64,000 bases of DNA. It comes from Synechococcus sp. PCC 7335 (GTDB lineage: Bacteria; Cyanobacteriota; Cyanobacteriia; Phormidesmidales; Phormidesmidaceae). A program made the position numbers and the translations under genes. The notes below the pieces were generated by a model. The model ran no database searches and had not been told where the DNA came from. It saw only the letters and a list, made by a program, of their open reading frames with translations. Where the stretch lies: positions 3,027,720 to 3,091,719 of the forward strand of contig NZ_DS989904.1 of NCBI RefSeq assembly GCF_000155595.1, read 5' to 3'. This document shows positions 1 to 64,000 of the stretch, one piece after another; the stretch's first letter is position 1, and each line of letters opens with the position of its first letter.

Positions 1-974
1 TAAAACTTACCTCAAATATCGGTGCGGCAGAACAGATTGTTGAGCGCTTAGGAAACGATATGCGGCTGATCAAACAGCAGCTACATCAAGATGAAACGGT
101 GGTGGCAAGAATACGCGATCGCCTGGGCCAGGGACAGAACCAGTCTCACTATGAGATAGATGCTTTAGTAGAACGACTGATGGTTCAATACGAGCGTACT
201 ATCTATCAGATTAAGCAAGAATTTCGAGATGGCCTTTCTATTTTCACGCTAGCCAAACGCTCTGTGCTCTCAATTTTTAATCGTAAGCAGCGCATAGAAA
301 CTTGGATGAACGATCTCAAGACACGCGCTCAAAAGGAGCTAGAAGAGACTTTAGATGAGACTTCAAAAGAGGGTGCCAAGCGATTTATCGATGGTATTCA
401 ATCTATGATCAAGCAGCTGCTAGCAGAGGTAACCGCGTTAGAGAATGACGCACTGAGGAAAACGGAAATCACACTGCCAATGCTCGAATATCGCTACGAG
501 GTGATCGAAAGCGTCAAGACCAAGATTTCTGCTTTGCTCAACGATGAAACGTTCATGAACTGTTTGACTGATACTGTCGATGGTGTTGGCCCAGGTGTTG
601 CAGGCGGTGGACTTCTAGCAGTCATTGGTGGAACCATCGCAGCAGTAACAGAAATTGTGATTTTAGATATTATTGGCAGTGTGTTTCTGGGCGTGGGTGT
701 GCTGCTAGCAGGCGGCGTGTTAGTGGCCAAAAGACGCAGGCTAATTCAGAAGCTAGATACTGAGCTAGAGAGAAACAAAACCAAATTCGAGGCGACAGTA
801 TCAGAACAGCTAAACGCTAAGCTCAGCGGTATTTATGATGAAATTAACGCTAGCTTTGTTGATCTCTATGACTATGTAGAAAAAGAAAGAGAGAGTTTAA
901 CACCCTTAATTCAACAGTTTGAACAGATTCAGCGTCAAACGAAGACGCTTGCTGCAGCAGTTCGCCAGCTATGA
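1..974 (+). CDS. Dynamin-like GTPase family protein, C-terminal part (cut by left window edge)
   Basis: The frame is open from base 3 through the left edge with no stop, so the first ATG at 60 is internal and the N-terminal GTPase domain lies outside the window. What remains is mostly charged alpha-helix, interrupted by a Gly/Ala/Val/Ile-rich hydrophobic stretch (about residues 175-225 from that ATG) followed by KRRR, then a second long helix to the C-terminus. This helix/hydrophobic paddle/helix order resembles the stalk and membrane-binding paddle of bacterial dynamin-like proteins, which bind GTP and remodel membranes. The family call rests on layout only, because no G motif is visible. 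The stop lies just upstream of the next gene. Confidence 0.6.
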   Translation, partial: KLTSNIGAAEQIVERLGNDMRLIKQQLHQDETVVARIRDRLGQGQNQSHYEIDALVERLMVQYERTIYQIKQEFRDGLSIFTLAKRSVLSIFNRKQRIETWMNDLKTRAQKELEETLDETSKEGAKRFIDGIQSMIKQLLAEVTALENDALRKTEITLPMLEYRYEVIESVKTKISALLNDETFMNCLTDTVDGVGPGVAGGGLLAVIGGTIAAVTEIVILDIIGSVFLGVGVLLAGGVLVAKRRRLIQKLDTELERNKTKFEATVSEQLNAKLSGIYDEINASFVDLYDYVEKERESLTPLIQQFEQIQRQTKTLAAAVRQL

Positions 975-993
975 TCCTCTAGCTGTATTCACC

Positions 994-1548
994 TTGAGTA
1001 ACTCCACTTTGAGTAACTATCGTATTCGACTAGCTGAGGTAGAAGATCTTGCTCGTATCCCTGCGATTGAAGCGGCAGCGGCTAAGCAGTTTGAACCTTA
1101 TGTTTCACAGCTAGAAATCTCGGTAGATCACCTTTCTGGCCTTACGCCGATGACTTTTCTAAAGCGGGCGCAGCTAGAAAAACGGATATGGGTAGCGGTG
1201 TTAGAAAACCAGCCCGTAGGATTTATTGTTGCTAAGTTTTTGATAGAAAGCTGTTTTATTGTAGAGCTTGATGTGCTACCAGCCTATAGTCGACAGGGGA
1301 TTGGCTCCGCGCTAATTGAGATTTGCTGTGAGGGTGCGCGATCGCGAAATCACACCCAGCTTACGCTGACCACTTTCCGCTATGTCCCTTGGAATATTCC
1401 CTTTTATCAGCAGTGCGGTTTTGAGATTCTTCCCATAGAGCGCTGTTCTTCTGAACTAAGCGCTATCGTGCAGCACGAAGCCCGCTATGGCTTTGTCCAA
1501 AAGCATCGCGTCGTGATGCGTCGGATCCTGTCTAGAAAGCGAGAATGA
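994..1548 (+). CDS. GNAT family N-acetyltransferase
   Basis: The protein fits a GCN5-related N-acetyltransferase, which moves an acetyl group from acetyl-CoA to an amine. It begins with the usual first strand (YRIRLAEVEDL). It has the strand and acetyl-CoA loop ELDVLPAYSRQGIGSALIE (motif A, Q/RxxGxG/A) and a C-terminal strand with FYQQCGFE. The substrate cannot be told. The frame is open back to a TTG at 919 inside the dynamin-like gene. I chose the TTG at 994 because the domain starts just after it; TTG at 1009 is equally possible. No ATG exists in frame upstream of the domain and no clear ribosome binding site is visible. Confidence 0.75.
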   Translation: MSNSTLSNYRIRLAEVEDLARIPAIEAAAAKQFEPYVSQLEISVDHLSGLTPMTFLKRAQLEKRIWVAVLENQPVGFIVAKFLIESCFIVELDVLPAYSRQGIGSALIEICCEGARSRNHTQLTLTTFRYVPWNIPFYQQCGFEILPIERCSSELSAIVQHEARYGFVQKHRVVMRRILSRKRE

Positions 1549-1567
1549 TTGTGAAGGGAGAATCGCT

Positions 1568-2536
1568 GTGATCGATAGTGAAACTAAGCTAGATAGTGAA
1601 ACGATTAAACAACAGGCGATCGCACTAGGTTTTCACAAAGCGGGAATCGCTGCCATTCCAGCTGAGATGTCTGAGTCTGAGCAAACGGTCAAACGCTCAC
1701 TGCAATCTTGGCTATCTAGGGGTTATCAGGCAGATATGACCTGGATGAGCAACCCCAAACGGCAAAATGTACGCGCGGTCATGCCGGAGGCAAACGCTGT
1801 GATCTGTGTTGCCCTCAACTACTACACCGATCATCAAAGACCAATAGGCTCGCAATACGCCAAAATTTCTCGCTATGGCTGGGGAAGAGACTACCACCGG
1901 GTGCTAACTAAAAAGCTAAAGCAACTTGCTGCCTGGTTGTGCTCGCAAAGCAGCGGAGAAAATAAGATTGTAGCCCGCCCTTATGCGGATACAGGTCCGG
2001 TACAAGATAAGTTCTGGGCACAGCAGGCAGGCATTGGTTGGAATGCCAAGAACGGTAACGTAATTAGCCGCGAATACGGCTCCTGGATTTTCCTAGGTGA
2101 AATTATTACCAACTTAGAACTAACGCCTGACTTAGCGCATACTGCTCACTGCGGTAGCTGTACCCGCTGTATCACCGCTTGCCCCACTAAGGCTATTCGC
2201 GAGCCGGGAGTCGTCGATGCCAATCGCTGCATTGCCTATCATACAATCGAGAACCGGACTGAAAAGCTACCGGAGGCGATCGCCTCAAACCTACAGAACT
2301 GGGTCGCGGGCTGCGATATTTGCCAGGATGTCTGTCCTTGGAATCAGCGATTTGCTAAAGCTACAGATATCACAGAATTTCAGCCGTATCCTGGCAATGT
2401 CGCTCCGAGCCTTGCTGAGCTAGCAACTATAACGGAAGAGGAGTGGCAGCAGCGCTTTCCCGCCTCAGCATTGCGACGAATCAAACCACCTATGCTCAGA
2501 CGAAATGCCAGCGCAGCGATGGAATACACTAGTTGA
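1568..2536 (+). CDS. queG: Epoxyqueuosine reductase QueG
   Basis: QueG catalyses the last step of queuosine synthesis, reducing epoxyqueuosine to queuosine in the tRNA anticodon with cobalamin and two 4Fe-4S clusters. The sequence has the N-terminal domain with PYADTGPVQDK, which carries the proposed catalytic Asp, followed by GWNAKNGN. It then has two ferredoxin-like cysteine clusters (CGSCTRCITACP and CDICQDVCPWN). Length (322 residues) is within the family range, although the C-terminal helical repeat after PMLRRNA is short. The GTG start at 1568 follows a purine-rich GGGAG. Confidence 0.93.
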   Translation: MIDSETKLDSETIKQQAIALGFHKAGIAAIPAEMSESEQTVKRSLQSWLSRGYQADMTWMSNPKRQNVRAVMPEANAVICVALNYYTDHQRPIGSQYAKISRYGWGRDYHRVLTKKLKQLAAWLCSQSSGENKIVARPYADTGPVQDKFWAQQAGIGWNAKNGNVISREYGSWIFLGEIITNLELTPDLAHTAHCGSCTRCITACPTKAIREPGVVDANRCIAYHTIENRTEKLPEAIASNLQNWVAGCDICQDVCPWNQRFAKATDITEFQPYPGNVAPSLAELATITEEEWQQRFPASALRRIKPPMLRRNASAAMEYTS

Positions 2537-2561
2537 GCCGATTGCAGGATGATAGGAAAGA

Positions 2562-3401
2562 GTGGTTGAGAACAAAGATATAGATAAGAATGATATAGAT
2601 AAGGCAGATAAGAAAGTGATCGCTAAGCAGGTCACAGGAAAAGCAGCAGAACCTGAAATAGGTGGCTGGCGAAAGCTAGTGAATGAGAATATTCGGCTAG
2701 TGGCGATCGCGCTGATCATTGCAATTACCGTGCGTCTATTCATCGCCGAACCGCGCTTCATTCCATCGCCTTCTATGGTGCCGACGCTAGCGGTGGGCGA
2801 TCGCCTGCTTGTCGAGAAAGTCTCCTATCGGTTTCATGAGCCTCATAGAGGAGACATTGTTGTCTTTGAGCCACCGCCGCAGCTACAGGAATACGGCTAT
2901 ACAGCCAGCCAAGCGTTTATCAAACGAGTTGTTGGCTTACCGGGACAGACCGTAGAGATCACTCAAGGACGCGTTTACGTAGATGGCCAACCACTCACTG
3001 AAGACTACATTCTAGAAGCTCCTGCCTACGAGATGCCTGCTGTAGAAGTCCCGGCTGATAGCCTCTTTGTGATGGGCGATAACCGCAACGATAGCAACGA
3101 TTCGCACGTCTGGGGCTTCTTACCCATGCAGAACGTAATTGGCCGAGCCGCATTGCGATTCTGGCCCATAGATAAATTAGGAACTGCCAGTCTCAGCAAA
3201 GACTCAAAATTGAAGGACTTAGCATTTAAAACTCGAGATAGTGCAGCAGCTCAAAGGCCACCTTCGCGCTTAGCCGCAATCGATTCTGTAAATCGGCTAG
3301 ATCTGCGTAAGGTCCAACTTTTCGATAGTGAACGATCGCCCGGCCCAAAAATGCGTCGATACCAGGAACTGCTGTCAGCTCTAGCGCAGTTGCCGTATTG
3401 A
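2562..3401 (+). CDS. lepB: Signal peptidase I (with unusual C-terminal extension)
   Basis: Type I signal peptidase removes signal peptides from exported proteins at the membrane. One transmembrane helix (about 44-62) is followed by PSPSMVPT with the nucleophile Ser71, the general base Lys121 in FIKRVVGLPG, and box E MGDNRNDSNDS (171-181). The usual end of the family is near FWPIDKLG (residues 200-207). Here the frame runs on to residue 279, and residues 222-279 are antisense to the helix-hairpin-helix gene on the other strand. The tail has no family resemblance and probably reflects loss of an original stop. The GTG start at 2562 follows AGGAAAG. Confidence 0.9.
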   Translation: MVENKDIDKNDIDKADKKVIAKQVTGKAAEPEIGGWRKLVNENIRLVAIALIIAITVRLFIAEPRFIPSPSMVPTLAVGDRLLVEKVSYRFHEPHRGDIVVFEPPPQLQEYGYTASQAFIKRVVGLPGQTVEITQGRVYVDGQPLTEDYILEAPAYEMPAVEVPADSLFVMGDNRNDSNDSHVWGFLPMQNVIGRAALRFWPIDKLGTASLSKDSKLKDLAFKTRDSAAAQRPPSRLAAIDSVNRLDLRKVQLFDSERSPGPKMRRYQELLSALAQLPY

Positions 3402-3753
3402 CGTTTACCTTTTTGGGCTCTAGTGCTGTTTCCACATCGTAATAGCAAAATTGCAAGATCGCTTGCCAGGGTTGAATCTGCTGAACAGGTAAACCTAGGG
3501 TCGCAGCGATGTCTTCGAGGCAGGTGAAAAAAACTCTTTGACTGGTGAGGTTAGTGAGCGATCGCGCCTGATGAATCGATAGACCCGGTAGTCGTAGCCA
3601 ATCATCTACGGAGGCGGTATTGACATCGATCCGCACTCCCCAGCTAGCCGCCAACCTGATCTCATCAAAAGATTGAAAGCGATAATAGGGCTCTTGGCGA
3701 AGTCGTCGTTGAAGCGGGTGGCTTTTGCGAAGGAATTTATCAAGCAAGGTCAA
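3226..3753 (-). CDS. ComEA-like helix-hairpin-helix protein
   Basis: A small soluble protein with two helix-hairpin-helix units of the ComEA type. The first is IDVNTASVDDWLRLPGL (about residues 42-58); the second is VNVNTATALELTAVPGI with a following helix and PYADLADLQ (about 116-160). HhH units bind DNA backbone non-specifically. There is no signal peptide or membrane anchor, unlike true competence ComEA, so the role is unknown. The second unit lies in the 176-base overlap with the 3' end of lepB, which shows this strand is the conserved one there. The start is a TTG with no clear ribosome site. Confidence 0.72.
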   Translation of the reverse strand: MTLLDKFLRKSHPLQRRLRQEPYYRFQSFDEIRLAASWGVRIDVNTASVDDWLRLPGLSIHQARSLTNLTSQRVFFTCLEDIAATLGLPVQQIQPWQAILQFCYYDVETALEPKKVNVNTATALELTAVPGIDAFLGRAIVHYRKVGPYADLADLQNRLRLSAKVAFELLHYLEF

Positions 3754-3822
3754 AAGAGTGGGCTCTACACCGCTCTATCAGAAATTAATCACTTCAAAGG
3801 GTAAGCTGCTAGGGGTAAGCTG

Positions 3823-4251
3823 CTAGCCTATTTCCTCTAGAAGTTTGCGCCGCTTTTGTTCAAACTCATATTCTGTGATCAGCCCCTCTTGACGAAGCTG
3901 ATCGAGTTCTCTAACGGCGGTAGCTATCTGCTGTGTTTTTTGCGCTTTAATACTCCCAATCTTAGACTTTTGGATACTAGATTGGGTCAAAGCATCTGCC
4001 TGTGGTTCAGGCTGAGAAAGCAGCGCTCCTGCTTTTGGAAAACGCGACTCGAAACTCTGATCGCTTTGGCTTAGATACCAAATGCCCTCTATACAGCAGG
4101 CAACCGTAGGAATTCCGGTAGGCATAAGAACTAGATAGACAACACCCCAAAGATACTGCCCAAGATAAAACTTGTGTAGCCAAGTGAGCGGCAGCGGCGT
4201 AGGCAAACTACCAATAAATGCTAGTGCGATCGCAATCTTTCGATGTTGCAT
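3823..4251 (-). CDS. TM2-like membrane protein with C-terminal SHOCT motif
   Basis: Two hydrophobic segments (IAIALAFIGSLP and YLWGVVYLVLMPTGIP) are separated by HKFYLGQ, the short Gly-rich turn typical of TM2-type proteins. The C-terminus (AVRELDQLRQEGLITEYEFEQ, continuing KRRKLLEE) is a SHOCT motif, a short helical module common at the ends of small membrane proteins. I start at the ATG at 4251 because the conserved part begins there and AAAGG sits just upstream. The frame is open to 4350, but the extra 33 residues are not family-like. Function unknown. Confidence 0.72.
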   Translation of the reverse strand: MQHRKIAIALAFIGSLPTPLPLTWLHKFYLGQYLWGVVYLVLMPTGIPTVACCIEGIWYLSQSDQSFESRFPKAGALLSQPEPQADALTQSSIQKSKIGSIKAQKTQQIATAVRELDQLRQEGLITEYEFEQKRRKLLEEIG

Positions 4252-4504
4252 AAAGCCTTTACGTAAAGCCTTCAAACAAAGTGTATAGCCGTATCTGTCC
4301 AAGCTAAGTAGGAAAGCAACCGATACCGTATGTAAATACCGTTCCTGCAACCTCTAAAACAGCCTGGGTGAGCGAATTGATTCGGCGATATCTCTATAGT
4401 AGTGATAACTCACCTTGGCGCAGACTGTGTAAACGCTTACGCTATAGCTATGTGCAATTAAGCGATTCGTTTGACGCAGTAGCCGTCATGGAGTGTTGAC
4501 AATC

Positions 4505-4822
4505 ATGGGAATGTTTGATTCAGACCTAGTGCAGCAAGAAGCTAATGAGCTATTCAAGGACTATCAGTCACTAATGCAGCTCGGCGGCAACTATGGCAAG
4601 TTTGATCAAAAAGGTAAAAAGATCTTCATCGATCAAATGGAATCAGTCATGGAGCGCTATCGCATCTTTATGAAGCGATTTGAACTCTCAGAAGACTTTA
4701 TGGCCAAGATGACGATGGAACAGCTCAAGACTCAGCTCAGTCAGTTTGGTACGACTCCACAGCAGATGTTTGATCAGATGCACCAGACGCTCGAAAGAAT
4801 GAAGTCAGAAATTAAAGAATGA
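4505..4822 (+). CDS. DUF1825 family protein
   Basis: This small protein (105 residues) matches a highly conserved cyanobacterial family of unknown function. It opens with MGMFDSDLVQQEANELF and continues with YGKFDQKGKKIFI, MERYRIFMKRFELSEDF and TPQQMFDQM. It is predicted to be all-helical and soluble. The ATG at 4505 matches the family's usual start (MGxFDS); GTG and TTG codons in frame just upstream are less likely. GGAG lies about 12 bases before the ATG. Confidence 0.9.
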   Translation: MGMFDSDLVQQEANELFKDYQSLMQLGGNYGKFDQKGKKIFIDQMESVMERYRIFMKRFELSEDFMAKMTMEQLKTQLSQFGTTPQQMFDQMHQTLERMKSEIKE

Positions 4823-4894
4823 CTCTGCTTAACCCACAGGTCTACGACGCAGAGTATCTTCCCTAAGCCTGTTACCTATATATGGACACGTTAC

Positions 4895-6829
4895 TCAAGG
4901 ACGAGTGAACTCGCTGGGCTTTCGGAAAGATTCAACAGGCTCATCGCGCAATGCCTCTACCATGAAGTCACGCCACACCGGAGCCGCGTAACCACCGCCT
5001 GTTGCGCCGCTACCTAGAGGACGATTGTCATCGTTACCAACCCAAACGGCTGTTGCTAATTGAGGTACGTATCCAACGAACCAAGTGTCGCGCTGCGAGT
5101 CAGTAGTCCCCGTTTTTCCAGCCGCCGGACGCCCAATCTGCGCATTGGTAGCCGTTCCTTGTGAAATTACGCCCTGTAACACGTCTGTTAGCGCGGCACT
5201 TGCCCACGGGTCGAGTAGTAGCTGAGGCTTAGGCGTATTGTCTAGGATCGTGTTTCCTCTGCTATCGGTAACCTGAACAATTAGGGTTGGTTCAGAATGC
5301 CATCCATAGCTCGCAAAGGTCGCATAGGCACCTGCTAGCTCTAGGGGCGTTAGATCGACAGCGCCTAGTGGCAATGAGATTACCGGATCCATTGGGCTTT
5401 CTATCCCTACGGTTCTAGCGATCTCTACGATTCGATTGATACCTATCGTCTGACCTAGCTTGACAGCAGGGACGTTTCGAGAGACTTCGAGTGCCTTTCT
5501 AAGCGTGATATTGCCCATAAAAGAGCCGTCATAGTTTCGAGGCTTGTATGGCTTACTGCTGCCGTCGGGATAGCTGACGGGCGAATCTTCTATTGTGCTG
5601 TCGGGGGTGTACTTGCCTGAGGCAAAGGCTGCGTAGTATACAAAAGGCTTAAAGGCGGACCCTGGCTGCCGCGTGGACTGGACAGCGCGGTTGAACTGAC
5701 TGGCGTCATGATCAACGCCGCCTACAAGGGCTTTGACAAAGTGGGTACGAGGATCAATGGCAACCAATGCTAGTTGATCGGCGTAAGCACCGTTACCAAA
5801 GTAGCGATAGTAGCTATCGGCCACCGTATCCTCAGCAATCTGCTGGAGATCTAGGTCAATTGTCGTCTGAATACGCATACCGCCTTTCGCCACAGCTTCT
5901 TCACCGAATTGCTCGCCTAGCTCTTTCATGACGGCTTCGGTGACGTAAGGTGCCTGACTAGAGCGAAAAGATGTGATTTCACCAAGCACAAGTGGCTGCT
6001 CTCTGGCCGCTTCGACTTCTTCTGTAGAAGCCCACTGAAGCTGTTGCATGCGGTTGAGAGCGATCGCCTGACGTTTTTTAGCTTCTGGGTAGTCGAGGAA
6101 GGGACTGAAGCTTTCAGGCGCCTGAATCAAGCCTGCCATCATTGCTGATTCGGCTAACGTTAGGTCTTTGGCAGATTTGTTGAAGTAGCTTTGAGCGGCT
6201 GTTTCTACGCCATAGGTATTATGGCCCCAGTACACTTGGTTGAGATACAGCTCAAAGATCTCATCTTTTTCGAAGATCTGCTCAATGCGCATGGCTAGGA
6301 CAACTTCGACAAGCTTGCGACTAATCGTACGTTCTGGAGTTAAGAACAAGTTCTTGACGAGCTGCATTGTGACAGTTGATCCGCCTTGCACTGTTGAACC
6401 TGCCTGGAGGTTGGCGAAGAAGGCCCTGGCGATTCCAGTGGGGTTAATGCCCTTGTGGGTGTAGAAGGCACTGTCTTCCATCGCTAGAACAGCCCGCTTC
6501 ATATCTGGAGAGATATCGTCGAGCTCAACGACTTCACGGTTGGCCTCGTCGTGGACATTATCTAACAACGTGCCGTTGACGTCGTAGACGTAGCTGGTCT
6601 CCGATGGACTATAGTTCCGCAGAACCCGAACATCTGGGAGGTTGCGAAAGCTGATAGCTAAGCCCACTAGTCCGCCTGCGACGACCGAGCTACCAAGCAT
6701 AACTGCGGTTAATAGAGTTGCTGCGCTAATTTGACCGACGTCCTGAATATAGCTAAGCACCTTAGGCGATCGCACCCAAGTAGATCGGCGAGAACGTGAT
6801 CGATCTTTTCGAAAACTATTTGAAGACAC
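4895..6829 (-). CDS. Class A penicillin-binding protein (PBP1A-type transglycosylase/transpeptidase)
   Basis: Bifunctional peptidoglycan synthase in the cytoplasmic membrane. A basic N-terminus and one membrane helix (about 35-60) precede the GT51 glycosyltransferase domain, with AMEDSAFYTHKG (catalytic Glu118) and QGGSTVTMQLVKN. The transpeptidase domain carries SAFK (nucleophile Ser391), SRN (450-452) and KTGTT (572-576). All active-site motifs are intact and length (644) is normal. It is transcribed alone, divergent from tyrS across a 366-base gap. Which of the several cyanobacterial class A PBPs it is cannot be settled here. Confidence 0.93.
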   Translation of the reverse strand: MSSNSFRKDRSRSRRSTWVRSPKVLSYIQDVGQISAATLLTAVMLGSSVVAGGLVGLAISFRNLPDVRVLRNYSPSETSYVYDVNGTLLDNVHDEANREVVELDDISPDMKRAVLAMEDSAFYTHKGINPTGIARAFFANLQAGSTVQGGSTVTMQLVKNLFLTPERTISRKLVEVVLAMRIEQIFEKDEIFELYLNQVYWGHNTYGVETAAQSYFNKSAKDLTLAESAMMAGLIQAPESFSPFLDYPEAKKRQAIALNRMQQLQWASTEEVEAAREQPLVLGEITSFRSSQAPYVTEAVMKELGEQFGEEAVAKGGMRIQTTIDLDLQQIAEDTVADSYYRYFGNGAYADQLALVAIDPRTHFVKALVGGVDHDASQFNRAVQSTRQPGSAFKPFVYYAAFASGKYTPDSTIEDSPVSYPDGSSKPYKPRNYDGSFMGNITLRKALEVSRNVPAVKLGQTIGINRIVEIARTVGIESPMDPVISLPLGAVDLTPLELAGAYATFASYGWHSEPTLIVQVTDSRGNTILDNTPKPQLLLDPWASAALTDVLQGVISQGTATNAQIGRPAAGKTGTTDSQRDTWFVGYVPQLATAVWVGNDDNRPLGSGATGGGYAAPVWRDFMVEALRDEPVESFRKPSEFTRP

Positions 6830-7195
6830 AGGTAGACAACACTTCCTTAATGAACTTGTAGGGATAGGCGGTAGATTCTTGCTTCGCTGCGCGTCGGTAT
6901 CTAGGCATTTATTACAGCTTAGTAGTTGGTGCCAATATAGATGATATTTGACAAAAGTTTAGTGATTTTGATCGAGATTGCCAGATATTTTTCTATAGAT
7001 ATCTCTATCTATCGATTCACTCTACTGGTTTACTTATGCTGATTTACTTAGGCAGTGAAAACTATTGGTCGGTGGGGATAGATAGGACATGATGCTTGAT
7101 AGTCAATGTCTAATAGTCAATTTGTTCAGCCATAGAAACCGTGGAAAGCTAAACTGTCAGAGCCCCTTCTAACTTTAATACTCGTTGTTTTTCCC
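6830..7195. other. Divergent intergenic region between the PBP gene and tyrS
   Basis: 366 bases without a supported gene. Both neighbours are transcribed away from it, so it must hold two promoters. It is AT-rich with several TATAGAT-like hexamers around 6990-7010. I could not assign a start site, riboswitch or RNA gene. Confidence 0.5.
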
Positions 7196-8422
7196 ATGAC
7201 TGCTGCCGCAACTGAACCCTCTGAGATTAGCAATATATATAGAGGTGTGAGTGAAGTTTTCCCGCATCAGCCAGAATCAACCAGTGTTGATGAAAACTTC
7301 ATAGAAAGGCTGACAAAAAGCGATCGCCCTTTGCGAGTCAAGCTGGGAATTGACCCAACCGGATCAGAAATTCATCTCGGTCATAGCACGCTGGTACGCA
7401 AACTGAGGGCTTTTCAGGATGCAGGACACACTGCCATATTGTTAATCGGCGACTTCACTGCTCGCATTGGCGATCCAACAGACCGCGCTGAGGTTCGTAA
7501 ACAGCTTAGTGAGGCAGACGTCAAGGCTAATGCCGAAACCTATATTGATCAGATTAAACCTATTCTCGATTTTGAGACGCCCGGTCGTCTAGAGATTCGC
7601 TACAACTCTGAGTGGCTATCGGATATAGACCTTGGCAAAATGCTAGAGCTGTTAAGCACGATGACACTCGGCCAAATGCTGGCTAAAGAGGGGTTTGCAA
7701 ATCGCTATGAGAAGGGTACGCCAGTTTATCTCCACGAATTTTTATACCCGTTGCTACAGGGATACGATTCGGTTGCGCTGCAATCGGATATAGAGCTAGG
7801 CGGCACAGATCAAAAGTTCAATGTGACCGTTGGCAGAGATTTGCAGCGACACTTTGGCCTGCAGCCTCAGTTTGGCATGCTACTACCGCTACTGATGGGT
7901 ACCGACGGTAGCCAAAAGATGTCGAAGTCGTTGGGTAACTATGTGGGGTTGCAAGAAGACCCTCTAACGATGTATTCCAAATTGGAAAAGGTGCCCGATG
8001 CGCTGATTGACGACTATTTTACCTACCTGACAGATCTGCCCTTAGATCAGCTACCAGAAAATCCTCGCGATCAGCAAAAGCTTTTGGCAAAGACGGTAAC
8101 CGGGATTTTTCATGGCAAAGCAGCAGCAGCACAAGCCCAACAGGACGCACTGACCTTGATGGCAGGGCAGACGTCAGCAGCAGCATCGGTGCCAGAATTT
8201 TCACTTTCTAAGGTAGGCTTTCCCGCTAAGCTGTTCTATCTCTTGGGGGCAACGCCACTATGCGAGAGTAGCAGTGAGGCACGTCGGCATATCAAAGGAG
8301 GGGCGGTGAAGATGGATGGAGAGAAGATGAGCGATCCGAATCTGACGTTTGAGCAGGCGGAAGACCTAGAGGGAAAAGTATTGCAGATTGGAAAAAAGAA
8401 GTTTGTACGGTTGGTATCATGA
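7196..8422 (+). CDS. tyrS: Tyrosyl-tRNA synthetase
   Basis: Class I aminoacyl-tRNA synthetase that charges tRNA-Tyr. The Rossmann domain has GIDPTG followed by HLGH (60-63, the HIGH motif), GGTDQKFN in the tyrosine-binding region and KMSKS (241-245). The C-terminal 60 residues form an S4 RNA-binding domain ([18 protein letters not shown]). Length (408) is normal. Its last bases overlap the pyrF start as ATGA, so the two are probably co-translated. Confidence 0.95.
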
Positions 8423-9156
8423 CTTCTCTAGAACGTGTAGAAGAACGGATAATCGATCGGATCATTGTGCCTTTGGACGTAGCGAGCCAAGCAGAGGCGA
8501 TCGCCCTTGTCGACAGGCTACCCCAAGTTACTTTCTGGAAAGTTGGCCTAGAGCTTTTCGTCAGCAGCGGTCCGGCTATCCTCAGCCAGCTGAAATCTCG
8601 CGGCAAGCGGATTTTTCTAGACCTGAAGCTGCATGATATTCCAAATACTATGGCAGGCGCGGGCAGAGCAGCAGGTCGCTATGGTGTGGAGCTGCTGACG
8701 GTACATGCTGCTGCTGGTGGAATAGCGCTTAGTGCGGTGAAACAAGCAGCGATAGAAGGAGCACAGCAGTCAGGGAATTCGCCGCCTCGGGTGATTGCAG
8801 TAACGCTATTAACGAGCATTTCAGCCGAAGTACTCGCCTTAGAACTCAATGTCACAATGACTGTAGAAGACTATGCAGAGCAGATGGCGCAGCTAGCGAA
8901 AGCCAGTGGCCTGACCGGCGCAGTCTGCTCGCCGCACGAGGCAACGGCGCTCAAAAAGATCTGTGGAGAAGGCTTTCGGTTGGTCTGTCCGGGGGTAAGG
9001 CCGCGCTGGGCGCAGAAAGGTGATCAGCAAAGAGCAATGACTCCCTCCGATGCGTTAGCAGCAGGCGCAGACTATCTGGTGATTGGACGACCGATTACGC
9101 AAGCAGCAGATCCTGCAGCCGCATTTGAGCGAATTTGTGCGGAGATGGCAGGGTGA
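8419..9156 (+). CDS. pyrF: Orotidine 5'-phosphate decarboxylase
   Basis: Converts OMP to UMP, the last step of pyrimidine synthesis. It shows IIVPLDV at strand 1 and the catalytic cluster [10 protein letters not shown] (Asp68, Lys70, Asp73). Near the C-terminus it shows [15 protein letters not shown] and [12 protein letters not shown], which form the phosphate site. Length (245) is that of the bacterial group. The ATG overlaps the tyrS stop, and the gene's own stop overlaps the start of the next gene, so tyrS-pyrF-exported protein look like one operon. Confidence 0.95.
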
Positions 9157-9989
9157 GCAGAGTGTTTCGCTGTAGAGTACTGAGCGCCGCGGCTGGAGGG
9201 ATGATCGCGTGTCTTCTTAGCTCAGCGGTCTGGAGAGCGCCAGCAATTGCTCTAGAGCAGTTTTCACCAGACCAAATCAAGCAGCAAAACAGAGACGTTA
9301 CTGAGGTTTTAGAACAAACTGACGAGAATATTGACGAGGCTGAACAAATCCTCGAAAACATAGAAATCATTGAAGAGAATATTGAAACGTTTGAAGAAAG
9401 CGTTGATGAAGAGAGTATTGAGGAAGAAGCGCTACCTATCTATGCACCGATTAGACAGACAGCACAGTGCCCAAGCGAAATAGAGCCCTTAGCAGAGCTT
9501 TTAATTAGAGATATTCCTGGCTATACCAACAGAGTCCGCCAGCGGACAGTAGCCGTTTTGCCTTGGACAGAGGCAGATGTGTTGCGATCGCTAGAGAGTG
9601 ACGAGATTGTTAGAGAACCCTACCGATCGTCTCGTGTGCTGATTGCTGGAAAGCTCAACTTGGAGCCGCTAGAGTTAAGTGACTATGCTTTTACCACTTC
9701 TCCTCAAACAGGGGGAGACGTAACCCAGGTATTTTTTACAACACTATCGCGGCAGTACATCGATCTGCAAGTCAACGATACCCAGGAATATCACTGGGTG
9801 TTTTTGACTCAAACCGTAAACGGTTGGCGACTAGCTTTTATGTTCTCAGCAATAGACAGTTGGCCCATTACACAGATCCAAACACCTCCTAGAGAGAGCA
9901 GCGAAAGCAGCGTTGGCCAAGCCATTCAGCTATGGCTAAGGGACTGTAGGGCAGGTGCGATTGAGCCGCTTTCTAGCAGCGAGCTATAG
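9153..9989 (+). CDS. Exported protein of unknown function
   Basis: I do not recognise a family. A GTG at 9153 overlaps the pyrF stop as GTGA and gives a good signal peptide: basic start (MSRVFRCR), hydrophobic core ([18 protein letters not shown]) and a cleavage site near AIA-LEQ. Residues about 35-100 are rich in Glu and Asn/Ile heptads ([20 protein letters not shown]), suggesting a coiled coil. The remainder is a mixed domain ending in [19 protein letters not shown], typical of small periplasmic cyanobacterial proteins. The frame is open to 9135, but that start would lack a good signal peptide. Confidence 0.6.
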
Positions 9990-10203
9990 AACCTTCGATG
10001 ATATTTAGCGTTCGCTATAGGACTGCTATCGTTTCGCTTTTGTTACCTTCGCTTACTCTATCCAAGCCGCTTACGAAGTATTCACACAAATTAACCCTAA
10101 AAGCTAACAGCTGGCGGTCGAACAGAATACCTGAACAGATGGCATGAGCTCAACAACCGACTCATCTGCTACCTTTTAGGAACTAATTCGGGAGTCAGAA
10201 CCC

Positions 10204-10854
10204 ATGGAAAAAGCCTTTGGACTAGAGATCCCTGAAAGTTTAGAAGATGCCTGTGAGCTGAATCGTACAGCTTTAGTCGTGTATGACATGCAAGTTGGCA
10301 TTTTCAGCCAGCTAAGCAACGCAGACCCAATCAAGAACAAAGTTGTACAGATCCTCCAAGTAGCTCGAGAGACTGGTTTGCGCATATTTTTCATGCGTCA
10401 TATGTCATTACCCAAGGAGCTATCAGGTGTCTTTCAACTAAAGACTGCCAAAGCGTGGCAAAGAGTGACTTCTACCGATGATGTCAACCCTTGGTTTTTG
10501 CGTGATGCGCCCGGTTTTCATTTGATTCCTGAAGTGGCACCGCTACCTTCCGAGGCAATCTTCGACAAGATTACGATGTCCGCTTTTGAAAGTACACCAC
10601 TCGATATCGCCTTACGTGACTGTGGTATTCAGAGCGTCATAATCGTAGGCGTGGCTACTGAAATTGGAATTGAGCCGACAATTCGCCACGCTGCTGATCT
10701 TGGATACATCCCTATCATGGTTACTGATGCTTGCGGAGCTGGTGATGAAGCCGCCGGTCAGCGGGCGGTGGCTAGTCTTAGGTTCATGGGAGATGCTTTC
10801 TTTACTCAGGTAGATGAGCTCTCCTCTATCCTCCGCAAAAAAGCTGGAATATAG
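10204..10854 (+). CDS. Isochorismatase-like hydrolase lacking the catalytic cysteine
   Basis: Belongs to the isochorismatase/nicotinamidase fold. The catalytic Asp28 (VVYDMQ) and Lys122 (FDKITMSAF) are present. At the position of the nucleophilic Cys in GVATExCVExT the sequence reads GVATEIGIEPT, so residue 155 is Gly. True isochorismatases such as EntB and PhzD also carry Gly here and do not use a thiol nucleophile, whereas amidases need Cys. Whether this enzyme acts on isochorismate or on a different vinyl ether or ester is unknown. No menaquinone, siderophore or phenazine gene is adjacent. The start ATG is preceded by GGGAG. Confidence 0.82.
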   Translation: MEKAFGLEIPESLEDACELNRTALVVYDMQVGIFSQLSNADPIKNKVVQILQVARETGLRIFFMRHMSLPKELSGVFQLKTAKAWQRVTSTDDVNPWFLRDAPGFHLIPEVAPLPSEAIFDKITMSAFESTPLDIALRDCGIQSVIIVGVATEIGIEPTIRHAADLGYIPIMVTDACGAGDEAAGQRAVASLRFMGDAFFTQVDELSSILRKKAGI

Positions 10855-11079
10855 AAATTGCATGGTCTTATTCCAGGCGCTAGGAACCCCTTAAACTGTA
10901 GCTTTTCCTGCTCTATTGACTATATCGAGTAGCCGCTGAAACCGCTATCGGACAACAGTAGAGTGACTAATAATAGAGCAGATATGCTCAATGATTGCGA
11001 TATGTTCAAGCTGTACAGATTGCTATATATGGCAAGCCGATAGAATTTATTCCTGTGTACCTGAGTCGCCTGATTAGAC

Positions 11080-11982
11080 CTAGGGGTTGCAATAGAAACA
11101 GTGCGCTGGGTCAGCAAACGGAGGTGAGCCCGGTGGTAAGTCCGGCGATGGCTGATCTTGCTGAAATTGACAGTGCTGACAGGAATAGCGCACAGAGCGG
11201 GTCAGTAATGTTGCCGCGCCGCATAGACTACAGGGTAGGCCAGGGAAGCGCTGCGTGATCACAAAGCCGGGATAGTGGCATCTAGGACAGAGGTGCGTCG
11301 CCTTTTTGATGAGATCTATGGTGGCCTGGGCGATCGCGTCCATTCGAGTAGGATTGTAGAGCGCTCGCATGTCGGTTTCAACATGGGCTTTGCGATCAAC
11401 CGATTGTTCTAACGCTAAAGTAACTGCCTGAATTAAGTCGGCAGCTACCGTAATGCCCTTTGCAACAGTCTCTGTGGGTCTACCAGCCTCTTGATCGGTT
11501 TCGTGCTCGGTGGAAGCAACTCTCATAACCACGAGGCCGTGTTCAGGAAAACCTACTGAGCTAGCAAAGGCTAGCGCTTCTTCAGGACTGCTAACAGTTT
11601 GGCTCTGATAGTTTGTTTCAGTAGAAAGCTGTTCGCCGACAATCTCTAGCTCATGTTCGAGATCATACAATAGCACTAGCTCACGGTTGCACGCAGCAAA
11701 AGGCAGTTGCGGATGGGGCCCAAAGCTACCTTCGCTGGCGATCGCTAGGGTCTTTCCACTCAGCTTCAGTGCGGCTTTGGCCTTGAGCCGAGCAGTCGTC
11801 AACTGATCGGCCGGGCGCTTTGTCTCTCTTGTGAATGTGCCAAAGTTGTCGGTATTAAAGTTAGTAGGGATAAGTGTTTTGACCCCCAAGGCAGATTCTA
11901 CCAGCGGGGCAATCACCTGTTCTTTGCGGTGCATCGTTGCAATGACTGCCACTCGATTCGTAAAAAAAGAAGGCGCTGGCAT
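11080..11982 (-). CDS. DUF6671-type protein with C-terminal zinc ribbons
   Basis: A 300-residue soluble protein. The N-terminal two thirds (VAVIATMHRKEQVIAPLVE, TTARLKAKAAL, IASEGSFGPHP) match, as I recall it, a family of unknown function (DUF6671). The C-terminal 80 residues hold four CxxC pairs (CPRC, CSLC, CQHC and CFYC), which should form two zinc ribbons. The ribbon end is rich in Pro and Asp between the last two knuckles. It stands alone between convergent and same-strand neighbours. Function unknown. Confidence 0.7.
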   Translation of the reverse strand: MPAPSFFTNRVAVIATMHRKEQVIAPLVESALGVKTLIPTNFNTDNFGTFTRETKRPADQLTTARLKAKAALKLSGKTLAIASEGSFGPHPQLPFAACNRELVLLYDLEHELEIVGEQLSTETNYQSQTVSSPEEALAFASSVGFPEHGLVVMRVASTEHETDQEAGRPTETVAKGITVAADLIQAVTLALEQSVDRKAHVETDMRALYNPTRMDAIAQATIDLIKKATHLCPRCHYPGFVITQRFPGLPCSLCGAATLLTRSVRYSCQHCQFQQDQPSPDLPPGSPPFADPAHCFYCNP

Positions 11983-12104
11983 TGGCTCGAGGGCAACTGG
12001 GGAATAACAACTGTGAATAGCATGTGAAGAGCAACTGTAGTCGACGTAGTTACACCGTGCTCAATCGATTCGCTAACAATTCGCTAAACTATCAGCCAAA
12101 GCCT

Positions 12105-12806
12105 CTAGGCCTTAGCTCGAATCTCATCGAGTTTGGCACGTACAGCCTGTATATCTTGCCACATCAGCCATTTGGGTTTGCCCGGGTCTCTAGAAGGATT
12201 ACGTAATAGATAAGCAGGGTGCAAGATCGGCATGCACTGCCGGCCCTCCCACTCAATCCATGTGCCGCGAATTTTAGTGATACCACGCTTTTCGCTAGGA
12301 ATAATACCCTTCACGGCGGTTGCTCCAGTTAGCAAGATGATTTTGGGATCGACTAGGCGAATTTGTTCCAGAATATAAGGGCGACAAGCATTGATCTCGC
12401 TAGCGAGTGGATTACGGTTGCCTGGTGGGCGGCATTTGACGATATTACAGATGTAAACATCTTTCTCTGTGTCTAGCCGAACGGCACCCAGTATCTTTTC
12501 TAATAGCTGCCCTGAGCGCCCAACAAAAGGTAACCCTTGCTCGTCCTCTTGCTGTCCTGGGCCTTCACCAATCACCATAATCGGCGCGTTTGGATTGCCT
12601 CGGCTGACGACCACGTTAGTTCGGGTCTGGGCAAGCTCGCAGCGTTGACAGCTTTTGCAGTGGACGGCTAATGGGGTGAGCGAATCATAGGTGCCCGGCG
12701 GAATAGGTACGCTAGCGCTAGTCGGAATTTTGTCAGGATCGAAGTCTGTAGGCGTGGGGGTAGCTTCGATATCGCTAGCGCTGAAAAGATCGATCTGCTC
12801 GGGCAT
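12105..12806 (-). CDS. Family 4 uracil-DNA glycosylase (iron-sulfur type)
   Basis: Removes uracil from DNA at the start of base excision repair. The four cluster ligands are present: CQRC (Cys53, Cys56), Cys125 in NIVKCRPPGNR and Cys141. The active-site motif GEGPGQQEDEQGLPFVGRSG (about 80-99) and HPAYLLR near the C-terminus are intact. A 45-residue acidic and Pro-rich N-terminal tail precedes the domain, as in other cyanobacterial homologues. Start ATG at 12806. Confidence 0.92.
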   Translation of the reverse strand: MPEQIDLFSASDIEATPTPTDFDPDKIPTSASVPIPPGTYDSLTPLAVHCKSCQRCELAQTRTNVVVSRGNPNAPIMVIGEGPGQQEDEQGLPFVGRSGQLLEKILGAVRLDTEKDVYICNIVKCRPPGNRNPLASEINACRPYILEQIRLVDPKIILLTGATAVKGIIPSEKRGITKIRGTWIEWEGRQCMPILHPAYLLRNPSRDPGKPKWLMWQDIQAVRAKLDEIRAKA

Positions 12807-12942
12807 GAACTGTATTTTTGAAGGTGGTTGGAGGCTTGTCTATTCTATTTTAGGGGAAAGTCGGGGGAAGGGGAGAGATAGCAGCCCTAGTGGAGTAGGT
12901 GAACTCAGGCGTGAATATCTGCGCCTACAGAAGGGATAGGCA

Positions 12943-14325
12943 CTATCGCCCCAGTCGGTTGATAATCCCCTCACAGCCGCCCGGAATGGTGCCTCGAGTT
13001 TTATTGCCGCCCCACTCGCAGCAGTAGCAGCGTTGCGTTTCAGAAAGGCGTCGGGTATTTGTAAAGTCAGCGCCTTCAACTACAGCACCCGTGAATCTAC
13101 CTGTTCTATAGTCAGGCTTGTCCTGGCGAGTGCGAGGAGTAGCGGTTTCTAGACTGCCGTAGTACAGACGAACTCCCATCATGTCTGTATTAGAGAGATT
13201 AGCGTCACACAAGATAGCGCGAGAAAAGTTTGTGCGTACTAGATCACAGTCAGATAAATTGGCACGGATAAGATTAGCCGCGCTGAGATCTAGCCAGCGT
13301 AGATCGGTTGTTGATAAGTCACTGGCCGCTAGCATTACACCTAGATCAATAACCCTCGTACCAGTCAGTCGATCTTCTGCGTAGCCACCCATTCCGTCTA
13401 AGATAGGTCTGCCCAAGCGCTGATCGCGAGCTAATGGGGTCAATAGCTTCGAGCGAGAAAGAAAGCGTAATACTTTAGCTTTGCCACTCGCATCTACACT
13501 GCTAAGAATAGCGGCAGTACGGGCTTCTGCAATAATGCGCTCTTGTGGCCAGTCCTCTAGTAGTCCTTCATCATCTAGCACTAGCTCTGAGATACCTTGA
13601 AAGTAGGAATCGATAGTCTGCTGCTGGGTAATCAGGTTCTGCTGGACGGTCAGATCGCGCGAGATGATGTACTGTCGCCAAGCCACATAGACAGCTAGTA
13701 CCGCAATGAATATTTGTCCAATGGCGCCTAAAAAGTCACCTAGCGCACTGATAATATCCCAGCGCAGTCCGCTGCCCCAGCGGGCAATCGGTCGGCTGAT
13801 ACCGCTGGTATAAACCAGTCCTATGATCCCAAACAACAATCCTGGAATGGCAACCAATAGCGCTTTTTGCTGCTGAGTAAGGTCGCTGAGTGCTTCTTGT
13901 AGGGTGGGATTGAGCAGCCGTAAGGAAACGACGAATGCAACTAAGGATCCTGCTAAGGTAAGCCAGAAGCTGTTGAGGGTGAAGCCGATGACCACAACAA
14001 TGACTGATGCGATCGCAACGACACTAATCGGCGCCTGAGCAACTCTGACTGGATCGATTGCTGGTTGACGCTGATAGCGTTCTGTAGTCTCTAAGTCATG
14101 TTCTGCCTGCTTAAGCCGGTGGCTAGGTAAAACTGATTCTGTGATTGCTCCGTTGTCTGCTTGCAGATCAGGATCGGGATTATAGTCTTCCGTAAACGGC
14201 TGGTAATAGCCATTGTCACCAGCTGACTTGCTAGCTGCACTATCGATCGACTGAAAGTCATCGTGGCTTTCAGAATGAGTAGACGATTCGGGTGAAGCGG
14301 TAGGATCAGAGGGAAATGGGGTCAT
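12943..14325 (-). CDS. Pentapeptide-repeat membrane protein
   Basis: The N-terminal 90 residues are Ser/Asp-rich and probably disordered. Four hydrophobic segments follow (about 95-130, 135-150, 158-175 and 205-220), then a cytosolic region with a helical stretch and a short pentapeptide array (LRWLDLSAANLIRANLSDC; A(D/N)LxX pattern, about 345-395). The C-terminus CYCCEWGGNKTRG is Cys-rich. Pentapeptide arrays fold as right-handed beta helices used for protein contacts, and the partner is unknown. The gene is single and divergent from the S2P gene. Confidence 0.8.
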   Translation of the reverse strand: MTPFPSDPTASPESSTHSESHDDFQSIDSAASKSAGDNGYYQPFTEDYNPDPDLQADNGAITESVLPSHRLKQAEHDLETTERYQRQPAIDPVRVAQAPISVVAIASVIVVVIGFTLNSFWLTLAGSLVAFVVSLRLLNPTLQEALSDLTQQQKALLVAIPGLLFGIIGLVYTSGISRPIARWGSGLRWDIISALGDFLGAIGQIFIAVLAVYVAWRQYIISRDLTVQQNLITQQQTIDSYFQGISELVLDDEGLLEDWPQERIIAEARTAAILSSVDASGKAKVLRFLSRSKLLTPLARDQRLGRPILDGMGGYAEDRLTGTRVIDLGVMLAASDLSTTDLRWLDLSAANLIRANLSDCDLVRTNFSRAILCDANLSNTDMMGVRLYYGSLETATPRTRQDKPDYRTGRFTGAVVEGADFTNTRRLSETQRCYCCEWGGNKTRGTIPGGCEGIINRLGR

Positions 14326-14507
14326 TGAGCGCGCGCATTGCTAGCAGTTCAGTGTAGCTGAAAGCTCCGCAAGCTTTTAGAGCGCTGCTGCCATCCTCTA
14401 CTAAAATAAAATTAAGAATTGATAATCGCATTGATAGATTTTCGCTTCTTTTTTCTTAACTTTGGCCTTGCAGTAATGCTCACCGGCCATTATTCCTATT
14501 CCTTCTT

Positions 14508-16124
14508 ATGATTACAGTCCTCCTTCTAGCCGCTGCCATTGGCATTTTGGCTTGGGGCTTTTCAAAAGCTCAGCCACTAGGTCGCCCTGGCATTTTAGCT
14601 TGGCTACAGACTGTAGTACTGATGGTTCCCTGGCTGCTGTTCTTTGGCTTCTCGGCCGTAGGAATCTATTTAAACTTAGCTGGCATCTTACTGCTAGTTG
14701 TATCATCGACTGGGCTATACATCTATTTTGGTCGCCAGCTTAGAGCGGCCAGCCAGGAGGAATTAGCTGCGCAATCGGTAGAAAAAGCTTCAAAGCTAGC
14801 TGAGAAGGCTGCTGAGCAGAAAGCTGGTAAAGAAGAAGATGCCGCTTTGGCTGACAATATTGCTGTTGAAAGGGCCAACGAAGCTACTGAACAACTCCCG
14901 CTCGCTGGTGATAGCCTTGCCAAAGGTGCGGAAGACAAAGGCGCAGAAGGTGACAGCGTAGACGGTAACGGTGTAAAAGAGAGCGATGAAGTCGACATAG
15001 AAGATCAGCCATCGCCGCCAATCCCACCCGAAGATCTGGCGATAATGGAGGGATTTTTTGGTATTAATACCTTCTTTAGAACGAAAACGGTGCCTTTTCA
15101 GGAGGGTGCGGTTTTCAAAGGAAACTTGCGGGGAGAAGCGGAAAAAACATCTCAAGAGCTCAGCCAAAAATTGGTAGATAAGTTTGGCGATCGCTACCAG
15201 TCTTTTCTCCTGCTAGATCCTGAAGATAAGCCTGTCGTAGTGATCTTCCCTAGCAAGAATGGACCCAAATCGACGACTTTGCCGCAGAGAATTTTAGCCG
15301 TTGCACTAGCGATCGCCACCATAGCTACCTGCATGGAAACTGCTGCCGTACTCCAAAGCTTTGACATCTTCCAATCTCCAGAACGCTGGCGAGAGGCTCT
15401 ACCGATCGGTCTTGGTATTCTTTCTATCCTTGGTATCCACGAAATTGGTCACCTGATTTACGCTCGTAAGCACAGCATCCGGCTTAGTCCCCCTTTTCTT
15501 TTACCGGCTTGGCAGTTAGGTGCGTTTGGAGCTATCACTCGATTCGAGTCCGTCATTCCTAACCGCACTGTCCTTTTTAACATCGCTTTTGCCGGGCCTG
15601 CGGCTGGCGGCATTTTTTCTTTCATTTGCCTATTTTGGGGCCTAGTGCTTTCCCAGTCAGGTAGTCCCTTTCAGCTCCCTGCTGAGTTTTTTCGAGGATC
15701 TATTCTCGTTGGTGGCTTGGCGCGTTTGATCTTAGGAGATGCTCTTCAGGCGGACTTAGTCGATGTTCAGCCCCTATTTATTGTGGGCTGGATTGGTTTG
15801 ATCATCACAGCGATAAATCTGCTACCTGCCGGACAGTTGGACGGCGGGAGAGTTGTCCAGTCAATTTATGGACGCAAAACTCTTGTTAGAAGCACAGCGG
15901 TCACCTTAGTCCTACTTGCTATTGTCGGTCTCTTTAATCCTTTAGCACTTTATTGGGCCGTGCTGATTGTCTTTTTGCAGCGTCAGCCAGAACGCCCTTG
16001 TACCGACGATTTGAGTGAGCCAAATGATACTAGGGCCGCCTTAGCTCTAGCTTCTCTACTATTAGTCTTGTTAGTGCTTTTACCCCTCACTCCCACGTTA
16101 GCTCGGCGGTTAGGGATTGGATAG
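14508..16124 (+). CDS. Site-2 protease family protein (EGY-like M50 metallopeptidase)
   Basis: Intramembrane zinc protease. Two N-terminal membrane helices (1-17 and 30-75) are followed by a long Ala/Glu/Lys-rich charged linker (about 80-170). Next comes a soluble domain with FKGNLRGE, a signature seen in the plant/cyanobacterial EGY branch, and then the membrane core. The catalytic motif is HEIGH (311-315) and the third ligand lies in NLLPAGQLDGG (437-447). By family, such proteases cleave anchored regulators; no anti-sigma factor is adjacent here. Length 538. Confidence 0.9.
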   Translation: MITVLLLAAAIGILAWGFSKAQPLGRPGILAWLQTVVLMVPWLLFFGFSAVGIYLNLAGILLLVVSSTGLYIYFGRQLRAASQEELAAQSVEKASKLAEKAAEQKAGKEEDAALADNIAVERANEATEQLPLAGDSLAKGAEDKGAEGDSVDGNGVKESDEVDIEDQPSPPIPPEDLAIMEGFFGINTFFRTKTVPFQEGAVFKGNLRGEAEKTSQELSQKLVDKFGDRYQSFLLLDPEDKPVVVIFPSKNGPKSTTLPQRILAVALAIATIATCMETAAVLQSFDIFQSPERWREALPIGLGILSILGIHEIGHLIYARKHSIRLSPPFLLPAWQLGAFGAITRFESVIPNRTVLFNIAFAGPAAGGIFSFICLFWGLVLSQSGSPFQLPAEFFRGSILVGGLARLILGDALQADLVDVQPLFIVGWIGLIITAINLLPAGQLDGGRVVQSIYGRKTLVRSTAVTLVLLAIVGLFNPLALYWAVLIVFLQRQPERPCTDDLSEPNDTRAALALASLLLVLLVLLPLTPTLARRLGIG

Positions 16125-16144
16125 CAAGGAGAAAGAGGTAGGTT

Positions 16145-16786
16145 ATGTGTGCTCGTTTTACGCTAGATGCCCAGATGCAACAGCTTAGGGATATCTTTGG
16201 ACTCACTAACAGTATAGAAATTATCCCAACCTGGAACCGCGCGCCAGGCGCAAGCTCACCTATTATCATTCACGACCGCATTGGTCTAGCCAAGTGGGGA
16301 CTGAAACCAGCCTGGGCCAAAGCCGGAATGAAGGCGCCGCACAACGCTCGAATCGAGACAGCCGCAACCAAGCCTTATTTCAGAAGCGCCTGGACGAAAC
16401 GACGGTGCTTAGTTCCAGCTACTGGTTTCTATGAATGGCAGGCCACAGCCACTGGTAAGCAGCCTATCTACTTCGACTACCCAGGACAAATCTTTGCTTT
16501 TGCGGGGCTTTGGGAAAAAGCTAACGAAAACATTAGCGCAGAGGCTAGCCCAGCTGTAACGTTTACTATCCTCACACAGCCAGCAGTCGGCCCAGTCGCA
16601 GAGATTCATCACCGTATGCCAGTTGTCTTAGCGCCTGATAGCTACCGTAGCTGGTTAGCTGGCGAGTCGACTGCTGCAGATCAGTCCACAGCTTATATGC
16701 AGGCGATCGCAGCTAGGCCAGTGAGCCGTGAGGTCAATAACGTTCGCAATGATAGTGCAGACTTAGTTAGCGCTAATAGTAAATGA
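16145..16786 (+). CDS. SOS response-associated peptidase family protein (YedK/HMCES)
   Basis: Members use the N-terminal Cys2 to crosslink to abasic sites in single-stranded DNA and so shield them. The sequence begins MCARFTL, placing Cys at position 2 after Met removal. It has NARIETA (Asn near the active site), GFYEW (the catalytic Glu) and HHRMPV (the active-site His). All core residues are present and length (213) is normal. It starts 20 bases after the S2P stop and may be co-transcribed with it. Confidence 0.92.
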   Translation: MCARFTLDAQMQQLRDIFGLTNSIEIIPTWNRAPGASSPIIIHDRIGLAKWGLKPAWAKAGMKAPHNARIETAATKPYFRSAWTKRRCLVPATGFYEWQATATGKQPIYFDYPGQIFAFAGLWEKANENISAEASPAVTFTILTQPAVGPVAEIHHRMPVVLAPDSYRSWLAGESTAADQSTAYMQAIAARPVSREVNNVRNDSADLVSANSK

Positions 16787-16797
16787 GCTAGCTTATT

Positions 16798-16833
16798 TGC
16801 TAGTTATAGTACTTGTGCTAGTTGTAGTACTTG
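16798..16833. repeat. 18-base tandem duplication
   Basis: Two adjacent copies of tgctagttrtagtacttg differ at one base and are followed by a partial third (ctagtcatag). They lie between the YedK/HMCES gene and cysE. Probably slippage; no function is evident. Confidence 0.8.
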
Positions 16834-17058
16834 CTAGTCATAGAGTTTAGTATCACTGAGCTTGATACCATAGACTTGATATCACTAGAGGTAGTGGGCA
16901 GTGATAGCTTCTTTCAAAAGGTACAACTGCAAACCGAACCTTCTAGGGGTTGGAGACAAATTAATCAAACGCTAAGATAATTTTAGTTTGTTAATAGTTC
17001 AATTAGGATGGCAGGCAATAGACCTGCTAGCTACCGTTACCTAAAGGGAAATCCCACT

Positions 17059-17847
17059 GTGCTCAAGGCTATTGTCCATGACTTTCGCATCATCTTTGAT
17101 CGTGATCCGGCGGCTCGTAACTGGCTAGAAGTTATTTTTCTCTATCCTGGGTTTCAGGCGCTGGTCATTCATCGCTTAGCGCACTGGCTGTGGAATATAG
17201 GAATACCTTTTGTACCGAGGCTGCTGTCTCATCTAGCTCGCGCTTTGACCGGCGTAGAAATTCACCCGGGTGCGCAGATTGGTTGTGGTGTGTTTATCGA
17301 TCATGGCATGGGTGTGGTGATTGGTGAAACGGCTACTGTGGGTGACCTGTCATTGATATATCAGGGCGTGACTTTAGGGGGCACAGGTAAGGAGTCTGGT
17401 AAGCGCCATCCAACCTTAGGGACAGGGGTGATCGTAGGAGCAGGCGCCAAAGTACTGGGCAACATCCAAATTGGCAATGACGTGCGAATTGGAGCTGGCT
17501 CTGTGGTGCTTAGAGAGGTACCGTCTGATTGCACAGTTGTCGGTGTACCAGGTAGGGTTGTTTATCGTTCGGGTGAACGTATAGGTCCGCTAGAGCACGC
17601 GCAGCTCCCTGATTCAGAGGCGAGAGCGATTCGGGCGCTGATGGATCGAATGATTGCGCTAGAAAACGAAGTTGCTGAGCTACGTGGAGCCAAAGCACTC
17701 GAAAGTGAAGAGGAATTAGCCGTTAAGATAGCTGATTTGGAGAGCTTGATGTCTCTTGGTGCAGTCGGAGAGAACTGTGATGGTAGTAAGTGCTGTAATC
17801 TCGATGATCGCGCTCTGCAGGAGTTCTTCGACGGAGCTGGGATTTAG
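17059..17847 (+). CDS. cysE: Serine O-acetyltransferase
   Basis: Makes O-acetylserine from serine and acetyl-CoA, the first step of cysteine synthesis. The N-terminal helical domain (DPAARNWLEVIFLYPGFQ) is followed by the left-handed beta helix with FIDHGMGVVIGETA (catalytic His/Asp region), GVTLGGTGKESGKRHP and hexapeptide repeats. A C-terminal tail of about 70 residues ends in CDGSKCCN and may be regulatory. I chose GTG 17059 because family members start there and AAAGGGA lies upstream. The frame is also open to an ATG at 17008 with its AGG directly abutting the start. cysK lies 3.6 kb away. Confidence 0.92.
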   Translation: MLKAIVHDFRIIFDRDPAARNWLEVIFLYPGFQALVIHRLAHWLWNIGIPFVPRLLSHLARALTGVEIHPGAQIGCGVFIDHGMGVVIGETATVGDLSLIYQGVTLGGTGKESGKRHPTLGTGVIVGAGAKVLGNIQIGNDVRIGAGSVVLREVPSDCTVVGVPGRVVYRSGERIGPLEHAQLPDSEARAIRALMDRMIALENEVAELRGAKALESEEELAVKIADLESLMSLGAVGENCDGSKCCNLDDRALQEFFDGAGI

Positions 17848-18190
17848 ACAGTGGACGCTGAAATGTAATCACTTTGGCGCGTCATCAGCGATGATGTAGC
17901 GATGGTCAAATAAACAAAATCAGCTCTGTTTACCAGCTACTATTAATGGTAAGTCAGCTAATGGTAGATCAGCAGGTTCGTTGCTGCTAGACGGCTATTG
18001 AAGTCAATCGCGATTAAACGTTTCCTAGCGGCATTGAAAGTATCAGTAGGTACTAGCGATCATACTGTCCTGCTCATTTGTAGTGTTCTTACCAAGGAGA
18101 AATACCGAAGACAAAGCAATCTGAAGGGTTTTGCTTCAAGTCTTCCTATATTCAATTCACTGTATAACGAGACAGGGTGAATGTACTCTC
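17848..18190. other. Convergent intergenic region, no gene supported
   Basis: 343 bases between cysE and the convergent Mo-nitrogenase-domain gene. It includes a short open frame at 17998-18180 that has a TTG start, no ribosome site and no family resemblance. No strong terminator hairpin was found by eye. Confidence 0.4.
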
Positions 18191-18481
18191 CTAGGAAATT
18201 GCTGCACCGTCTACGCCGCACTCATCGACTAAGTAACACATGGCTTTGAACCTCAGCATGATGAGCTGGTCGTAAAGGGGATTGAGCTTGCACATAGGAG
18301 GTATGTGGGCAATGGTACGGTGAAAGAGTTTGACATCACGCTCAAACGGGCAGTCTGCTGGGATTAGGGAAATGATGCGGTGAGCGGTTTTTTCGTTCTG
18401 AACAGGAATGTCTTCAATCCAATTACGTATTAGTCTGAGAATATTCAGAGTGTCTTTCATCTTAGGTAAAGCTTGAACCAC
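18191..18481 (-). CDS. Mo-dependent nitrogenase C-terminal domain protein
   Basis: A 96-residue cyanobacterial protein of the family known as the Mo-dependent nitrogenase C-terminal domain. It is recognised by the core ERDVKLFHRTIAHIPPMC, the segment KLNPLYDQLIMLRFKAMCYL and the ending DECG. Despite the name, most members are free-standing and no nif gene is near, so nitrogen fixation should not be inferred. The frame begins at 18481, but ATG at 18460 (MKDTLNIL) is also possible. Confidence 0.82.
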   Translation of the reverse strand: MVQALPKMKDTLNILRLIRNWIEDIPVQNEKTAHRIISLIPADCPFERDVKLFHRTIAHIPPMCKLNPLYDQLIMLRFKAMCYLVDECGVDGAAIS

Positions 18482-19067
18482 AACGATAGAAAAGAGCTTA
18501 ATAACTCAGTAGATTTCGGTAATTTTTAAGTAGATTTTAGGGGGGACTGCGTTAGCTTCAACGAAGGTACCCGAAGAGTTAGTCAGATTATCAGAGATAT
18601 ATCAGAAATTATCTCTAACATTCTGCGGAAGTATTATCGTTCTCTATTTTTATGTGGTCATTTTTATCTACTTAAAAGTGTATATCTCTTTCCTTTCGTT
18701 AACTATCCTAGTCTTCCTATAGAGAATGACAAGTTCCTAAGGAACATTTTGATTATAAATTATGCAAAGTTCACATGTTTCTAATGCAGATGATGTGACC
18801 AATCCAATATCTGGCTGTTCTAAACCGATAGCTACCTTTTATCATCATCTTTGAAACCGTTGCTACATATGACATTCATTGAACGGGTCTACCACCAGCT
18901 ATCAAAAAACGTCCTCGAAAATACTTTATGAGGACGCTATGAATCGAGCTGCAAACTCTCGTAAGTAGAAGTGCTTAGCCAAAAGAGAAGGAGACTTCTT
19001 CGTTAGTTAGAAGGTAAGTAAGAGTACCTAAACTTTGTCTCCAAAGATCTCTTGTAAGTAGAAGTGC
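18482..19067. other. 586-base intergenic region between gor and the Mo-nitrogenase-domain gene
   Basis: AT-rich. It holds the gor terminator (18904-18936), one copy of a 19-base repeat whose other copy spans the gor stop, and the upstream region of the small minus-strand gene. No open frame of note and no RNA gene was recognised. Confidence 0.5.
18904..18936 (-). terminator. Rho-independent terminator downstream of gor
   Basis: On the minus strand a perfect 7-base-pair stem (CGTCCTC/GAGGACG) with a 13-base loop is followed at once by six T. It lies about 130 bases past the gor stop and is oriented to end that transcript. Confidence 0.75.
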
Positions 19068-20438
19068 TTAGCGCATAGTGACAAACTCTTCCGCTGAACT
19101 AGGATGAATACCAACAGTTGCATCAAAGTCTGCTTTGGTCGCTCCCATCTTCAGAGCGATCGCAATTCCTTGAATAATTTCTGCTGCGTGATCGCCTACC
19201 ATATGCGCTCCTAATACTTTGTCGCTCTCGGTATGCACAACAAGCTTCATCAAAGTTTTTTGGTCTTTATTTGGCAAGGTGTAATACATCGAACGAAAGC
19301 GAGAACGAAAGACATGAATATTCTCTTCTCCGTACTCTTCAATGGCGTCTTTCTCAGTGATCCCTACTGAAGCCGCTTCAGGCGTTGTAAAGACGGCAGA
19401 AGGAACATAGTCGTAACTCATCAGTCGATCTTTTCCACCATAGAGGGTATCGGCAAAGACGCGGCCTTCATTGATTGCAACTGGAGTGAGATTGATGCGG
19501 TCGGTACAATCTCCAATGGCGTAGATGCTAGGGTCTGCAGTTTGGCAATGTTTGTCGATGGCGATCGCGCCTTGGTTTATCTCTACCGCTGTATTCTCTA
19601 GCCCTAAGCCGTCTAGGCTAGGTTCCCTACCTGTTGCCGATAGACATACTGCGTCAGCTACGATTGTATGCATCTTATCTTTATCTTCTTCGGAGTCCTT
19701 ATCTGCAATTTTGACGAGGACACCGCTCTCATCTTCTTCGATCCCCACGATCTCAGAGCTATTGAAGATTTTGATGCCTGCTTTTTGCAGCGCCTCATGG
19801 AGTTCGTCACGTAGATCTTCATCAAAGCCATGTAGGATCTGATCTTTGCGGATGACCATCGTGACTTCAGTGCCTAAGCCGTTCATGATCCCGGCAAACT
19901 CGCAGCCGATGTAGCCACCGCCCAAGATCACTATTCGCTTAGGCTGCTTAGCCAGCTCAAACATTCCATCAGAGCTCATTGTATGTTCGATGCCAGGAAT
20001 TTTTGGCTTCACCGGATGTCCGCCTACCGCGATTAGAATTCTCTCAGCAGTGACCTTCTCATCACCGACTTCTACTGTATGCGCGTCTAGCAGTTTGGCA
20101 TATTGTCGATATAGTTTCACTTCAGCGCTATCTATCATGCGCTGATAGATAGCGTTTAGCCGATCAACTTCATTTTGAACGGCTGTGATCATGGTTTTCC
20201 AATTGAACTCACCTAGTTCATTCTTCCAGCCATAGCCTGCTGATTCTTCTATTGCTTTAGGAAAGCGAGAAGCATATACCATCAGCTTTTTGGGAACACA
20301 GCCCCGGTTCACGCAAGTGCCACCTAGTTGGTGAGCTTCGGCCACAGCGACCTTTGCTCCATAAGAAGCTGCTCTCCTAGAAGCCGCAATGCCGCCCGAG
20401 CCACCGCCAATTACAAAGAGATCAAAGTCGTAAGTCAT
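19068..20438 (-). CDS. gor: Glutathione-disulfide reductase
   Basis: NADPH-dependent flavoprotein that reduces oxidised glutathione. It has the FAD-binding GGGSGG (11-16) and the redox-active disulfide GGTCVNRGCVPKK (Cys42, Cys47). The second dinucleotide fold is VILGGGYIGCEFAG, followed by the FAD motif AIGDCT. The C-terminal interface carries the catalytic His in GIHPSSAEE. Length 456 is typical. It lies in a minus-strand run with a ZIP transporter and cysK, and a clear terminator follows. Confidence 0.94.
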   Translation of the reverse strand: MTYDFDLFVIGGGSGGIAASRRAASYGAKVAVAEAHQLGGTCVNRGCVPKKLMVYASRFPKAIEESAGYGWKNELGEFNWKTMITAVQNEVDRLNAIYQRMIDSAEVKLYRQYAKLLDAHTVEVGDEKVTAERILIAVGGHPVKPKIPGIEHTMSSDGMFELAKQPKRIVILGGGYIGCEFAGIMNGLGTEVTMVIRKDQILHGFDEDLRDELHEALQKAGIKIFNSSEIVGIEEDESGVLVKIADKDSEEDKDKMHTIVADAVCLSATGREPSLDGLGLENTAVEINQGAIAIDKHCQTADPSIYAIGDCTDRINLTPVAINEGRVFADTLYGGKDRLMSYDYVPSAVFTTPEAASVGITEKDAIEEYGEENIHVFRSRFRSMYYTLPNKDQKTLMKLVVHTESDKVLGAHMVGDHAAEIIQGIAIALKMGATKADFDATVGIHPSSAEEFVTMR

Positions 20439-20553
20439 AGTCTAAACGCAAGAATGAATAGTTCTTTTGATCCTAAGTGAGTTACAGATAAATAGCTCTG
20501 TTCGAAAGCAGGATGTTAGAAATCGGAATAGGAAAACCTGCTTAGAGTTCTTT

Positions 20554-21324
20554 TTATCCAAGGCTTACATCGAGAAACATCATGACAACAAAGCCTACCA
20601 TCACACCGACTGTGCCTACTTGCCCGATCGCTTTTTGGTCGATATCTGGAATAATTTCATCGACAATGACAAACAGCATAGCCCCAGCGGCAAAGGCCAT
20701 TCCCCAAGGTAGAAGCGCTGTTGAAAAGCTGACGAGACTAGCACCTAGCAGTCCGCCAATAGGTTCGATAAGACCGGTGAGCGTAGAGACAGAAAAAGCA
20801 TAAAGTGGACTATAGCCTAAGTTGCGAAGAGCGATCGCAACCACTAACCCTTCTGGAATATTCTGTAGGCCAATGCCACCGGCTAACGCCAAACCGCCAC
20901 TGTTTCCAGAACCAACACCAACGCCAACGGTTAGTCCCTCAGGAAAATTGTGAAGGGCGATCGCAATCACAAACAGCCATATTTGCTCGAAGTACTCGCT
21001 CTCTTTACCCTCTTTACCTTTGAAGAAATGTTCATGAGGAAAAAAGGTGTGGGCTATCCAAAGCGCTACGCCACCTAGCAAAACACCTACAACCATTAAG
21101 AGAGCAGCCGCCGTTTTTGAATAGCCAAGTGCGACTGCCGCCTCGGTACCTGGAATGAGCAGCGAGAATGAGGTTGCTGCCAGCATCACACCACCCCCTA
21201 CACCTAGTAAGATGCCCTGCGCTTTTTTCGATAAGCCGAACGGCAGCATTACTGGTAGGGCGCCTAAGCCGGTCGCGAGCCCAGCACCTAAGCTGGCTAA
21301 AAAACCTATCAGAACACTATTCAT
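20554..21324 (-). CDS. ZIP family metal transporter
   Basis: Predicted divalent metal importer (zinc, iron or similar) in the cytoplasmic membrane. About seven to eight hydrophobic helices are visible. The metal-site motifs HNFPEGLTVGVG and NIPEGLVVAIAL lie in adjacent helices, and the loop before them is rich in His and charge (HTFFPHEHFFKGKEG). I start at ATG 21324 (MNSVLIGFLASLG), which has GAAGG seven bases upstream. The frame is open 25 codons further, with polar, unfamily-like sequence. The metal cannot be named from sequence. Confidence 0.9.
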   Translation of the reverse strand: MNSVLIGFLASLGAGLATGLGALPVMLPFGLSKKAQGILLGVGGGVMLAATSFSLLIPGTEAAVALGYSKTAAALLMVVGVLLGGVALWIAHTFFPHEHFFKGKEGKESEYFEQIWLFVIAIALHNFPEGLTVGVGVGSGNSGGLALAGGIGLQNIPEGLVVAIALRNLGYSPLYAFSVSTLTGLIEPIGGLLGASLVSFSTALLPWGMAFAAGAMLFVIVDEIIPDIDQKAIGQVGTVGVMVGFVVMMFLDVSLG

Positions 21325-21497
21325 AGTCAGCCTTCGTTGTTGAACAGTTTGGTTGGACAGCTGGTCACTTTTACAGCATGACAACCGAAAGTATGACAAG
21401 CGCTGACCACCATTAAATCATACTCGTTATGAGTACGCTTTGTGTGCCATTTGTTTTTATGGATTTGTTTACCCGGGAGCGATCGCTCACTCGTTGC

Positions 21498-22505
21498 TTA
21501 CCCTGGCAAAAACTCATCAGACCAAAGCCCTTTAGACGCTAGCCAGTCCCTGTTGAATATTTTGGATTGATAGCGAGCACCACCATCGCACAAAATCGTG
21601 ACAATCGTGTGGCCTGGTCCCATTTCCTTAGCCAGCGCTACTGCTGCTGCGACATTGATCCCCACAGAGCCGCCCATGAACAATCCCTCCTTGTACAAGA
21701 GCTGATAGATGGCGCTTAAGGCTTTGTGGTCGTCAATTTGAATAGCATCATCAATCGGTGCACCTTCCATGTTCCCGGTGACACGACTATTGCCAATTCC
21801 TTCTGTAATTGAACTGCCTTCTGGCTTGATTTCACCCGTTTTTACATAGCTATACAGGCCGCTTCCCATCGGGTCTGCCACGATACAACGTGCCTCAGGA
21901 TTCTTTTCTTTCAGGAACATCGCTACGCCAGCATAGGTTCCGCCTGTTCCGGTAGCTGCCGTCCAGCCATCGATTTTGCCGTCAGTTTGGGCCCACAGTT
22001 CTGGGCCAGTAGTCTCATAGTGTGCCTGGCGGTTCGCTAGATTCTCAAACTGGTTGGCCCAGATGGCATTTTCGGTTTCGGCAGCCAGACGACCTGACAG
22101 CTTGACATAGTTATTCTCATCTTTGTATGGCACAGCGGGCACCGTCCGTACGTCTGCTCCTAACGTTCGCAGCAAGCTAATTTTCTCTTCCGACTGCGTT
22201 TCAGGGATGATGATGACGCACTTGTAGCCTTTGGCATTACAGATATGAGCTAGGCCAATCCCAGTATTGCCAGCGGTCCCTTCGACAACCGTACCCCCAG
22301 GCTTTAGAGTTCCTTCTTTTTCAGCCTGTTCGATAATGTACAGCGCCGCCCTATCTTTAACCGATCCGCCAGGATTTAGAAATTCGGCTTTTCCCAAAAT
22401 CTCGCAGCCAGTTTCTTCGCTAAAGCTATTGAGCCGAATCAAGGGTGTATTGCCAACCGTACCTACAAAACCCGATTTAATATCCATGCGCGTCTGCTTT
22501 GCCAT
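21498..22505 (-). CDS. cysK: Cysteine synthase A (O-acetylserine sulfhydrylase)
   Basis: PLP enzyme that joins O-acetylserine and sulfide to give cysteine. It has the PLP lysine in NPGGSVKDR (Lys50), the asparagine loop EGTAGNTGIG and the phosphate loop TGTGGTYAG. The C-terminus (GLFMGGSVGIN, TILCDGGARYQSK) matches a cyanobacterial group slightly longer than the E. coli enzyme, at 335 residues. Cystathionine-beta-synthase-like activity cannot be excluded. cysE (17 kb) and gor (19 kb) are close. Confidence 0.9.
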   Translation of the reverse strand: MAKQTRMDIKSGFVGTVGNTPLIRLNSFSEETGCEILGKAEFLNPGGSVKDRAALYIIEQAEKEGTLKPGGTVVEGTAGNTGIGLAHICNAKGYKCVIIIPETQSEEKISLLRTLGADVRTVPAVPYKDENNYVKLSGRLAAETENAIWANQFENLANRQAHYETTGPELWAQTDGKIDGWTAATGTGGTYAGVAMFLKEKNPEARCIVADPMGSGLYSYVKTGEIKPEGSSITEGIGNSRVTGNMEGAPIDDAIQIDDHKALSAIYQLLYKEGLFMGGSVGINVAAAVALAKEMGPGHTIVTILCDGGARYQSKIFNRDWLASKGLWSDEFLPG

Positions 22506-22661
22506 TCAACCCCTTTATCCTAATGGGGAACGGTTCAGCAGAGTACAGCTTCAAAGAATCTATCGTTCAGTTAGAACGTCCAAGCGCTCCTTTAAGGGTC
22601 ACTAGTCAAGGTGACTAGGAAATAGCTAGGAGATGGCTCTAAAAGAATCCTTAGAGATGGG

Positions 22662-23945
22662 CTAAACCTTTGCAAGTTCCAGTGAGTTCGCGCTGCGAGA
22701 AGGTACTTTATTACGTTGGCGGATAGGACTCTCAATTCCCCAGTAGGCTGCGGCCTCTGAGGCAACCATAGTGAGTAGCTGCTCGTTTCCAGCAGGCAAT
22801 ATCTGAGTGGGTACAGTAGGGGTATGATCAAGGACTTTGAGAATTTCGAGGGCGATCGCCCGTGCTAGCGGCGGCGGTACCGAATTGCCAACTTGCCTAG
22901 CACCATGCCATTTGGTGCTGTGAAACCGAAACCAGTCGGGGAAGCCATGGAGTCTGGCCATCTCACGCACAGTGATACAGCGAGCATACCGGTAGTGAAT
23001 GGGCCTCGGGCTTGTGAAAGAGCCTCTTGCCGAGTCAGTGCCCGCTCTAAGTGTATTGCAGACGCCATCTGGCGGTAGGCGAAAAAAACGAGTGATCGGT
23101 TCGCGGGTGCCGGGGGGGGTGCGAGCGAACCGATCACGTGACTGTTGAGAATGATTAGTGCGAATGCTGTTAGTTAGCAATGAGGGGTCCCACTGTCGTC
23201 GATAGCCGTAATACCAACCTCTTCGCGACTGACAGCGTAGGCGAGCTGCGTAGGCACTGTGGGGTTGAGATAGGCAAACTATAACTTCTCCTTTGTTGAT
23301 CAAACTGTGAAATTGTTCGACGTCCGGTAAATCACCTAGCGCGTGGGTACAAGTAGGAGAGTGCTTTAAAGGTTTTGGATAGATAGGCAAGCATGTGTTG
23401 TTTCTAGCCCCGACTAGGAACAATCTCTCTCTATTTTGAGGGATGCCATAGTTGCGAGCGTTCAGCACTTGCCATGGGTCAACCAAGCGGTAGTTGATCG
23501 CGGCGATTTGATCGATAATCGCTTCTAGAACGGGTCGATTGCGATCACACGTCAATCCTTTCACGTTTTCAAACACAAAGTAGCTAGGTTGAAGCTCATC
23601 AACTAGTCGCAAAAAGTCTTTGACTAGTTCATTGCGTGGATCACATAGCGAACGCGGCCCCATTACAGAAAATCCTTGGCAGGGCGCACCGCCAATCACA
23701 GCTGTGATCGGCTGTTGAGAGGATAGCTTTGCAACAGAAAGAATCTCCTTGCCGGTAACTTCTTTGACCGATCGGGGAATCACTTTGCACAACGGGAAGT
23801 TAAACCGATGAACTGCAGCATGGATGGGATCAATTTCTATGGCTACAGGCACATCGAAACCCGCTTGCTCGAAGCCTAGGCACAGTCCTCCAGCTCCGGC
23901 AAATAGGTCAATCGCGATTGGTCTGTTGTTTTCAGCACTGTCCAT
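22662..23945 (-). CDS. C5-type DNA cytosine methyltransferase (orphan)
   Basis: Transfers a methyl group from S-adenosylmethionine to C5 of cytosine. All main motifs are seen: motif I DLFAGAGG (13-20), motif IV GGAPCQGFSVMG with catalytic Cys89, motif VI FENVKG (125-130), motif VIII around QNRERLFLVGAR and motif X RQVGNSVPPPLA. Length 427. No endonuclease gene is adjacent, so it appears to be an orphan. It resembles, from memory, the Synechocystis enzyme that methylates CGATCG, the core of HIP1, which is abundant in this window. The target is an inference. Confidence 0.92.
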   Translation of the reverse strand: MDSAENNRPIAIDLFAGAGGLCLGFEQAGFDVPVAIEIDPIHAAVHRFNFPLCKVIPRSVKEVTGKEILSVAKLSSQQPITAVIGGAPCQGFSVMGPRSLCDPRNELVKDFLRLVDELQPSYFVFENVKGLTCDRNRPVLEAIIDQIAAINYRLVDPWQVLNARNYGIPQNRERLFLVGARNNTCLPIYPKPLKHSPTCTHALGDLPDVEQFHSLINKGEVIVCLSQPHSAYAARLRCQSRRGWYYGYRRQWDPSLLTNSIRTNHSQQSRDRFARTPPGTREPITRFFRLPPDGVCNTLRAGTDSARGSFTSPRPIHYRYARCITVREMARLHGFPDWFRFHSTKWHGARQVGNSVPPPLARAIALEILKVLDHTPTVPTQILPAGNEQLLTMVASEAAAYWGIESPIRQRNKVPSRSANSLELAKV

Positions 23946-24075
23946 GCGACATACTCTACTGCATTATTCCTCCTATTCAAGAATTAGAACAGGGAGAACA
24001 GAGCAACGTTATTTCACGTAGATTGAGACAATCGGCGTCAACAGTATATTCAGCTCTGCCTATGCTGCGCAGATG

Positions 24076-25041
24076 TTACAAGTTTCGTGCCTCTACTTCT
24101 TTGTCTATATCTATTGAGCGAACGAGTTCCTGGGTGGTCATAGCTAGGCAACTACGCTTTAGATCGAATAGTCTTTTGTACAACTCTGCAGTGTGAGGCC
24201 AACCGACGAAGCCAGCAAAGAGACAGTCTCCTGCATAATTAGCTAAAAAGACGTGGTGAATACCCATACGGTTCTGCCAGGTGCGTAGGATAAGGCCACG
24301 GGGCAATAAAGACCAAAGTTGAGATCTCTCGAAGCCTTTGTAGCAAGCGTCAGTGATACCGGGGATAGCTTGTAGCTGATGAATAACGTAACTAGAAAAG
24401 CTTTCTATTGGCTGCGGTAAACAGAGGTGATCGTTGCTGCGCCAAAACTGCTGAATGATCTTTGCAACGGCTGGATCCCTTTTCATCCGGATATGATTGA
24501 TATCGGGAACTACTATGTAGCTTGCCCGGTTAAATTTAGTACACTCTACTGACACTACACCGTCACTCCCTTCTAAATAATCGCCAGCAATGATTAAAGT
24601 AGGCACTGCGGTGGCAATGCGTTCGGCTAGCGCCCGTCGATTGCGGCCAAGATCTCTGGCGATGCCAATGCCTAGTTCAAACGGATCAATCAGCCTACCT
24701 AGATCGGCGCCGCCTACCGGAGAGGCCACGAGCACAAGTGATTCGACTAACGGCCACCATTCAGGATGACGGGCTAAGACTTCTAGCCATATTAAGCCAC
24801 CCATGGAATGGCCAACGATTCTAATTGGAATACCGGGATGTTCGGCCTGGGTTTGCTCTGCGATCGCCTCTACGCGATCAATCAGTGGCTCGATACGAAT
24901 CCAGGTATTAACAAAGCCTAGGTTCGGCACGACTACCTTGGCGGTGGGACTAGCAACTGTCTTAGCTAACTGGCCGATGCCTTGGTTGATATCAGCCCAG
25001 CCGTGCTGAGCGTAGAGAATATAGTCAGGTGAAAAAGGCAT
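24076..25041 (-). CDS. Alpha/beta hydrolase
   Basis: Predicted esterase or lipase-like hydrolase. It opens with ILYAQHGWAD (oxyanion strand) and has the nucleophile elbow GHSMGG (Ser79), a later Asp-containing strand (LIIAGDYLEGSDG) and a catalytic His candidate in DINHIRM. The C-terminal 80 residues form an extra segment of unknown role. I start at ATG 25041, four bases past the RluA-like gene's stop, which suggests translational coupling. The frame is open to 25167, but that would overlap the upstream gene by 120 bases. Substrate unknown. Confidence 0.85.
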   Translation of the reverse strand: MPFSPDYILYAQHGWADINQGIGQLAKTVASPTAKVVVPNLGFVNTWIRIEPLIDRVEAIAEQTQAEHPGIPIRIVGHSMGGLIWLEVLARHPEWWPLVESLVLVASPVGGADLGRLIDPFELGIGIARDLGRNRRALAERIATAVPTLIIAGDYLEGSDGVVSVECTKFNRASYIVVPDINHIRMKRDPAVAKIIQQFWRSNDHLCLPQPIESFSSYVIHQLQAIPGITDACYKGFERSQLWSLLPRGLILRTWQNRMGIHHVFLANYAGDCLFAGFVGWPHTAELYKRLFDLKRSCLAMTTQELVRSIDIDKEVEARNL

Positions 25042-25045
25042 GAAC

Positions 25046-26032
25046 TCAGGAAAGGATAGCGGGTGGAGGGGCAGTGATAGCGATGGATTGACCCGTGCGG
25101 GGATGAGCGAATTGAAGGCGATGGGCATGTAAGTGATAGCCACAATCGCCAGGAAGAGCGTAGCCATGCGGATCGGGAACGCCGCCAGCAGAATATAGCG
25201 GGTCGCCTAGAAGCGGATAGCCTGCAGCAGCGAGGTGGATACGGATTTGGTGAGGTCTGCCAGTTTGGATAGTGATCTCAACTAGGGTAGAGTGAGCCCG
25301 ACGCCGAAGAACGCTGCCTTCGCTACGAGAAACCATACTATTGATTGGGCCAATTGTCTTTTCATGCGAGTGCGCATCCCTCAGGTGGCCATAGATATAG
25401 CCGAGCCGAGTATGCGGTAGTTTACCGATAGGGTAAGTGCAGATGAAGCGATCGCGTAGCTGATCAGGCGTGGTCGGAGCGATCAACGCACGATAGGTTT
25501 TGCCTAAAGTACAAGTGCTGGCGGTGTTGGGGGTAGTGTTAGAGCTGAGGTTGGCGCTACGCTTCCTAAATTGCTCAGAGAGCTGGACTTTAGCAATGTG
25601 TGATTTGGCTATTAGCATAGCCCCAGATGTGCCGCGCCCCAGGCGATGAACAGGGGCAGACTGACAGTCGCGATAGCGGACTCGAAGCTGGTAGAGCAAG
25701 GTATGTTCTAGGAAGCCACCGCTAGGTAAGACAGGAAGGCCAGCAGGTTTGTTAATGACCCATAGGTCTTCGTCTTCGTAGAGAACATCAAAATCAAGCG
25801 GGACAGCGGGTTCTTCCCAGGGTGATCGCGCATAGCTTAAGATCTGCCCTAGCTTTAGCAGCGTATTTTCTTGGGTGCGATCGCCATCAAGTAGAATCTG
25901 TTCCGTTTCAATTCGCGCTTTCCAAACGGCTCGCTTTGAGTGTCGATAGCGCTGAGTATAGAAATCTAGCACGGTCTGACCAACCGCCGCTGCCGGTACC
26001 TTGTCTAAATAGGTCCATCCTTGATTTAGCAA
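25046..26032 (-). CDS. RluA-like pseudouridine synthase with altered active-site motif
   Basis: Has the RluA fold: WVINKPAGLPVLPSGG, then the motif region PVHRLGRGTSGAML and the C-terminal GRPHQIRIHLAAAGYPLLGDPLY. In canonical members the catalytic residue is the Asp of HRLDxxTSG; here the codon is GGG and the residue is Gly. I recall plant and cyanobacterial homologues with HRLGRGTSG, so this may be a real subgroup rather than an inactive copy. The N-terminal 80 residues look like an S4-like domain. Start is TTG with GAG upstream. The target RNA is unknown. Confidence 0.85.
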   Translation of the reverse strand: MLNQGWTYLDKVPAAAVGQTVLDFYTQRYRHSKRAVWKARIETEQILLDGDRTQENTLLKLGQILSYARSPWEEPAVPLDFDVLYEDEDLWVINKPAGLPVLPSGGFLEHTLLYQLRVRYRDCQSAPVHRLGRGTSGAMLIAKSHIAKVQLSEQFRKRSANLSSNTTPNTASTCTLGKTYRALIAPTTPDQLRDRFICTYPIGKLPHTRLGYIYGHLRDAHSHEKTIGPINSMVSRSEGSVLRRRAHSTLVEITIQTGRPHQIRIHLAAAGYPLLGDPLYSAGGVPDPHGYALPGDCGYHLHAHRLQFAHPRTGQSIAITAPPPAILS

Positions 26033-26231
26033 GCTTTGTTCTCTTTAAACATTCTCTCTTCAAACACTCTTTTTTCTTCGCTAGAAACCACTTGTATGCC
26101 AACTACGATGGTACGACCTCACGATTTTTCATCTGCGCTTAGTGGTTCTTCAGATAATCTATCGCGGGGTAGCGATGAACCTTCATCTTTTTACATTACA
26201 TTTGACACTACACTTGCTGGCTAGACATTTG

Positions 26232-27464
26232 ATGGCATTCAACTTTTTTCCTGGCTTTCATCATCATCTGCTCAAACGCAGTTTAGTTTGTAGCTTGCTA
26301 ATACTCTGCCTTCTGAGTGGCCTACTTAGCGGCTGTGCCATCCCAAGAGTCAGCGCCGAGGATCGGTTATTTCTAGATGTTTCCGTGGAGCTTGTAGGCA
26401 GTGCAACGCTAGAAAAACAGACATTTGAGGGTGAATCGGTAGGTGGAATCTCTGCGATCGCCTACGACGTGCCTAATGACTGCCTCTATGCACTGTCTGA
26501 TAGCCGCGATCGCCCTCGCTTCTACACCCTGAAAATCAGCAATCTCTCCCCTTCAACTTCCCCATCTCCTACAGCCTCTGAGCGCAGTCCAATTATATCT
26601 ATCGAATCGGTTACCTATCTCACCGATGGCGCTGGCAATCCTTTCCCTGCTGGCACCCTGGATCCCGAAGGGATGGCCCTTACTCCCACCGGCACTTTGC
26701 TCATCTCTACCGAAGGCTCTCCTCGTCGTCAGATTATGCCTACTGTGGGTGAATACGATATCGCTACTGGCCAGCTCAAAACGGCCATTCAGGTTCCTGC
26801 TCGTTATCTGCCTGATGTCCCGCCTGACGATAGTGAAGGACAAACCCTCGGTGTTCAAGAAAACCTAAGCTTTGAAGCACTTGCCATTAATGTTTCTTCC
26901 GGTACAGGCGGCGTTTACGAGCCGTATCGCTTGTTCGTTGCTACTGAAGGCCCACTGCTACAAGATCTAGATTTTGAACCCGAAGTCCCTTACAAAAATA
27001 GATTGATCCACTACACCATCAGTCCTTACCAAACCACGCTAATCTCAGAGCATCTGTACGAAATGGATATTGCTCCTACAGGCGCAATCCTTCATGGTTT
27101 ATCGGAAATTGCAGTCCTTGACCAAAGTGGACACTTTTTGAGTTTAGAGCGCTCTTTTGGACTGAGTGGCTTTACGCTAAAGCTATTTCAGTTAGCTTCG
27201 GGTGGTGCTACCGACATTAGCGCTGTCGAGTCATTGAAAGGAAACACCAGCGGCATTAGCCCCATTCGCAAACAGCTAGTGCTAGATTTTGCCGATCTAC
27301 AGCTACCATTACAAAACTATGAGGCTATGACGTTTGGACCAACTTGGCGCGATCGCTCAGAGTCTCAGAAAACCCTTAGCCGCAGCCTTTTGATTATGAG
27401 TGATGACAATTTCTCAAACGATCAAGAAACTAGCCTGTTAGTCTTTCAACTCAAGCAGAGGTGA
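26232..27464 (+). CDS. Phytase-like esterase lipoprotein
   Basis: Predicted exported lipoprotein. A basic, His-rich start precedes a hydrophobic stretch ending in the lipobox LSGC (Cys35 from this ATG). The mature part has GGISAIAYD, LYALSDSRDRPRFY, LDPEGMALTP, FEALAIN and NYEAMTFGP. These are the blades of the family annotated as esterase-like activity of phytase (beta-propeller). The true substrate is not established. Start is uncertain: ATG 26232 gives a clean signal peptide, while ATG 26175 has a better GGGG ribosome site but a longer N-terminus. Confidence 0.8.
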   Translation: MAFNFFPGFHHHLLKRSLVCSLLILCLLSGLLSGCAIPRVSAEDRLFLDVSVELVGSATLEKQTFEGESVGGISAIAYDVPNDCLYALSDSRDRPRFYTLKISNLSPSTSPSPTASERSPIISIESVTYLTDGAGNPFPAGTLDPEGMALTPTGTLLISTEGSPRRQIMPTVGEYDIATGQLKTAIQVPARYLPDVPPDDSEGQTLGVQENLSFEALAINVSSGTGGVYEPYRLFVATEGPLLQDLDFEPEVPYKNRLIHYTISPYQTTLISEHLYEMDIAPTGAILHGLSEIAVLDQSGHFLSLERSFGLSGFTLKLFQLASGGATDISAVESLKGNTSGISPIRKQLVLDFADLQLPLQNYEAMTFGPTWRDRSESQKTLSRSLLIMSDDNFSNDQETSLLVFQLKQR

Positions 27465-29430
<1,966 letters not shown>

Positions 29431-29465
29431 CACTCCAGTTTTATGAGCTTCTAAACTCTCGAGAA

Positions 29466-29500
29466 AAAGGTCGGTTTGTCATTGTTACAAGCTGACCTTT
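29466..29500 (+). terminator. Strong hairpin between sqdB and sqdX (possible attenuating terminator)
   Basis: A 14-base-pair stem with two G-U pairs (29466-29479 with 29487-29500) and a 7-base loop lies 35 bases after the sqdB stop. No T-run follows on the plus strand, so it may only slow transcription or protect the sqdB message end. Confidence 0.45.
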
Positions 29501-29601
29501 CGCATAGTCACCTGCCTTTATCATTTGATGCTTACTTGTCCTGAGTATTATTTCGCCAATCGAATGTAGTCACAGTCCACTTCCCATATTCATGATCGTC
29601 T

Positions 29602-30735
29602 ATGCGTATTGCTATTTTTACTGAAACCTTTCTTCCCAAAGTAGACGGTATTGTTACTCGACTTAAGCATACCGTTGAATATCTTCAGAGCTTTGGCAAT
29701 GAGGTATGTGTGTTTTGCCCTGAAGGGGGTTTGACAGAATACAAAGGTGCAAAGGTTAAAGGCGTTTCTGGCTTTCCACTACCGCTCTACCCTGAGCTGA
29801 AGCTAGCGTTTCCTCGACCTTCAATGCGTGAGGCAATAGAAGATTTTGATCCTGATTTGATTCATGTCGTCAATCCGGCGGTGCTGGGCTTAGGTGGAAT
29901 TTACTACAGTAAGGCTTTGAATATTCCGCTGGTGGCCTCTTATCATACGCATCTTCCGAAGTATTTAGAACACTACAACTTAGGGCTATTAGAAGGGGTG
30001 CTGTGGGAGCTGCTAAAGGCGATGCACAACCAGGCAGCGATCAATCTATGTACGTCTACAGCGATGCAGCAAGAATTGACTGAGCATGAGATTGAACGGG
30101 TCAGAGTGTGGCAAAGAGGGGTAGACACTGAGCTATTTCGGCCTGACTTAAGGAGTGAGGAGATGCGATCGCGTCTCACCCAAGGTCATCCAGAGGCGCC
30201 TATCTTGATCTATATTGGTCGTCTTTCTGCCGAGAAAGAGATCGACCGGATTAAACCTGTGCTCGAATCCATTCCAGATGCGAGGTTGGCGCTAGTGGGC
30301 GATGGTCCTTATCGTGAGGAGCTAGAAGAACACTTTGAGGGAACGCCGACTCACTTTGTGGGATATTTAGCTGGTGAGGAGCTAGGCGCGGCCTATGCCT
30401 CAGCAGACGCGTTTATCTTCCCCTCTAGGACAGAAACATTGGGTCTAGTGTTATTAGAGGCGATGGCGGCGGGCTGTCCGGTGATTGCCGCAGACGCAGG
30501 CGGTATTCCAGACATTGTGACCAATGGAGTGAATGGCTTTATGTTTGACCCAGCAGATGAGCAGGGTGCAATTACTGCTACACAAAAGCTGTTAGGAATG
30601 AAGGCAGAAAAAGAATTGCTGCGGCAGAATGCCAGAGTAGAAGCGGAGCGCTGGGGCTGGGAAGGCGCAACTCGCCAGCTGGAGAGATTCTACATTGAGG
30701 TGCTAAATGCAGGGATAGGTGCGATCGCAGCATAA
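29602..30735 (+). CDS. sqdX: Sulfoquinovosyltransferase (SQDG synthase)
   Basis: GT4 glycosyltransferase that transfers sulfoquinovose from its UDP sugar to diacylglycerol, giving SQDG. The start MRIAIFTETFLPKVDGIVTR is typical of the family. It has SYHTHLPKYLEHY, YIGRLSAEKEI (nucleotide-binding domain) and the GT4 EX7E motif in SRTETLGLVLLEAMAAG. Length 377. Its position directly after sqdB supports the name over other GT4 enzymes. Confidence 0.94.
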   Translation: MRIAIFTETFLPKVDGIVTRLKHTVEYLQSFGNEVCVFCPEGGLTEYKGAKVKGVSGFPLPLYPELKLAFPRPSMREAIEDFDPDLIHVVNPAVLGLGGIYYSKALNIPLVASYHTHLPKYLEHYNLGLLEGVLWELLKAMHNQAAINLCTSTAMQQELTEHEIERVRVWQRGVDTELFRPDLRSEEMRSRLTQGHPEAPILIYIGRLSAEKEIDRIKPVLESIPDARLALVGDGPYREELEEHFEGTPTHFVGYLAGEELGAAYASADAFIFPSRTETLGLVLLEAMAAGCPVIAADAGGIPDIVTNGVNGFMFDPADEQGAITATQKLLGMKAEKELLRQNARVEAERWGWEGATRQLERFYIEVLNAGIGAIAA

Positions 30736-30750
30736 ACAACCCACTTCTTA

Positions 30751-31824
30751 TTAGCCTCTATCCCTTGCTCTTTGCAAGATAGTACGAACATCTCCTTCTA
30801 CCGGTTCAGTAGGAATAGGCTGCGCATCTTCTTCTACCGGTTCAGTAGGAATAGGTTGCGTATCTTCTACTTCTTCTCTAGCCGCTGCAGGCGCTAGAGA
30901 GTCTTCAAGCAGGGGGTCTTCAGTGGGTTCCTCAATAGGTGCATTGCTAATCTCACAACACTCTAGGATCGGAACACCGACTAACTCTGAGACATCTAGA
31001 GCTGTCAGAAAGTACTGCCATTCCTGCTCGATAATTGGATCGTTTGGCCGTAGGTTTCGCAAACTAGCTAGCTCAGTCAACGCGTCTTGCAAGAATCCAG
31101 CGTTAGCATAAAGTGCGGCGCGATTTTGGCTGTTAGCTGCATTTAGATTGTTAGTAAGACTAGGGTCTGGTGAGCGTCTTTCTATCCATCCATTCACTGT
31201 AGTACGTTCGGTTTCGTCACAATCAACAGTGACAGACCACTGATAGGGTGTGTTGAACGATAGCGAAATTGGTAGAGGAGCTGCAACGATACCGTCACTA
31301 TCAGCACTACCTGACAGGCGACCCTGATATAGCAGGCGATCGCTACTGTCTCTTATCACGAACTCTGTTGAAGTATGGGTCAAAGCCTGAGGCAAATAGA
31401 ACCATAAACTAGGCCGAGCTAGTGTCGTTAGTGTGCCTACAGTTTCACTGGTACGAGTATTGCCTAGTTCAGTGACTACTTGTGTATCAGCATAGGTAAT
31501 CGCGCTCAAAGGCAACCCTGACGATTGACAGCTTTTTTTAGCACTATTGTCTCTACGTCTGCTACCGGGTCTGCCCGGGTTGATAAGTTCGCTAGGGTCA
31601 AGCTCAATTGGTAAGGGCGGCAGCTGCTGTGCTGCGGCTGATTCGGATAGAAAGAATGATAGAGCGCTAAGGACGATCACACCTAGGACATTTCGACTTA
31701 ACCTTAATAGGCTCTGGCTCAATAGGCTCTGACTCAATAGGCTCTGGCGCGACTGTACTTGGCCTCTAAAAATGAGCATCGGAGATGAGCATTGGGGTAG
31801 AACGAGCTTGTAATTTGTCTCCAT
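30751..31824 (-). CDS. DUF928 family exported protein with tandem repeats
   Basis: Cyanobacterial family of unknown function (DUF928), recognised by the core LSAITYADTQVV...LARPSLWFYLPQAL and NTPYQWSVTVDCD. A signal peptide (VLGVIVLSALSFFLSESAAAQ) follows a Ser/Leu repeat SQSLLSQSLL coded by 15-base tandem copies. The C-terminal tail repeats QPIPTEPVE twice, from a 36-base tandem. I start at ATG 31824, which overlaps the stop of the upstream gene by one base. The frame extends to 31872, but that region codes for the neighbour. Confidence 0.82.
   Translation of the reverse strand: METNYKLVLPQCSSPMLIFRGQVQSRQSLLSQSLLSQSLLRLSRNVLGVIVLSALSFFLSESAAAQQLPPLPIELDPSELINPGRPGSRRRDNSAKKSCQSSGLPLSAITYADTQVVTELGNTRTSETVGTLTTLARPSLWFYLPQALTHTSTEFVIRDSSDRLLYQGRLSGSADSDGIVAAPLPISLSFNTPYQWSVTVDCDETERTTVNGWIERRSPDPSLTNNLNAANSQNRAALYANAGFLQDALTELASLRNLRPNDPIIEQEWQYFLTALDVSELVGVPILECCEISNAPIEEPTEDPLLEDSLAPAAAREEVEDTQPIPTEPVEEDAQPIPTEPVEGDVRTILQRARDRG
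30795..30866. repeat. 36-base tandem duplication inside the DUF928 gene
   Basis: Two adjacent copies (30795-30830 and 30831-30866) differ at two bases and encode 12 residues each in the acidic Pro-rich C-terminal tail. Confidence 0.85.
31706..31750. repeat. 15-base tandem triplication inside the DUF928 gene
   Basis: Three adjacent copies of aataggctctgrctc, the last diverged at its end. On the minus strand they encode the repeated SQSLL before the signal peptide core. Confidence 0.85.
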
Positions 31825-32198
31825 CAAGCGTTTGGTTGAGTAGCTATAGCGGATTGTATTTGCGATCGCCACCTATCTGCTCGCGGTGAGGCTAGCACAA
31901 TTCGCTTATAGTAACCGTCTGTTATATCCAAGCAGAGGCAGCTCTGCTCTCCTTGGACGTACCAAAACTCTCGACCTCGTTCAGTATAGTAGGTACCTGC
32001 TTTGATCAGTCCAGGCACATAGGTACCCGGGGCTCTAAGTTCTTGCCAACTCGTGCGAGGCCGCTCCAAGCGAATGCTTTGAACATGAGAAAGCGGCACT
32101 TCAATCCATTGACTGATATGAAAGCTCCATAGCCGCTCTATAGGCTCGAGCTGAATTTTGATCACGTCGTCGTTGAGATTGATATCCATGATGATCAC
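31824..32198 (-). CDS. Conserved hypothetical protein, possibly PH-like
   Basis: A 124-residue soluble protein. The pattern LEPIERLWSFHISQWIEVPL, then SWQELRAPGTYVPG, then KAGTYYTERGREFWYV and YYKRIVLAS suggests a small beta-rich fold like a bacterial PH domain. I base this on the look of the strands only. The final stop overlaps the ATG of the DUF928 gene, so the two are coupled. Start may be GTG 32198 (AGGG just upstream) or ATG 32189. Function unknown. Confidence 0.68.
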   Translation of the reverse strand: MIIMDINLNDDVIKIQLEPIERLWSFHISQWIEVPLSHVQSIRLERPRTSWQELRAPGTYVPGLIKAGTYYTERGREFWYVQGEQSCLCLDITDGYYKRIVLASPRADRWRSQIQSAIATQPNA

Positions 32199-32400
32199 TA
32201 ACCCTATGAAAGTCGGCGTAATTGCCTAATCGCTGACGAAACGCTATGGTAATAGCCTTATTTCTATTCGATTAAGCCTTGAGCGAAGAGTCAATTATCA
32301 AAGACCTGATTTCTCTCTGTAGATACAGCTGATCTCACCACTATTCCGCTACGCTAGCTTGAGCTACTCACCTGTCAATTTTTCCACGGAGTACTTTTTA

Positions 32401-32643
32401 ATGTCCGCTAATACACCGCTAACAGGCTTGACTTTAATTGACTGTGCTAAGGCGAATGCTCCACAGGGTGCCGAGGTTGCTGCGCGTCTTTGCGGCTATG
32501 GCGAAGATGTCAGCACCTTTCGTCAGGCACTGATCAAGGCGGGCGAGGACGCGGGCATTACTTTAACTGGCGTCGATGATCTAATTATTGAGCCAACGGT
32601 TGCCAGCATTAATCAGCCAGTATCTGACATGGGCGCAAACTAG
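32401..32643 (+). CDS. Small conserved cyanobacterial protein of unknown function
   Basis: An 80-residue protein beginning MSANTPLTGLTLIDCAKANA and continuing with AARLCGYGEDVSTFRQAL. I recall similar short cyanobacterial proteins with the TGLxLxDCAKANA opening and CGYGxD. The ATG at 32401 has GGAG nine bases upstream and matches that opening; the frame is open to 32359. Mostly helical, with no membrane segment. Function unknown. Confidence 0.72.
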   Translation: MSANTPLTGLTLIDCAKANAPQGAEVAARLCGYGEDVSTFRQALIKAGEDAGITLTGVDDLIIEPTVASINQPVSDMGAN

Positions 32644-32685
32644 TCGCGGTAGCAAGCAGAGGGAGAGATCGGCAATATATAGCGA

Positions 32686-33834
32686 TTAATTGTTTCTTCC
32701 GGGAATAAAGCTCGTACTAATCCGCTTGATCACTCGGTTGGCGATATCTGCATAGCTAACTTCACCGGCTAGGATCTGTCCTAACCGCTTAGTTGCAGTT
32801 GGGCGTTTGATTCCTACCCGATAGCCAATTTTGGGTACTCGAAAAAAGACGGTAGCAATCCGCTGAGCCCACTGCATATCGGCTCCCCAGCTTTCGTGGA
32901 TGAGCTGAGTGTAATTAGCGATCGCCCCTTTATCTCCTTCTATGGCCGCCTTCACAGCCTGTGCTGCCAACATTGCGCTATACATTGCCGGACGAATCCC
33001 TTCTGCTGTCAGCGGATCGACAATTGCGGCTGCCTCACCGACTATCAGCGCTTGAGTTGTATGCAGCGGATAGTTGCCATCCCATAGCTTTAGCGGATGT
33101 GTATAGAAGCTTCCTTGGTCGGCATTTACCTCAAAAGCAGACGCATACTGACTTAGTAGCTTCTGGGGATTGTTAATTGAATTGCCTACAAAACTACTCA
33201 CTCCCATCGAGTATCCCTGCGGCTTAGGAAAGCTCCACAAGCAGCCATTTTTTGCTAGTCCAAACTCAAAGCTGAATGCTCCATGCTCAACCAATGCCGC
33301 GGTGTCAACTTCTAAGACACCTGCTTCCCTGAGCTTGTGCTCTCTAAAGCCTAGCCAGCCAGCTAGTGGTCCCTTCGCACCATCTGCTGCAATCACATAT
33401 CGCCCGGTTAGCCTTTCTGCCAATCGCCTTTCTACACCACTGACAGTCGAAACCTCCCAGTGATCTCCTTCAAAGGCCACCCCGGTTACCGTCGTTTGGT
33501 CTTGGACTTTAGCACCAGCGAGCTGAGCCTGTTCGACTAGAAACTGATCGAATACTTTTCTATCCACGCTCCAGATCGGATCTGTCTCTAGCTCGGCATC
33601 TATAGCATCACCTAGTTTCCAGGTATAGCGCACCTGTCTAACTTCGCTAGCGATCGCAGGTGAAAAATCAAAGTCGAACCAGTCTGCGACACTAGGCGAT
33701 ACAGCTCCAGTACAGGGTTTATATCTTGGCAGCTCCGCTTTTTCTAGCAGCAGCACAGAACAGCCTGCTTTAGCAAGGTGATAAGCAGCAGTGCTACCCG
33801 CTGGGCCAGCACCAACGATAATGCAATCGAACAT
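32686..33834 (-). CDS. Geranylgeranyl reductase family FAD protein
   Basis: FAD-dependent oxidoreductase. The N-terminus has the dinucleotide motif IIVGAGPAGSTAAYHL and the family signature PRYKPCTGAVS. A central VIAADGAKGPLAGWLG and C-terminal GEAAAIVDPLTAEGIRPAMY (FAD contact) follow. It is shorter and less similar than the chlorophyll-making ChlP as I recall it, so it may act on another isoprenoid or lipid. I start at ATG 33834; a TTG lies three codons upstream. Substrate unresolved. Confidence 0.84.
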   Translation of the reverse strand: MFDCIIVGAGPAGSTAAYHLAKAGCSVLLLEKAELPRYKPCTGAVSPSVADWFDFDFSPAIASEVRQVRYTWKLGDAIDAELETDPIWSVDRKVFDQFLVEQAQLAGAKVQDQTTVTGVAFEGDHWEVSTVSGVERRLAERLTGRYVIAADGAKGPLAGWLGFREHKLREAGVLEVDTAALVEHGAFSFEFGLAKNGCLWSFPKPQGYSMGVSSFVGNSINNPQKLLSQYASAFEVNADQGSFYTHPLKLWDGNYPLHTTQALIVGEAAAIVDPLTAEGIRPAMYSAMLAAQAVKAAIEGDKGAIANYTQLIHESWGADMQWAQRIATVFFRVPKIGYRVGIKRPTATKRLGQILAGEVSYADIANRVIKRISTSFIPGRNN

Positions 33835-33906
33835 AAATGCCAAAATGTGGAAGTATAGTCAAGCGAGGTTGGGATCGGTGTACGACGTAACTAAAAAATT
33901 GCTTTT

Positions 33907-34464
33907 CTATACTGTCTGAATTGCCTTTTCCTTATCCGCTAGGGCCTCGTCAATCTGCTTAGTATACTTGTCTGTCAGCTTTTGCACTTCGTCTTGCATA
34001 TCGCGCGACTCATCTTCGGAAATCTCACCGTCTTTTTCTTGCTTTTTGGCGAGATCGATGCCATCTCGCCGCACGTTGCGAACAGACACGCGGCCTTCTT
34101 CAGCATACTTACCCGCTAGCTTGGCGAATTCTTGACGGCGCTCAGTAGTCAAAGGTGGAATATTTAATCTAATCAGCGCCCCGTCAGTATTAGGAACTAG
34201 GCCAACATCTGACATAGAAATGGCTTTGGCGATTAGCTGCACAGAGCTTGGATCAAATGCCTGAATCATGAGGGTACTGGCATCAGGCGTAGTGATATTA
34301 GCGAGTGACTTTAAGCTAGTTGGACTGCCATAGTAATCCACCATGATTCGATCAAGTAGCGAGGCGCTAGCTCGCCCCGTGCGGATCGTATTGAAAGCGC
34401 GTTTGGTAGATTCTACGGCCTTCTGCATCGCCGATTCAACTTCGCCAAGATCAGCTAATTTCAC
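33907..34464 (-). CDS. frr: Ribosome recycling factor
   Basis: Splits post-termination ribosomes together with EF-G. It has the long coiled-coil arms and [33 protein letters not shown] and [10 protein letters not shown], all conserved. The GTG at 34464 follows GGGAG at a good distance and gives 185 residues, the normal length. The frame is open to 34488 without better support. The start overlaps the end of pyrH by 14 bases, the usual pyrH-frr operon. Confidence 0.95.
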
Positions 34465-35179
34465 AGGACTCTCCCACAATAGTTCCAATAGGTTCGCCCA
34501 TCATGGCGCGGTTGATATTCCCTCTAATGGAGAGATTGAACACCCTGATGGGAATGTTGTTATCTTTACACAGCGCGATCGCCGTGCCATCCATCACCTT
34601 AAGATCTTTTGCCAATACATGACTATAGGTCAGTGACTTGTACTGCTTGGCGTCGGCATTGGTCGTCGGATCGCTATCGTAGACACCATCTACCTTGGTT
34701 GCCTTGAAGAGCACTTCAGCGCTGATTTCAGCCGCTCTTAAGGCAGCTGTGGTATCGGTAGTAAAAAAGGGGTTGCCTGAGCCCCCCCCAAAGATGACCA
34801 CTCGATTCTTTTCTAGATGACGAATAGCGCGGCGGCGGATATAAGGTTCGGCCAGTTCTTGCATTGAGATAGCAGTTTGTACGCGAGTCGGTACGTCTAT
34901 CCGTTCTAGGGCGTCTTGCAAAGTCATGGCGTTCATGATCGTGGCGATCATGCCAATATAGTCGGCGGTGGCCCTATCCATACCGGCTGATGATCCTTTG
35001 ACACCTCTGAAGATATTGCCGCCACCGACGACAATCGCTAGTTGAATACCTTCTGCAACAACGCCTGAGATTTCTTTGGCGATCGCATCGACGATAGCTG
35101 GATCGATGCCATAGGCTAATTCTCCCATAAGGGCTTCGCCACTGAGCTTTAATAGGACTCGCTGATAGGGTTTGCCCAT
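34451..35179 (-). CDS. pyrH: Uridylate kinase
   Basis: Hexameric UMP kinase forming UDP. It shows [15 protein letters not shown] at the start, GGGNIFRG in the substrate loop, [15 protein letters not shown] and the kinase segment [13 protein letters not shown]. Length 242. It is upstream of frr in a conserved two-gene operon. pyrF of the same pathway is also in this window. Confidence 0.96.
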
Positions 35180-35289
35180 GCGTACTCTATAGTTAGGTGA
35201 GACAGTAATTTCTACATCAAGATAGCAGCGAAAGCGTTTGGGCGATACCCTATGCTGCTGTCAATGAGTGTTTCTTTAGCTGATAAGCT

Positions 35290-35961
35290 GTGCTCCCTCT
35301 ATTTCTTGATTGTATTTTGGTCTTGACCTGGCTAGCAATCGTTGGCGGTCTATCGGAGGCTGCACGGCGATGGGGATATAGTCCAGAGATCCCACGTAAA
35401 ATAGTTCATATTGGCGCTGGCCAGGTTATTCTGCTCGCCTGGTGGCTAGGGGTGCCTGCCTGGCTAGGAATAGTGGCTTCTATCGTATTTGGCGCGATAG
35501 CACTATTGTCCTATCGACTACCTCTTCTGCCAGGTATTAACGGCGTCGGTCGCAAAAGTCTGGGCACCTTTTTTTATGCGATTAGTATCGGCTGTTCAAT
35601 GGTTTGGTTTGAGCCTCTACATCAGCCGCAGTATGCCGTGATTGGTATTTTGATAATGGCCTGGGGAGATGGACTAGCAGCGCTAGTTGGACAGCGTTTT
35701 GGTACTCATCCTTATCAGATTTGGGGTGAGAAAAAGAGCTTGGAGGGTAGTTTGACCATGCTGCTGGTTAGCTATTGTGTCAGTGTGGCGGTGCTACTTG
35801 CGGTGCAAGGCCCTATTCTGGCTACTTGGATAGTTCCAGCAATGACAGCTGCCGTTGCTACTGGCCTAGAATCTATTTCTAAATATGGCGTTGATAATCT
35901 CAGCGTACCCCTGGGTTCAGCTGCTGTCTGCTTTTGGCTACAGCAGTTGCTTATCACCTAA
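35290..35961 (+). CDS. Phytol kinase-like / polyprenol kinase family membrane protein
   Basis: Integral membrane protein with about six helices and the family signature IPRKIVHIGAGQVILLAW, then GVGRKSLGTFFYAISIG and AWGDGLAALVGQRFG followed by KKSLEGSLTML. This is the CTP-dependent phytol/dolichol kinase superfamily (VTE5-like). In cyanobacteria a homologue recycles phytol from chlorophyll into tocopherol and phylloquinone. The exact alcohol is inferred. Start is GTG at 35290. Convergent with the PII-like gene. Confidence 0.85.
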   Translation: MLPLFLDCILVLTWLAIVGGLSEAARRWGYSPEIPRKIVHIGAGQVILLAWWLGVPAWLGIVASIVFGAIALLSYRLPLLPGINGVGRKSLGTFFYAISIGCSMVWFEPLHQPQYAVIGILIMAWGDGLAALVGQRFGTHPYQIWGEKKSLEGSLTMLLVSYCVSVAVLLAVQGPILATWIVPAMTAAVATGLESISKYGVDNLSVPLGSAAVCFWLQQLLIT

Positions 35962-36061
35962 GGGCTAGCGGCTCTTGACTTGTTTTTGCTGTTGATAGCG
36001 CCGCTGAGTTCAACTAAGCAGGCTTTAAAGGCTAATAAGGTTACCACAGTGACTAGAGGGA

Positions 36062-36814
<753 letters not shown>

Positions 36815-37204
36815 CTAAATCTGGGCCTGTAGCTGAGCTTGGATTTTTTGACAGTAGCTATCGATCTCTCGCACAAGCCCAAAAGCACTGAACGTTTTTC
36901 CGGCCCGGGCAGCGTGCTCTAGCTCAAAGGCGGTATTGGCTATGGCGCTAGCACCTACGTTCGCACTAGCCCCTCTAAGCGAGTGGGCAACACTTTCAAT
37001 CGTCTCAAGCTTTTTAGAAGCGATCGCACCTTCTAATAGCCGCAAGCTATTTCTCGCATCGTTTAGAAACATGGCTAGCAGCTCCGCTTCAAACTCTGCA
37101 TCACCACCAGCAAGCTGTTGGAGCTGCTGCCAGTCAAACTCAGTCGATAAAGTCTCAGTCGATAGAGTATCTGTATAATCTTGCCGTCCGTGAGCTTTCA
37201 ACAT
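36815..37204 (-). CDS. Histidine phosphotransfer (Hpt) domain protein
   Basis: A stand-alone Hpt domain: an acidic start, then FDWQQLQQLAGGDAEFEAELL, the phosphoacceptor helix SVAHSLRGASANVGA (His74) and a closing helix. Such proteins relay phosphoryl groups between hybrid kinases and response regulators. I start at ATG 37204, which has GAGG seven bases upstream. The frame stays open to 37534, but those 110 codons show no domain. No kinase is adjacent; potential partners lie 11-18 kb away. Confidence 0.83.
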   Translation of the reverse strand: MLKAHGRQDYTDTLSTETLSTEFDWQQLQQLAGGDAEFEAELLAMFLNDARNSLRLLEGAIASKKLETIESVAHSLRGASANVGASAIANTAFELEHAARAGKTFSAFGLVREIDSYCQKIQAQLQAQI

Positions 37205-37729
37205 AAAAAATCCTCTGCATAAATCGAGTGTGCCCGAACCGCTAGAACTATGTAGGGAATCAGGCAGGTAATTAGTGTAGGTATGAGAATCGCCTAAGCT
37301 GCCAGCAACTAACTGGAGGATATCTGCAAAAGACGTTGACCGGAAAAGTAACGAATTCGTCTGCGAGCGTCCTTCCATCTGTAGAGAGATTTCTCTTAGA
37401 GATTGACCTATTGCTGGTCTTCCATACACCATGCCACCAGCGACAGCAGTACTATCCAAATAATCCATCGAGGCCAGTAAATCCAGTCCCACAGTAGTCC
37501 TGGAAAAGCATCGACGAAAAGAGATAGCCACCACGCGATGACCGTTACTAGCATTAGAACAATTAAACTCATAGCATTGAACTCATCCTAGGTACAGCGT
37601 GAGGATACTAATAACTAGTGTGTTGTTCTGTAAAGTGTTTTGTGGAAAACAAGGTTTATTAATTGCTGACGGCTAAAAATACTTCTAGATGCCATAATTT
37701 CAATCCCCCTTGATCCAAATTACAGGTCC
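37205..37729. other. Divergent intergenic region between the Hpt gene and the TetR gene
   Basis: 525 bases, the near half of which is an open minus-strand extension of the Hpt frame with no recognisable domain. The rest is AT-rich upstream sequence of the TetR-type gene. No RNA gene recognised. Confidence 0.4.
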
Positions 37730-38356
37730 ATGTCGATGCAGCTTTATAGACGTAACCTAGCTACCTCAGAACACGATACTCAAGAACGAATTCTGAAGGC
37801 CGCTCAGAAGCTGTTTGCACGTAAGGGCTACGGCGGTACAACGACCAAGGATCTGGCGCAGGCAGCAGGTGTTGCAGAAGGAACCTTGTTTCGACATTTC
37901 GAAAGTAAGAAGGCCATCCTAGTCGAAGTAGCTACAAGAGGCTGGATGGAGATTCTAACCGATCTGCTCACAGAACTTAGTGAGATGGCTAGCTATAAAG
38001 CGGTGGCACAGGTTATGCGTAAGCGGATGCTCAGTCTCAATGCGAATTCGGATATGCTGCGCGTGTGCTTTATGGAAGCGCAGTTTCATCCAGAATTACG
38101 CGATCGCATTCAGGCAGATGTGATCGATAAAATGACCGATGTTGCCGAAGCCTTTTTCCAGACGGCGATGGATAGGGGGGTCTATCGCAAGATGAATCCT
38201 AAAGTTGTTGCTCGGATCTTTCTAGGTATGTTCACTGTTTCTGGTTTTAGCCAAACCACTATGTCAGCTGATGGTAGTTCTCCCCAGGATATGAAGGAAA
38301 TGGCTGAAACGCTAGCTGATATCTTCTTGAATGGCGTCCTCCATGAACCCACATGA
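37730..38356 (+). CDS. TetR/AcrR family transcriptional regulator
   Basis: The N-terminal helix-turn-helix domain reads ERILKAAQKLFARKGYGGTT and AGVAEGTLFRHFESKKAIL (about residues 18-65). The C-terminal ligand domain is all-helical and not specific enough to name an effector. It is transcribed alone, divergent from the Hpt gene and upstream of lysS, so the regulated target is unclear. A short direct repeat (gaacccacatgaatc) follows its stop. Confidence 0.9.
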   Translation: MSMQLYRRNLATSEHDTQERILKAAQKLFARKGYGGTTTKDLAQAAGVAEGTLFRHFESKKAILVEVATRGWMEILTDLLTELSEMASYKAVAQVMRKRMLSLNANSDMLRVCFMEAQFHPELRDRIQADVIDKMTDVAEAFFQTAMDRGVYRKMNPKVVARIFLGMFTVSGFSQTTMSADGSSPQDMKEMAETLADIFLNGVLHEPT

Positions 38357-38533
38357 ATCTACGTGAACCCACATGAATCCAACTGAGCAGAATCGATACG
38401 AAGAGCAGTAGTGATGATACTAGCGCACAGGGAGAGGGTAATACATGATCTGCCTACAAGCGACTGGTTGAGCCCCACCTTGCCGATACACTTGCCGATA
38501 CAATAGGGCTTGCAAATAACTCGTTTCTAGACA

Positions 38534-40108
38534 ATGGCCTCCAACTTGCCTTCTAACTCGCTCTCACCCGACGACAGTAGTGATTCAGGACTAGACAGCA
38601 TTCGGGCTACGCGTTTGCAGAAGGTAGAGGACCTAAAGCAAGCTGGCTTACAGCCCTATGCCTATCGTTGGGAAGTGACTCATTCAGCTGCGCAACTGCA
38701 GGCCAAATTTGCAGATCTAGCCACGGGCGCAGAAGCAGATTTTGAAGTTTCTGTGGCTGGACGGATTATGGCTCGGCGCGTCTTTGGCAAGCTGGCCTTC
38801 TTTACCTTGCAAGATCAAACGGGGACTATTCAGCTTTACCTAGAGAAGAAAACGATTCAAGCCGCAATGGGCGAAGCCGATGAGCAGGCCTTTAATCACC
38901 TAAAGCAGCTTACCGACGCTGGCGATATTTTGGGCGCACGCGGCACCATCAAGCGTACAGATAAAGGTGAGCTGTCTGTGAAAGTCAAGCACTATGCCAT
39001 GCTGACTAAATCCTTGCTGCCACTGCCAGATAAATTTCATGGGCTGACGGATGTTGCCAAACGCTACCGGCAACGCTACGTAGATCTTATTGTCAATCCA
39101 GAAGTACGCGATACGTTTCGTAAGCGAGCGAAAATTACAGCGGCCATTCGTCGACATTTGGACCAACTAGGCTATCTAGAAGTAGAAACGCCAGTGCTGC
39201 AGTCAGAGCCCGGTGGTGCTGAAGCGCGGCCTTTTGTCACCTATCACAATACTTTGGATATGGAGCTGTATCTGCGGATTGCAACAGAGCTGCATCTAAA
39301 GAGAATGGTTGTAGGTGGCTTTGAGAAAGTTTTTGAATTAGGCCGAGTGTTTCGCAATGAAGGCATTTCTACCCGTCACAACCCGGAATTCACGACCATT
39401 GAAATGTATCAGGCATACGGCGACTACGAAGATATGATGTCGCTAACTGAGACCATGATTGAACAGATTGTAGTAGAAGTGACAGGTAGCAAGGGTGTCA
39501 CTTATCAGGGTGAAGAAATTAGCTTTGCTAGGCCCTGGCAAAGAATCACGATGCACGATGCAGTAAGAGAAAAAACGGGCATCGACTTCGTTCAGATTAA
39601 AGATTTGGCTAAGGCAAAGCAAGCGGCTAAAGAAGCTGGTATTAACGAGGTAGAAGCCTGCGAGAGCATTGGTCATGTCCTCAACGAAGCCTTCGAACAG
39701 AAGGTAGAAACTACGCTAGTTCAGCCGACTTTTATTACCGACTATCCCGTAGAGATTTCGCCGCTGTCTAAGCCGCACCGTAGTAAGCCTGGTCTGGTAG
39801 AGCGATTTGAGTTGTTTATTGTCGGTAGAGAAACGGCAAATGGTTTCTCGGAGCTGACCGATCCGGTAGATCAAAGAGAGCGGCTAGAGCTGCAGGCAGC
39901 AAAGAAGGAAGCTGGGAATTTAGAAGCTCACAGCGTAGATGAGGACTTTCTGACCGCACTAGAGTACGGAATGCCACCGACTGTAGGCATGGGAATTGGC
40001 ATCGATCGACTGGTGATGGTGCTAACGGACGCGGCAAGTATTAGAGATGCGATCGCGTTCCCCTTGCTAAAATCAGAGAAAACTGAGCCTGAGAAAGCTG
40101 ACCAGTAG
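38534..40108 (+). CDS. lysS: Lysyl-tRNA synthetase, class II
   Basis: Charges tRNA-Lys. An N-terminal OB-fold anticodon domain ([20 protein letters not shown]) precedes the class II core. Motif 1 is near [10 protein letters not shown], motif 2 is [20 protein letters not shown] and motif 3 is [11 protein letters not shown]. Length 524 and intact motifs indicate a functional enzyme. A second aminoacyl-tRNA synthetase, tyrS, is at 7 kb. Confidence 0.96.
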
Positions 40109-40353
40109 ATATCTTCAGATCAACAGGACTATGTACATGAATACGAAAGAACTATGTGCGGGGATAATTTCCATAAGCTTTTCTTGTTCGGAAGTCATAG
40201 CAAGTTGCTGATGCAGCAGTGGCTTACTGTAACTGTTAAGCTAATACGATTAATGATAAAAAGTATTTATATGTGTTAGCTCTTTGTATTTGTGAAAGCT
40301 ATTGGTAGGCTGTAGTAGTCGACCACCAGAAGACCACTTCTTCCCTATAGCTC

Positions 40354-40950
40354 ATGAACGATCGTCAACCGGCTATGCTTCCTTGGTACCGCTGGCTTAA
40401 TAGCGGCTACGTTATTCGACTGCTAGAAACAGTTCAAGATTTTATTGTCATCTGCTTATGCATCGGCCTGTTCAGCTTTATGGTGCTTCAGCTAAGAGAG
40501 ATGGCACTATCTTTGCTACCACCGTTGGATTTTCAGCCAGTTACTTCAGATATTCTGTTTTTGTTGATTCTAGTCGAGCTGTTTCGACTGTTAATCATTT
40601 ACTTAAAGGAACATCGAGTATCTATCGGTGTAGCGGTTGAAGTCTCGATTGTTTCTGTCTTAAGAGAAATCATTGTCAGAGGTGTCTTGGAAACGCCCTG
40701 GGCACAGGTTATTGTCGCCTGCGTTTTCTTGATAGTGTTAGGACTACTGCTGGTCATTAGAGTTTGGCTTCCGCCAACTTTTGATGGAATCGATCCAGAG
40801 CAGTTTGTTTCAGAGCGTCATCGTTCGCGGACCCACACTGGAGCTGAGCCGGTCTCGGACTTCAGACCAGAGCCTAGATTAGGGGCTACAGACGTTCACC
40901 ATGCTCCTACCAGGCTGACTACGCCTAGCCGCGAGATGCTGCATGATTAG
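40354..40950 (+). CDS. PsiE-family membrane protein
   Basis: Four hydrophobic helices (about 28-48, 65-85, 98-110 and 118-138) with LFRLLIIYLKEHRVSIGVAVE and SVLREIIVRG between them match the phosphate-starvation-inducible PsiE family. The C-terminal 60 residues are polar and probably disordered. The family's molecular role is not known. No Pho box was identified upstream. Confidence 0.85.
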   Translation: MNDRQPAMLPWYRWLNSGYVIRLLETVQDFIVICLCIGLFSFMVLQLREMALSLLPPLDFQPVTSDILFLLILVELFRLLIIYLKEHRVSIGVAVEVSIVSVLREIIVRGVLETPWAQVIVACVFLIVLGLLLVIRVWLPPTFDGIDPEQFVSERHRSRTHTGAEPVSDFRPEPRLGATDVHHAPTRLTTPSREMLHD

Positions 40951-41044
40951 TTGGTCAATTGGCTTTCGTCTGATCGCTTTAGTTACTTGGCTGGCAACAT
41001 TTATAACCTTTAGAACCGTTATATAGAGTGGGCCAAGTAACACC

Positions 41045-41071
41045 CAAGCGTCGAAGGCAATCCGACGCTTG
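41045..41071. promoter_or_regulatory. Perfect inverted repeat just upstream of the OmpR-type regulator
   Basis: CAAGCGTCG and its exact reverse complement CGACGCTTG are separated by nine bases. A TATAAA hexamer at 41073-41078 follows directly. It could be an operator overlapping a promoter or the terminator of the PsiE-family gene; no T-run follows. Confidence 0.4.
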
Positions 41072-41140
41072 CTATAAATCTAAAGTAGAGAACGCTAACG
41101 ATACAATGCATTAGTGTCTAGCTAGAAAGCGAAAGGCTCA

Positions 41141-41851
41141 ATGCACGTTTTGTTTGCTGAAGATGAACCTAAGATTGCCAGCTTCGTCCAGATTGGGTTA
41201 AAAGAGCAGGGTTTTGTAGTCGAGTACTGCGACCATGGTGATATTGCCTATGAGAAAGCCATTCAGAACGAATATGACGTGATCTTGCTAGATATTATGA
41301 TGCCGGGTAAGGACGGGTTGTTTATTCTCAAAAATTTGCGGCAGGTAGGTCGAAACACGCCTGTTATCCTTCTAACCGCGCGCGATGAGTTAGACGATCG
41401 ACTTCAAGGTCTGAACTTGGGAGCGGATGACTATATTGCCAAACCCTTTTTCGTTGAGGAGCTTATTGCTCGGATACATGCGGTTGTTCGGCGCAGCGCT
41501 GGAGAGCAGCCAAATCTAGTTACTGTTGGTCCTTTCAAGCTAGATAGGATCACAAGAACGGTGACTTGCCAATCTGAAGCCCAATCTGAAAGCCAGTCTG
41601 AAGGTACTCAGCAAGTGGTTGAACTAACCACAAGAGAGTTTAATTTGCTGGAATATTTAATGCGATCGCCCGGTCGAGTGTTCACCCGAACTCAGATGCT
41701 AGAGCATGTGTGGGGCTATGACTTTAATCCGAGCACGAATGTAGTCGATGTTTGTATTCAAAGGCTGAGAAAGAAGATAGATATGAAGGGAAATGAGCGC
41801 TGGATTGAGAGCGTCAGAGGCGTAGGGTACCGATTTCGACAGGCAGAGTGA
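41141..41851 (+). CDS. OmpR/PhoB-type response regulator
   Basis: Receiver domain with acidic Glu7/Asp8, phosphoacceptor Asp51 in VILLDIMMPG, Thr/Lys in LLTARDE and YIAKPF. The C-terminal winged helix reads LTTREFNLLEYLMRSPGRVFTRTQMLEHVWGY and so on. A short Ser/Glu/Gln insertion (QSEAQSESQSEGTQQ) sits in the wing-helix linker. No histidine kinase is adjacent, so the partner is unknown. Neighbouring inverted repeat may be its own operator. Confidence 0.93.
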   Translation: MHVLFAEDEPKIASFVQIGLKEQGFVVEYCDHGDIAYEKAIQNEYDVILLDIMMPGKDGLFILKNLRQVGRNTPVILLTARDELDDRLQGLNLGADDYIAKPFFVEELIARIHAVVRRSAGEQPNLVTVGPFKLDRITRTVTCQSEAQSESQSEGTQQVVELTTREFNLLEYLMRSPGRVFTRTQMLEHVWGYDFNPSTNVVDVCIQRLRKKIDMKGNERWIESVRGVGYRFRQAE

Positions 41852-41897
41852 GCGATAGAAGAAGTGAGCGATCCAAAAGCGACAGAGCACCGCTGAG

Positions 41898-42413
41898 TTA
41901 GCGCAGCTTCTCTAGAATCTCTAGCGCAACTTCACTCTCTCCTTTGAACTGATCGCTTTCTATCCAGCTAAGTTGATTATGTCGCAATGCCGTCTCAATT
42001 TGCTTGGAGAAATCAGAAGGTAGTTCAACACTTTCTAAGTTACTCTTCATGACGATATCGGTGACTGACACGATACCTAGCAACTGGCCGCGTTCTAGTA
42101 CGGCTGCTCGCCGCTCCTTTGCTTGCAAGAAACGATTTGCTAGTGCAGGCAAGCTCAAACCAGGACTGACTGCTAGACAAGGATGTCGCATAACCTCGCA
42201 AACCATCACCTGGGTGGGATCTATCGACTTGGCAGTGACACGATAGACGATATCTTTTGTGGTCAATATGCCATATTCGCCGCTCTTAACCGCTCGTTCA
42301 ACCAAAAGCGATCGCACTTTTTCTTTCTGCATCAAAGCCATCGCATGATGAAGCTTAGCCGAACTGCGAATGGTAAATACCTTACGAGTCATCACGTCAG
42401 AAACTGTCAACAT
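41898..42413 (-). CDS. CBS domain pair protein
   Basis: Two CBS modules (VSDVMTRKVFTIRSSAKL and VMRHPCLAVSPGLSLPALANR) form one adenosyl-ligand-binding Bateman unit. GQLLGIVSVTDIVM closes the second. CBS pairs sense AMP, ATP or SAM in other proteins; ligand and partner are unknown here. GGAG lies eight bases before the ATG. A histidine kinase carrying the same kind of module is at 48-49.5 kb. Confidence 0.87.
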   Translation of the reverse strand: MLTVSDVMTRKVFTIRSSAKLHHAMALMQKEKVRSLLVERAVKSGEYGILTTKDIVYRVTAKSIDPTQVMVCEVMRHPCLAVSPGLSLPALANRFLQAKERRAAVLERGQLLGIVSVTDIVMKSNLESVELPSDFSKQIETALRHNQLSWIESDQFKGESEVALEILEKLR

Positions 42414-42685
42414 TACAAATCTCCTGTGTCAATAAAAATCCTACGCAACGCCTCTACTGACTTAAGAAACTGCTGCTTCGAGAATCTCTAGAAAATTGTC
42501 TCAAGAAGTTGTGAGGAAGTCGTGAAGATGCCATCAAGAGATGAATACATTTAGAGAATAAGTAGAGAACAATCATCCGTTAATCTTTGCAACTCTATCG
42601 ATTACAGAATCATCCTTCTACGCAAGAACCCCCAAAAATCGCAGTATGATACGAAAGTTGCAAGTAGATAACAGAGCAATATATT

Positions 42686-43117
42686 ATGCCTTCAAAGAAA
42701 ATTAGTCCTAATGAACAGGCCTTCCTAGAGAAAGTCATGCAGCGCTCTAGCATTCCTGATATCTACGATGCTAGAGATATTACTATTGTTGTTTTGCGAT
42801 CGCTTCGTGATCTGATGAGTACCGATCTTGCTGATCGCACCGAAGCAGACTTTTCTGATGAGAAAATTGCGCTGCTTTGGAAAGATGACAATCCTATTGT
42901 CGCTGCTTTGTCAAAGCTTAGACCCCCATTAAACATCGATACAGAGACCTTTTTACGCCGCATTCGTCAAGAAGGTGGCGTTCCTAAAGATGTTTCACCA
43001 GAATCAGCCGTTATCGCCGTTTTCTCTGCAGTTAGAGAAGAACTCTCTCCTGAGAGAAACAAAGAAATCGCCGGCTATTTACCCGATGGCTTAAAGGTCA
43101 TGTGGGAGCAAATCTAA
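42686..43117 (+). CDS. DUF2267 family protein
   Basis: Helical protein of 143 residues with two similar halves: EQAFLEKVMQRSSIPDIYDA then LRSLRDLMSTDLADR, and FLRRIRQEGGVPKDVSPESA then VFSAVREELSPERN. This internal duplication and the DLPxxL/LP-type ends are typical of DUF2267. The function is unknown. A broken methyltransferase gene follows after 13 bases. Confidence 0.85.
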   Translation: MPSKKISPNEQAFLEKVMQRSSIPDIYDARDITIVVLRSLRDLMSTDLADRTEADFSDEKIALLWKDDNPIVAALSKLRPPLNIDTETFLRRIRQEGGVPKDVSPESAVIAVFSAVREELSPERNKEIAGYLPDGLKVMWEQI

Positions 43118-43130
43118 TAGAAAAAACTCG

Positions 43131-43781
43131 ATGACTATTCCAAGTTCATCTGAACTAGTAGAGTACTGGAACGAATGCGCCAGCTCCAAAGAATTTAGAC
43201 ATCCCATTCCTGCAACCATAATCGAGCGCTACTTTCCAAAAGGTGCAAAAGTCTTGGATATGGGCTGTGGGTACGGTCGTCTTGCCCAGTTCCTTAGCAA
43301 CTTGGGTTTTGCGGTTTCTGCTGCCGACACCTCACCCGCTATGTTAGAGCAGGCTAAGAAAAATGCGCCCACGTGCGAATTTCAAAACTGTCGTAGCAAA
43401 CTGGGATGGGATGATAGTACTTTTGATGTCGCCATCATTGTAACGCTGCTGACCTCAGTCCCTTTTGACCTCGAACAAAGGCAAATTATGAGTGAGCTTA
43501 GGCGAGTTCTAAAACCGGGTGGGTGCCTTTTCGTCAGTGACTTACCGCTGCAATGGTCCTCAACTATCTAGATAGATATAGAGATGGCTATCAGCGCTAT
43601 GGGCAATTTGGCGTGTTTGACTCGAGTGATGGCGCCACCGTGCGCCATTACAGAAGTATTCGGTTACTTTAGTCAGCTAATGCGTGGATTTGACTGTCTC
43701 GAGTTAGAAACCCATGAAGTAGTCACAATGAATGGAAATCCGGCTCAGGCGATTCGCTACGTTGGTCGATGTAACAAATGA
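43131..43781 (+). pseudogene. Class I SAM-dependent methyltransferase, broken by two compensating frameshifts
   Basis: The first part (43131-43571) has the methyltransferase core: VLDMGCGYGRLAQFLSNLG (SAM motif), AADTSPAMLEQAKKNAP and LRRVLKPGGCLFVSDLPL. It then hits a stop. The next 100 bases are coding-like only in the next frame (NYLDRYRDGYQRYGQFGVFD and RHYRS). From about 43660 the original frame resumes with YFSQLMRGFDCLELETHEVV. One base lost near 43555 and one gained near 43660 would explain this. It is a recent lesion or a sequencing error. Confidence 0.8.
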
Positions 43782-43844
43782 GATGTGATCAATAATGCGA
43801 TCGCCTCTTTATCCCTATTATTTTTGGCTCTATTACCTTGGCGC

Positions 43845-44390
43845 CTATGACAGCAGCGCTGAAGATATCTTAAAGAAATCCTCTAGCATCGCAAATTTGT
43901 TCTCGTCAGTCAAAATGGGTACATGCACAAAGATAGCGGCTGTAGCCAGCTGAAACTCATCAATAGTCACTAATACTTGATAGTACAGATGATTACAGAC
44001 ATATTGCCCCGCATCGTAGCTGACCTCGCTTTGTGAAGTCTCCTTGAGTAGGTGCTGTACATTTACAGGTGTCTGCAAGGTTTGTCTGCCTTTTGCCTGT
44101 TTTCTTTCCGCCTGTTTTTCTATGGTCAAACAGGTTCTTCTCTCAGCCATTCCGCAGCAAATGATGGCTCGTGGGCGCAACCGCCGAAGCTCAGCAATAA
44201 CTAGCTCAGGCGCTGAATCAAAACAAACAGGAACGTGCCGTAGCCAAACGCTCTTCGTCGGTAATTTATTTTGGCTTTGGAGTGCTGCAATCAAATCATC
44301 GGACGAGTTGGACTTTTGATGAGCTAGCCAGGGAACGAAAGACGTGATAAGGAGATCAGCAGATTCGTGCCTAGGTGTCAAAATACTCAT
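43845..44390 (-). CDS. Peptidase C15-like protein (pyroglutamyl peptidase homologue)
   Basis: Pyroglutamyl peptidases remove N-terminal pyroglutamate. The signature SYDAGQYVCNHLYYQVL carries the nucleophile Cys132. The partner His is in FVHVPILTDE (His156), and the Glu of the triad is likely Glu91 in TIEKQA. The sequence is divergent from the named enzyme and contains a Lys/Gln-rich loop (92-105), so the substrate is uncertain. Confidence 0.78.
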   Translation of the reverse strand: MSILTPRHESADLLITSFVPWLAHQKSNSSDDLIAALQSQNKLPTKSVWLRHVPVCFDSAPELVIAELRRLRPRAIICCGMAERRTCLTIEKQAERKQAKGRQTLQTPVNVQHLLKETSQSEVSYDAGQYVCNHLYYQVLVTIDEFQLATAAIFVHVPILTDENKFAMLEDFFKISSALLS

Positions 44391-44517
44391 GAATGGCTAA
44401 CAATGGGTGGCGACTCAGTAGCTGCGGTTAGAGACAATGCCTCTTATAATTTTAGTGCCTGTCTACAGGTGCCTATCCGCAACCGCCCCCTACGGAAAAT
44501 AGAGGTTAGTATTCGCT

Positions 44518-45162
44518 GTGACGACTATTGCTGTAATTGACTATGACATGGGTAATCTCCATTCTGCTTGCAAAGGACTGCAGGCGGCAGGTGCAACTAC
44601 GCTCATCACTGATTCTGTCGCCGAAATAGAGAAAGCGGATGGTGTCGTCTTGCCTGGTGTAGGCGCTTTTGATCCAGCTATGCAGCACTTGCGATCACGC
44701 AACCTCATTGAACCCATTCGCCGGATCGCCAAGAGCGGTAAACCCTTCTTAGGCATTTGCGTAGGCTTACAGGTTCTATTCGAAAGTAGCGAAGAAGGCA
44801 GTGAAGCAGGTTTGGGCGTGCTTTCAGGTACCATCCGCCAATTTAAACCAGAACCTGACATTACCATTCCGCATATGGGCTGGAATCAACTAGATTTGGT
44901 TCAGCAAAACTCTCCTATCTTGCAGGATATTCTACCTGAAACGTGGGTTTACTTTGTCCATTCCTACTACGCTGCCCCTGCCGACACTAGTATCAATGCA
45001 GCTACAATCACTCACGGTAGCCAGACAGTCACCGCTGCGATTAGCCAAGGTAACCTGATGGCAGTACAGTTCCATCCAGAAAAGTCTTCGAAGGCCGGTT
45101 TACAAATTTTGGGTAATTTCGTCACTTACGTTCGCGAGCAGTCTCTAGTTGCAGCAGTCTAG
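44518..45162 (+). CDS. hisH: Imidazole glycerol phosphate synthase, glutaminase subunit
   Basis: Releases ammonia from glutamine for HisF in histidine synthesis. It starts TTIAVIDYDMGNLHS and has LPGVGAF (oxyanion loop). The nucleophile is in GICVGLQVLFESSEEG (Cys81) and the C-terminal His/Glu are in QFHPEKSS. Length 214. hisF is not in the window. Start is GTG. A VanX-like gene begins 19 bases after the stop. Confidence 0.95.
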   Translation: MTTIAVIDYDMGNLHSACKGLQAAGATTLITDSVAEIEKADGVVLPGVGAFDPAMQHLRSRNLIEPIRRIAKSGKPFLGICVGLQVLFESSEEGSEAGLGVLSGTIRQFKPEPDITIPHMGWNQLDLVQQNSPILQDILPETWVYFVHSYYAAPADTSINAATITHGSQTVTAAISQGNLMAVQFHPEKSSKAGLQILGNFVTYVREQSLVAAV

Positions 45163-45181
45163 TCACTGCTTCCTAGTATCC

Positions 45182-45883
45182 GTGAAACCCTACCAGAAAA
45201 TTCCTATTCAAGACTGTAAAGAACCCATAACCGCTATTCCGCTTGAGCAGTTCACTATTGTCTCTCCTCATCCCTATCAATCTTTAGGCGCACCCTATGG
45301 AGACTATTCTCCCTACTTTTTACGGTTGGGGGTCCTAGAGAAGCTCTTACAAGCTCAGAGAGTTTTGAGGGCTCAGCAGCCTGGTTGGCATCTACAAATT
45401 TTCGATGCCTACCGACCAGTAGCAGTACAGCAATTTATGGTGAACTACACTTTCGACCAGCTAGTTCGCTCAAAGGGATTAGATCCTAGGACGTTGAATG
45501 AGGAAGGGCGTTCGGATATCCAAGCCGAGGTCCTTGAATTCTGGGCCGTTCCTAGCTTAGATCCCAAGACTCCACCACCTCATAGTACCGGTAGCGCTAT
45601 TGATCTTAGCTTGACAGATGCCACCGGCAGAACGGTCGATATGGGCTCGCCTATTGATGAGATCTCACCCCGCTCTTATCCTCAGCACTTTGCAGATAGT
45701 CATGATATCGCCCAACAACAAGCTCACTATCACCGTAGCTTGCTAGCTGAGGTAATGGCGACCGCTGGGTTTGTACAGCATCCCAAGGAATGGTGGCACT
45801 TTTCAGTTGGCGATCAGCTATGGGCTTGGCAAGTGGGGAAAGGTGTGATCGCTTACTATGGCGACGCTAGTCAAGTCATTTGA
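45182..45883 (+). CDS. VanX-like D-alanyl-D-alanine dipeptidase (M15D)
   Basis: Zinc dipeptidase family. Visible motifs are LQIFDAYRPVAVQ, the metal site HSTGSAIDLSL (HxxGxxxD) and EWWHFS with the catalytic Glu and third ligand. Family enzymes hydrolyse D-Ala-D-Ala in cell wall turnover or glycopeptide resistance. No van genes are present here, so turnover is the likelier role. I chose GTG 45182, since the family begins near KPYQKIPI; the frame is open to 45149. Confidence 0.88.
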   Translation: MKPYQKIPIQDCKEPITAIPLEQFTIVSPHPYQSLGAPYGDYSPYFLRLGVLEKLLQAQRVLRAQQPGWHLQIFDAYRPVAVQQFMVNYTFDQLVRSKGLDPRTLNEEGRSDIQAEVLEFWAVPSLDPKTPPPHSTGSAIDLSLTDATGRTVDMGSPIDEISPRSYPQHFADSHDIAQQQAHYHRSLLAEVMATAGFVQHPKEWWHFSVGDQLWAWQVGKGVIAYYGDASQVI

Positions 45884-46149
45884 CCTAGCCGCACTGAATA
45901 GAGGACCTGACTGGGCTATCTAAGCGTAGTCTAACTGAGTCAAAAGATTTCTAGCTTTTAGCTCTTGAAAAGTAGCCTTTTGAAAGAGATCAAGCGATTT
46001 GGGTGCAAAATTCAGCCAACAGCGCCTAGCTTCGACTGCTCAATCGATGCGATCCTTTAAGCTATAGCTTTGTTCGCTTTGGACGTTTTCGAGGAGGGAT
46101 ACGTCCGACATTAGCGATAGCCTCAAAAACACCTGACTTTAAACGCAAA

Positions 46150-47598
46150 ATGCCAATTCAAACGCCAGACTGGGTTAAGCACGCCATCTTCTACCAGATC
46201 TTCCCCGATCGATTTGCCCGTACCAGCCGCACCCCCTTACCCCCTGCTATGCAAGTCCCGCTAGAAGACTGGGATGGCGCTCCTACTATTCAAGGCTATA
46301 AGGGCGGGGATCTTTGGGGAGTTGCTGAGCGGCTAGACTACATCCAGGATCTTGGCGTTACGGCGATATATTTCACTCCTATCTTTCAATCAGCCTGTAA
46401 CCACCGCTATCACACCCACGATTACTACCAAATTGACCCGCTGCTAGGAGGCAACGAAGCCTTTTTTGAGCTACTCGAAGCCGCACATGATCGCAACCTC
46501 AAAGTTGTCCTAGACGGCGTTTTTAACCACGCCAGCCGGGGCTTTTTCTACTTCAACGATATCCTTGAAAATGGTCCTCACTCCCCTTGGTTGGACTGGT
46601 TCAATATCGAAGGCTGGCCGTTATCTGCTTACGATGGCGATAAGCCTGCTAACTATGAAGGCTGGTGGAATAATCGCGCTTTGCCCGAGTTCAATCACGA
46701 CAATCCACAGGCTAGAGAGTATATTATGCGGATTGGAGAGTACTGGATCGAGCAGGGGATAGATGGCTGGCGGTTGGACGTGCCTTTTGATGTAACGACA
46801 GAAGGGTTTTGGGTGGAGTTTCGCTCGCGAGTCAAAGCGATCAATCCAGAGGCGTATATCGTCGGTGAGGTATGGACTGATGCTAGCGAATGGCTACAGG
46901 GCGATCAGTTCGATGGGGTGATGAACTATCTGTTTACTGGGCCTGCGATCGCCTTTACTGCTAAAGACAGAGTATCTATGCCCTTAGTCGAAAGCGTTTC
47001 CTACACCCCTTACCCAGCTCTAGATGCTAAAGGTTATGCAGAGAAAGTTGAAGCGCTACTCAACCTATACGATTGGGAGATACAGCAAACTCAGCTAAAT
47101 CTGCTCTCTAGCCACGACATTGCTAGAGCTTTAAGCGTCGCTGGTGAAGATATATCCAGTTTCTTGCTAGCAACATTGCTGCTCTTAACCTTTCCTGGAG
47201 CGCCTAGCATTTACTACGGAGACGAGGTAGGCTTACCTGGCAAGCTAGACCCGGACTGTCGCCGTGTATTTCCCAAGGAAGAAGCGTGGAATCAAAAGGT
47301 CTTAGAGACGCATAAAGTGCTAATTGCGCTTAGGCAGGCACACCCGGCGCTGCGAACGGGAAAATATCAAACTTTGGCAGCAGAAGAAGACTGCTATGTT
47401 TTCTCTAGAATATTAGAGAAAGAGATAATTGTAGTGGCGGTCAATACAGGTGAAACGGCTGTACAGGTGCGTCTAGCGGATATGGAAGCAGAAAGTGGCA
47501 AGGTGCTCTACGGTGAAGGCAGCGTAGAATGGCTAGGCGATCGCACCGCAATGCTAGAGGTTCCGGCACGCTCAGGCATGATTCTAGGAGATGTATAG
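46150..47598 (+). CDS. Glycoside hydrolase family 13 (alpha-amylase/neopullulanase-like)
   Basis: Acts on alpha-glucans or maltodextrins. The TIM barrel has IFYQIFPDRFAR, DGVFNHASRG, GWRLDVPFD (nucleophile Asp210), IVGEVW (acid/base Glu240) and LLSSHDIARA (Asp323). The C-terminal beta domain follows. No signal peptide, so it is probably cytosolic and acts on glycogen breakdown products. Length 482. Cyclomaltodextrinase, maltogenic or glucosidase activity cannot be separated by eye. Confidence 0.9.
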   Translation: MPIQTPDWVKHAIFYQIFPDRFARTSRTPLPPAMQVPLEDWDGAPTIQGYKGGDLWGVAERLDYIQDLGVTAIYFTPIFQSACNHRYHTHDYYQIDPLLGGNEAFFELLEAAHDRNLKVVLDGVFNHASRGFFYFNDILENGPHSPWLDWFNIEGWPLSAYDGDKPANYEGWWNNRALPEFNHDNPQAREYIMRIGEYWIEQGIDGWRLDVPFDVTTEGFWVEFRSRVKAINPEAYIVGEVWTDASEWLQGDQFDGVMNYLFTGPAIAFTAKDRVSMPLVESVSYTPYPALDAKGYAEKVEALLNLYDWEIQQTQLNLLSSHDIARALSVAGEDISSFLLATLLLLTFPGAPSIYYGDEVGLPGKLDPDCRRVFPKEEAWNQKVLETHKVLIALRQAHPALRTGKYQTLAAEEDCYVFSRILEKEIIVVAVNTGETAVQVRLADMEAESGKVLYGEGSVEWLGDRTAMLEVPARSGMILGDV

Positions 47599-47632
47599 AT
47601 ATCGTCAGCCGGGCGATCGTGTCTGCAGTTGT

Positions 47633-47685
47633 TTAAAGCCATACGTCATAGCCATGTACTGGATATATTCAACGCATGGCTTTAA
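47633..47685. terminator. Inverted repeat between convergent genes
   Basis: TTAAAGCCAT (47633-47642) and ATGGCTTTAA (47676-47685) are exact complements, with two more pairs inside. The site lies between the amylase and the receiver gene, which converge. It may serve both as a terminator, although the loop is long (about 30 bases) and no long T-run is present. Confidence 0.4.
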
Positions 47686-47698
47686 GTACAAATGGCTG

Positions 47699-48187
47699 TT
47701 ATTCCCAGCCTAGTAACTCCTGAATTTGAATGGCGATCTTCTCTGGTTCAAACGGCTTCAATATGACGCCAACTCCTAGCCTCTCAAGCTGCTTACGCTC
47801 AACTTCTCTAGCTTGTGCCGTCAGAAAAACCACTGGGATATGCTGGGTTGTCGGCTGCTCTTTTAGCTGATGAAACAGCGTGATACCGTCAATATTCGGC
47901 ATCATCACATCTAGCAAGATCGCATCGGGCTGCTCGGTCTGCGCCATACTCATGCCTTCTTGACCAGAAGCGGCAACTAAAATAGTCCATTTGGCCGTCA
48001 GCTCTAGCGTCGCCTTAAGAATAATCCGAATCGCGGCTTCGTCATCAACAACTAAAAGCCGCCGATTTGTTCCAATATCTGAAGTCTGAATATCCGTAGC
48101 CTTCTCGTTTAAAGCTTGAGCGTTTGAGGATCGATCACTTGGTGAGCGCTTGCCTAGCGGCGGGGTCATGTCCACTTCGTTGTTCAC
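47699..48187 (-). CDS. Single-domain response regulator
   Basis: A Ser/Asn-rich tail of about 40 residues leads into a receiver domain: LLVVDDE, phosphoacceptor Asp93 in ILLDVMMPN, FLTAQ and ILKPFEPEK. There is no output domain. The start lies inside the end of the CBS histidine kinase gene (53-base overlap; MTPPLGK at 48169 is another start). Cognate pairing with that kinase is therefore likely. Confidence 0.88.
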   Translation of the reverse strand: MNNEVDMTPPLGKRSPSDRSSNAQALNEKATDIQTSDIGTNRRLLVVDDEAAIRIILKATLELTAKWTILVAASGQEGMSMAQTEQPDAILLDVMMPNIDGITLFHQLKEQPTTQHIPVVFLTAQAREVERKQLERLGVGVILKPFEPEKIAIQIQELLGWE

Positions 48188-49529
48188 ATCTAGTCGGTAG
48201 TGTAAAGTGGAAGCAGCTTCCTCTTCCTACCTGGCTTTCCACCCAAATTTTACCATTGTGCTGTTCAACAATGTTTCGACAAATACTCAATCCCAGACCT
48301 GTGCCCCCTAAACTTACCGATTCTGTTGGTATATTTCTAGAAGTTCTCGAAGCGTCTGTTTGAAAGTTTGAGTGAGTATAGCGACGATCACCTTGAACAA
48401 ATCTCTCAAATATTCTATGGCGTTGCTCTGGAGAAATTCCTATACCCTGATCGCATATGGTAAAGAGGGCATTAGCTTCGCTTTGTTGATGAGTATCGGA
48501 TTGTTGATGAGTATCGGATTGTTGATGAGTATCGGACTGGGCAGAGCTATCCACTAGCGTATCTTCTTCTATATACGACGTTAATAGGGTGACTTTGAGG
48601 TTGATAGTAGAGCCCGCCGTCGAAAATCGAATAGCGTTGTCGAGTAAATGTGTGAGCACCTGAATAAGGCGATCGCTATCAGCCACAATCTGAACGCCTT
48701 CATCTACGATGTCCAACCTAATTTCTTTCTTCTTGACTAAAGCGTCCGATAGCTCCGACACCTGCTGGGTCAGTTCTTGCGTATTGATTAACCGCTTTTG
48801 GAAAGAGGACATACGCGACTCTAGCCGTTCTAGCTCCAAAATGTCAGTGCAGAGCTTGACTAGTCTTTCAGAGTTCTCAGCGGCAACTTGCAACAGATAC
48901 TGTCCCTGAGCTGATTCGCTTGGAACAATTCCTTCGGATAAAAGCTTAATACCGCCATGAATCGATGTCAGAGGTGTTCGTAGTTCGTGGCTGACCATGG
49001 CAATGAACTCACCTTTTATCTTTTCAACTAGAAACTGTTCAGGTGTACTCCTAGTAACGTTTTCTGGGCTACCTTCCTCAATATCTTCCTTGGAAAGCTT
49101 TCGATCTAGTGAAATTAACGGCATATTGACAGGGTAAAAGGCTCTCTTTAAGCTGTGCTGTGTAATTGTTCCAATGACATCTTGCGTATTGTCAATAACG
49201 GGTAAGTGATATAAATGCTCCTGTTGCATCTTCTGAAAAACGACAAAGGCATCTTCGATCTCGGCGATACAAATGGTGACCTTTATGGGAACCATCACAG
49301 TTGAGATAGGTTCTTGGAAAAACGTTCGAGTTAGCGCTACTGAGCAAAGAAGGTTTCGGTCGGTGAAAGTGCCTATTGGACGCTGATCTTGAGTGATTAG
49401 AACGCAGCTATCTTGGGTATCGTGCATCTGTGCGAGCGCATCTTCAATAGGCGTCTCAGCCGAGACTATCCCAGAGATCGGAATCATAACGCGATCAATT
49501 AAAGCAGGCACCTGCGACTCCGTACGCAT
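48135..49529 (-). CDS. CBS-domain sensor histidine kinase
   Basis: An N-terminal CBS pair (DRVMIPISGIVSAETPIEDA; second module to about residue 130) replaces the usual sensor. The kinase core follows: MVSHELRTPLTSI with His181, N box LTHLLDNAIRF, G1 DQGIGIS and G2 GGTGLGLSI. It is probably cytosolic, responding to an adenosyl ligand. A repeat of SDTHQQ is inserted in the ATP domain, coded by three identical 18-base copies. It overlaps the receiver gene downstream. Confidence 0.9.
   Translation of the reverse strand: MRTESQVPALIDRVMIPISGIVSAETPIEDALAQMHDTQDSCVLITQDQRPIGTFTDRNLLCSVALTRTFFQEPISTVMVPIKVTICIAEIEDAFVVFQKMQQEHLYHLPVIDNTQDVIGTITQHSLKRAFYPVNMPLISLDRKLSKEDIEEGSPENVTRSTPEQFLVEKIKGEFIAMVSHELRTPLTSIHGGIKLLSEGIVPSESAQGQYLLQVAAENSERLVKLCTDILELERLESRMSSFQKRLINTQELTQQVSELSDALVKKKEIRLDIVDEGVQIVADSDRLIQVLTHLLDNAIRFSTAGSTINLKVTLLTSYIEEDTLVDSSAQSDTHQQSDTHQQSDTHQQSEANALFTICDQGIGISPEQRHRIFERFVQGDRRYTHSNFQTDASRTSRNIPTESVSLGGTGLGLSICRNIVEQHNGKIWVESQVGRGSCFHFTLPTRCEQRSGHDPAARQALTK
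48483..48536. repeat. Three perfect 18-base tandem copies inside the histidine kinase gene
   Basis: Copies at 48483-48500, 48501-48518 and 48519-48536 are identical. They encode the repeated SDTHQQ in the ATP-binding domain, in a loop before the G1 box. Confidence 0.92.
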
Positions 49530-49651
49530 CTCATTTCATCCCTGGTTGCTTTTGCTATCCTACTTCTTAGTCACTTCGTGAACAATGACAACTTTGCGTG
49601 AGTCAGGCTGGCCTTTATCTTTAGTCTTGATAGTCATGAGTTTAGGAATTT

Positions 49652-52282
49652 CTATACGGCAAGCTTGACTCGATTACGACCCATCTTTTTAGCATCATGC
49701 AAAGCTCTATCAGCGGCTATGTATAGCGTTTGCAAGCTGTCGGCAGCTTGAGGAAAGACTGCTATACCAGCCGAGAAAGTAGCTATAATGTGACTTGTTT
49801 GGGCTGTTCCTGTTGAACTTTCTAGAAACAGATCTTTACATATATCAAGCGTTTCATTTTGCCAAACTTGAACAAGCTGGCGCAGCCGCTCAGTACCTTC
49901 TAACGCGTCTACCCCATAGAGCCCTATAACAAATTCTTCTCCTCCCCAACGAGCGACGACATCCTCGCTACGAAACGTCGAACGCAAGCATATGCCGAAT
50001 CGCCTAAGGACATAGTCGCCCACTAAATGGCCATATTGGTCATTGATCTGTTTGAAATGGTCTAAATCAATCAGCGCAAAACACAGTGGTTGCCGCTGGC
50101 GCCTCGCTAGTCTTAAAAGACGATTAAGTGATTGGGTCGATTTTCTTCGATTGTAGAGACCTGTTAGGCTATCAATTTCTGTTCTAAGTCGTCGATCTCG
50201 CGATCGCGCTAGCCAGCCTAGCACCCGTGCTACTAACTCGGGTGCCACAATGGGCTTACGAATGTAGTCATCAGCTCCTACTGAAAATACCTCTTGAATG
50301 GTTTTTTCATCGGTATGCGCTGACATAAACAGGATAGGCAGCTCATGCCAGCGAGGGTCACTGCGGACAACCTGACACAGATCGAACCCACTGAGCTGAG
50401 GCATTTTAATGTCAAGCAGTAGCAGGTCTGGCTCGACCTTTTCAAGGGTTTGCCAAAACTGGCTGGGATCGCAAAGGATCTCTATCTTAAAACCCCAAGG
50501 TTGAAGCAATTTCTGTAGCAAAGTCAGCATAGATGAGTCATCATCTACCACCAGTAGTGTAGCGGTCGGCGGAGTCCGTTTTTGCAGGATTCGCACTGCC
50601 GTTTCGAGAATTTCAGCGGGTGATGTAGGAGCCTGTAGCAATCTAGAGACACCTAACCTAGCTACCCTCACTCGATTTTCAAAGCTGGCTTCTGCGGCTA
50701 ATACAATTACCGGTAGCGATGATTGCGCAGCTCTTAGCTCAGCGAGCAACTTAAATTCATCACTATCGCTGGCCGGTAGCTCAGGAGGGCCATCAAAGTT
50801 GAATAGCGCAATATGAGGTTGAGATGCCGATCTATTCGCATCTCCGTTGACATCTTCACTTAGAAATATGAGATCTCTAGCCTGGCCGATACTATTCGCA
50901 ATACTGACTTTTACCTGATAGCGAACAGCAACTTCTTCAAGCGTTTGTATCCAACTGGGAACAGAATCCTTGTTTTGGGAAGGCCTATCTATTGAATCTA
51001 CAACTAGCAGCTCAAATGGCTGACCTGACGGTAGCTCGGTTAAAACAGAAGCAGAAACCACTGGTTCTGTCGAATGAGGTTCTGTTATGACAGGGATTGA
51101 GAGATGAGATGAGGTAGGCGATCGCGGTTGTCTAGAGGCTTGTCTAAGAGACTGAGAAATGAGTGCTATTCGCTCTTCCAACTGACGGAGCAATTCAGCG
51201 CTCAAATCATCGTGGGTACGCAGAGTGCTCTCTATCTCTCGCCACTGAATCGCAACATCTTTGAACCCAAAGCTGCCCAAAGATCCTGCTAAAGCGTGAG
51301 CCTCTGATAGGAGCTGCTGCCGGACGGTTAGGTCTGGCTGCCCTGGTTGCAATCTACGGAACACATCACTAACTTTTGTGATCCGCTGAAGATAACTATC
51401 GCTGACCCCCTGCCAAAGTGATGCTAGATCTAACTGCTGAGGTCGGTTGCTTTTATCTATAGGGTTCGTATCTGTTTGCTCTATCCCTATTGGACGCGTG
51501 TTTACTTGCTCTATAGCTGCTTGATTAGCTCCGCTATTGGGACGCGCAGCCGCCGTGCGAGAAGTCGATGCGTAGGTAGCTTTCGTTCTTGGAGTGGTAG
51601 CCTTCGGTGGAGCAGCCGTTCGTAGGCGATATCCTAGACCGTATACGGTAGAAATCACATCTGATAGTCCTACCTGCCTAAGCTTTTGGCGAAGTCCCTT
51701 GATGTGGGTACGCACCGAAGCAACCGTTGGTGTATCCTCGAACGGCCAGACTTTGTCTAGTAGACTATCTAAGCTAAAAATGCGCTCAGGATTACGTAAG
51801 AATAGTTCTAGCAGTGCATATTCTTTTGGAGTCAGAGCAATAGGAACGTCACCACAAGTTACCCTGCTACTGCACGGATCAAGCTGTAAGTCGCCCCACT
51901 GTAGAACTGGTGAAACAATACCTTCTGAACGCCGCAGTAGAGCGCGAATGCGAGCAAGTAGCTCTTCAAATTCGAACGGCTTGACGAGGTAATCATCTGC
52001 ACCCGCATCTAGTCCCGCAACTCTATCTGTACTAGCATCACGCGCCGTTAGCAGGATAATAGGGGTGCTATTGCCCTCATTTCTTAGCTGTTGACACAGC
52101 TGCATACCGTCTAGCTTGGGTAGCATCCAATCCATCAGGATCAGATCATAGGGGAAAACCTCAGCCATCCCTCGCCCTTCAATACCATCGGTTGCTAAAT
52201 CCATTACATAGTGGTGCGATAGCAGTAGCTGCTCTATGGCCCCTGCTAGAGCCCGATCATCTTCCACTAGTAAGAATTTCAT
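49652..52282 (-). CDS. Multidomain response regulator: receiver, wHTH, Hpt, pseudo-receiver, receiver, GGDEF
   Basis: An 876-residue signalling hub. Receiver 1 (1-120) has Asp51 in LILMDWMLP. An OmpR-type winged helix follows (125-222; LTPKEYALLELFLRNPERIFS). After a Thr/Ala/Gln linker comes an Hpt domain with SEAHALAGSLG (His329). A receiver-like segment without a clear Asp lies at 420-570, then receiver 2 with Asp624 in LLLDIKMPQ. The GGDEF domain is at 700-870, with DSLTGLYNRR, an intact GGEEF (780-784) and RxxD inhibitory site at 771-774. It should therefore bind DNA and make cyclic di-GMP. Confidence 0.93.
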   Translation of the reverse strand: MKFLLVEDDRALAGAIEQLLLSHHYVMDLATDGIEGRGMAEVFPYDLILMDWMLPKLDGMQLCQQLRNEGNSTPIILLTARDASTDRVAGLDAGADDYLVKPFEFEELLARIRALLRRSEGIVSPVLQWGDLQLDPCSSRVTCGDVPIALTPKEYALLELFLRNPERIFSLDSLLDKVWPFEDTPTVASVRTHIKGLRQKLRQVGLSDVISTVYGLGYRLRTAAPPKATTPRTKATYASTSRTAAARPNSGANQAAIEQVNTRPIGIEQTDTNPIDKSNRPQQLDLASLWQGVSDSYLQRITKVSDVFRRLQPGQPDLTVRQQLLSEAHALAGSLGSFGFKDVAIQWREIESTLRTHDDLSAELLRQLEERIALISQSLRQASRQPRSPTSSHLSIPVITEPHSTEPVVSASVLTELPSGQPFELLVVDSIDRPSQNKDSVPSWIQTLEEVAVRYQVKVSIANSIGQARDLIFLSEDVNGDANRSASQPHIALFNFDGPPELPASDSDEFKLLAELRAAQSSLPVIVLAAEASFENRVRVARLGVSRLLQAPTSPAEILETAVRILQKRTPPTATLLVVDDDSSMLTLLQKLLQPWGFKIEILCDPSQFWQTLEKVEPDLLLLDIKMPQLSGFDLCQVVRSDPRWHELPILFMSAHTDEKTIQEVFSVGADDYIRKPIVAPELVARVLGWLARSRDRRLRTEIDSLTGLYNRRKSTQSLNRLLRLARRQRQPLCFALIDLDHFKQINDQYGHLVGDYVLRRFGICLRSTFRSEDVVARWGGEEFVIGLYGVDALEGTERLRQLVQVWQNETLDICKDLFLESSTGTAQTSHIIATFSAGIAVFPQAADSLQTLYIAADRALHDAKKMGRNRVKLAV

Positions 52283-52901
52283 TTACCTTTGTTTCGTTGT
52301 TCCTTCGACCTTAAAGTTTCTTTGAATCTTCTAAGTTAGTAATTTCGTACTAATACATATGCCTGACTGCTCTGTATTAGCCTTGCACTAATTGCTTTGT
52401 ATGTACTTAACTTCTATTGACTTCTAATTTATGGGCTTCTATTTGTACTCACTTCTATTTGAGGCTCGCCTCGCCCTATAGAAATATTCTCCCAAGGTTA
52501 AGAAAATACGTCTATGGAGGAGGCAAGCTATAGGGATGTCTTAAAGGCATATTAAAACAGGGACTTCAGCAGAAGATTTTGTTCGTTCTTTTATAGTCCT
52601 AAGACTACGGTACAAATATGAGGAATTTATGGAGAGCGCCAATTACTTTTATGTAGTTTTCTCAATTCAAATATTCCTTTGACTATATGTTTCTTTTACC
52701 AAGAAATTGATCTTTACTCTCACAGGGTCTTCACAACTTTCGGTTACCTTGCTTGATACGAGCGTAGAGTAATCACGCAAGAGAATTTGACCGGGCAATG
52801 CGAACTATTGAGCAGCTTCTAAAGACATACCAACTGCCTATGTTGAACCGTATTGCTGCTGGAACGCTATGAATCAGTTACTTAGGGGTTTACTTAAGGA
52901 G
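52283..52901. other. 619-base intergenic region between the two large signalling genes
   Basis: AT-rich. It holds the promoter of the 876-residue regulator and the 3' flank of the 817-residue kinase. The motif cttctatt recurs several times around 52408-52455. A 24-codon plus-strand frame (52798-52872) has no support. No RNA gene recognised. Confidence 0.45.
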
Positions 52902-55355
52902 TTAACTGTTTAGATCGGTATCGGACGGATCGATTGTAGGTAAGTACACCTCAATCTGCGTACCCTGATTAACTTCGCTAGTGACGTGCATGAAGCCACC
53001 CGCACTTTTGACGATACCTAACGCAGTGGCTAGTCCTAAGCCAGTACCCTTATCAGGTGGTTTGGTCGTGAAGAAGGGATCGAATATGCGATCGCATACA
53101 TCTGCTGCTATCCCTACACCCGTATCACTAACTGTAACTAATACATAGTGATTAGCTGCCTTGTCTAGTTGCTGTAGATCTCGATATTGACTAATCGCTG
53201 TTTCGTCGAGCCAGACACTATCTACCGAAAGCGTTAAAACACCACCTTCAGGCATCGCATCACAGGCGTTGACGCATAGATTCATAAAGACCTGATGCAG
53301 ATGGGTTGCATCAGCTGAAACCAGCTTTCTTGTCTGATGTGGATCTGGGTGGGTAGACGTTTCCAATTGAATCTCGATGTTACTAGGAACACCCTGTCTC
53401 ACTACGTCTATTACCTCTTGCAGCAGCGCTAAGACGTCCACGGTGGCTCTATCACCAGAGCTGCCTTGGGCAAAGGTAAGAATTTGCTTGACCATGCTAG
53501 CGCCTCGTCTAGCACTTTGTTCTAGAATATCGATATGTTCATGAGTTGCTGCACTTGCGTCTTTTTGAGTGATACGTAGTAGCTGAGCGATACCTAAGAT
53601 AGGCGTCAAGATGTTATTCAAATCGTGAGCAATGCCGCTGGCTAGCCGTCCCAAGCTTTCTAATCGCTGGGCCCGATAGAACTGGGCTTCCAGCTGTTTT
53701 TTCTCAGTAATATCTGTATTCACCTCTAAGAAAGACTGCGGACGTCCTGCCCTATCTCTGACCAAGGTCCATCGGCTGGCAACCAGTATCTCTCTACCAG
53801 CTTTGGTGGTTTGAGTCATTTCTCCCTGCCAAAAGCCTTGCTCTAGCGTAGTATTAATAATTTTGCTGAAGTCTTGTTGGCTTCTTTTCTTTAATAGTTG
53901 ATGGGCTTTCTTGCCAATAGCTTCTTCCTTGCTCCAACCGTAGAGTCTTTCGGCTCCTTGGCTCCACAGCACAATTTGGCCAGTAAGATCGCGCACGAAG
54001 ATGGCATCGGTTGCAATGTCAATTAGCGCCGCCTGTTCGCGAGTTTTGCGGTACAGCTCCGCCTGGCTAATGGCGATTCCCACCTGAGTAGCAACCTGCT
54101 TTAATAGCTGAGTGCTTTCTACTTCCCATTGTCTTGGCTGGCGGCAGTGGTGAGCAATCAACAATCCCCACAGAACCGAACCCTGTAAAATTGGCACTAC
54201 CAGATTCGCCTGGACCTGAAAGCTGCTTAAAAGCTCTACATGACAGGGGTTAAGATCTTCTGTGTTTATGTCAGCGATCGCGCTTACTCTGCCTTCTTTG
54301 AAGCTTTGGGTGTAAAGCTCATCAAAGCAAGAATCTTCAAGCTGCATTCCTAATGTTTTGATCCACCCAGCTGCAACAGACTCAGCTTCGACAACGCCTT
54401 GCCAGTTAGGTAAGAATCGAAAGATAATCACCCGATCTGTTTGCAGCAGACGCCGAACTTGATCGACAGCGGTATGCAAAATTTGATCTAGATCAAGTGT
54501 TTGACGGATAGAATCAGTGATTCTGGTAATTAAACGCTCTCGCTCTAGCTGTCGCCTAAGCTTAGTGGCTGCTTGATGACGCTCGCTGACATCTTTCATA
54601 AAGCAATAGTGCCCGGTAAACCGCCGCTGTTCGTCGTAGATCGCGACCATCACTAGTGACTTATCGAAGCAAGTGCCATCTTTTTTTAACCCTTTGATCT
54701 CTAGCTCCACTTTTCCTCGGCTGAGCATCTGCTCATAGGCAGCGATCGCCTGGCTAACATCATCTGGATGAACAGTCACTTGCCAGCTTTTTCCAATCAT
54801 CTCCAACGGTGTACAGCCCACCATCTGCGCATAGGCATCATTCACAAAAAGATACTGTCCTTGTGAATCTAGGCGAGAAATGCCTTCAACTGCGTAGCTC
54901 AAAGCCGCACTCATCTCTGGCAGCTGAGCTTTAGGTCTACCGTTTGATGCGACAGAGGTTATGACAGAGCGCTCAGCTAGCTCCTTCTTGTGTAGCAAAA
55001 ATGTAATGCGCGCAATCAATGCCTGTGGGTGAATGGGTTGCGCGCGCGGCTTGGCAAAATAATCGTCAGCCTCTGCCTCGATAGCAATCGAACTAAGCTC
55101 GATATGCTCATCTACCTCGATGAGTAGCAACACCGTTGGTCGCTCACCCCTAGTACACAACCGCTGGCACAGACTAAGTGCGTCTTGGTGCGCAATTGAA
55201 TGTCCTATCACTATTAGATCGTGCTTAGAAACTGTTGCGCTCTGCCATGCCAACTCTCCATTTGCCACTGTTTCTATTGTATGACCGCAGCAATCAGACC
55301 AGTCCTGAAGGAGATCCACAACTTCTGTGCCTGTCTCAACGATCATAATCTTCAT
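52902..55355 (-). CDS. Hybrid sensor histidine kinase with PAS-GAF-PAS and candidate DXCF cyanobacteriochrome GAF
   Basis: Residues 1-125 form a degenerate receiver: the Asp position is Gly51 (DLIVIGHS) though Lys102 remains. PAS 1 covers 148-258 and PAS 2 445-555. The GAF domain (about 280-432) contains EDSCFDE with Cys343 and [20 protein letters not shown] with Cys371. This matches the DXCF and CH cysteines of bilin-binding cyanobacteriochromes, 28 residues apart. The kinase core has HDLNN (His577), [21 protein letters not shown] and GTGLGLA. No membrane segment. The C-terminus lacks a receiver. It may signal to the neighbouring regulators. Confidence 0.92.
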
Positions 55356-55560
55356 AATGAAGCTCGGAGTGCGGCCTTCCTAGAAGGCCTTTTGATTGAC
55401 CTGGCTTACCTAATGAATTATCACGCAGAGATTAGTTAAGTATCTTTACGCGTCTGTTACCTGAGATCTATCTAGAGATTTATTCATGTTGGCGCACTTC
55501 ACAGTTTCTTCACAACTAATCTCCATAATTCTTAGAGCTTCAGCTACGGAGACATTTGAT

Positions 55561-55785
55561 ATGACCGAAAGGCTAGAACACAAATTCTTTCTGTTTCTAG
55601 AAAAAGAGTTGATGCTCTCGCGTGAGGCAGTTCTCGTAGCGCTACAGCATCATCATGCCGACATTAGGTTGCTGCCAATAACCCTGTGGAAACATGAGCT
55701 GGTCACCATAGATAAAGTCAGCGCGATGTTTGACTGGCTCGCTGATGTAGCGACAGAGCCGGCCACAGATTTCGCTCCTCCTTAG
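55561..55785 (+). CDS. DUF2949 family protein
   Basis: A 74-residue protein that I match from memory to the cyanobacterial DUF2949 family. The pattern is a short helix (FLEKELMLSREAVLVALQ), LLPITLWKHELVTIDKV and a final MFDWLAD. ATG 55561 has GGAG nine bases upstream; the frame is open to 55486 with an unrelated N-terminus. It lies at the edge of the signalling island, divergent from the kinase. Function unknown. Confidence 0.78.
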   Translation: MTERLEHKFFLFLEKELMLSREAVLVALQHHHADIRLLPITLWKHELVTIDKVSAMFDWLADVATEPATDFAPP

Positions 55786-55818
55786 ATCAACTCAAGATTA
55801 AAGATCAACTCAAGATTA
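55784..55818. repeat. 17-base direct duplication after the DUF2949 gene
   Basis: agatcaactcaagatta occurs at 55784-55800 and again at 55802-55818, starting within the stop codon region of the DUF2949 gene. Probably slippage. Confidence 0.8.
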
Positions 55819-55878
55819 ATTCATAGAAAACTTAGCTCATAAGAAACCAGCTCAAAGAAATCTACATACAAAATTAGT

Positions 55879-56133
55879 ATGAACATCTTTAGACCGTTTT
55901 CTTCTGTAATCCGTAATGACAAGCTACGTAGGGCTAAGCAGCCTTGGTGGATAAAGGTTCAGACACAGATACCGGAGTGCACCTACTATTTTGGCCCCTT
56001 TGAAAGTAGAAAAGAAGCTGAGTTCTCTCAGATGGGATACGTTGACGACTTAACACAAGAAGGAGCGCAGAATGTGAGTGTTGCTCTTGAGAAAACCCAC
56101 CCTACTACGCTCACTAGCTGTCGGTTTTACTAG
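55879..56133 (+). CDS. DUF1816 family protein
   Basis: An 84-residue protein with the DUF1816 pattern: PWWIKVQTQIPECTYYFGPF, then ESRKEAEFSQMGYVDDL and QEGAQNVSVALEK. The family is cyanobacterial, and the role of members is not established. The ATG at 55879 gives the usual start. It lies between the DUF2949 gene and the purine permease on the same strand. Confidence 0.82.
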   Translation: MNIFRPFSSVIRNDKLRRAKQPWWIKVQTQIPECTYYFGPFESRKEAEFSQMGYVDDLTQEGAQNVSVALEKTHPTTLTSCRFY

Positions 56134-56326
56134 ATGGTTTGGCATTGTCGTTTAACTAGATTCATATGAGAGGCTCTTCATTGTGCCGATGCAGGATGAA
56201 CTGTAGCATCCATCACAATGGTGAGCCTTTTGCCTGTATACAGTATGCGAATTACGTGTGTTGGTAGGCCATGACAGCTTTGGCCGCTTCACTTCAGACG
56301 TTTTTCTTGTTCTGTGGGGGATTCTC

Positions 56327-57772
56327 ATGACTCAGCCTGATCTAGAGCTTCAGCCAAAGCAACCTAGAAAACCGCCTGGCTCTCCTCCACCTCCTTATTC
56401 GGGATGGCAAGCGTCGGTTGCAAACTATTTCCGGTTTGAGCACTATCGAACCAACTTCCGTACGGAGATCTTGGCTGGGTTAACGACCTTTATGACCATG
56501 GCCTACATCCTAGTAGTGCATCCGCTCATCATGTCCGATGCAGTTTTCCTGCAGGAGCCGGGTGATCTGTTTCGTGAGCTAGTGGTGGTGACTGGAGTGG
56601 CTGCTGCTATTGGGACGCTAGTGATGGGTCTCTATGCCAAGTATCCATTTGTACAGGCACCTGGCATGGGAACTAACGCTTTTTTTGCCTATTCAGTTGT
56701 CTTGGGCCTGGGTATCGATTGGCGAGTCGCGATGGCTGCGGTTCTAATCGAAGGCATCATTTTTATTGGCCTAACAGTTACTGATGTTCGTCGACATTTG
56801 ATTGCAGCTGTTCCTCACTGCATTAAGGCTTCTACAACGGTTGGAATTGGAATGTTTCTAGCTTACATTGGCCTGAGTGGAGATACTGCAGTTGGTGGGG
56901 CAGGTTTGATTGTTGCCAACGAGGTGACAAAAACAGCATTTGGTAGCTTTAGGGAACCGGCTACTTTGCTGGCGACCTTTGGCATTTTTCTTTCTATCTT
57001 TTTTATCATTAGAAGAATTAAAGGAGCGCTGCTTTGGGGGATTGGTGGCACCGCTATTTTAGGTTGGATGTTTGGCGCAGCGCAGGCTCCTAGCGAAATC
57101 GTAGCTATTCCAGAATTTCCTTCAGATCTCGTTGGTCAAGCGTTTGTTGGCCTAGGGGGTATCAACGGCAGCAACATTATTGACTTTCTAGCGATTCTGC
57201 TAGTCTTCCTGTTCGTTGATATGTTCGACACGATTGGTACCTTAATGGGGGTCGGCACACAGGCCGGCTACATTGACGATAGAGGTGAGCTCCCCCGGGC
57301 AAACCAGGCGCTATCAGCAGATGCGATCGCCACGACTGCTGGTGCAGTCATGGGCACTTCGACGGTTACGACCTTCGCTGAATCTGCAGCTGGCGTAGCA
57401 GAAGGCGGACGCACTGGACTGACGGCTGTTGTCGCGGGGCTGATGTTTATTGTGGCCCTGTTGTTTGTTCCCATCTTTGAGGCCGTTCCTGCTTTTGCTA
57501 CCGCGCCTGCTTTATTAATTGTAGGAATACTAATGATGTCTAGCGTACTGAGCATTCGCTGGGACGATCTATCAGAAGCGATTCCTGCTTTTGTCACTAT
57601 ATTCTTTATTCCGCTAGGTTTTTCGATTGCTGCAGGACTCTCTGCTGGGCTAGTTCTCTATCCATTTACCAAAGTAGCCGCTGGACGCTCTCATGAGATT
57701 CCAGTGATTACGTGGGTGCTAGCCGCTATCTTTATCTTCCGATTTGCTTTCGAAACCTTGCGCTTCGGTTAA
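56327..57772 (+). CDS. NCS2 family purine permease (AzgA/PbuG type)
   Basis: Polytopic membrane transporter for guanine/hypoxanthine-type bases. Visible motifs are FRTEILAGLTTFMTMAYIL, FVQAPGMGTNAFFAYSVVLG and VDMFDTIGTLMGVGTQAGY. These are typical of the AzgA-like branch rather than UraA. Twelve or so hydrophobic segments are present. ATG 56327 has GGGGG seven bases upstream; the frame is open to 56258 with an unlikely N-terminus. The exact base transported is inferred. Confidence 0.9.
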   Translation: MTQPDLELQPKQPRKPPGSPPPPYSGWQASVANYFRFEHYRTNFRTEILAGLTTFMTMAYILVVHPLIMSDAVFLQEPGDLFRELVVVTGVAAAIGTLVMGLYAKYPFVQAPGMGTNAFFAYSVVLGLGIDWRVAMAAVLIEGIIFIGLTVTDVRRHLIAAVPHCIKASTTVGIGMFLAYIGLSGDTAVGGAGLIVANEVTKTAFGSFREPATLLATFGIFLSIFFIIRRIKGALLWGIGGTAILGWMFGAAQAPSEIVAIPEFPSDLVGQAFVGLGGINGSNIIDFLAILLVFLFVDMFDTIGTLMGVGTQAGYIDDRGELPRANQALSADAIATTAGAVMGTSTVTTFAESAAGVAEGGRTGLTAVVAGLMFIVALLFVPIFEAVPAFATAPALLIVGILMMSSVLSIRWDDLSEAIPAFVTIFFIPLGFSIAAGLSAGLVLYPFTKVAAGRSHEIPVITWVLAAIFIFRFAFETLRFG

Positions 57773-57776
57773 TTGA

Positions 57777-57792
57777 GAGACTATACAGTCTC
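57777..57792 (+). terminator. Short perfect hairpin after the NCS2 permease gene
   Basis: GAGACT-ATAC-AGTCTC forms a 6-base-pair stem with a four-base loop, five bases after the stop. There is no T-run, so termination is uncertain. Confidence 0.3.
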
Positions 57793-57895
57793 ATCATCTG
57801 GAGGTCATTTATATAGAGAATATCTAGCGCAGTAGACAACTAGTACAGTAGGCAGCTAACACAATGGAGATAGTCGGCGCAGTCAATAAGAAAGC

Positions 57896-58207
57896 TCAGT
57901 AAGGAAGAGAATTCATCATTGCGCTCAGTGCATCTAAAAATGGCTGCTTGAACTTGAAGCCAAGTGCGCCAAAAACAAAAGGCATGGCGAGGGCAATTCC
58001 TACAGTCACCGGGCTGAGATCGGTGATTGCAGTCTGAGTCATCTGCATGGATAGCGCGATGCTCGCAAAGGATAGCAGACCACCTGTGATCGCGCTCAAT
58101 ACAAACATCTGTCTACCAGTGAGAGTAGAGGTTGGTGCCGAGAGTATATTATCTGCAGACTCAGCGCCTAGCGGATTATTAGAAGGCTGGTTAGATAGAT
58201 CTGCCAT
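57896..58207 (-). CDS. Small membrane protein of unknown function
   Basis: 103 residues: a Ser/Asn-rich start, then two hydrophobic helices (MFVLSAITGGLLSFASIAL and VTVGIALAMPFVFGALGF). The last 20 residues are amphipathic. I do not recognise a family. It is convergent with the NCS2 permease, and mutS2 is transcribed into it from 57 bases away. Start ATG 58207 with AGGAGA upstream. Confidence 0.65.
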   Translation of the reverse strand: MADLSNQPSNNPLGAESADNILSAPTSTLTGRQMFVLSAITGGLLSFASIALSMQMTQTAITDLSPVTVGIALAMPFVFGALGFKFKQPFLDALSAMMNSLPY

Positions 58208-58264
58208 TGAAGTTTCTCCTGGTTAAGATCGTTCATACTGTCAGCTTAGATCAGATCTAGTAGT

Positions 58265-60661
58265 TCAGATTTTAGCAACGGTTACACCTTTACCACCGTC
58301 CACTTGGTCAGCAGCTTCAAAACTTTTGACCTGCGGATGTGTTTTCAAGTACGCTTGAACGCCGCGTCGTAGCTTGCCAGTACCGTGTCCGTGAATCAGC
58401 CACAATGGCCCCTTTGCTTTGGCGATCGCTTCTTCAATTACACTTTCCGCCTCATTAACTCGCATACCGCGCAAGTCCACCGTATTACTCTCGGTCTTCA
58501 CCATTGGCGCTTCTGGCAGAGTTTTCGGTACAGGCTGCGCTTTTGGCTTTCTCTCAATCGGTTCTGCCTTTTCTCCTTTTAGCGATTCAATATCTGAGAG
58601 ATCTACAGTCATTTTCATTAAGCCAAACCGGACGGCTACCTTACCGTCGTCGTCTGCTTCTTCGATCACTTCCGCAACTTGATTTCCTAAGCTAGCTAGC
58701 CGTACTCTTTCGCTTACTTTGGGTCGATAGCCCGTGTCTGCTGATTTTACCTTCGCTGGGTGATCACCGGTAGGCAGCCGCTTTTCTTCGATTCGGTTCA
58801 GCTCTTCTGTTGCCCTTTGAGCGTCTTGCCCTGTAAGTCCGCCTTTTTGTAGATCTCGAATGACTTTGGCGACTTCTGCTCTAGCGTGCAGCAGCGAGGT
58901 TTCTACGCTTTTTTCCTGCTGGCGCTTTAGCTTCTGCTCGCGATCGCGTAGACTTTGAGCCCGCGCTTCTACTTCTTTGTAGAACTTCTCTGCCCTGGCC
59001 ACCAGCTTTTCTGCTTCAGCCGCTCGTTTTTCTTGCTTTTGCCGCTGCGCTTCTAATCCCTCAATAACGGTATTCACATTGTCATTTGTGCCACCCATTT
59101 GCGCTTTGGCCTGTTCTAGAACGCTGTGCTTTAAGCCTAATCGTCTGGCGATTGAGAGCGCGTTAGAGCGGCCTGGAATTCCCCATAGCAAACGATAGGT
59201 CGGTGCAAGCTTTTCATCATCAAACTCGACGGAGGCATTTTCAAATCGCTCGTCTTCGTACTTTAAAGACTTGAGTTCGCCGTAGTGAGTTGTCGCTACG
59301 GTCAGCCGGGTATTGTTTGCTAGGTGCTTTAGCAGGGCGATCGCTAAAGCACTGCCTTCAGAGGGGTCGGTTCCTGCGCCAACTTCATCTAATAGCACCA
59401 GCGAGTTGGCAACTTCGTTTTCTCCTTTTAGCTCATCGATCGTGTCTAGAATACGACCGATCCGCTTAACGTGCCCTGAGAAAGTAGACAAGCTTTGTTC
59501 AATTGACTGTTCGTCACCGATATCAGCTAAAACAGAGTCAAACCAAGGCAGTTCGACGGGTTCTTTGGCTGGAATAAACATTCCCACTTTTGCCATCAGC
59601 GCAGTTAACCCTAGCGTCTTTAGCGTAACTGTTTTACCGCCTGTATTGGGTCCGGTGATAGCAACTACTCGCAGCTCCGGTCGCATCACCAAATCCGTGG
59701 GGACTACCTTATCTTTTTGTTCTTTTTCCTGCTGCCATAACAACAGAGGATGGGTTAGTTGCCGCAAGGTGATCTGTTCTTGGTTGACAAACCGAGGCGC
59801 ATTACCCTCCATCCATAAACCATAGCGAGCCCGCGCGGCAGCGAGATCAAGCTTTACGATCGTGATCATCAGGTGCTCTAGATCAGGAAATGCCTCAGCG
59901 ACTTGATAGGTCAGCATCTGGCGAATAGCTTCTGATTCGACTTCCTCTTCTTTCCTTAGGGCGCGGCGCTTATTACCATTGTCTACGATGCTGTGAGGCT
60001 CTACATACAGCGTTGATCCGCTAGTCGAAACATCGTGAACAATCCCCGGTACGGCATCTTTTTGCGCTGCTTTTACAGGTAAGACAAAGCGATCGTTTCG
60101 CTGGGTAATCAGGGCCTCTTGTAGCGCTCCCCCTTGGCGCTGAATGATTCGCTGCAGCTTGCTGTAGATGCGATCGCGAATTACTTTGAGCTGCTGGCGC
60201 ACATTTCCTAATTTCGTACTTGCTCGATCAGCAACTTGTCCTCTATCGTCAATGCAGCGATGAATCTCCTGCTCAAGTTCAGGAAACGTCCGTAAGTCTT
60301 CAACGAGTGCCTGCAAGACGGGTAGATCTTCTTGTGCGTCTATCTGGCGACGCAACCGCCTCGCTCCGGCCAGCGTAGTCGCAATATCTAGCAGCTCGTC
60401 GCCAGAGAGGATTCCTTGAAGACGCGATCGCTCTAATGCCACGCCAATATCACGGATGCCACCAAACTGCAGTCCTGCTGACGTAGATTCTAGCTGGGTC
60501 GCTTCGGTGGTCTGAGATAGCAACGCTTCACTTTCTGCCTGGCTGATTGGAATCAGCAGTCGCTGCGCGGCTACATTGCCAATGTTCGTTGCGGTAAACG
60601 TCGCTAAGTGACGACATAGCCGGGGCCATTCTAGCAGCGTAAGCGTTTCAGATTGAATCAA
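58265..60661 (-). CDS. mutS2: Endonuclease MutS2
   Basis: MutS-related ATPase that acts on recombination intermediates or collided ribosomes, depending on species. It lacks the mismatch-binding domain. It has the core lever and the ATPase with Walker A GPNTGGKT (337-344), LVLLDEVGAGTDPSEG (Walker B) and THYGELK. A Lys/Glu-rich coiled region follows and the C-terminal Smr nuclease domain carries TVDLRGMRVNEAE and IHGHGTGKLR. Length 798 is normal. Probably single-gene transcript. Confidence 0.95.
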   Translation of the reverse strand: MIQSETLTLLEWPRLCRHLATFTATNIGNVAAQRLLIPISQAESEALLSQTTEATQLESTSAGLQFGGIRDIGVALERSRLQGILSGDELLDIATTLAGARRLRRQIDAQEDLPVLQALVEDLRTFPELEQEIHRCIDDRGQVADRASTKLGNVRQQLKVIRDRIYSKLQRIIQRQGGALQEALITQRNDRFVLPVKAAQKDAVPGIVHDVSTSGSTLYVEPHSIVDNGNKRRALRKEEEVESEAIRQMLTYQVAEAFPDLEHLMITIVKLDLAAARARYGLWMEGNAPRFVNQEQITLRQLTHPLLLWQQEKEQKDKVVPTDLVMRPELRVVAITGPNTGGKTVTLKTLGLTALMAKVGMFIPAKEPVELPWFDSVLADIGDEQSIEQSLSTFSGHVKRIGRILDTIDELKGENEVANSLVLLDEVGAGTDPSEGSALAIALLKHLANNTRLTVATTHYGELKSLKYEDERFENASVEFDDEKLAPTYRLLWGIPGRSNALSIARRLGLKHSVLEQAKAQMGGTNDNVNTVIEGLEAQRQKQEKRAAEAEKLVARAEKFYKEVEARAQSLRDREQKLKRQQEKSVETSLLHARAEVAKVIRDLQKGGLTGQDAQRATEELNRIEEKRLPTGDHPAKVKSADTGYRPKVSERVRLASLGNQVAEVIEEADDDGKVAVRFGLMKMTVDLSDIESLKGEKAEPIERKPKAQPVPKTLPEAPMVKTESNTVDLRGMRVNEAESVIEEAIAKAKGPLWLIHGHGTGKLRRGVQAYLKTHPQVKSFEAADQVDGGKGVTVAKI

Positions 60662-60837
60662 GGGGGAGGTGATAAGAGAGAATCAAACGATAAAGGTCAG
60701 TGCGTTCTCTATTATAAATAAGACAATCCCGTAAAAACACGCCCATCAGACGCATTCGCCGAAAACGTATTGACCGGGTGTATAGCTCAGATGCACTACT
60801 TTGTATTGAAGGTGCATTAGTCAGGAGACTTTGAACC

Positions 60838-62058
60838 ACGCTACCGACTCCTCTACTCATTCAAAAATATAGTGGCGACTCGCTCATTCCTAAAAAGCTT
60901 GCCCTTAAGCCTGCTAACCTCAACACTGCTCAGGCGTTGATCGACCTGTTTCACTCTGCCGTTGGCAAAACTCAAGGCTACCTCGACCAGCAGCTTCAAA
61001 TCGATGAGGGTGAAGCTACTGACTACCGCGTCAAACGAGGACTTGCTCATATTCTGCGCAACAGCTTTAGTAACTTTGAGATTGTCAGCCCGATAGAGCC
61101 TAGTGAATTACGCGATCGCCTTTTTAGCCTCGCAGCCACTACACCCGCCACACCTACAGCTGCAAAGCAGCACCTAGATACTTTAGCCGCTCAGCTTAGC
61201 TCAGAGCTAGACAAGCCCATCGAGCCCGTACATCTCAAACAGGGGCTCTACGCTGACCTCAAAGAAAACCGCATCCTCACCAGCTTTGATGCGCCCGAGC
61301 TGGAAGCCCTTATTCACCGATACAACCTTTCTCAGGTCCAAGGCATCTTCTATAAGGCTAGTCATATGGTGATTCACCTGCACCGCAACGACCCAGGTGA
61401 GTACAAGTTGATGTTCAAATACCTCAAGCTTTTTCGCCTGATGACCTATATCGAAGGGGAGGCTGATCAGGGCTTTACGATTACTATTGACGGTCCTGCT
61501 AGTCTATTTAAGGCTAGCACTCGCTACGGGGTAGATATTGCCAAACTCATCCCGGCTATACTCCACGTCACCCGCTGGCAGCTCACCGCCACGCTCCAGT
61601 GGAAAAATCCCTACACCAAACTCGCTCAAGAAAAAAGTTTTACCCTGACCGATAGCTGCGATCTTGTGAGTCATTACCCCCCTGGTAAGCCGTTTGATAG
61701 CATGCTAGAACAAGCCTTTGCTGAAAAATGGGCAAAGGCTAAAACCGACTGGAAACTAGAGCGAGAAGTCGATCTTATTCCCATTCCAGGCAGCGTTATG
61801 ATTCCAGACTTTCGTATTGTCCACCCCGATGGTCAGGTTTACTTGCTTGAAATCGTAGGCTACTGGCGGCCAGAATACTTACGCAAAAAGTTTTATCAGG
61901 TCAAGCAAGCTGAGAGTAAGAACCTAATACTGGCTATATCGGAAAGGTTGAATCTAGAAAAGGCGGGAGTAGATACGACTAATGTGCCTGCCAGAATTGT
62001 CTGGTTTAAAGATAAGCTTCAGCCGAAGTCTGTGCTTGCAGCGCTTATGCAGGTATAG
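60838..62058 (+). CDS. DUF790 family protein with an apparent ACG start codon
   Basis: The protein matches the DUF790 (Bax1-like) nuclease family: DYRVKRGLAHIL, GLYADLKENRILTSFDAPE, NLSQVQGIFYKAS, HRNDPGEYKLMFKYLKLF and PDFRIVHPDGQVYLLEIVGYW (nuclease-like end). The conserved N-terminus (LPTPLLIQKYSGDSLIPKKL) is coded in frame directly after ACG at 60838, with AGGAG ten bases upstream and a stop (60832-60834) just before. The first normal start, TTG 60937, would lose 33 conserved residues. So ATG seems to have become ACG. Confidence 0.82.
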   Translation, partial: TLPTPLLIQKYSGDSLIPKKLALKPANLNTAQALIDLFHSAVGKTQGYLDQQLQIDEGEATDYRVKRGLAHILRNSFSNFEIVSPIEPSELRDRLFSLAATTPATPTAAKQHLDTLAAQLSSELDKPIEPVHLKQGLYADLKENRILTSFDAPELEALIHRYNLSQVQGIFYKASHMVIHLHRNDPGEYKLMFKYLKLFRLMTYIEGEADQGFTITIDGPASLFKASTRYGVDIAKLIPAILHVTRWQLTATLQWKNPYTKLAQEKSFTLTDSCDLVSHYPPGKPFDSMLEQAFAEKWAKAKTDWKLEREVDLIPIPGSVMIPDFRIVHPDGQVYLLEIVGYWRPEYLRKKFYQVKQAESKNLILAISERLNLEKAGVDTTNVPARIVWFKDKLQPKSVLAALMQV

Positions 62059-62252
62059 GTGGGCATATTAGAAGCGGCATTGTCCTAACATCGGTTCTAT
62101 CTAGGTTGAGCCAACTAAATCTAGAACTTGGCATCTACACTCGGCATCTACACGATGAATGCCGACCCATACTTTCACGCACTTTCGTACGCATTCTTGA
62201 ACTTGAGTTGGGACAATCTTTATGAATGCGGCTATTAAATCACCTTAAAGCT

Positions 62253-62612
62253 ATGAGCTCAGTACTAATCGTAGATGACAGCCCTATGCTCCGTGATATG
62301 CTCTCTAGCCTATTAATGGACTTAGGTTGGAGTGTATCTGTGGCTAAAGATGGCTCTGAAGCTCAAGCAAAAATTACTGCCGAGCTGCCTGATCTAGTGG
62401 TGCTAGATGTGGTCATGCCTAAAATGAATGGGTACGAGCTTTGCCGCTGGATAAAAAGCAACGAAGCCACCCAGGATATTCTGGTGGTTCTATGCTCTTC
62501 AAAGAGCGAAGAATTCGATCTTTACTGGGGTATTAAGCAGGGCGCAGATGCCTATATCATTAAGCCTTTCCAACCTGATGAACTTCTGAATACTATCAAA
62601 TCGCTACTATGA
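62253..62612 (+). CDS. CheY-like single-domain response regulator
   Basis: Receiver domain only: SSVLIVDDSPMLRDM, phosphoacceptor Asp52 in VVLDVVMPKMNG, VLCSS and YIIKPFQPDEL. It is the PilH/CheY-like kind common in cyanobacterial motility and phototaxis systems, but no partner gene is adjacent. ATG 62253 gives the usual compact start; the frame is open to 62226. Confidence 0.9.
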   Translation: MSSVLIVDDSPMLRDMLSSLLMDLGWSVSVAKDGSEAQAKITAELPDLVVLDVVMPKMNGYELCRWIKSNEATQDILVVLCSSKSEEFDLYWGIKQGADAYIIKPFQPDELLNTIKSLL

Positions 62613-62758
62613 GCGATCGCCATTTAGCTTTATATAATCCTACTCGCGACAGGTAGAACTGTTGATGCAGGCAGCGCTAACCACTGAGCTTTGTAGGGTG
62701 ATGTGTGTAGCGTTTAAGCATGCTATAAGCTAAGTGCAGATTGCTTTGGATAGGAACG

Positions 62759-63745
62759 ATGCCCAAACGAGCAGCTCTGCCGCCGGGACTGATTGTCCGT
62801 ACTGGAAAGTTTGTGTGGAACACGATGTGGCATGCAATGATGTCGCAAATGGCTCCGCGCAACCAAAAGGGTGACTATGTTCGGCCTGAAAGCTCATTTC
62901 GTGGCAGAGAAATTCTTCCAGAAGCAGGACGCTACCGATTAATTGTCGGTATGAGCTGTCCGTGGGCACATCGCACGTTGGTGACTCGGGCTCTGAAAGG
63001 ATTGGAAGATGCGATCGCTCTGACGATTGTTTATCCCTCCACTGACGAGGGTAGGTGGCTGTTCGATACCACGCAGACCGATCTGCCTTTTACTGATTGC
63101 CGGAGCCTTCCAGATTTTTATAGTGAAGCGAGTCCTGGATACAAGGGGCGAGCCACCGTTCCGGTTTTGTGGGATAGCATAGCGAATACCATCGTCAACA
63201 ACGAAAGCGCCGAGATTATTGAGCTGCTAAACAGCGAATTTGGAAAGCTGGCGACTGGCCCAGATCTCTACCCCGCTGTGCTTAAAGCAGATATCGACTC
63301 CCTCAATCAAAAGATCTATACCAACGTGAATAACGGCGTATACAAGTGTGGGTTTGCACAGACTCAATCTGCCTATGATCAAGCTGTCACTAACCTGTTT
63401 GCGACCTTAGACGAACTCGATGAAATCCTGGCTACTAATCGCTATCTCTGTGGCGATACTCTAACGCTAGCTGACGTTCGCTTGTTCACTACGCTGATTC
63501 GCTTCGATGTAGCCTATCACGGCATCTTCAAATGCAATCGCCGCCGCATCAGCGACTACGCACACCTGAATGGGTACTTAGCAGAGATCTATCAAATGCC
63601 TGGTATTGCCCAGACTTGCGATATTGACGCAGTAAAACGAGACTATTTCGGTAATCTGTTTCCTTTGAACCCCGGTGGCATTGTTCCGATCGGGCCGGGC
63701 TGGGATAATCTAAAGCAGCCCCATGGAAGAGCCCTCACCGCCTAG
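62759..63745 (+). CDS. Glutathionyl-hydroquinone reductase-like GST (Xi class)
   Basis: Reduces glutathionyl-hydroquinones or related conjugates with glutathione. The signature VGMSCPWAHRTLVTR has the catalytic Cys67. NNESAEIIELLN lies at the glutathione site and the C-terminal helices include CGDTLTLADVRLFTTLIRF. Length 328 is right for this class. ATG 62759 has AGGAA just upstream; the frame is open to 62741. gor (19 kb) recycles its glutathione. Confidence 0.9.
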   Translation: MPKRAALPPGLIVRTGKFVWNTMWHAMMSQMAPRNQKGDYVRPESSFRGREILPEAGRYRLIVGMSCPWAHRTLVTRALKGLEDAIALTIVYPSTDEGRWLFDTTQTDLPFTDCRSLPDFYSEASPGYKGRATVPVLWDSIANTIVNNESAEIIELLNSEFGKLATGPDLYPAVLKADIDSLNQKIYTNVNNGVYKCGFAQTQSAYDQAVTNLFATLDELDEILATNRYLCGDTLTLADVRLFTTLIRFDVAYHGIFKCNRRRISDYAHLNGYLAEIYQMPGIAQTCDIDAVKRDYFGNLFPLNPGGIVPIGPGWDNLKQPHGRALTA

Positions 63746-64000
63746 CTTTGGGGTATTACCAACTGCATGGCGGGCGTGAAGAACTGCTGAGTGATCCCGT
63801 AGGTCACCACTAGTGCAGCAATTAGATTAGCTAACGCGAGCATAAACATAATCAGAATTTGATAGATTGCTGCAACCAATGGATCAGCGCCAGCTAAGAT
63901 CTGGCCGGTGATGGTACCTGGTAAGGTCACTAGACCGACAACCATCATGGCATTGACAATGGGAATGAGTCCGGCTTTGATAGCGGCTTGGCGATAGGTC
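63742..64000 (-). CDS. FetB/UPF0014-type ABC transporter permease, C-terminal part (cut by right window edge)
   Basis: The frame is open to the right edge. Residues upstream of the first ATG read TYRQAAIKAGLIPIVNAMMV, and after it GLVTLPGTITGQILAGADP and AIYQILIMFMLALAN. This is the conserved C-terminal core of the UPF0014 family, whose E. coli member FetB helps export iron. The start and the rest of the membrane domain lie beyond the window. The stop overlaps the end of the convergent GST gene by four bases. Confidence 0.88.
   Translation of the reverse strand, partial: TYRQAAIKAGLIPIVNAMMVVGLVTLPGTITGQILAGADPLVAAIYQILIMFMLALANLIAALVVTYGITQQFFTPAMQLVIPQS

Follow-up and report, generated by a model that had tools for sequence, protein, structure and literature searches.

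The window, by which we mean the whole 64,000-nucleotide stretch of Synechococcus sp. PCC 7335 DNA that was analyzed, contains a gene for a real six-module cyanobacterial signalling protein of 876 residues in which a DNA-binding regulator, an Hpt domain, two further receivers and a GGDEF domain follow one another on a single chain. The protein probably binds DNA and makes cyclic di-GMP (c-di-GMP). Many cyanobacteria have this architecture and a fusion of this type is already on record, yet the family is little studied. Comparison of its members indicates that the phosphorelay part is nearly constant whereas the cyclase was altered or lost its canonical residues several times. The best explanation, and to us a fairly probable one, is that the response regulator of this family is both the end point and the branch point of a phosphorelay and would set transcription as well as c-di-GMP.

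Domain architecture of the protein

The frame runs from 52282 to 49652, starts with ATG and has no internal stops (Table 1). When profile HMMs were run against the protein, both the winged helix and the Hpt domain were found by Pfam above cut-off. Trans_reg_C matched residues 147-220 with 75.8 bits (cut-off 26.2), GGDEF matched residues 703-871 with 132.7 bits (cut-off 23.8), and Hpt matched residues 320-376 with 28.1 bits (cut-off 24.6), which makes it the weakest of the modules above cut-off. Response_reg matched three stretches at E up to 1 and two at E up to 0.001, the best being residues 4-113. An earlier note, written from the sequence alone, had listed a receiver, a winged helix, an Hpt domain with His329, a receiver with Asp624 and a GGDEF domain with GGEEF and RxxD, and each of these is present. 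Its claim that DNA-binding and cyclase modules share one chain is thereby borne out.

Table 1. Coordinates in the window of the family gene, its modules and its neighbours
Feature	Position	Strand	Basis
Whole gene, 876 aa, REC1-wHTH-Hpt-REC2(degenerate)-REC3-GGDEF	49652..52282	-	Frame, Pfam, alignment of relatives
REC1, residues 1-118; D8, D9, acceptor D51, T79 and K101 intact	51929..52282	-	Pfam; D51 in 43/46 aligned relatives
Winged helix (Trans_reg_C), residues 147-220	51623..51844	-	Pfam; RppA model of NCBIfam
Hpt, residues 286-382; His329 codon 51296-51298	51137..51427	-	Pfam; AF2 (4 predicted helices); His in 46/46
REC2, residues 420-570; predicted receiver fold, pseudo-receiver	50573..51025	-	Alignment, Pfam score, AF2, Foldseek
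REC3, residues 573-695; D580, D581, acceptor D624 and K676 intact	50198..50566	-	Pfam; D624 in 44/46
Predicted long helix, residues 680-702, REC3-to-GGDEF connector	50177..50245	-	AF2, low overall confidence, pTM 0.31
GGDEF domain, residues 703-871; GGEEF (780-784) at 49931-49945, RxxD (771-774) at 49961-49972	49670..50176	-	Pfam; PDB matches; residues
Upstream histidine kinase, 817 aa: receiver-like N-terminus, PAS, GAF, PAS, HisKA, HATPase	52902..55355	-	Pfam; same neighbour in L009
Downstream histidine kinase with two CBS stretches, 464 aa	48135..49529	-	Pfam; same neighbour in L009
Stand-alone receiver, 162 aa; LLDVMMP at the acceptor site (by eye); may carry phosphate to Hpt	47699..48187	-	Pfam; family loci vs controls

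By sequence comparison, all the acceptor and catalytic residues checked were intact except in REC2. The intact REC1 followed by a winged helix makes the N-terminal part an OmpR/PhoB response regulator, and the Hpt domain combines its Pfam match with an acceptor His in a predicted helical bundle. The GGDEF domain has the residues of a diguanylate cyclase, namely, GG[DE]EF and a metal-binding Asp, which we take from knowledge of PleD to be Asp739, and its PDB matches include PleD, WspR and DgcZ. In PleD and WspR a long helix joins the receiver to the GGDEF domain, and a connector of this kind was predicted here, in a full-length AF2 model that has a pTM of 0.31 and does not resolve the packing of the domains. 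All modules of what we group as the cyanobacterial REC-wHTH-Hpt-REC-(REC)-GGDEF family thus lie in order in one frame. The same single frame is found in Cf. Phormidesmis LEGE 11477 (L009, 72% identity) and in Nostoc paludosum and Anabaena azotica (L010 and L011, 47% identity). Because single frames recur in other assemblies, the 876-aa frame does not join two separate genes, a possibility that the earlier note had left standing.

The degenerate receiver REC2

The segment between the Hpt domain and REC3 had been described as receiver-like, and this holds for its predicted fold but not for its phosphorylation site. REC2 (about residues 420-570) scored 19.5 bits against Response_reg, below the cut-off of 30.2, and it has Asn495 in place of the acceptor Asp and Ala551 in place of the conserved Lys. 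AF2 predicted for residues 420-570 the five-fold beta-alpha fold of a receiver, the best model having a mean pLDDT of 77.8; the input was four sequences, and three of the five models were at 77-78 and two at 49-54. The best PDB matches of this model in Foldseek were receivers, including RpaA, PmrA and CheY (best E 3.4e-6; TM up to 0.80 by target and 0.59-0.67 by query). REC2 of this protein is, on its sequence and modelled fold, a pseudo-receiver. Both Asp and Lys are kept in the REC2 of the Nostoc and Anabaena proteins and in 24 of 46 relatives, three of the 46 being without letters at these positions. According to the available text of a published paper, receivers without Asp are frequent in cyanobacteria and enriched beside GGDEF domains (PMC4395418).

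Distribution of the family

The earlier note had called the architecture unusual, which was not borne out within cyanobacteria. A search with a four-row alignment, three members of which have canonical cyclase residues so that it may favour canonical proteins, gave matches at E <= 1e-150 in 108 of the 388 genomes of the class. At least 61 of the 138 matches listed were full-length, that is, from the first 60 positions of the model to beyond the 800th, and these came from at least 57 of the 388 genomes. A further 67 matches, in 57 genomes, ended at positions 590-705, before the GGDEF domain, and 10 of the 138 were other partial matches. The 57 of 388 and the companion counts over these genomes are lower bounds because scoring was limited to the top two candidates of each genome. 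A phylum search with the single protein at E <= 1e-120 gave matches in 2 of 291 genomes, one of which is the window's own. This threshold is too stringent for a protein with several domains and gaps, and therefore the alignment search was used instead; the 57 of 388 thus rests on a laxer query. In the window's own taxonomic family, 57 of 57 genomes had a match at E <= 1e-60, partial matches counted.

At least five paralogues are present in the genome that the window comes from. One of them (L003) is REC-wHTH-Hpt-REC-GGDEF, another (L002) has receivers, Hpt and GGDEF and is without the winged helix, and three (L004, L005 and L006) are without GGDEF. Another member, at 1090-3891 (-) of L096, is 933 aa long and has an additional receiver beyond the GGDEF domain. 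With our own domain models, a winged helix and a GGDEF domain in one frame of at least 250 aa were found in none of the 77 loci L012-L088; these are nearly all non-cyanobacterial (L015 is Planktothrix) and are not a survey because they were chosen by similarity to the 876-aa protein. Three of them, L061, L063 and L071, passed the coverage cut as full-length non-cyanobacterial relatives and were rejected, the matched parts being receivers and GGDEF without a winged helix.

For residue comparisons, the relatives were aligned as a set of 46 rows. L001 and L008 (copies), L090 (identical to L009) and the three rejected loci were dropped, while the atypical L002 and L003, L110 and L112 (the last three without REC2 letters) were retained, and the set contains near-copies (L100 and L114; L133, L136 and L137). 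Pfam found Response_reg, Hpt and GGDEF in all 46 relatives and Trans_reg_C in 45.

Genes around the family gene

The gene order around the family gene in L009 is the same as in the window, and a receiver of the same similarity cluster was found in 19 of 24 family loci. Twenty of the 61 full-length matches, picked for long contigs, were compared with control stretches of the same length, one taken arbitrarily from each of these 20 genomes, kinases and receivers being called with small models of our own and not with Pfam. A stand-alone receiver gene was present in 16/20 family loci and 0/20 control stretches (Fisher 8e-8), and a kinase gene in 16/20 and 7/20 (p 0.005), respectively. No stand-alone receiver was found in the remaining 4/20 family loci, within about 16 kb each. 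The receiver at 47699-48187 near the window gene is an associated and not a defining trait of the family.

These neighbours bear on the claim that the protein carries its own relay. The Hpt domain and two intact receivers are indeed in the chain, but a kinase is not, and the source of phosphate is likely external, namely, the neighbouring kinases and the stand-alone receiver gene.

Several other features of these loci were observed. The receiver-like N-terminal domain of the kinase at 52902-55355 has VIGHS and no Asp at the acceptor position (by eye) and scored 29.8 against the cut-off of 30.2. In the CBS kinase at 48135-49529 (-) a QQSDTH stretch is repeated within the ATPase region. A stand-alone Hpt-like protein of 239 aa with the motif VAHSLRGASANVGA (by eye) is encoded at 36815-37534 (-) and is a possible further relay partner. 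In L010 (8549-10261) and L011 (8669-10381) a KaiC-like ATPase gene and a PAS kinase gene come after the family gene (Pfam on L010).

The hexamer TAGAAG (gene strand) occurs six times in the 619 bp upstream of the gene, and four copies, read as CTTCTA in the window, lie within 50 bp at 52409-52461. TAGAAG itself reached that count in 0/5000 simulated sequences and any hexamer did so in 82/1000. A gapped pattern built from these repeats, and written post hoc, has two matches in the window, both here, where 0.01 is expected. Neither TAGAAG nor its complement is present in the 600 bp upstream of L009, L091, L092, L094, L010 or L011. The cluster was considered as an operator and left as unproven, being absent upstream of L009 and marginal against the any-hexamer control.

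Family relatives were also found in eight cyanobacterial plasmid records. Among the seven examined, a heavy-metal or cation ATPase gene lies near the family gene in five and not in the other two; two of the five are near-identical plasmids of Leptolyngbya boryana. The five (L180, L181, L182, L185 and L186) are from Chroococcidiopsis, Leptolyngbya and Nostoc, and some have YHS-domain or multicopper oxidase genes as well. Their four distinct sequences form one clade apart from the window protein, and none of the four has canonical GG[DE]EF. By eye, there is no metal-export gene among the frames around the window gene. Because the ATPase-linked members are a clade of their own and no such gene is nearby, control of the window protein by heavy metals was rejected.

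Conserved relay residues and a proposed route

The acceptor His of the Hpt domain is present in 58/58 GGDEF-bearing members, and the acceptor Asp of REC1 and that of REC3 in 55/58 each; these 58 are mostly best-scoring matches together with six plasmid proteins and are not a random sample. By established phosphorelay logic, an Hpt domain without a kinase part takes its phosphate from a receiver, and the conserved stand-alone receiver would therefore be the natural donor. The route that we propose is as follows. The CBS kinase, the PAS-GAF kinase or both would phosphorylate the stand-alone receiver (47699-48187), which would hand the phosphate to His329 of the Hpt domain. His329 would in turn pass the phosphate to two receivers: at Asp51 of REC1 it would switch the RppA-like winged helix, and at Asp624 of REC3 the GGDEF domain. 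The c-di-GMP made would restrain its own synthesis at the RxxD site, and REC2 would be a spacer or a docking surface. Sequence and models show the modules, the acceptor and catalytic residues and the conserved neighbours; from these we infer the relay route, the order of phosphotransfer, the DNA binding, the cyclase activity and the feedback. The Pfam match of the Hpt domain is weak, although 46 of 46 relatives match. Either flanking kinase, both or neither may be the phosphate donor, and REC1 may be phosphorylated directly by a kinase.

A more elaborate version, which we put forward tentatively, makes the Hpt domain an in-chain branch point at which His329, loaded by a dedicated stand-alone receiver, splits the phosphate between REC1 and REC3, while c-di-GMP or GTP bound to the GGDEF domain feeds back on DNA binding by that very molecule and relatives that have lost catalysis keep the domain as a sensor. 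If this is true, one molecule would couple both outputs, gene expression through REC1 and c-di-GMP through REC3.

It is rather unlikely that REC1 and the winged helix are instead an ordinary OmpR-type regulator that a kinase phosphorylates directly, with the Hpt domain, REC2 and REC3 as a separate arm that drives the GGDEF domain or drains phosphate. Such an arrangement is consistent with the score of this part above the RppA cut-off, with the kinase gene in 16/20 family loci and with a gene annotated rppB (kinase) that directly adjoins one plasmid member. However, the acceptor His of the Hpt domain is kept even in members with a non-canonical GGDEF domain, which argues that the Hpt domain is not merely the servant of the cyclase, and the stand-alone receiver is conserved near the gene too.

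The cyclase across the family

Canonical GG[DE]EF together with Asp739 was found in 24 of the 58 GGDEF-bearing members. The R..D motif is kept by all 24 of these and by 11 of the other 34, and its presence in all canonical members is expected if they are real cyclases under feedback. L009, which is closest to the window protein, reads AGEEF and is without R..D. Mapped on a tree of the N-terminal modules, the canonical state changed at least nine times, six of these changes being forced by starred branches. A second tree comprised 69 members that either have or lack GGDEF, and on it the presence of the domain changed at least six times, four of them forced; both trees were quick ones with SH-aLRT support only. 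It is this record, set against the near-invariant relay residues, that points to a fixed relay and to a cyclase that decayed or changed repeatedly. Since 34 of the 58 are without the canonical residues, the cyclase is not what selection maintains in the family as a whole.

The same counts raise the question whether the GGDEF domain is mainly a ligand-sensing or dimerizing part that tunes DNA binding, any cyclase activity of the window protein being incidental. The scattered canonical state, the AGEEF of the closest relative and the canonical GG[DE]EF in only one of six plasmid members all fit this idea. We nevertheless regard it as improbable because the window protein has Asp739, GGEEF and RxxD together, and because every canonical member keeps R..D. 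Finally, an assembly or frame error that joined two genes is next to impossible, as we found nothing in its support. Single frames with this order of modules in L009, L010 and L011, which come from other assemblies, refute it, and the 61 or more full-length matches in at least 57 genomes, 3 of the 61 having an in-frame stop, also speak against it.

Comparison with known systems

Going by titles and the beginnings of abstracts, no paper on the window protein, and no experiment on it or mechanism for it, was found. A 2013 mBio survey of cyanobacterial c-di-GMP domains may list the architecture.

Like RppA and other OmpR/PhoB regulators, the protein begins with a receiver and a winged helix, and residues 1-221 scored 309.1 against the cut-off of 250 of the RppA model (NF041734). 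That model has 229 positions, whereas the window protein has about 650 extra residues that make up the Hpt domain, two receivers and the GGDEF domain; only its N-terminal module thus appears RppA-like. The C-terminal part resembles the REC-REC-GGDEF order of PleD, with two receivers ahead of a GGDEF domain that has GGEEF and RxxD, but here a DNA-binding regulator and an Hpt domain are placed before the receivers. In PleD the second receiver is the degenerate one, whereas in the window protein it is the first of the two that precede the GGDEF domain. The protein scored 276.8 bits against the PleD equivalog model (NF007135), below the cut-off of 474; it is not PleD, though its C-terminus may work in a PleD-like way.

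The fusion type is on record in two places. The available text of the 2007 cTFbase paper states that putative transcription factors of freshwater and soil cyanobacteria, from several families including OmpR, are fused in uncommon combinations to signalling domains including Hpt and GGDEF (PMC1858693); that text does not assign domains family by family, and gives neither a mechanism nor the name of the window gene. BAU15774.1 of Leptolyngbya sp. NIES-3755 (AP017309), a plasmid member, is annotated as 'two-component transcriptional regulator/diguanylate cyclase' and has, by our own domain models, the same order of modules. It differs in belonging to a different clade, in lying beside heavy-metal ATPase genes and in having the motif EGDEF.

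A documented parallel is the CdgK-CdgS pair of Anabaena PCC 7120. In the available text, the kinase CdgK hands phosphate to a REC2-Hpt part of its own chain, and full cyclase activity of CdgS (REC-GGDEF) depends on Asp60 (PMC9927289). As in the route proposed here, a kinase, a receiver and an Hpt domain are followed by a receiver that controls a GGDEF domain; the difference is that in that pair the Hpt domain is within the kinase and CdgS is a receiver and GGDEF without a DNA-binding module (PMC8682488, available text). The window architecture is not described in the available text of PMC8682488, PMC13075795, PMC10607523, PMC10581220, PMC9953108 or PMC4395418.

Significance for cyanobacterial signalling

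As far as the sequences indicate, the relay of this family is fixed, its cyclase is expendable and a receiver accompanies it, a combination that may surprise specialists. Members with a canonical cyclase, a non-canonical one or none share a constant relay core, and in this natural series the role of a GGDEF domain after the loss of catalysis could be tested. Some of the numerous stand-alone receivers in cyanobacteria may, on this view, have a dedicated task. Should the proposed relay operate, many cyanobacteria would set transcription and the synthesis of a second messenger jointly through one protein.
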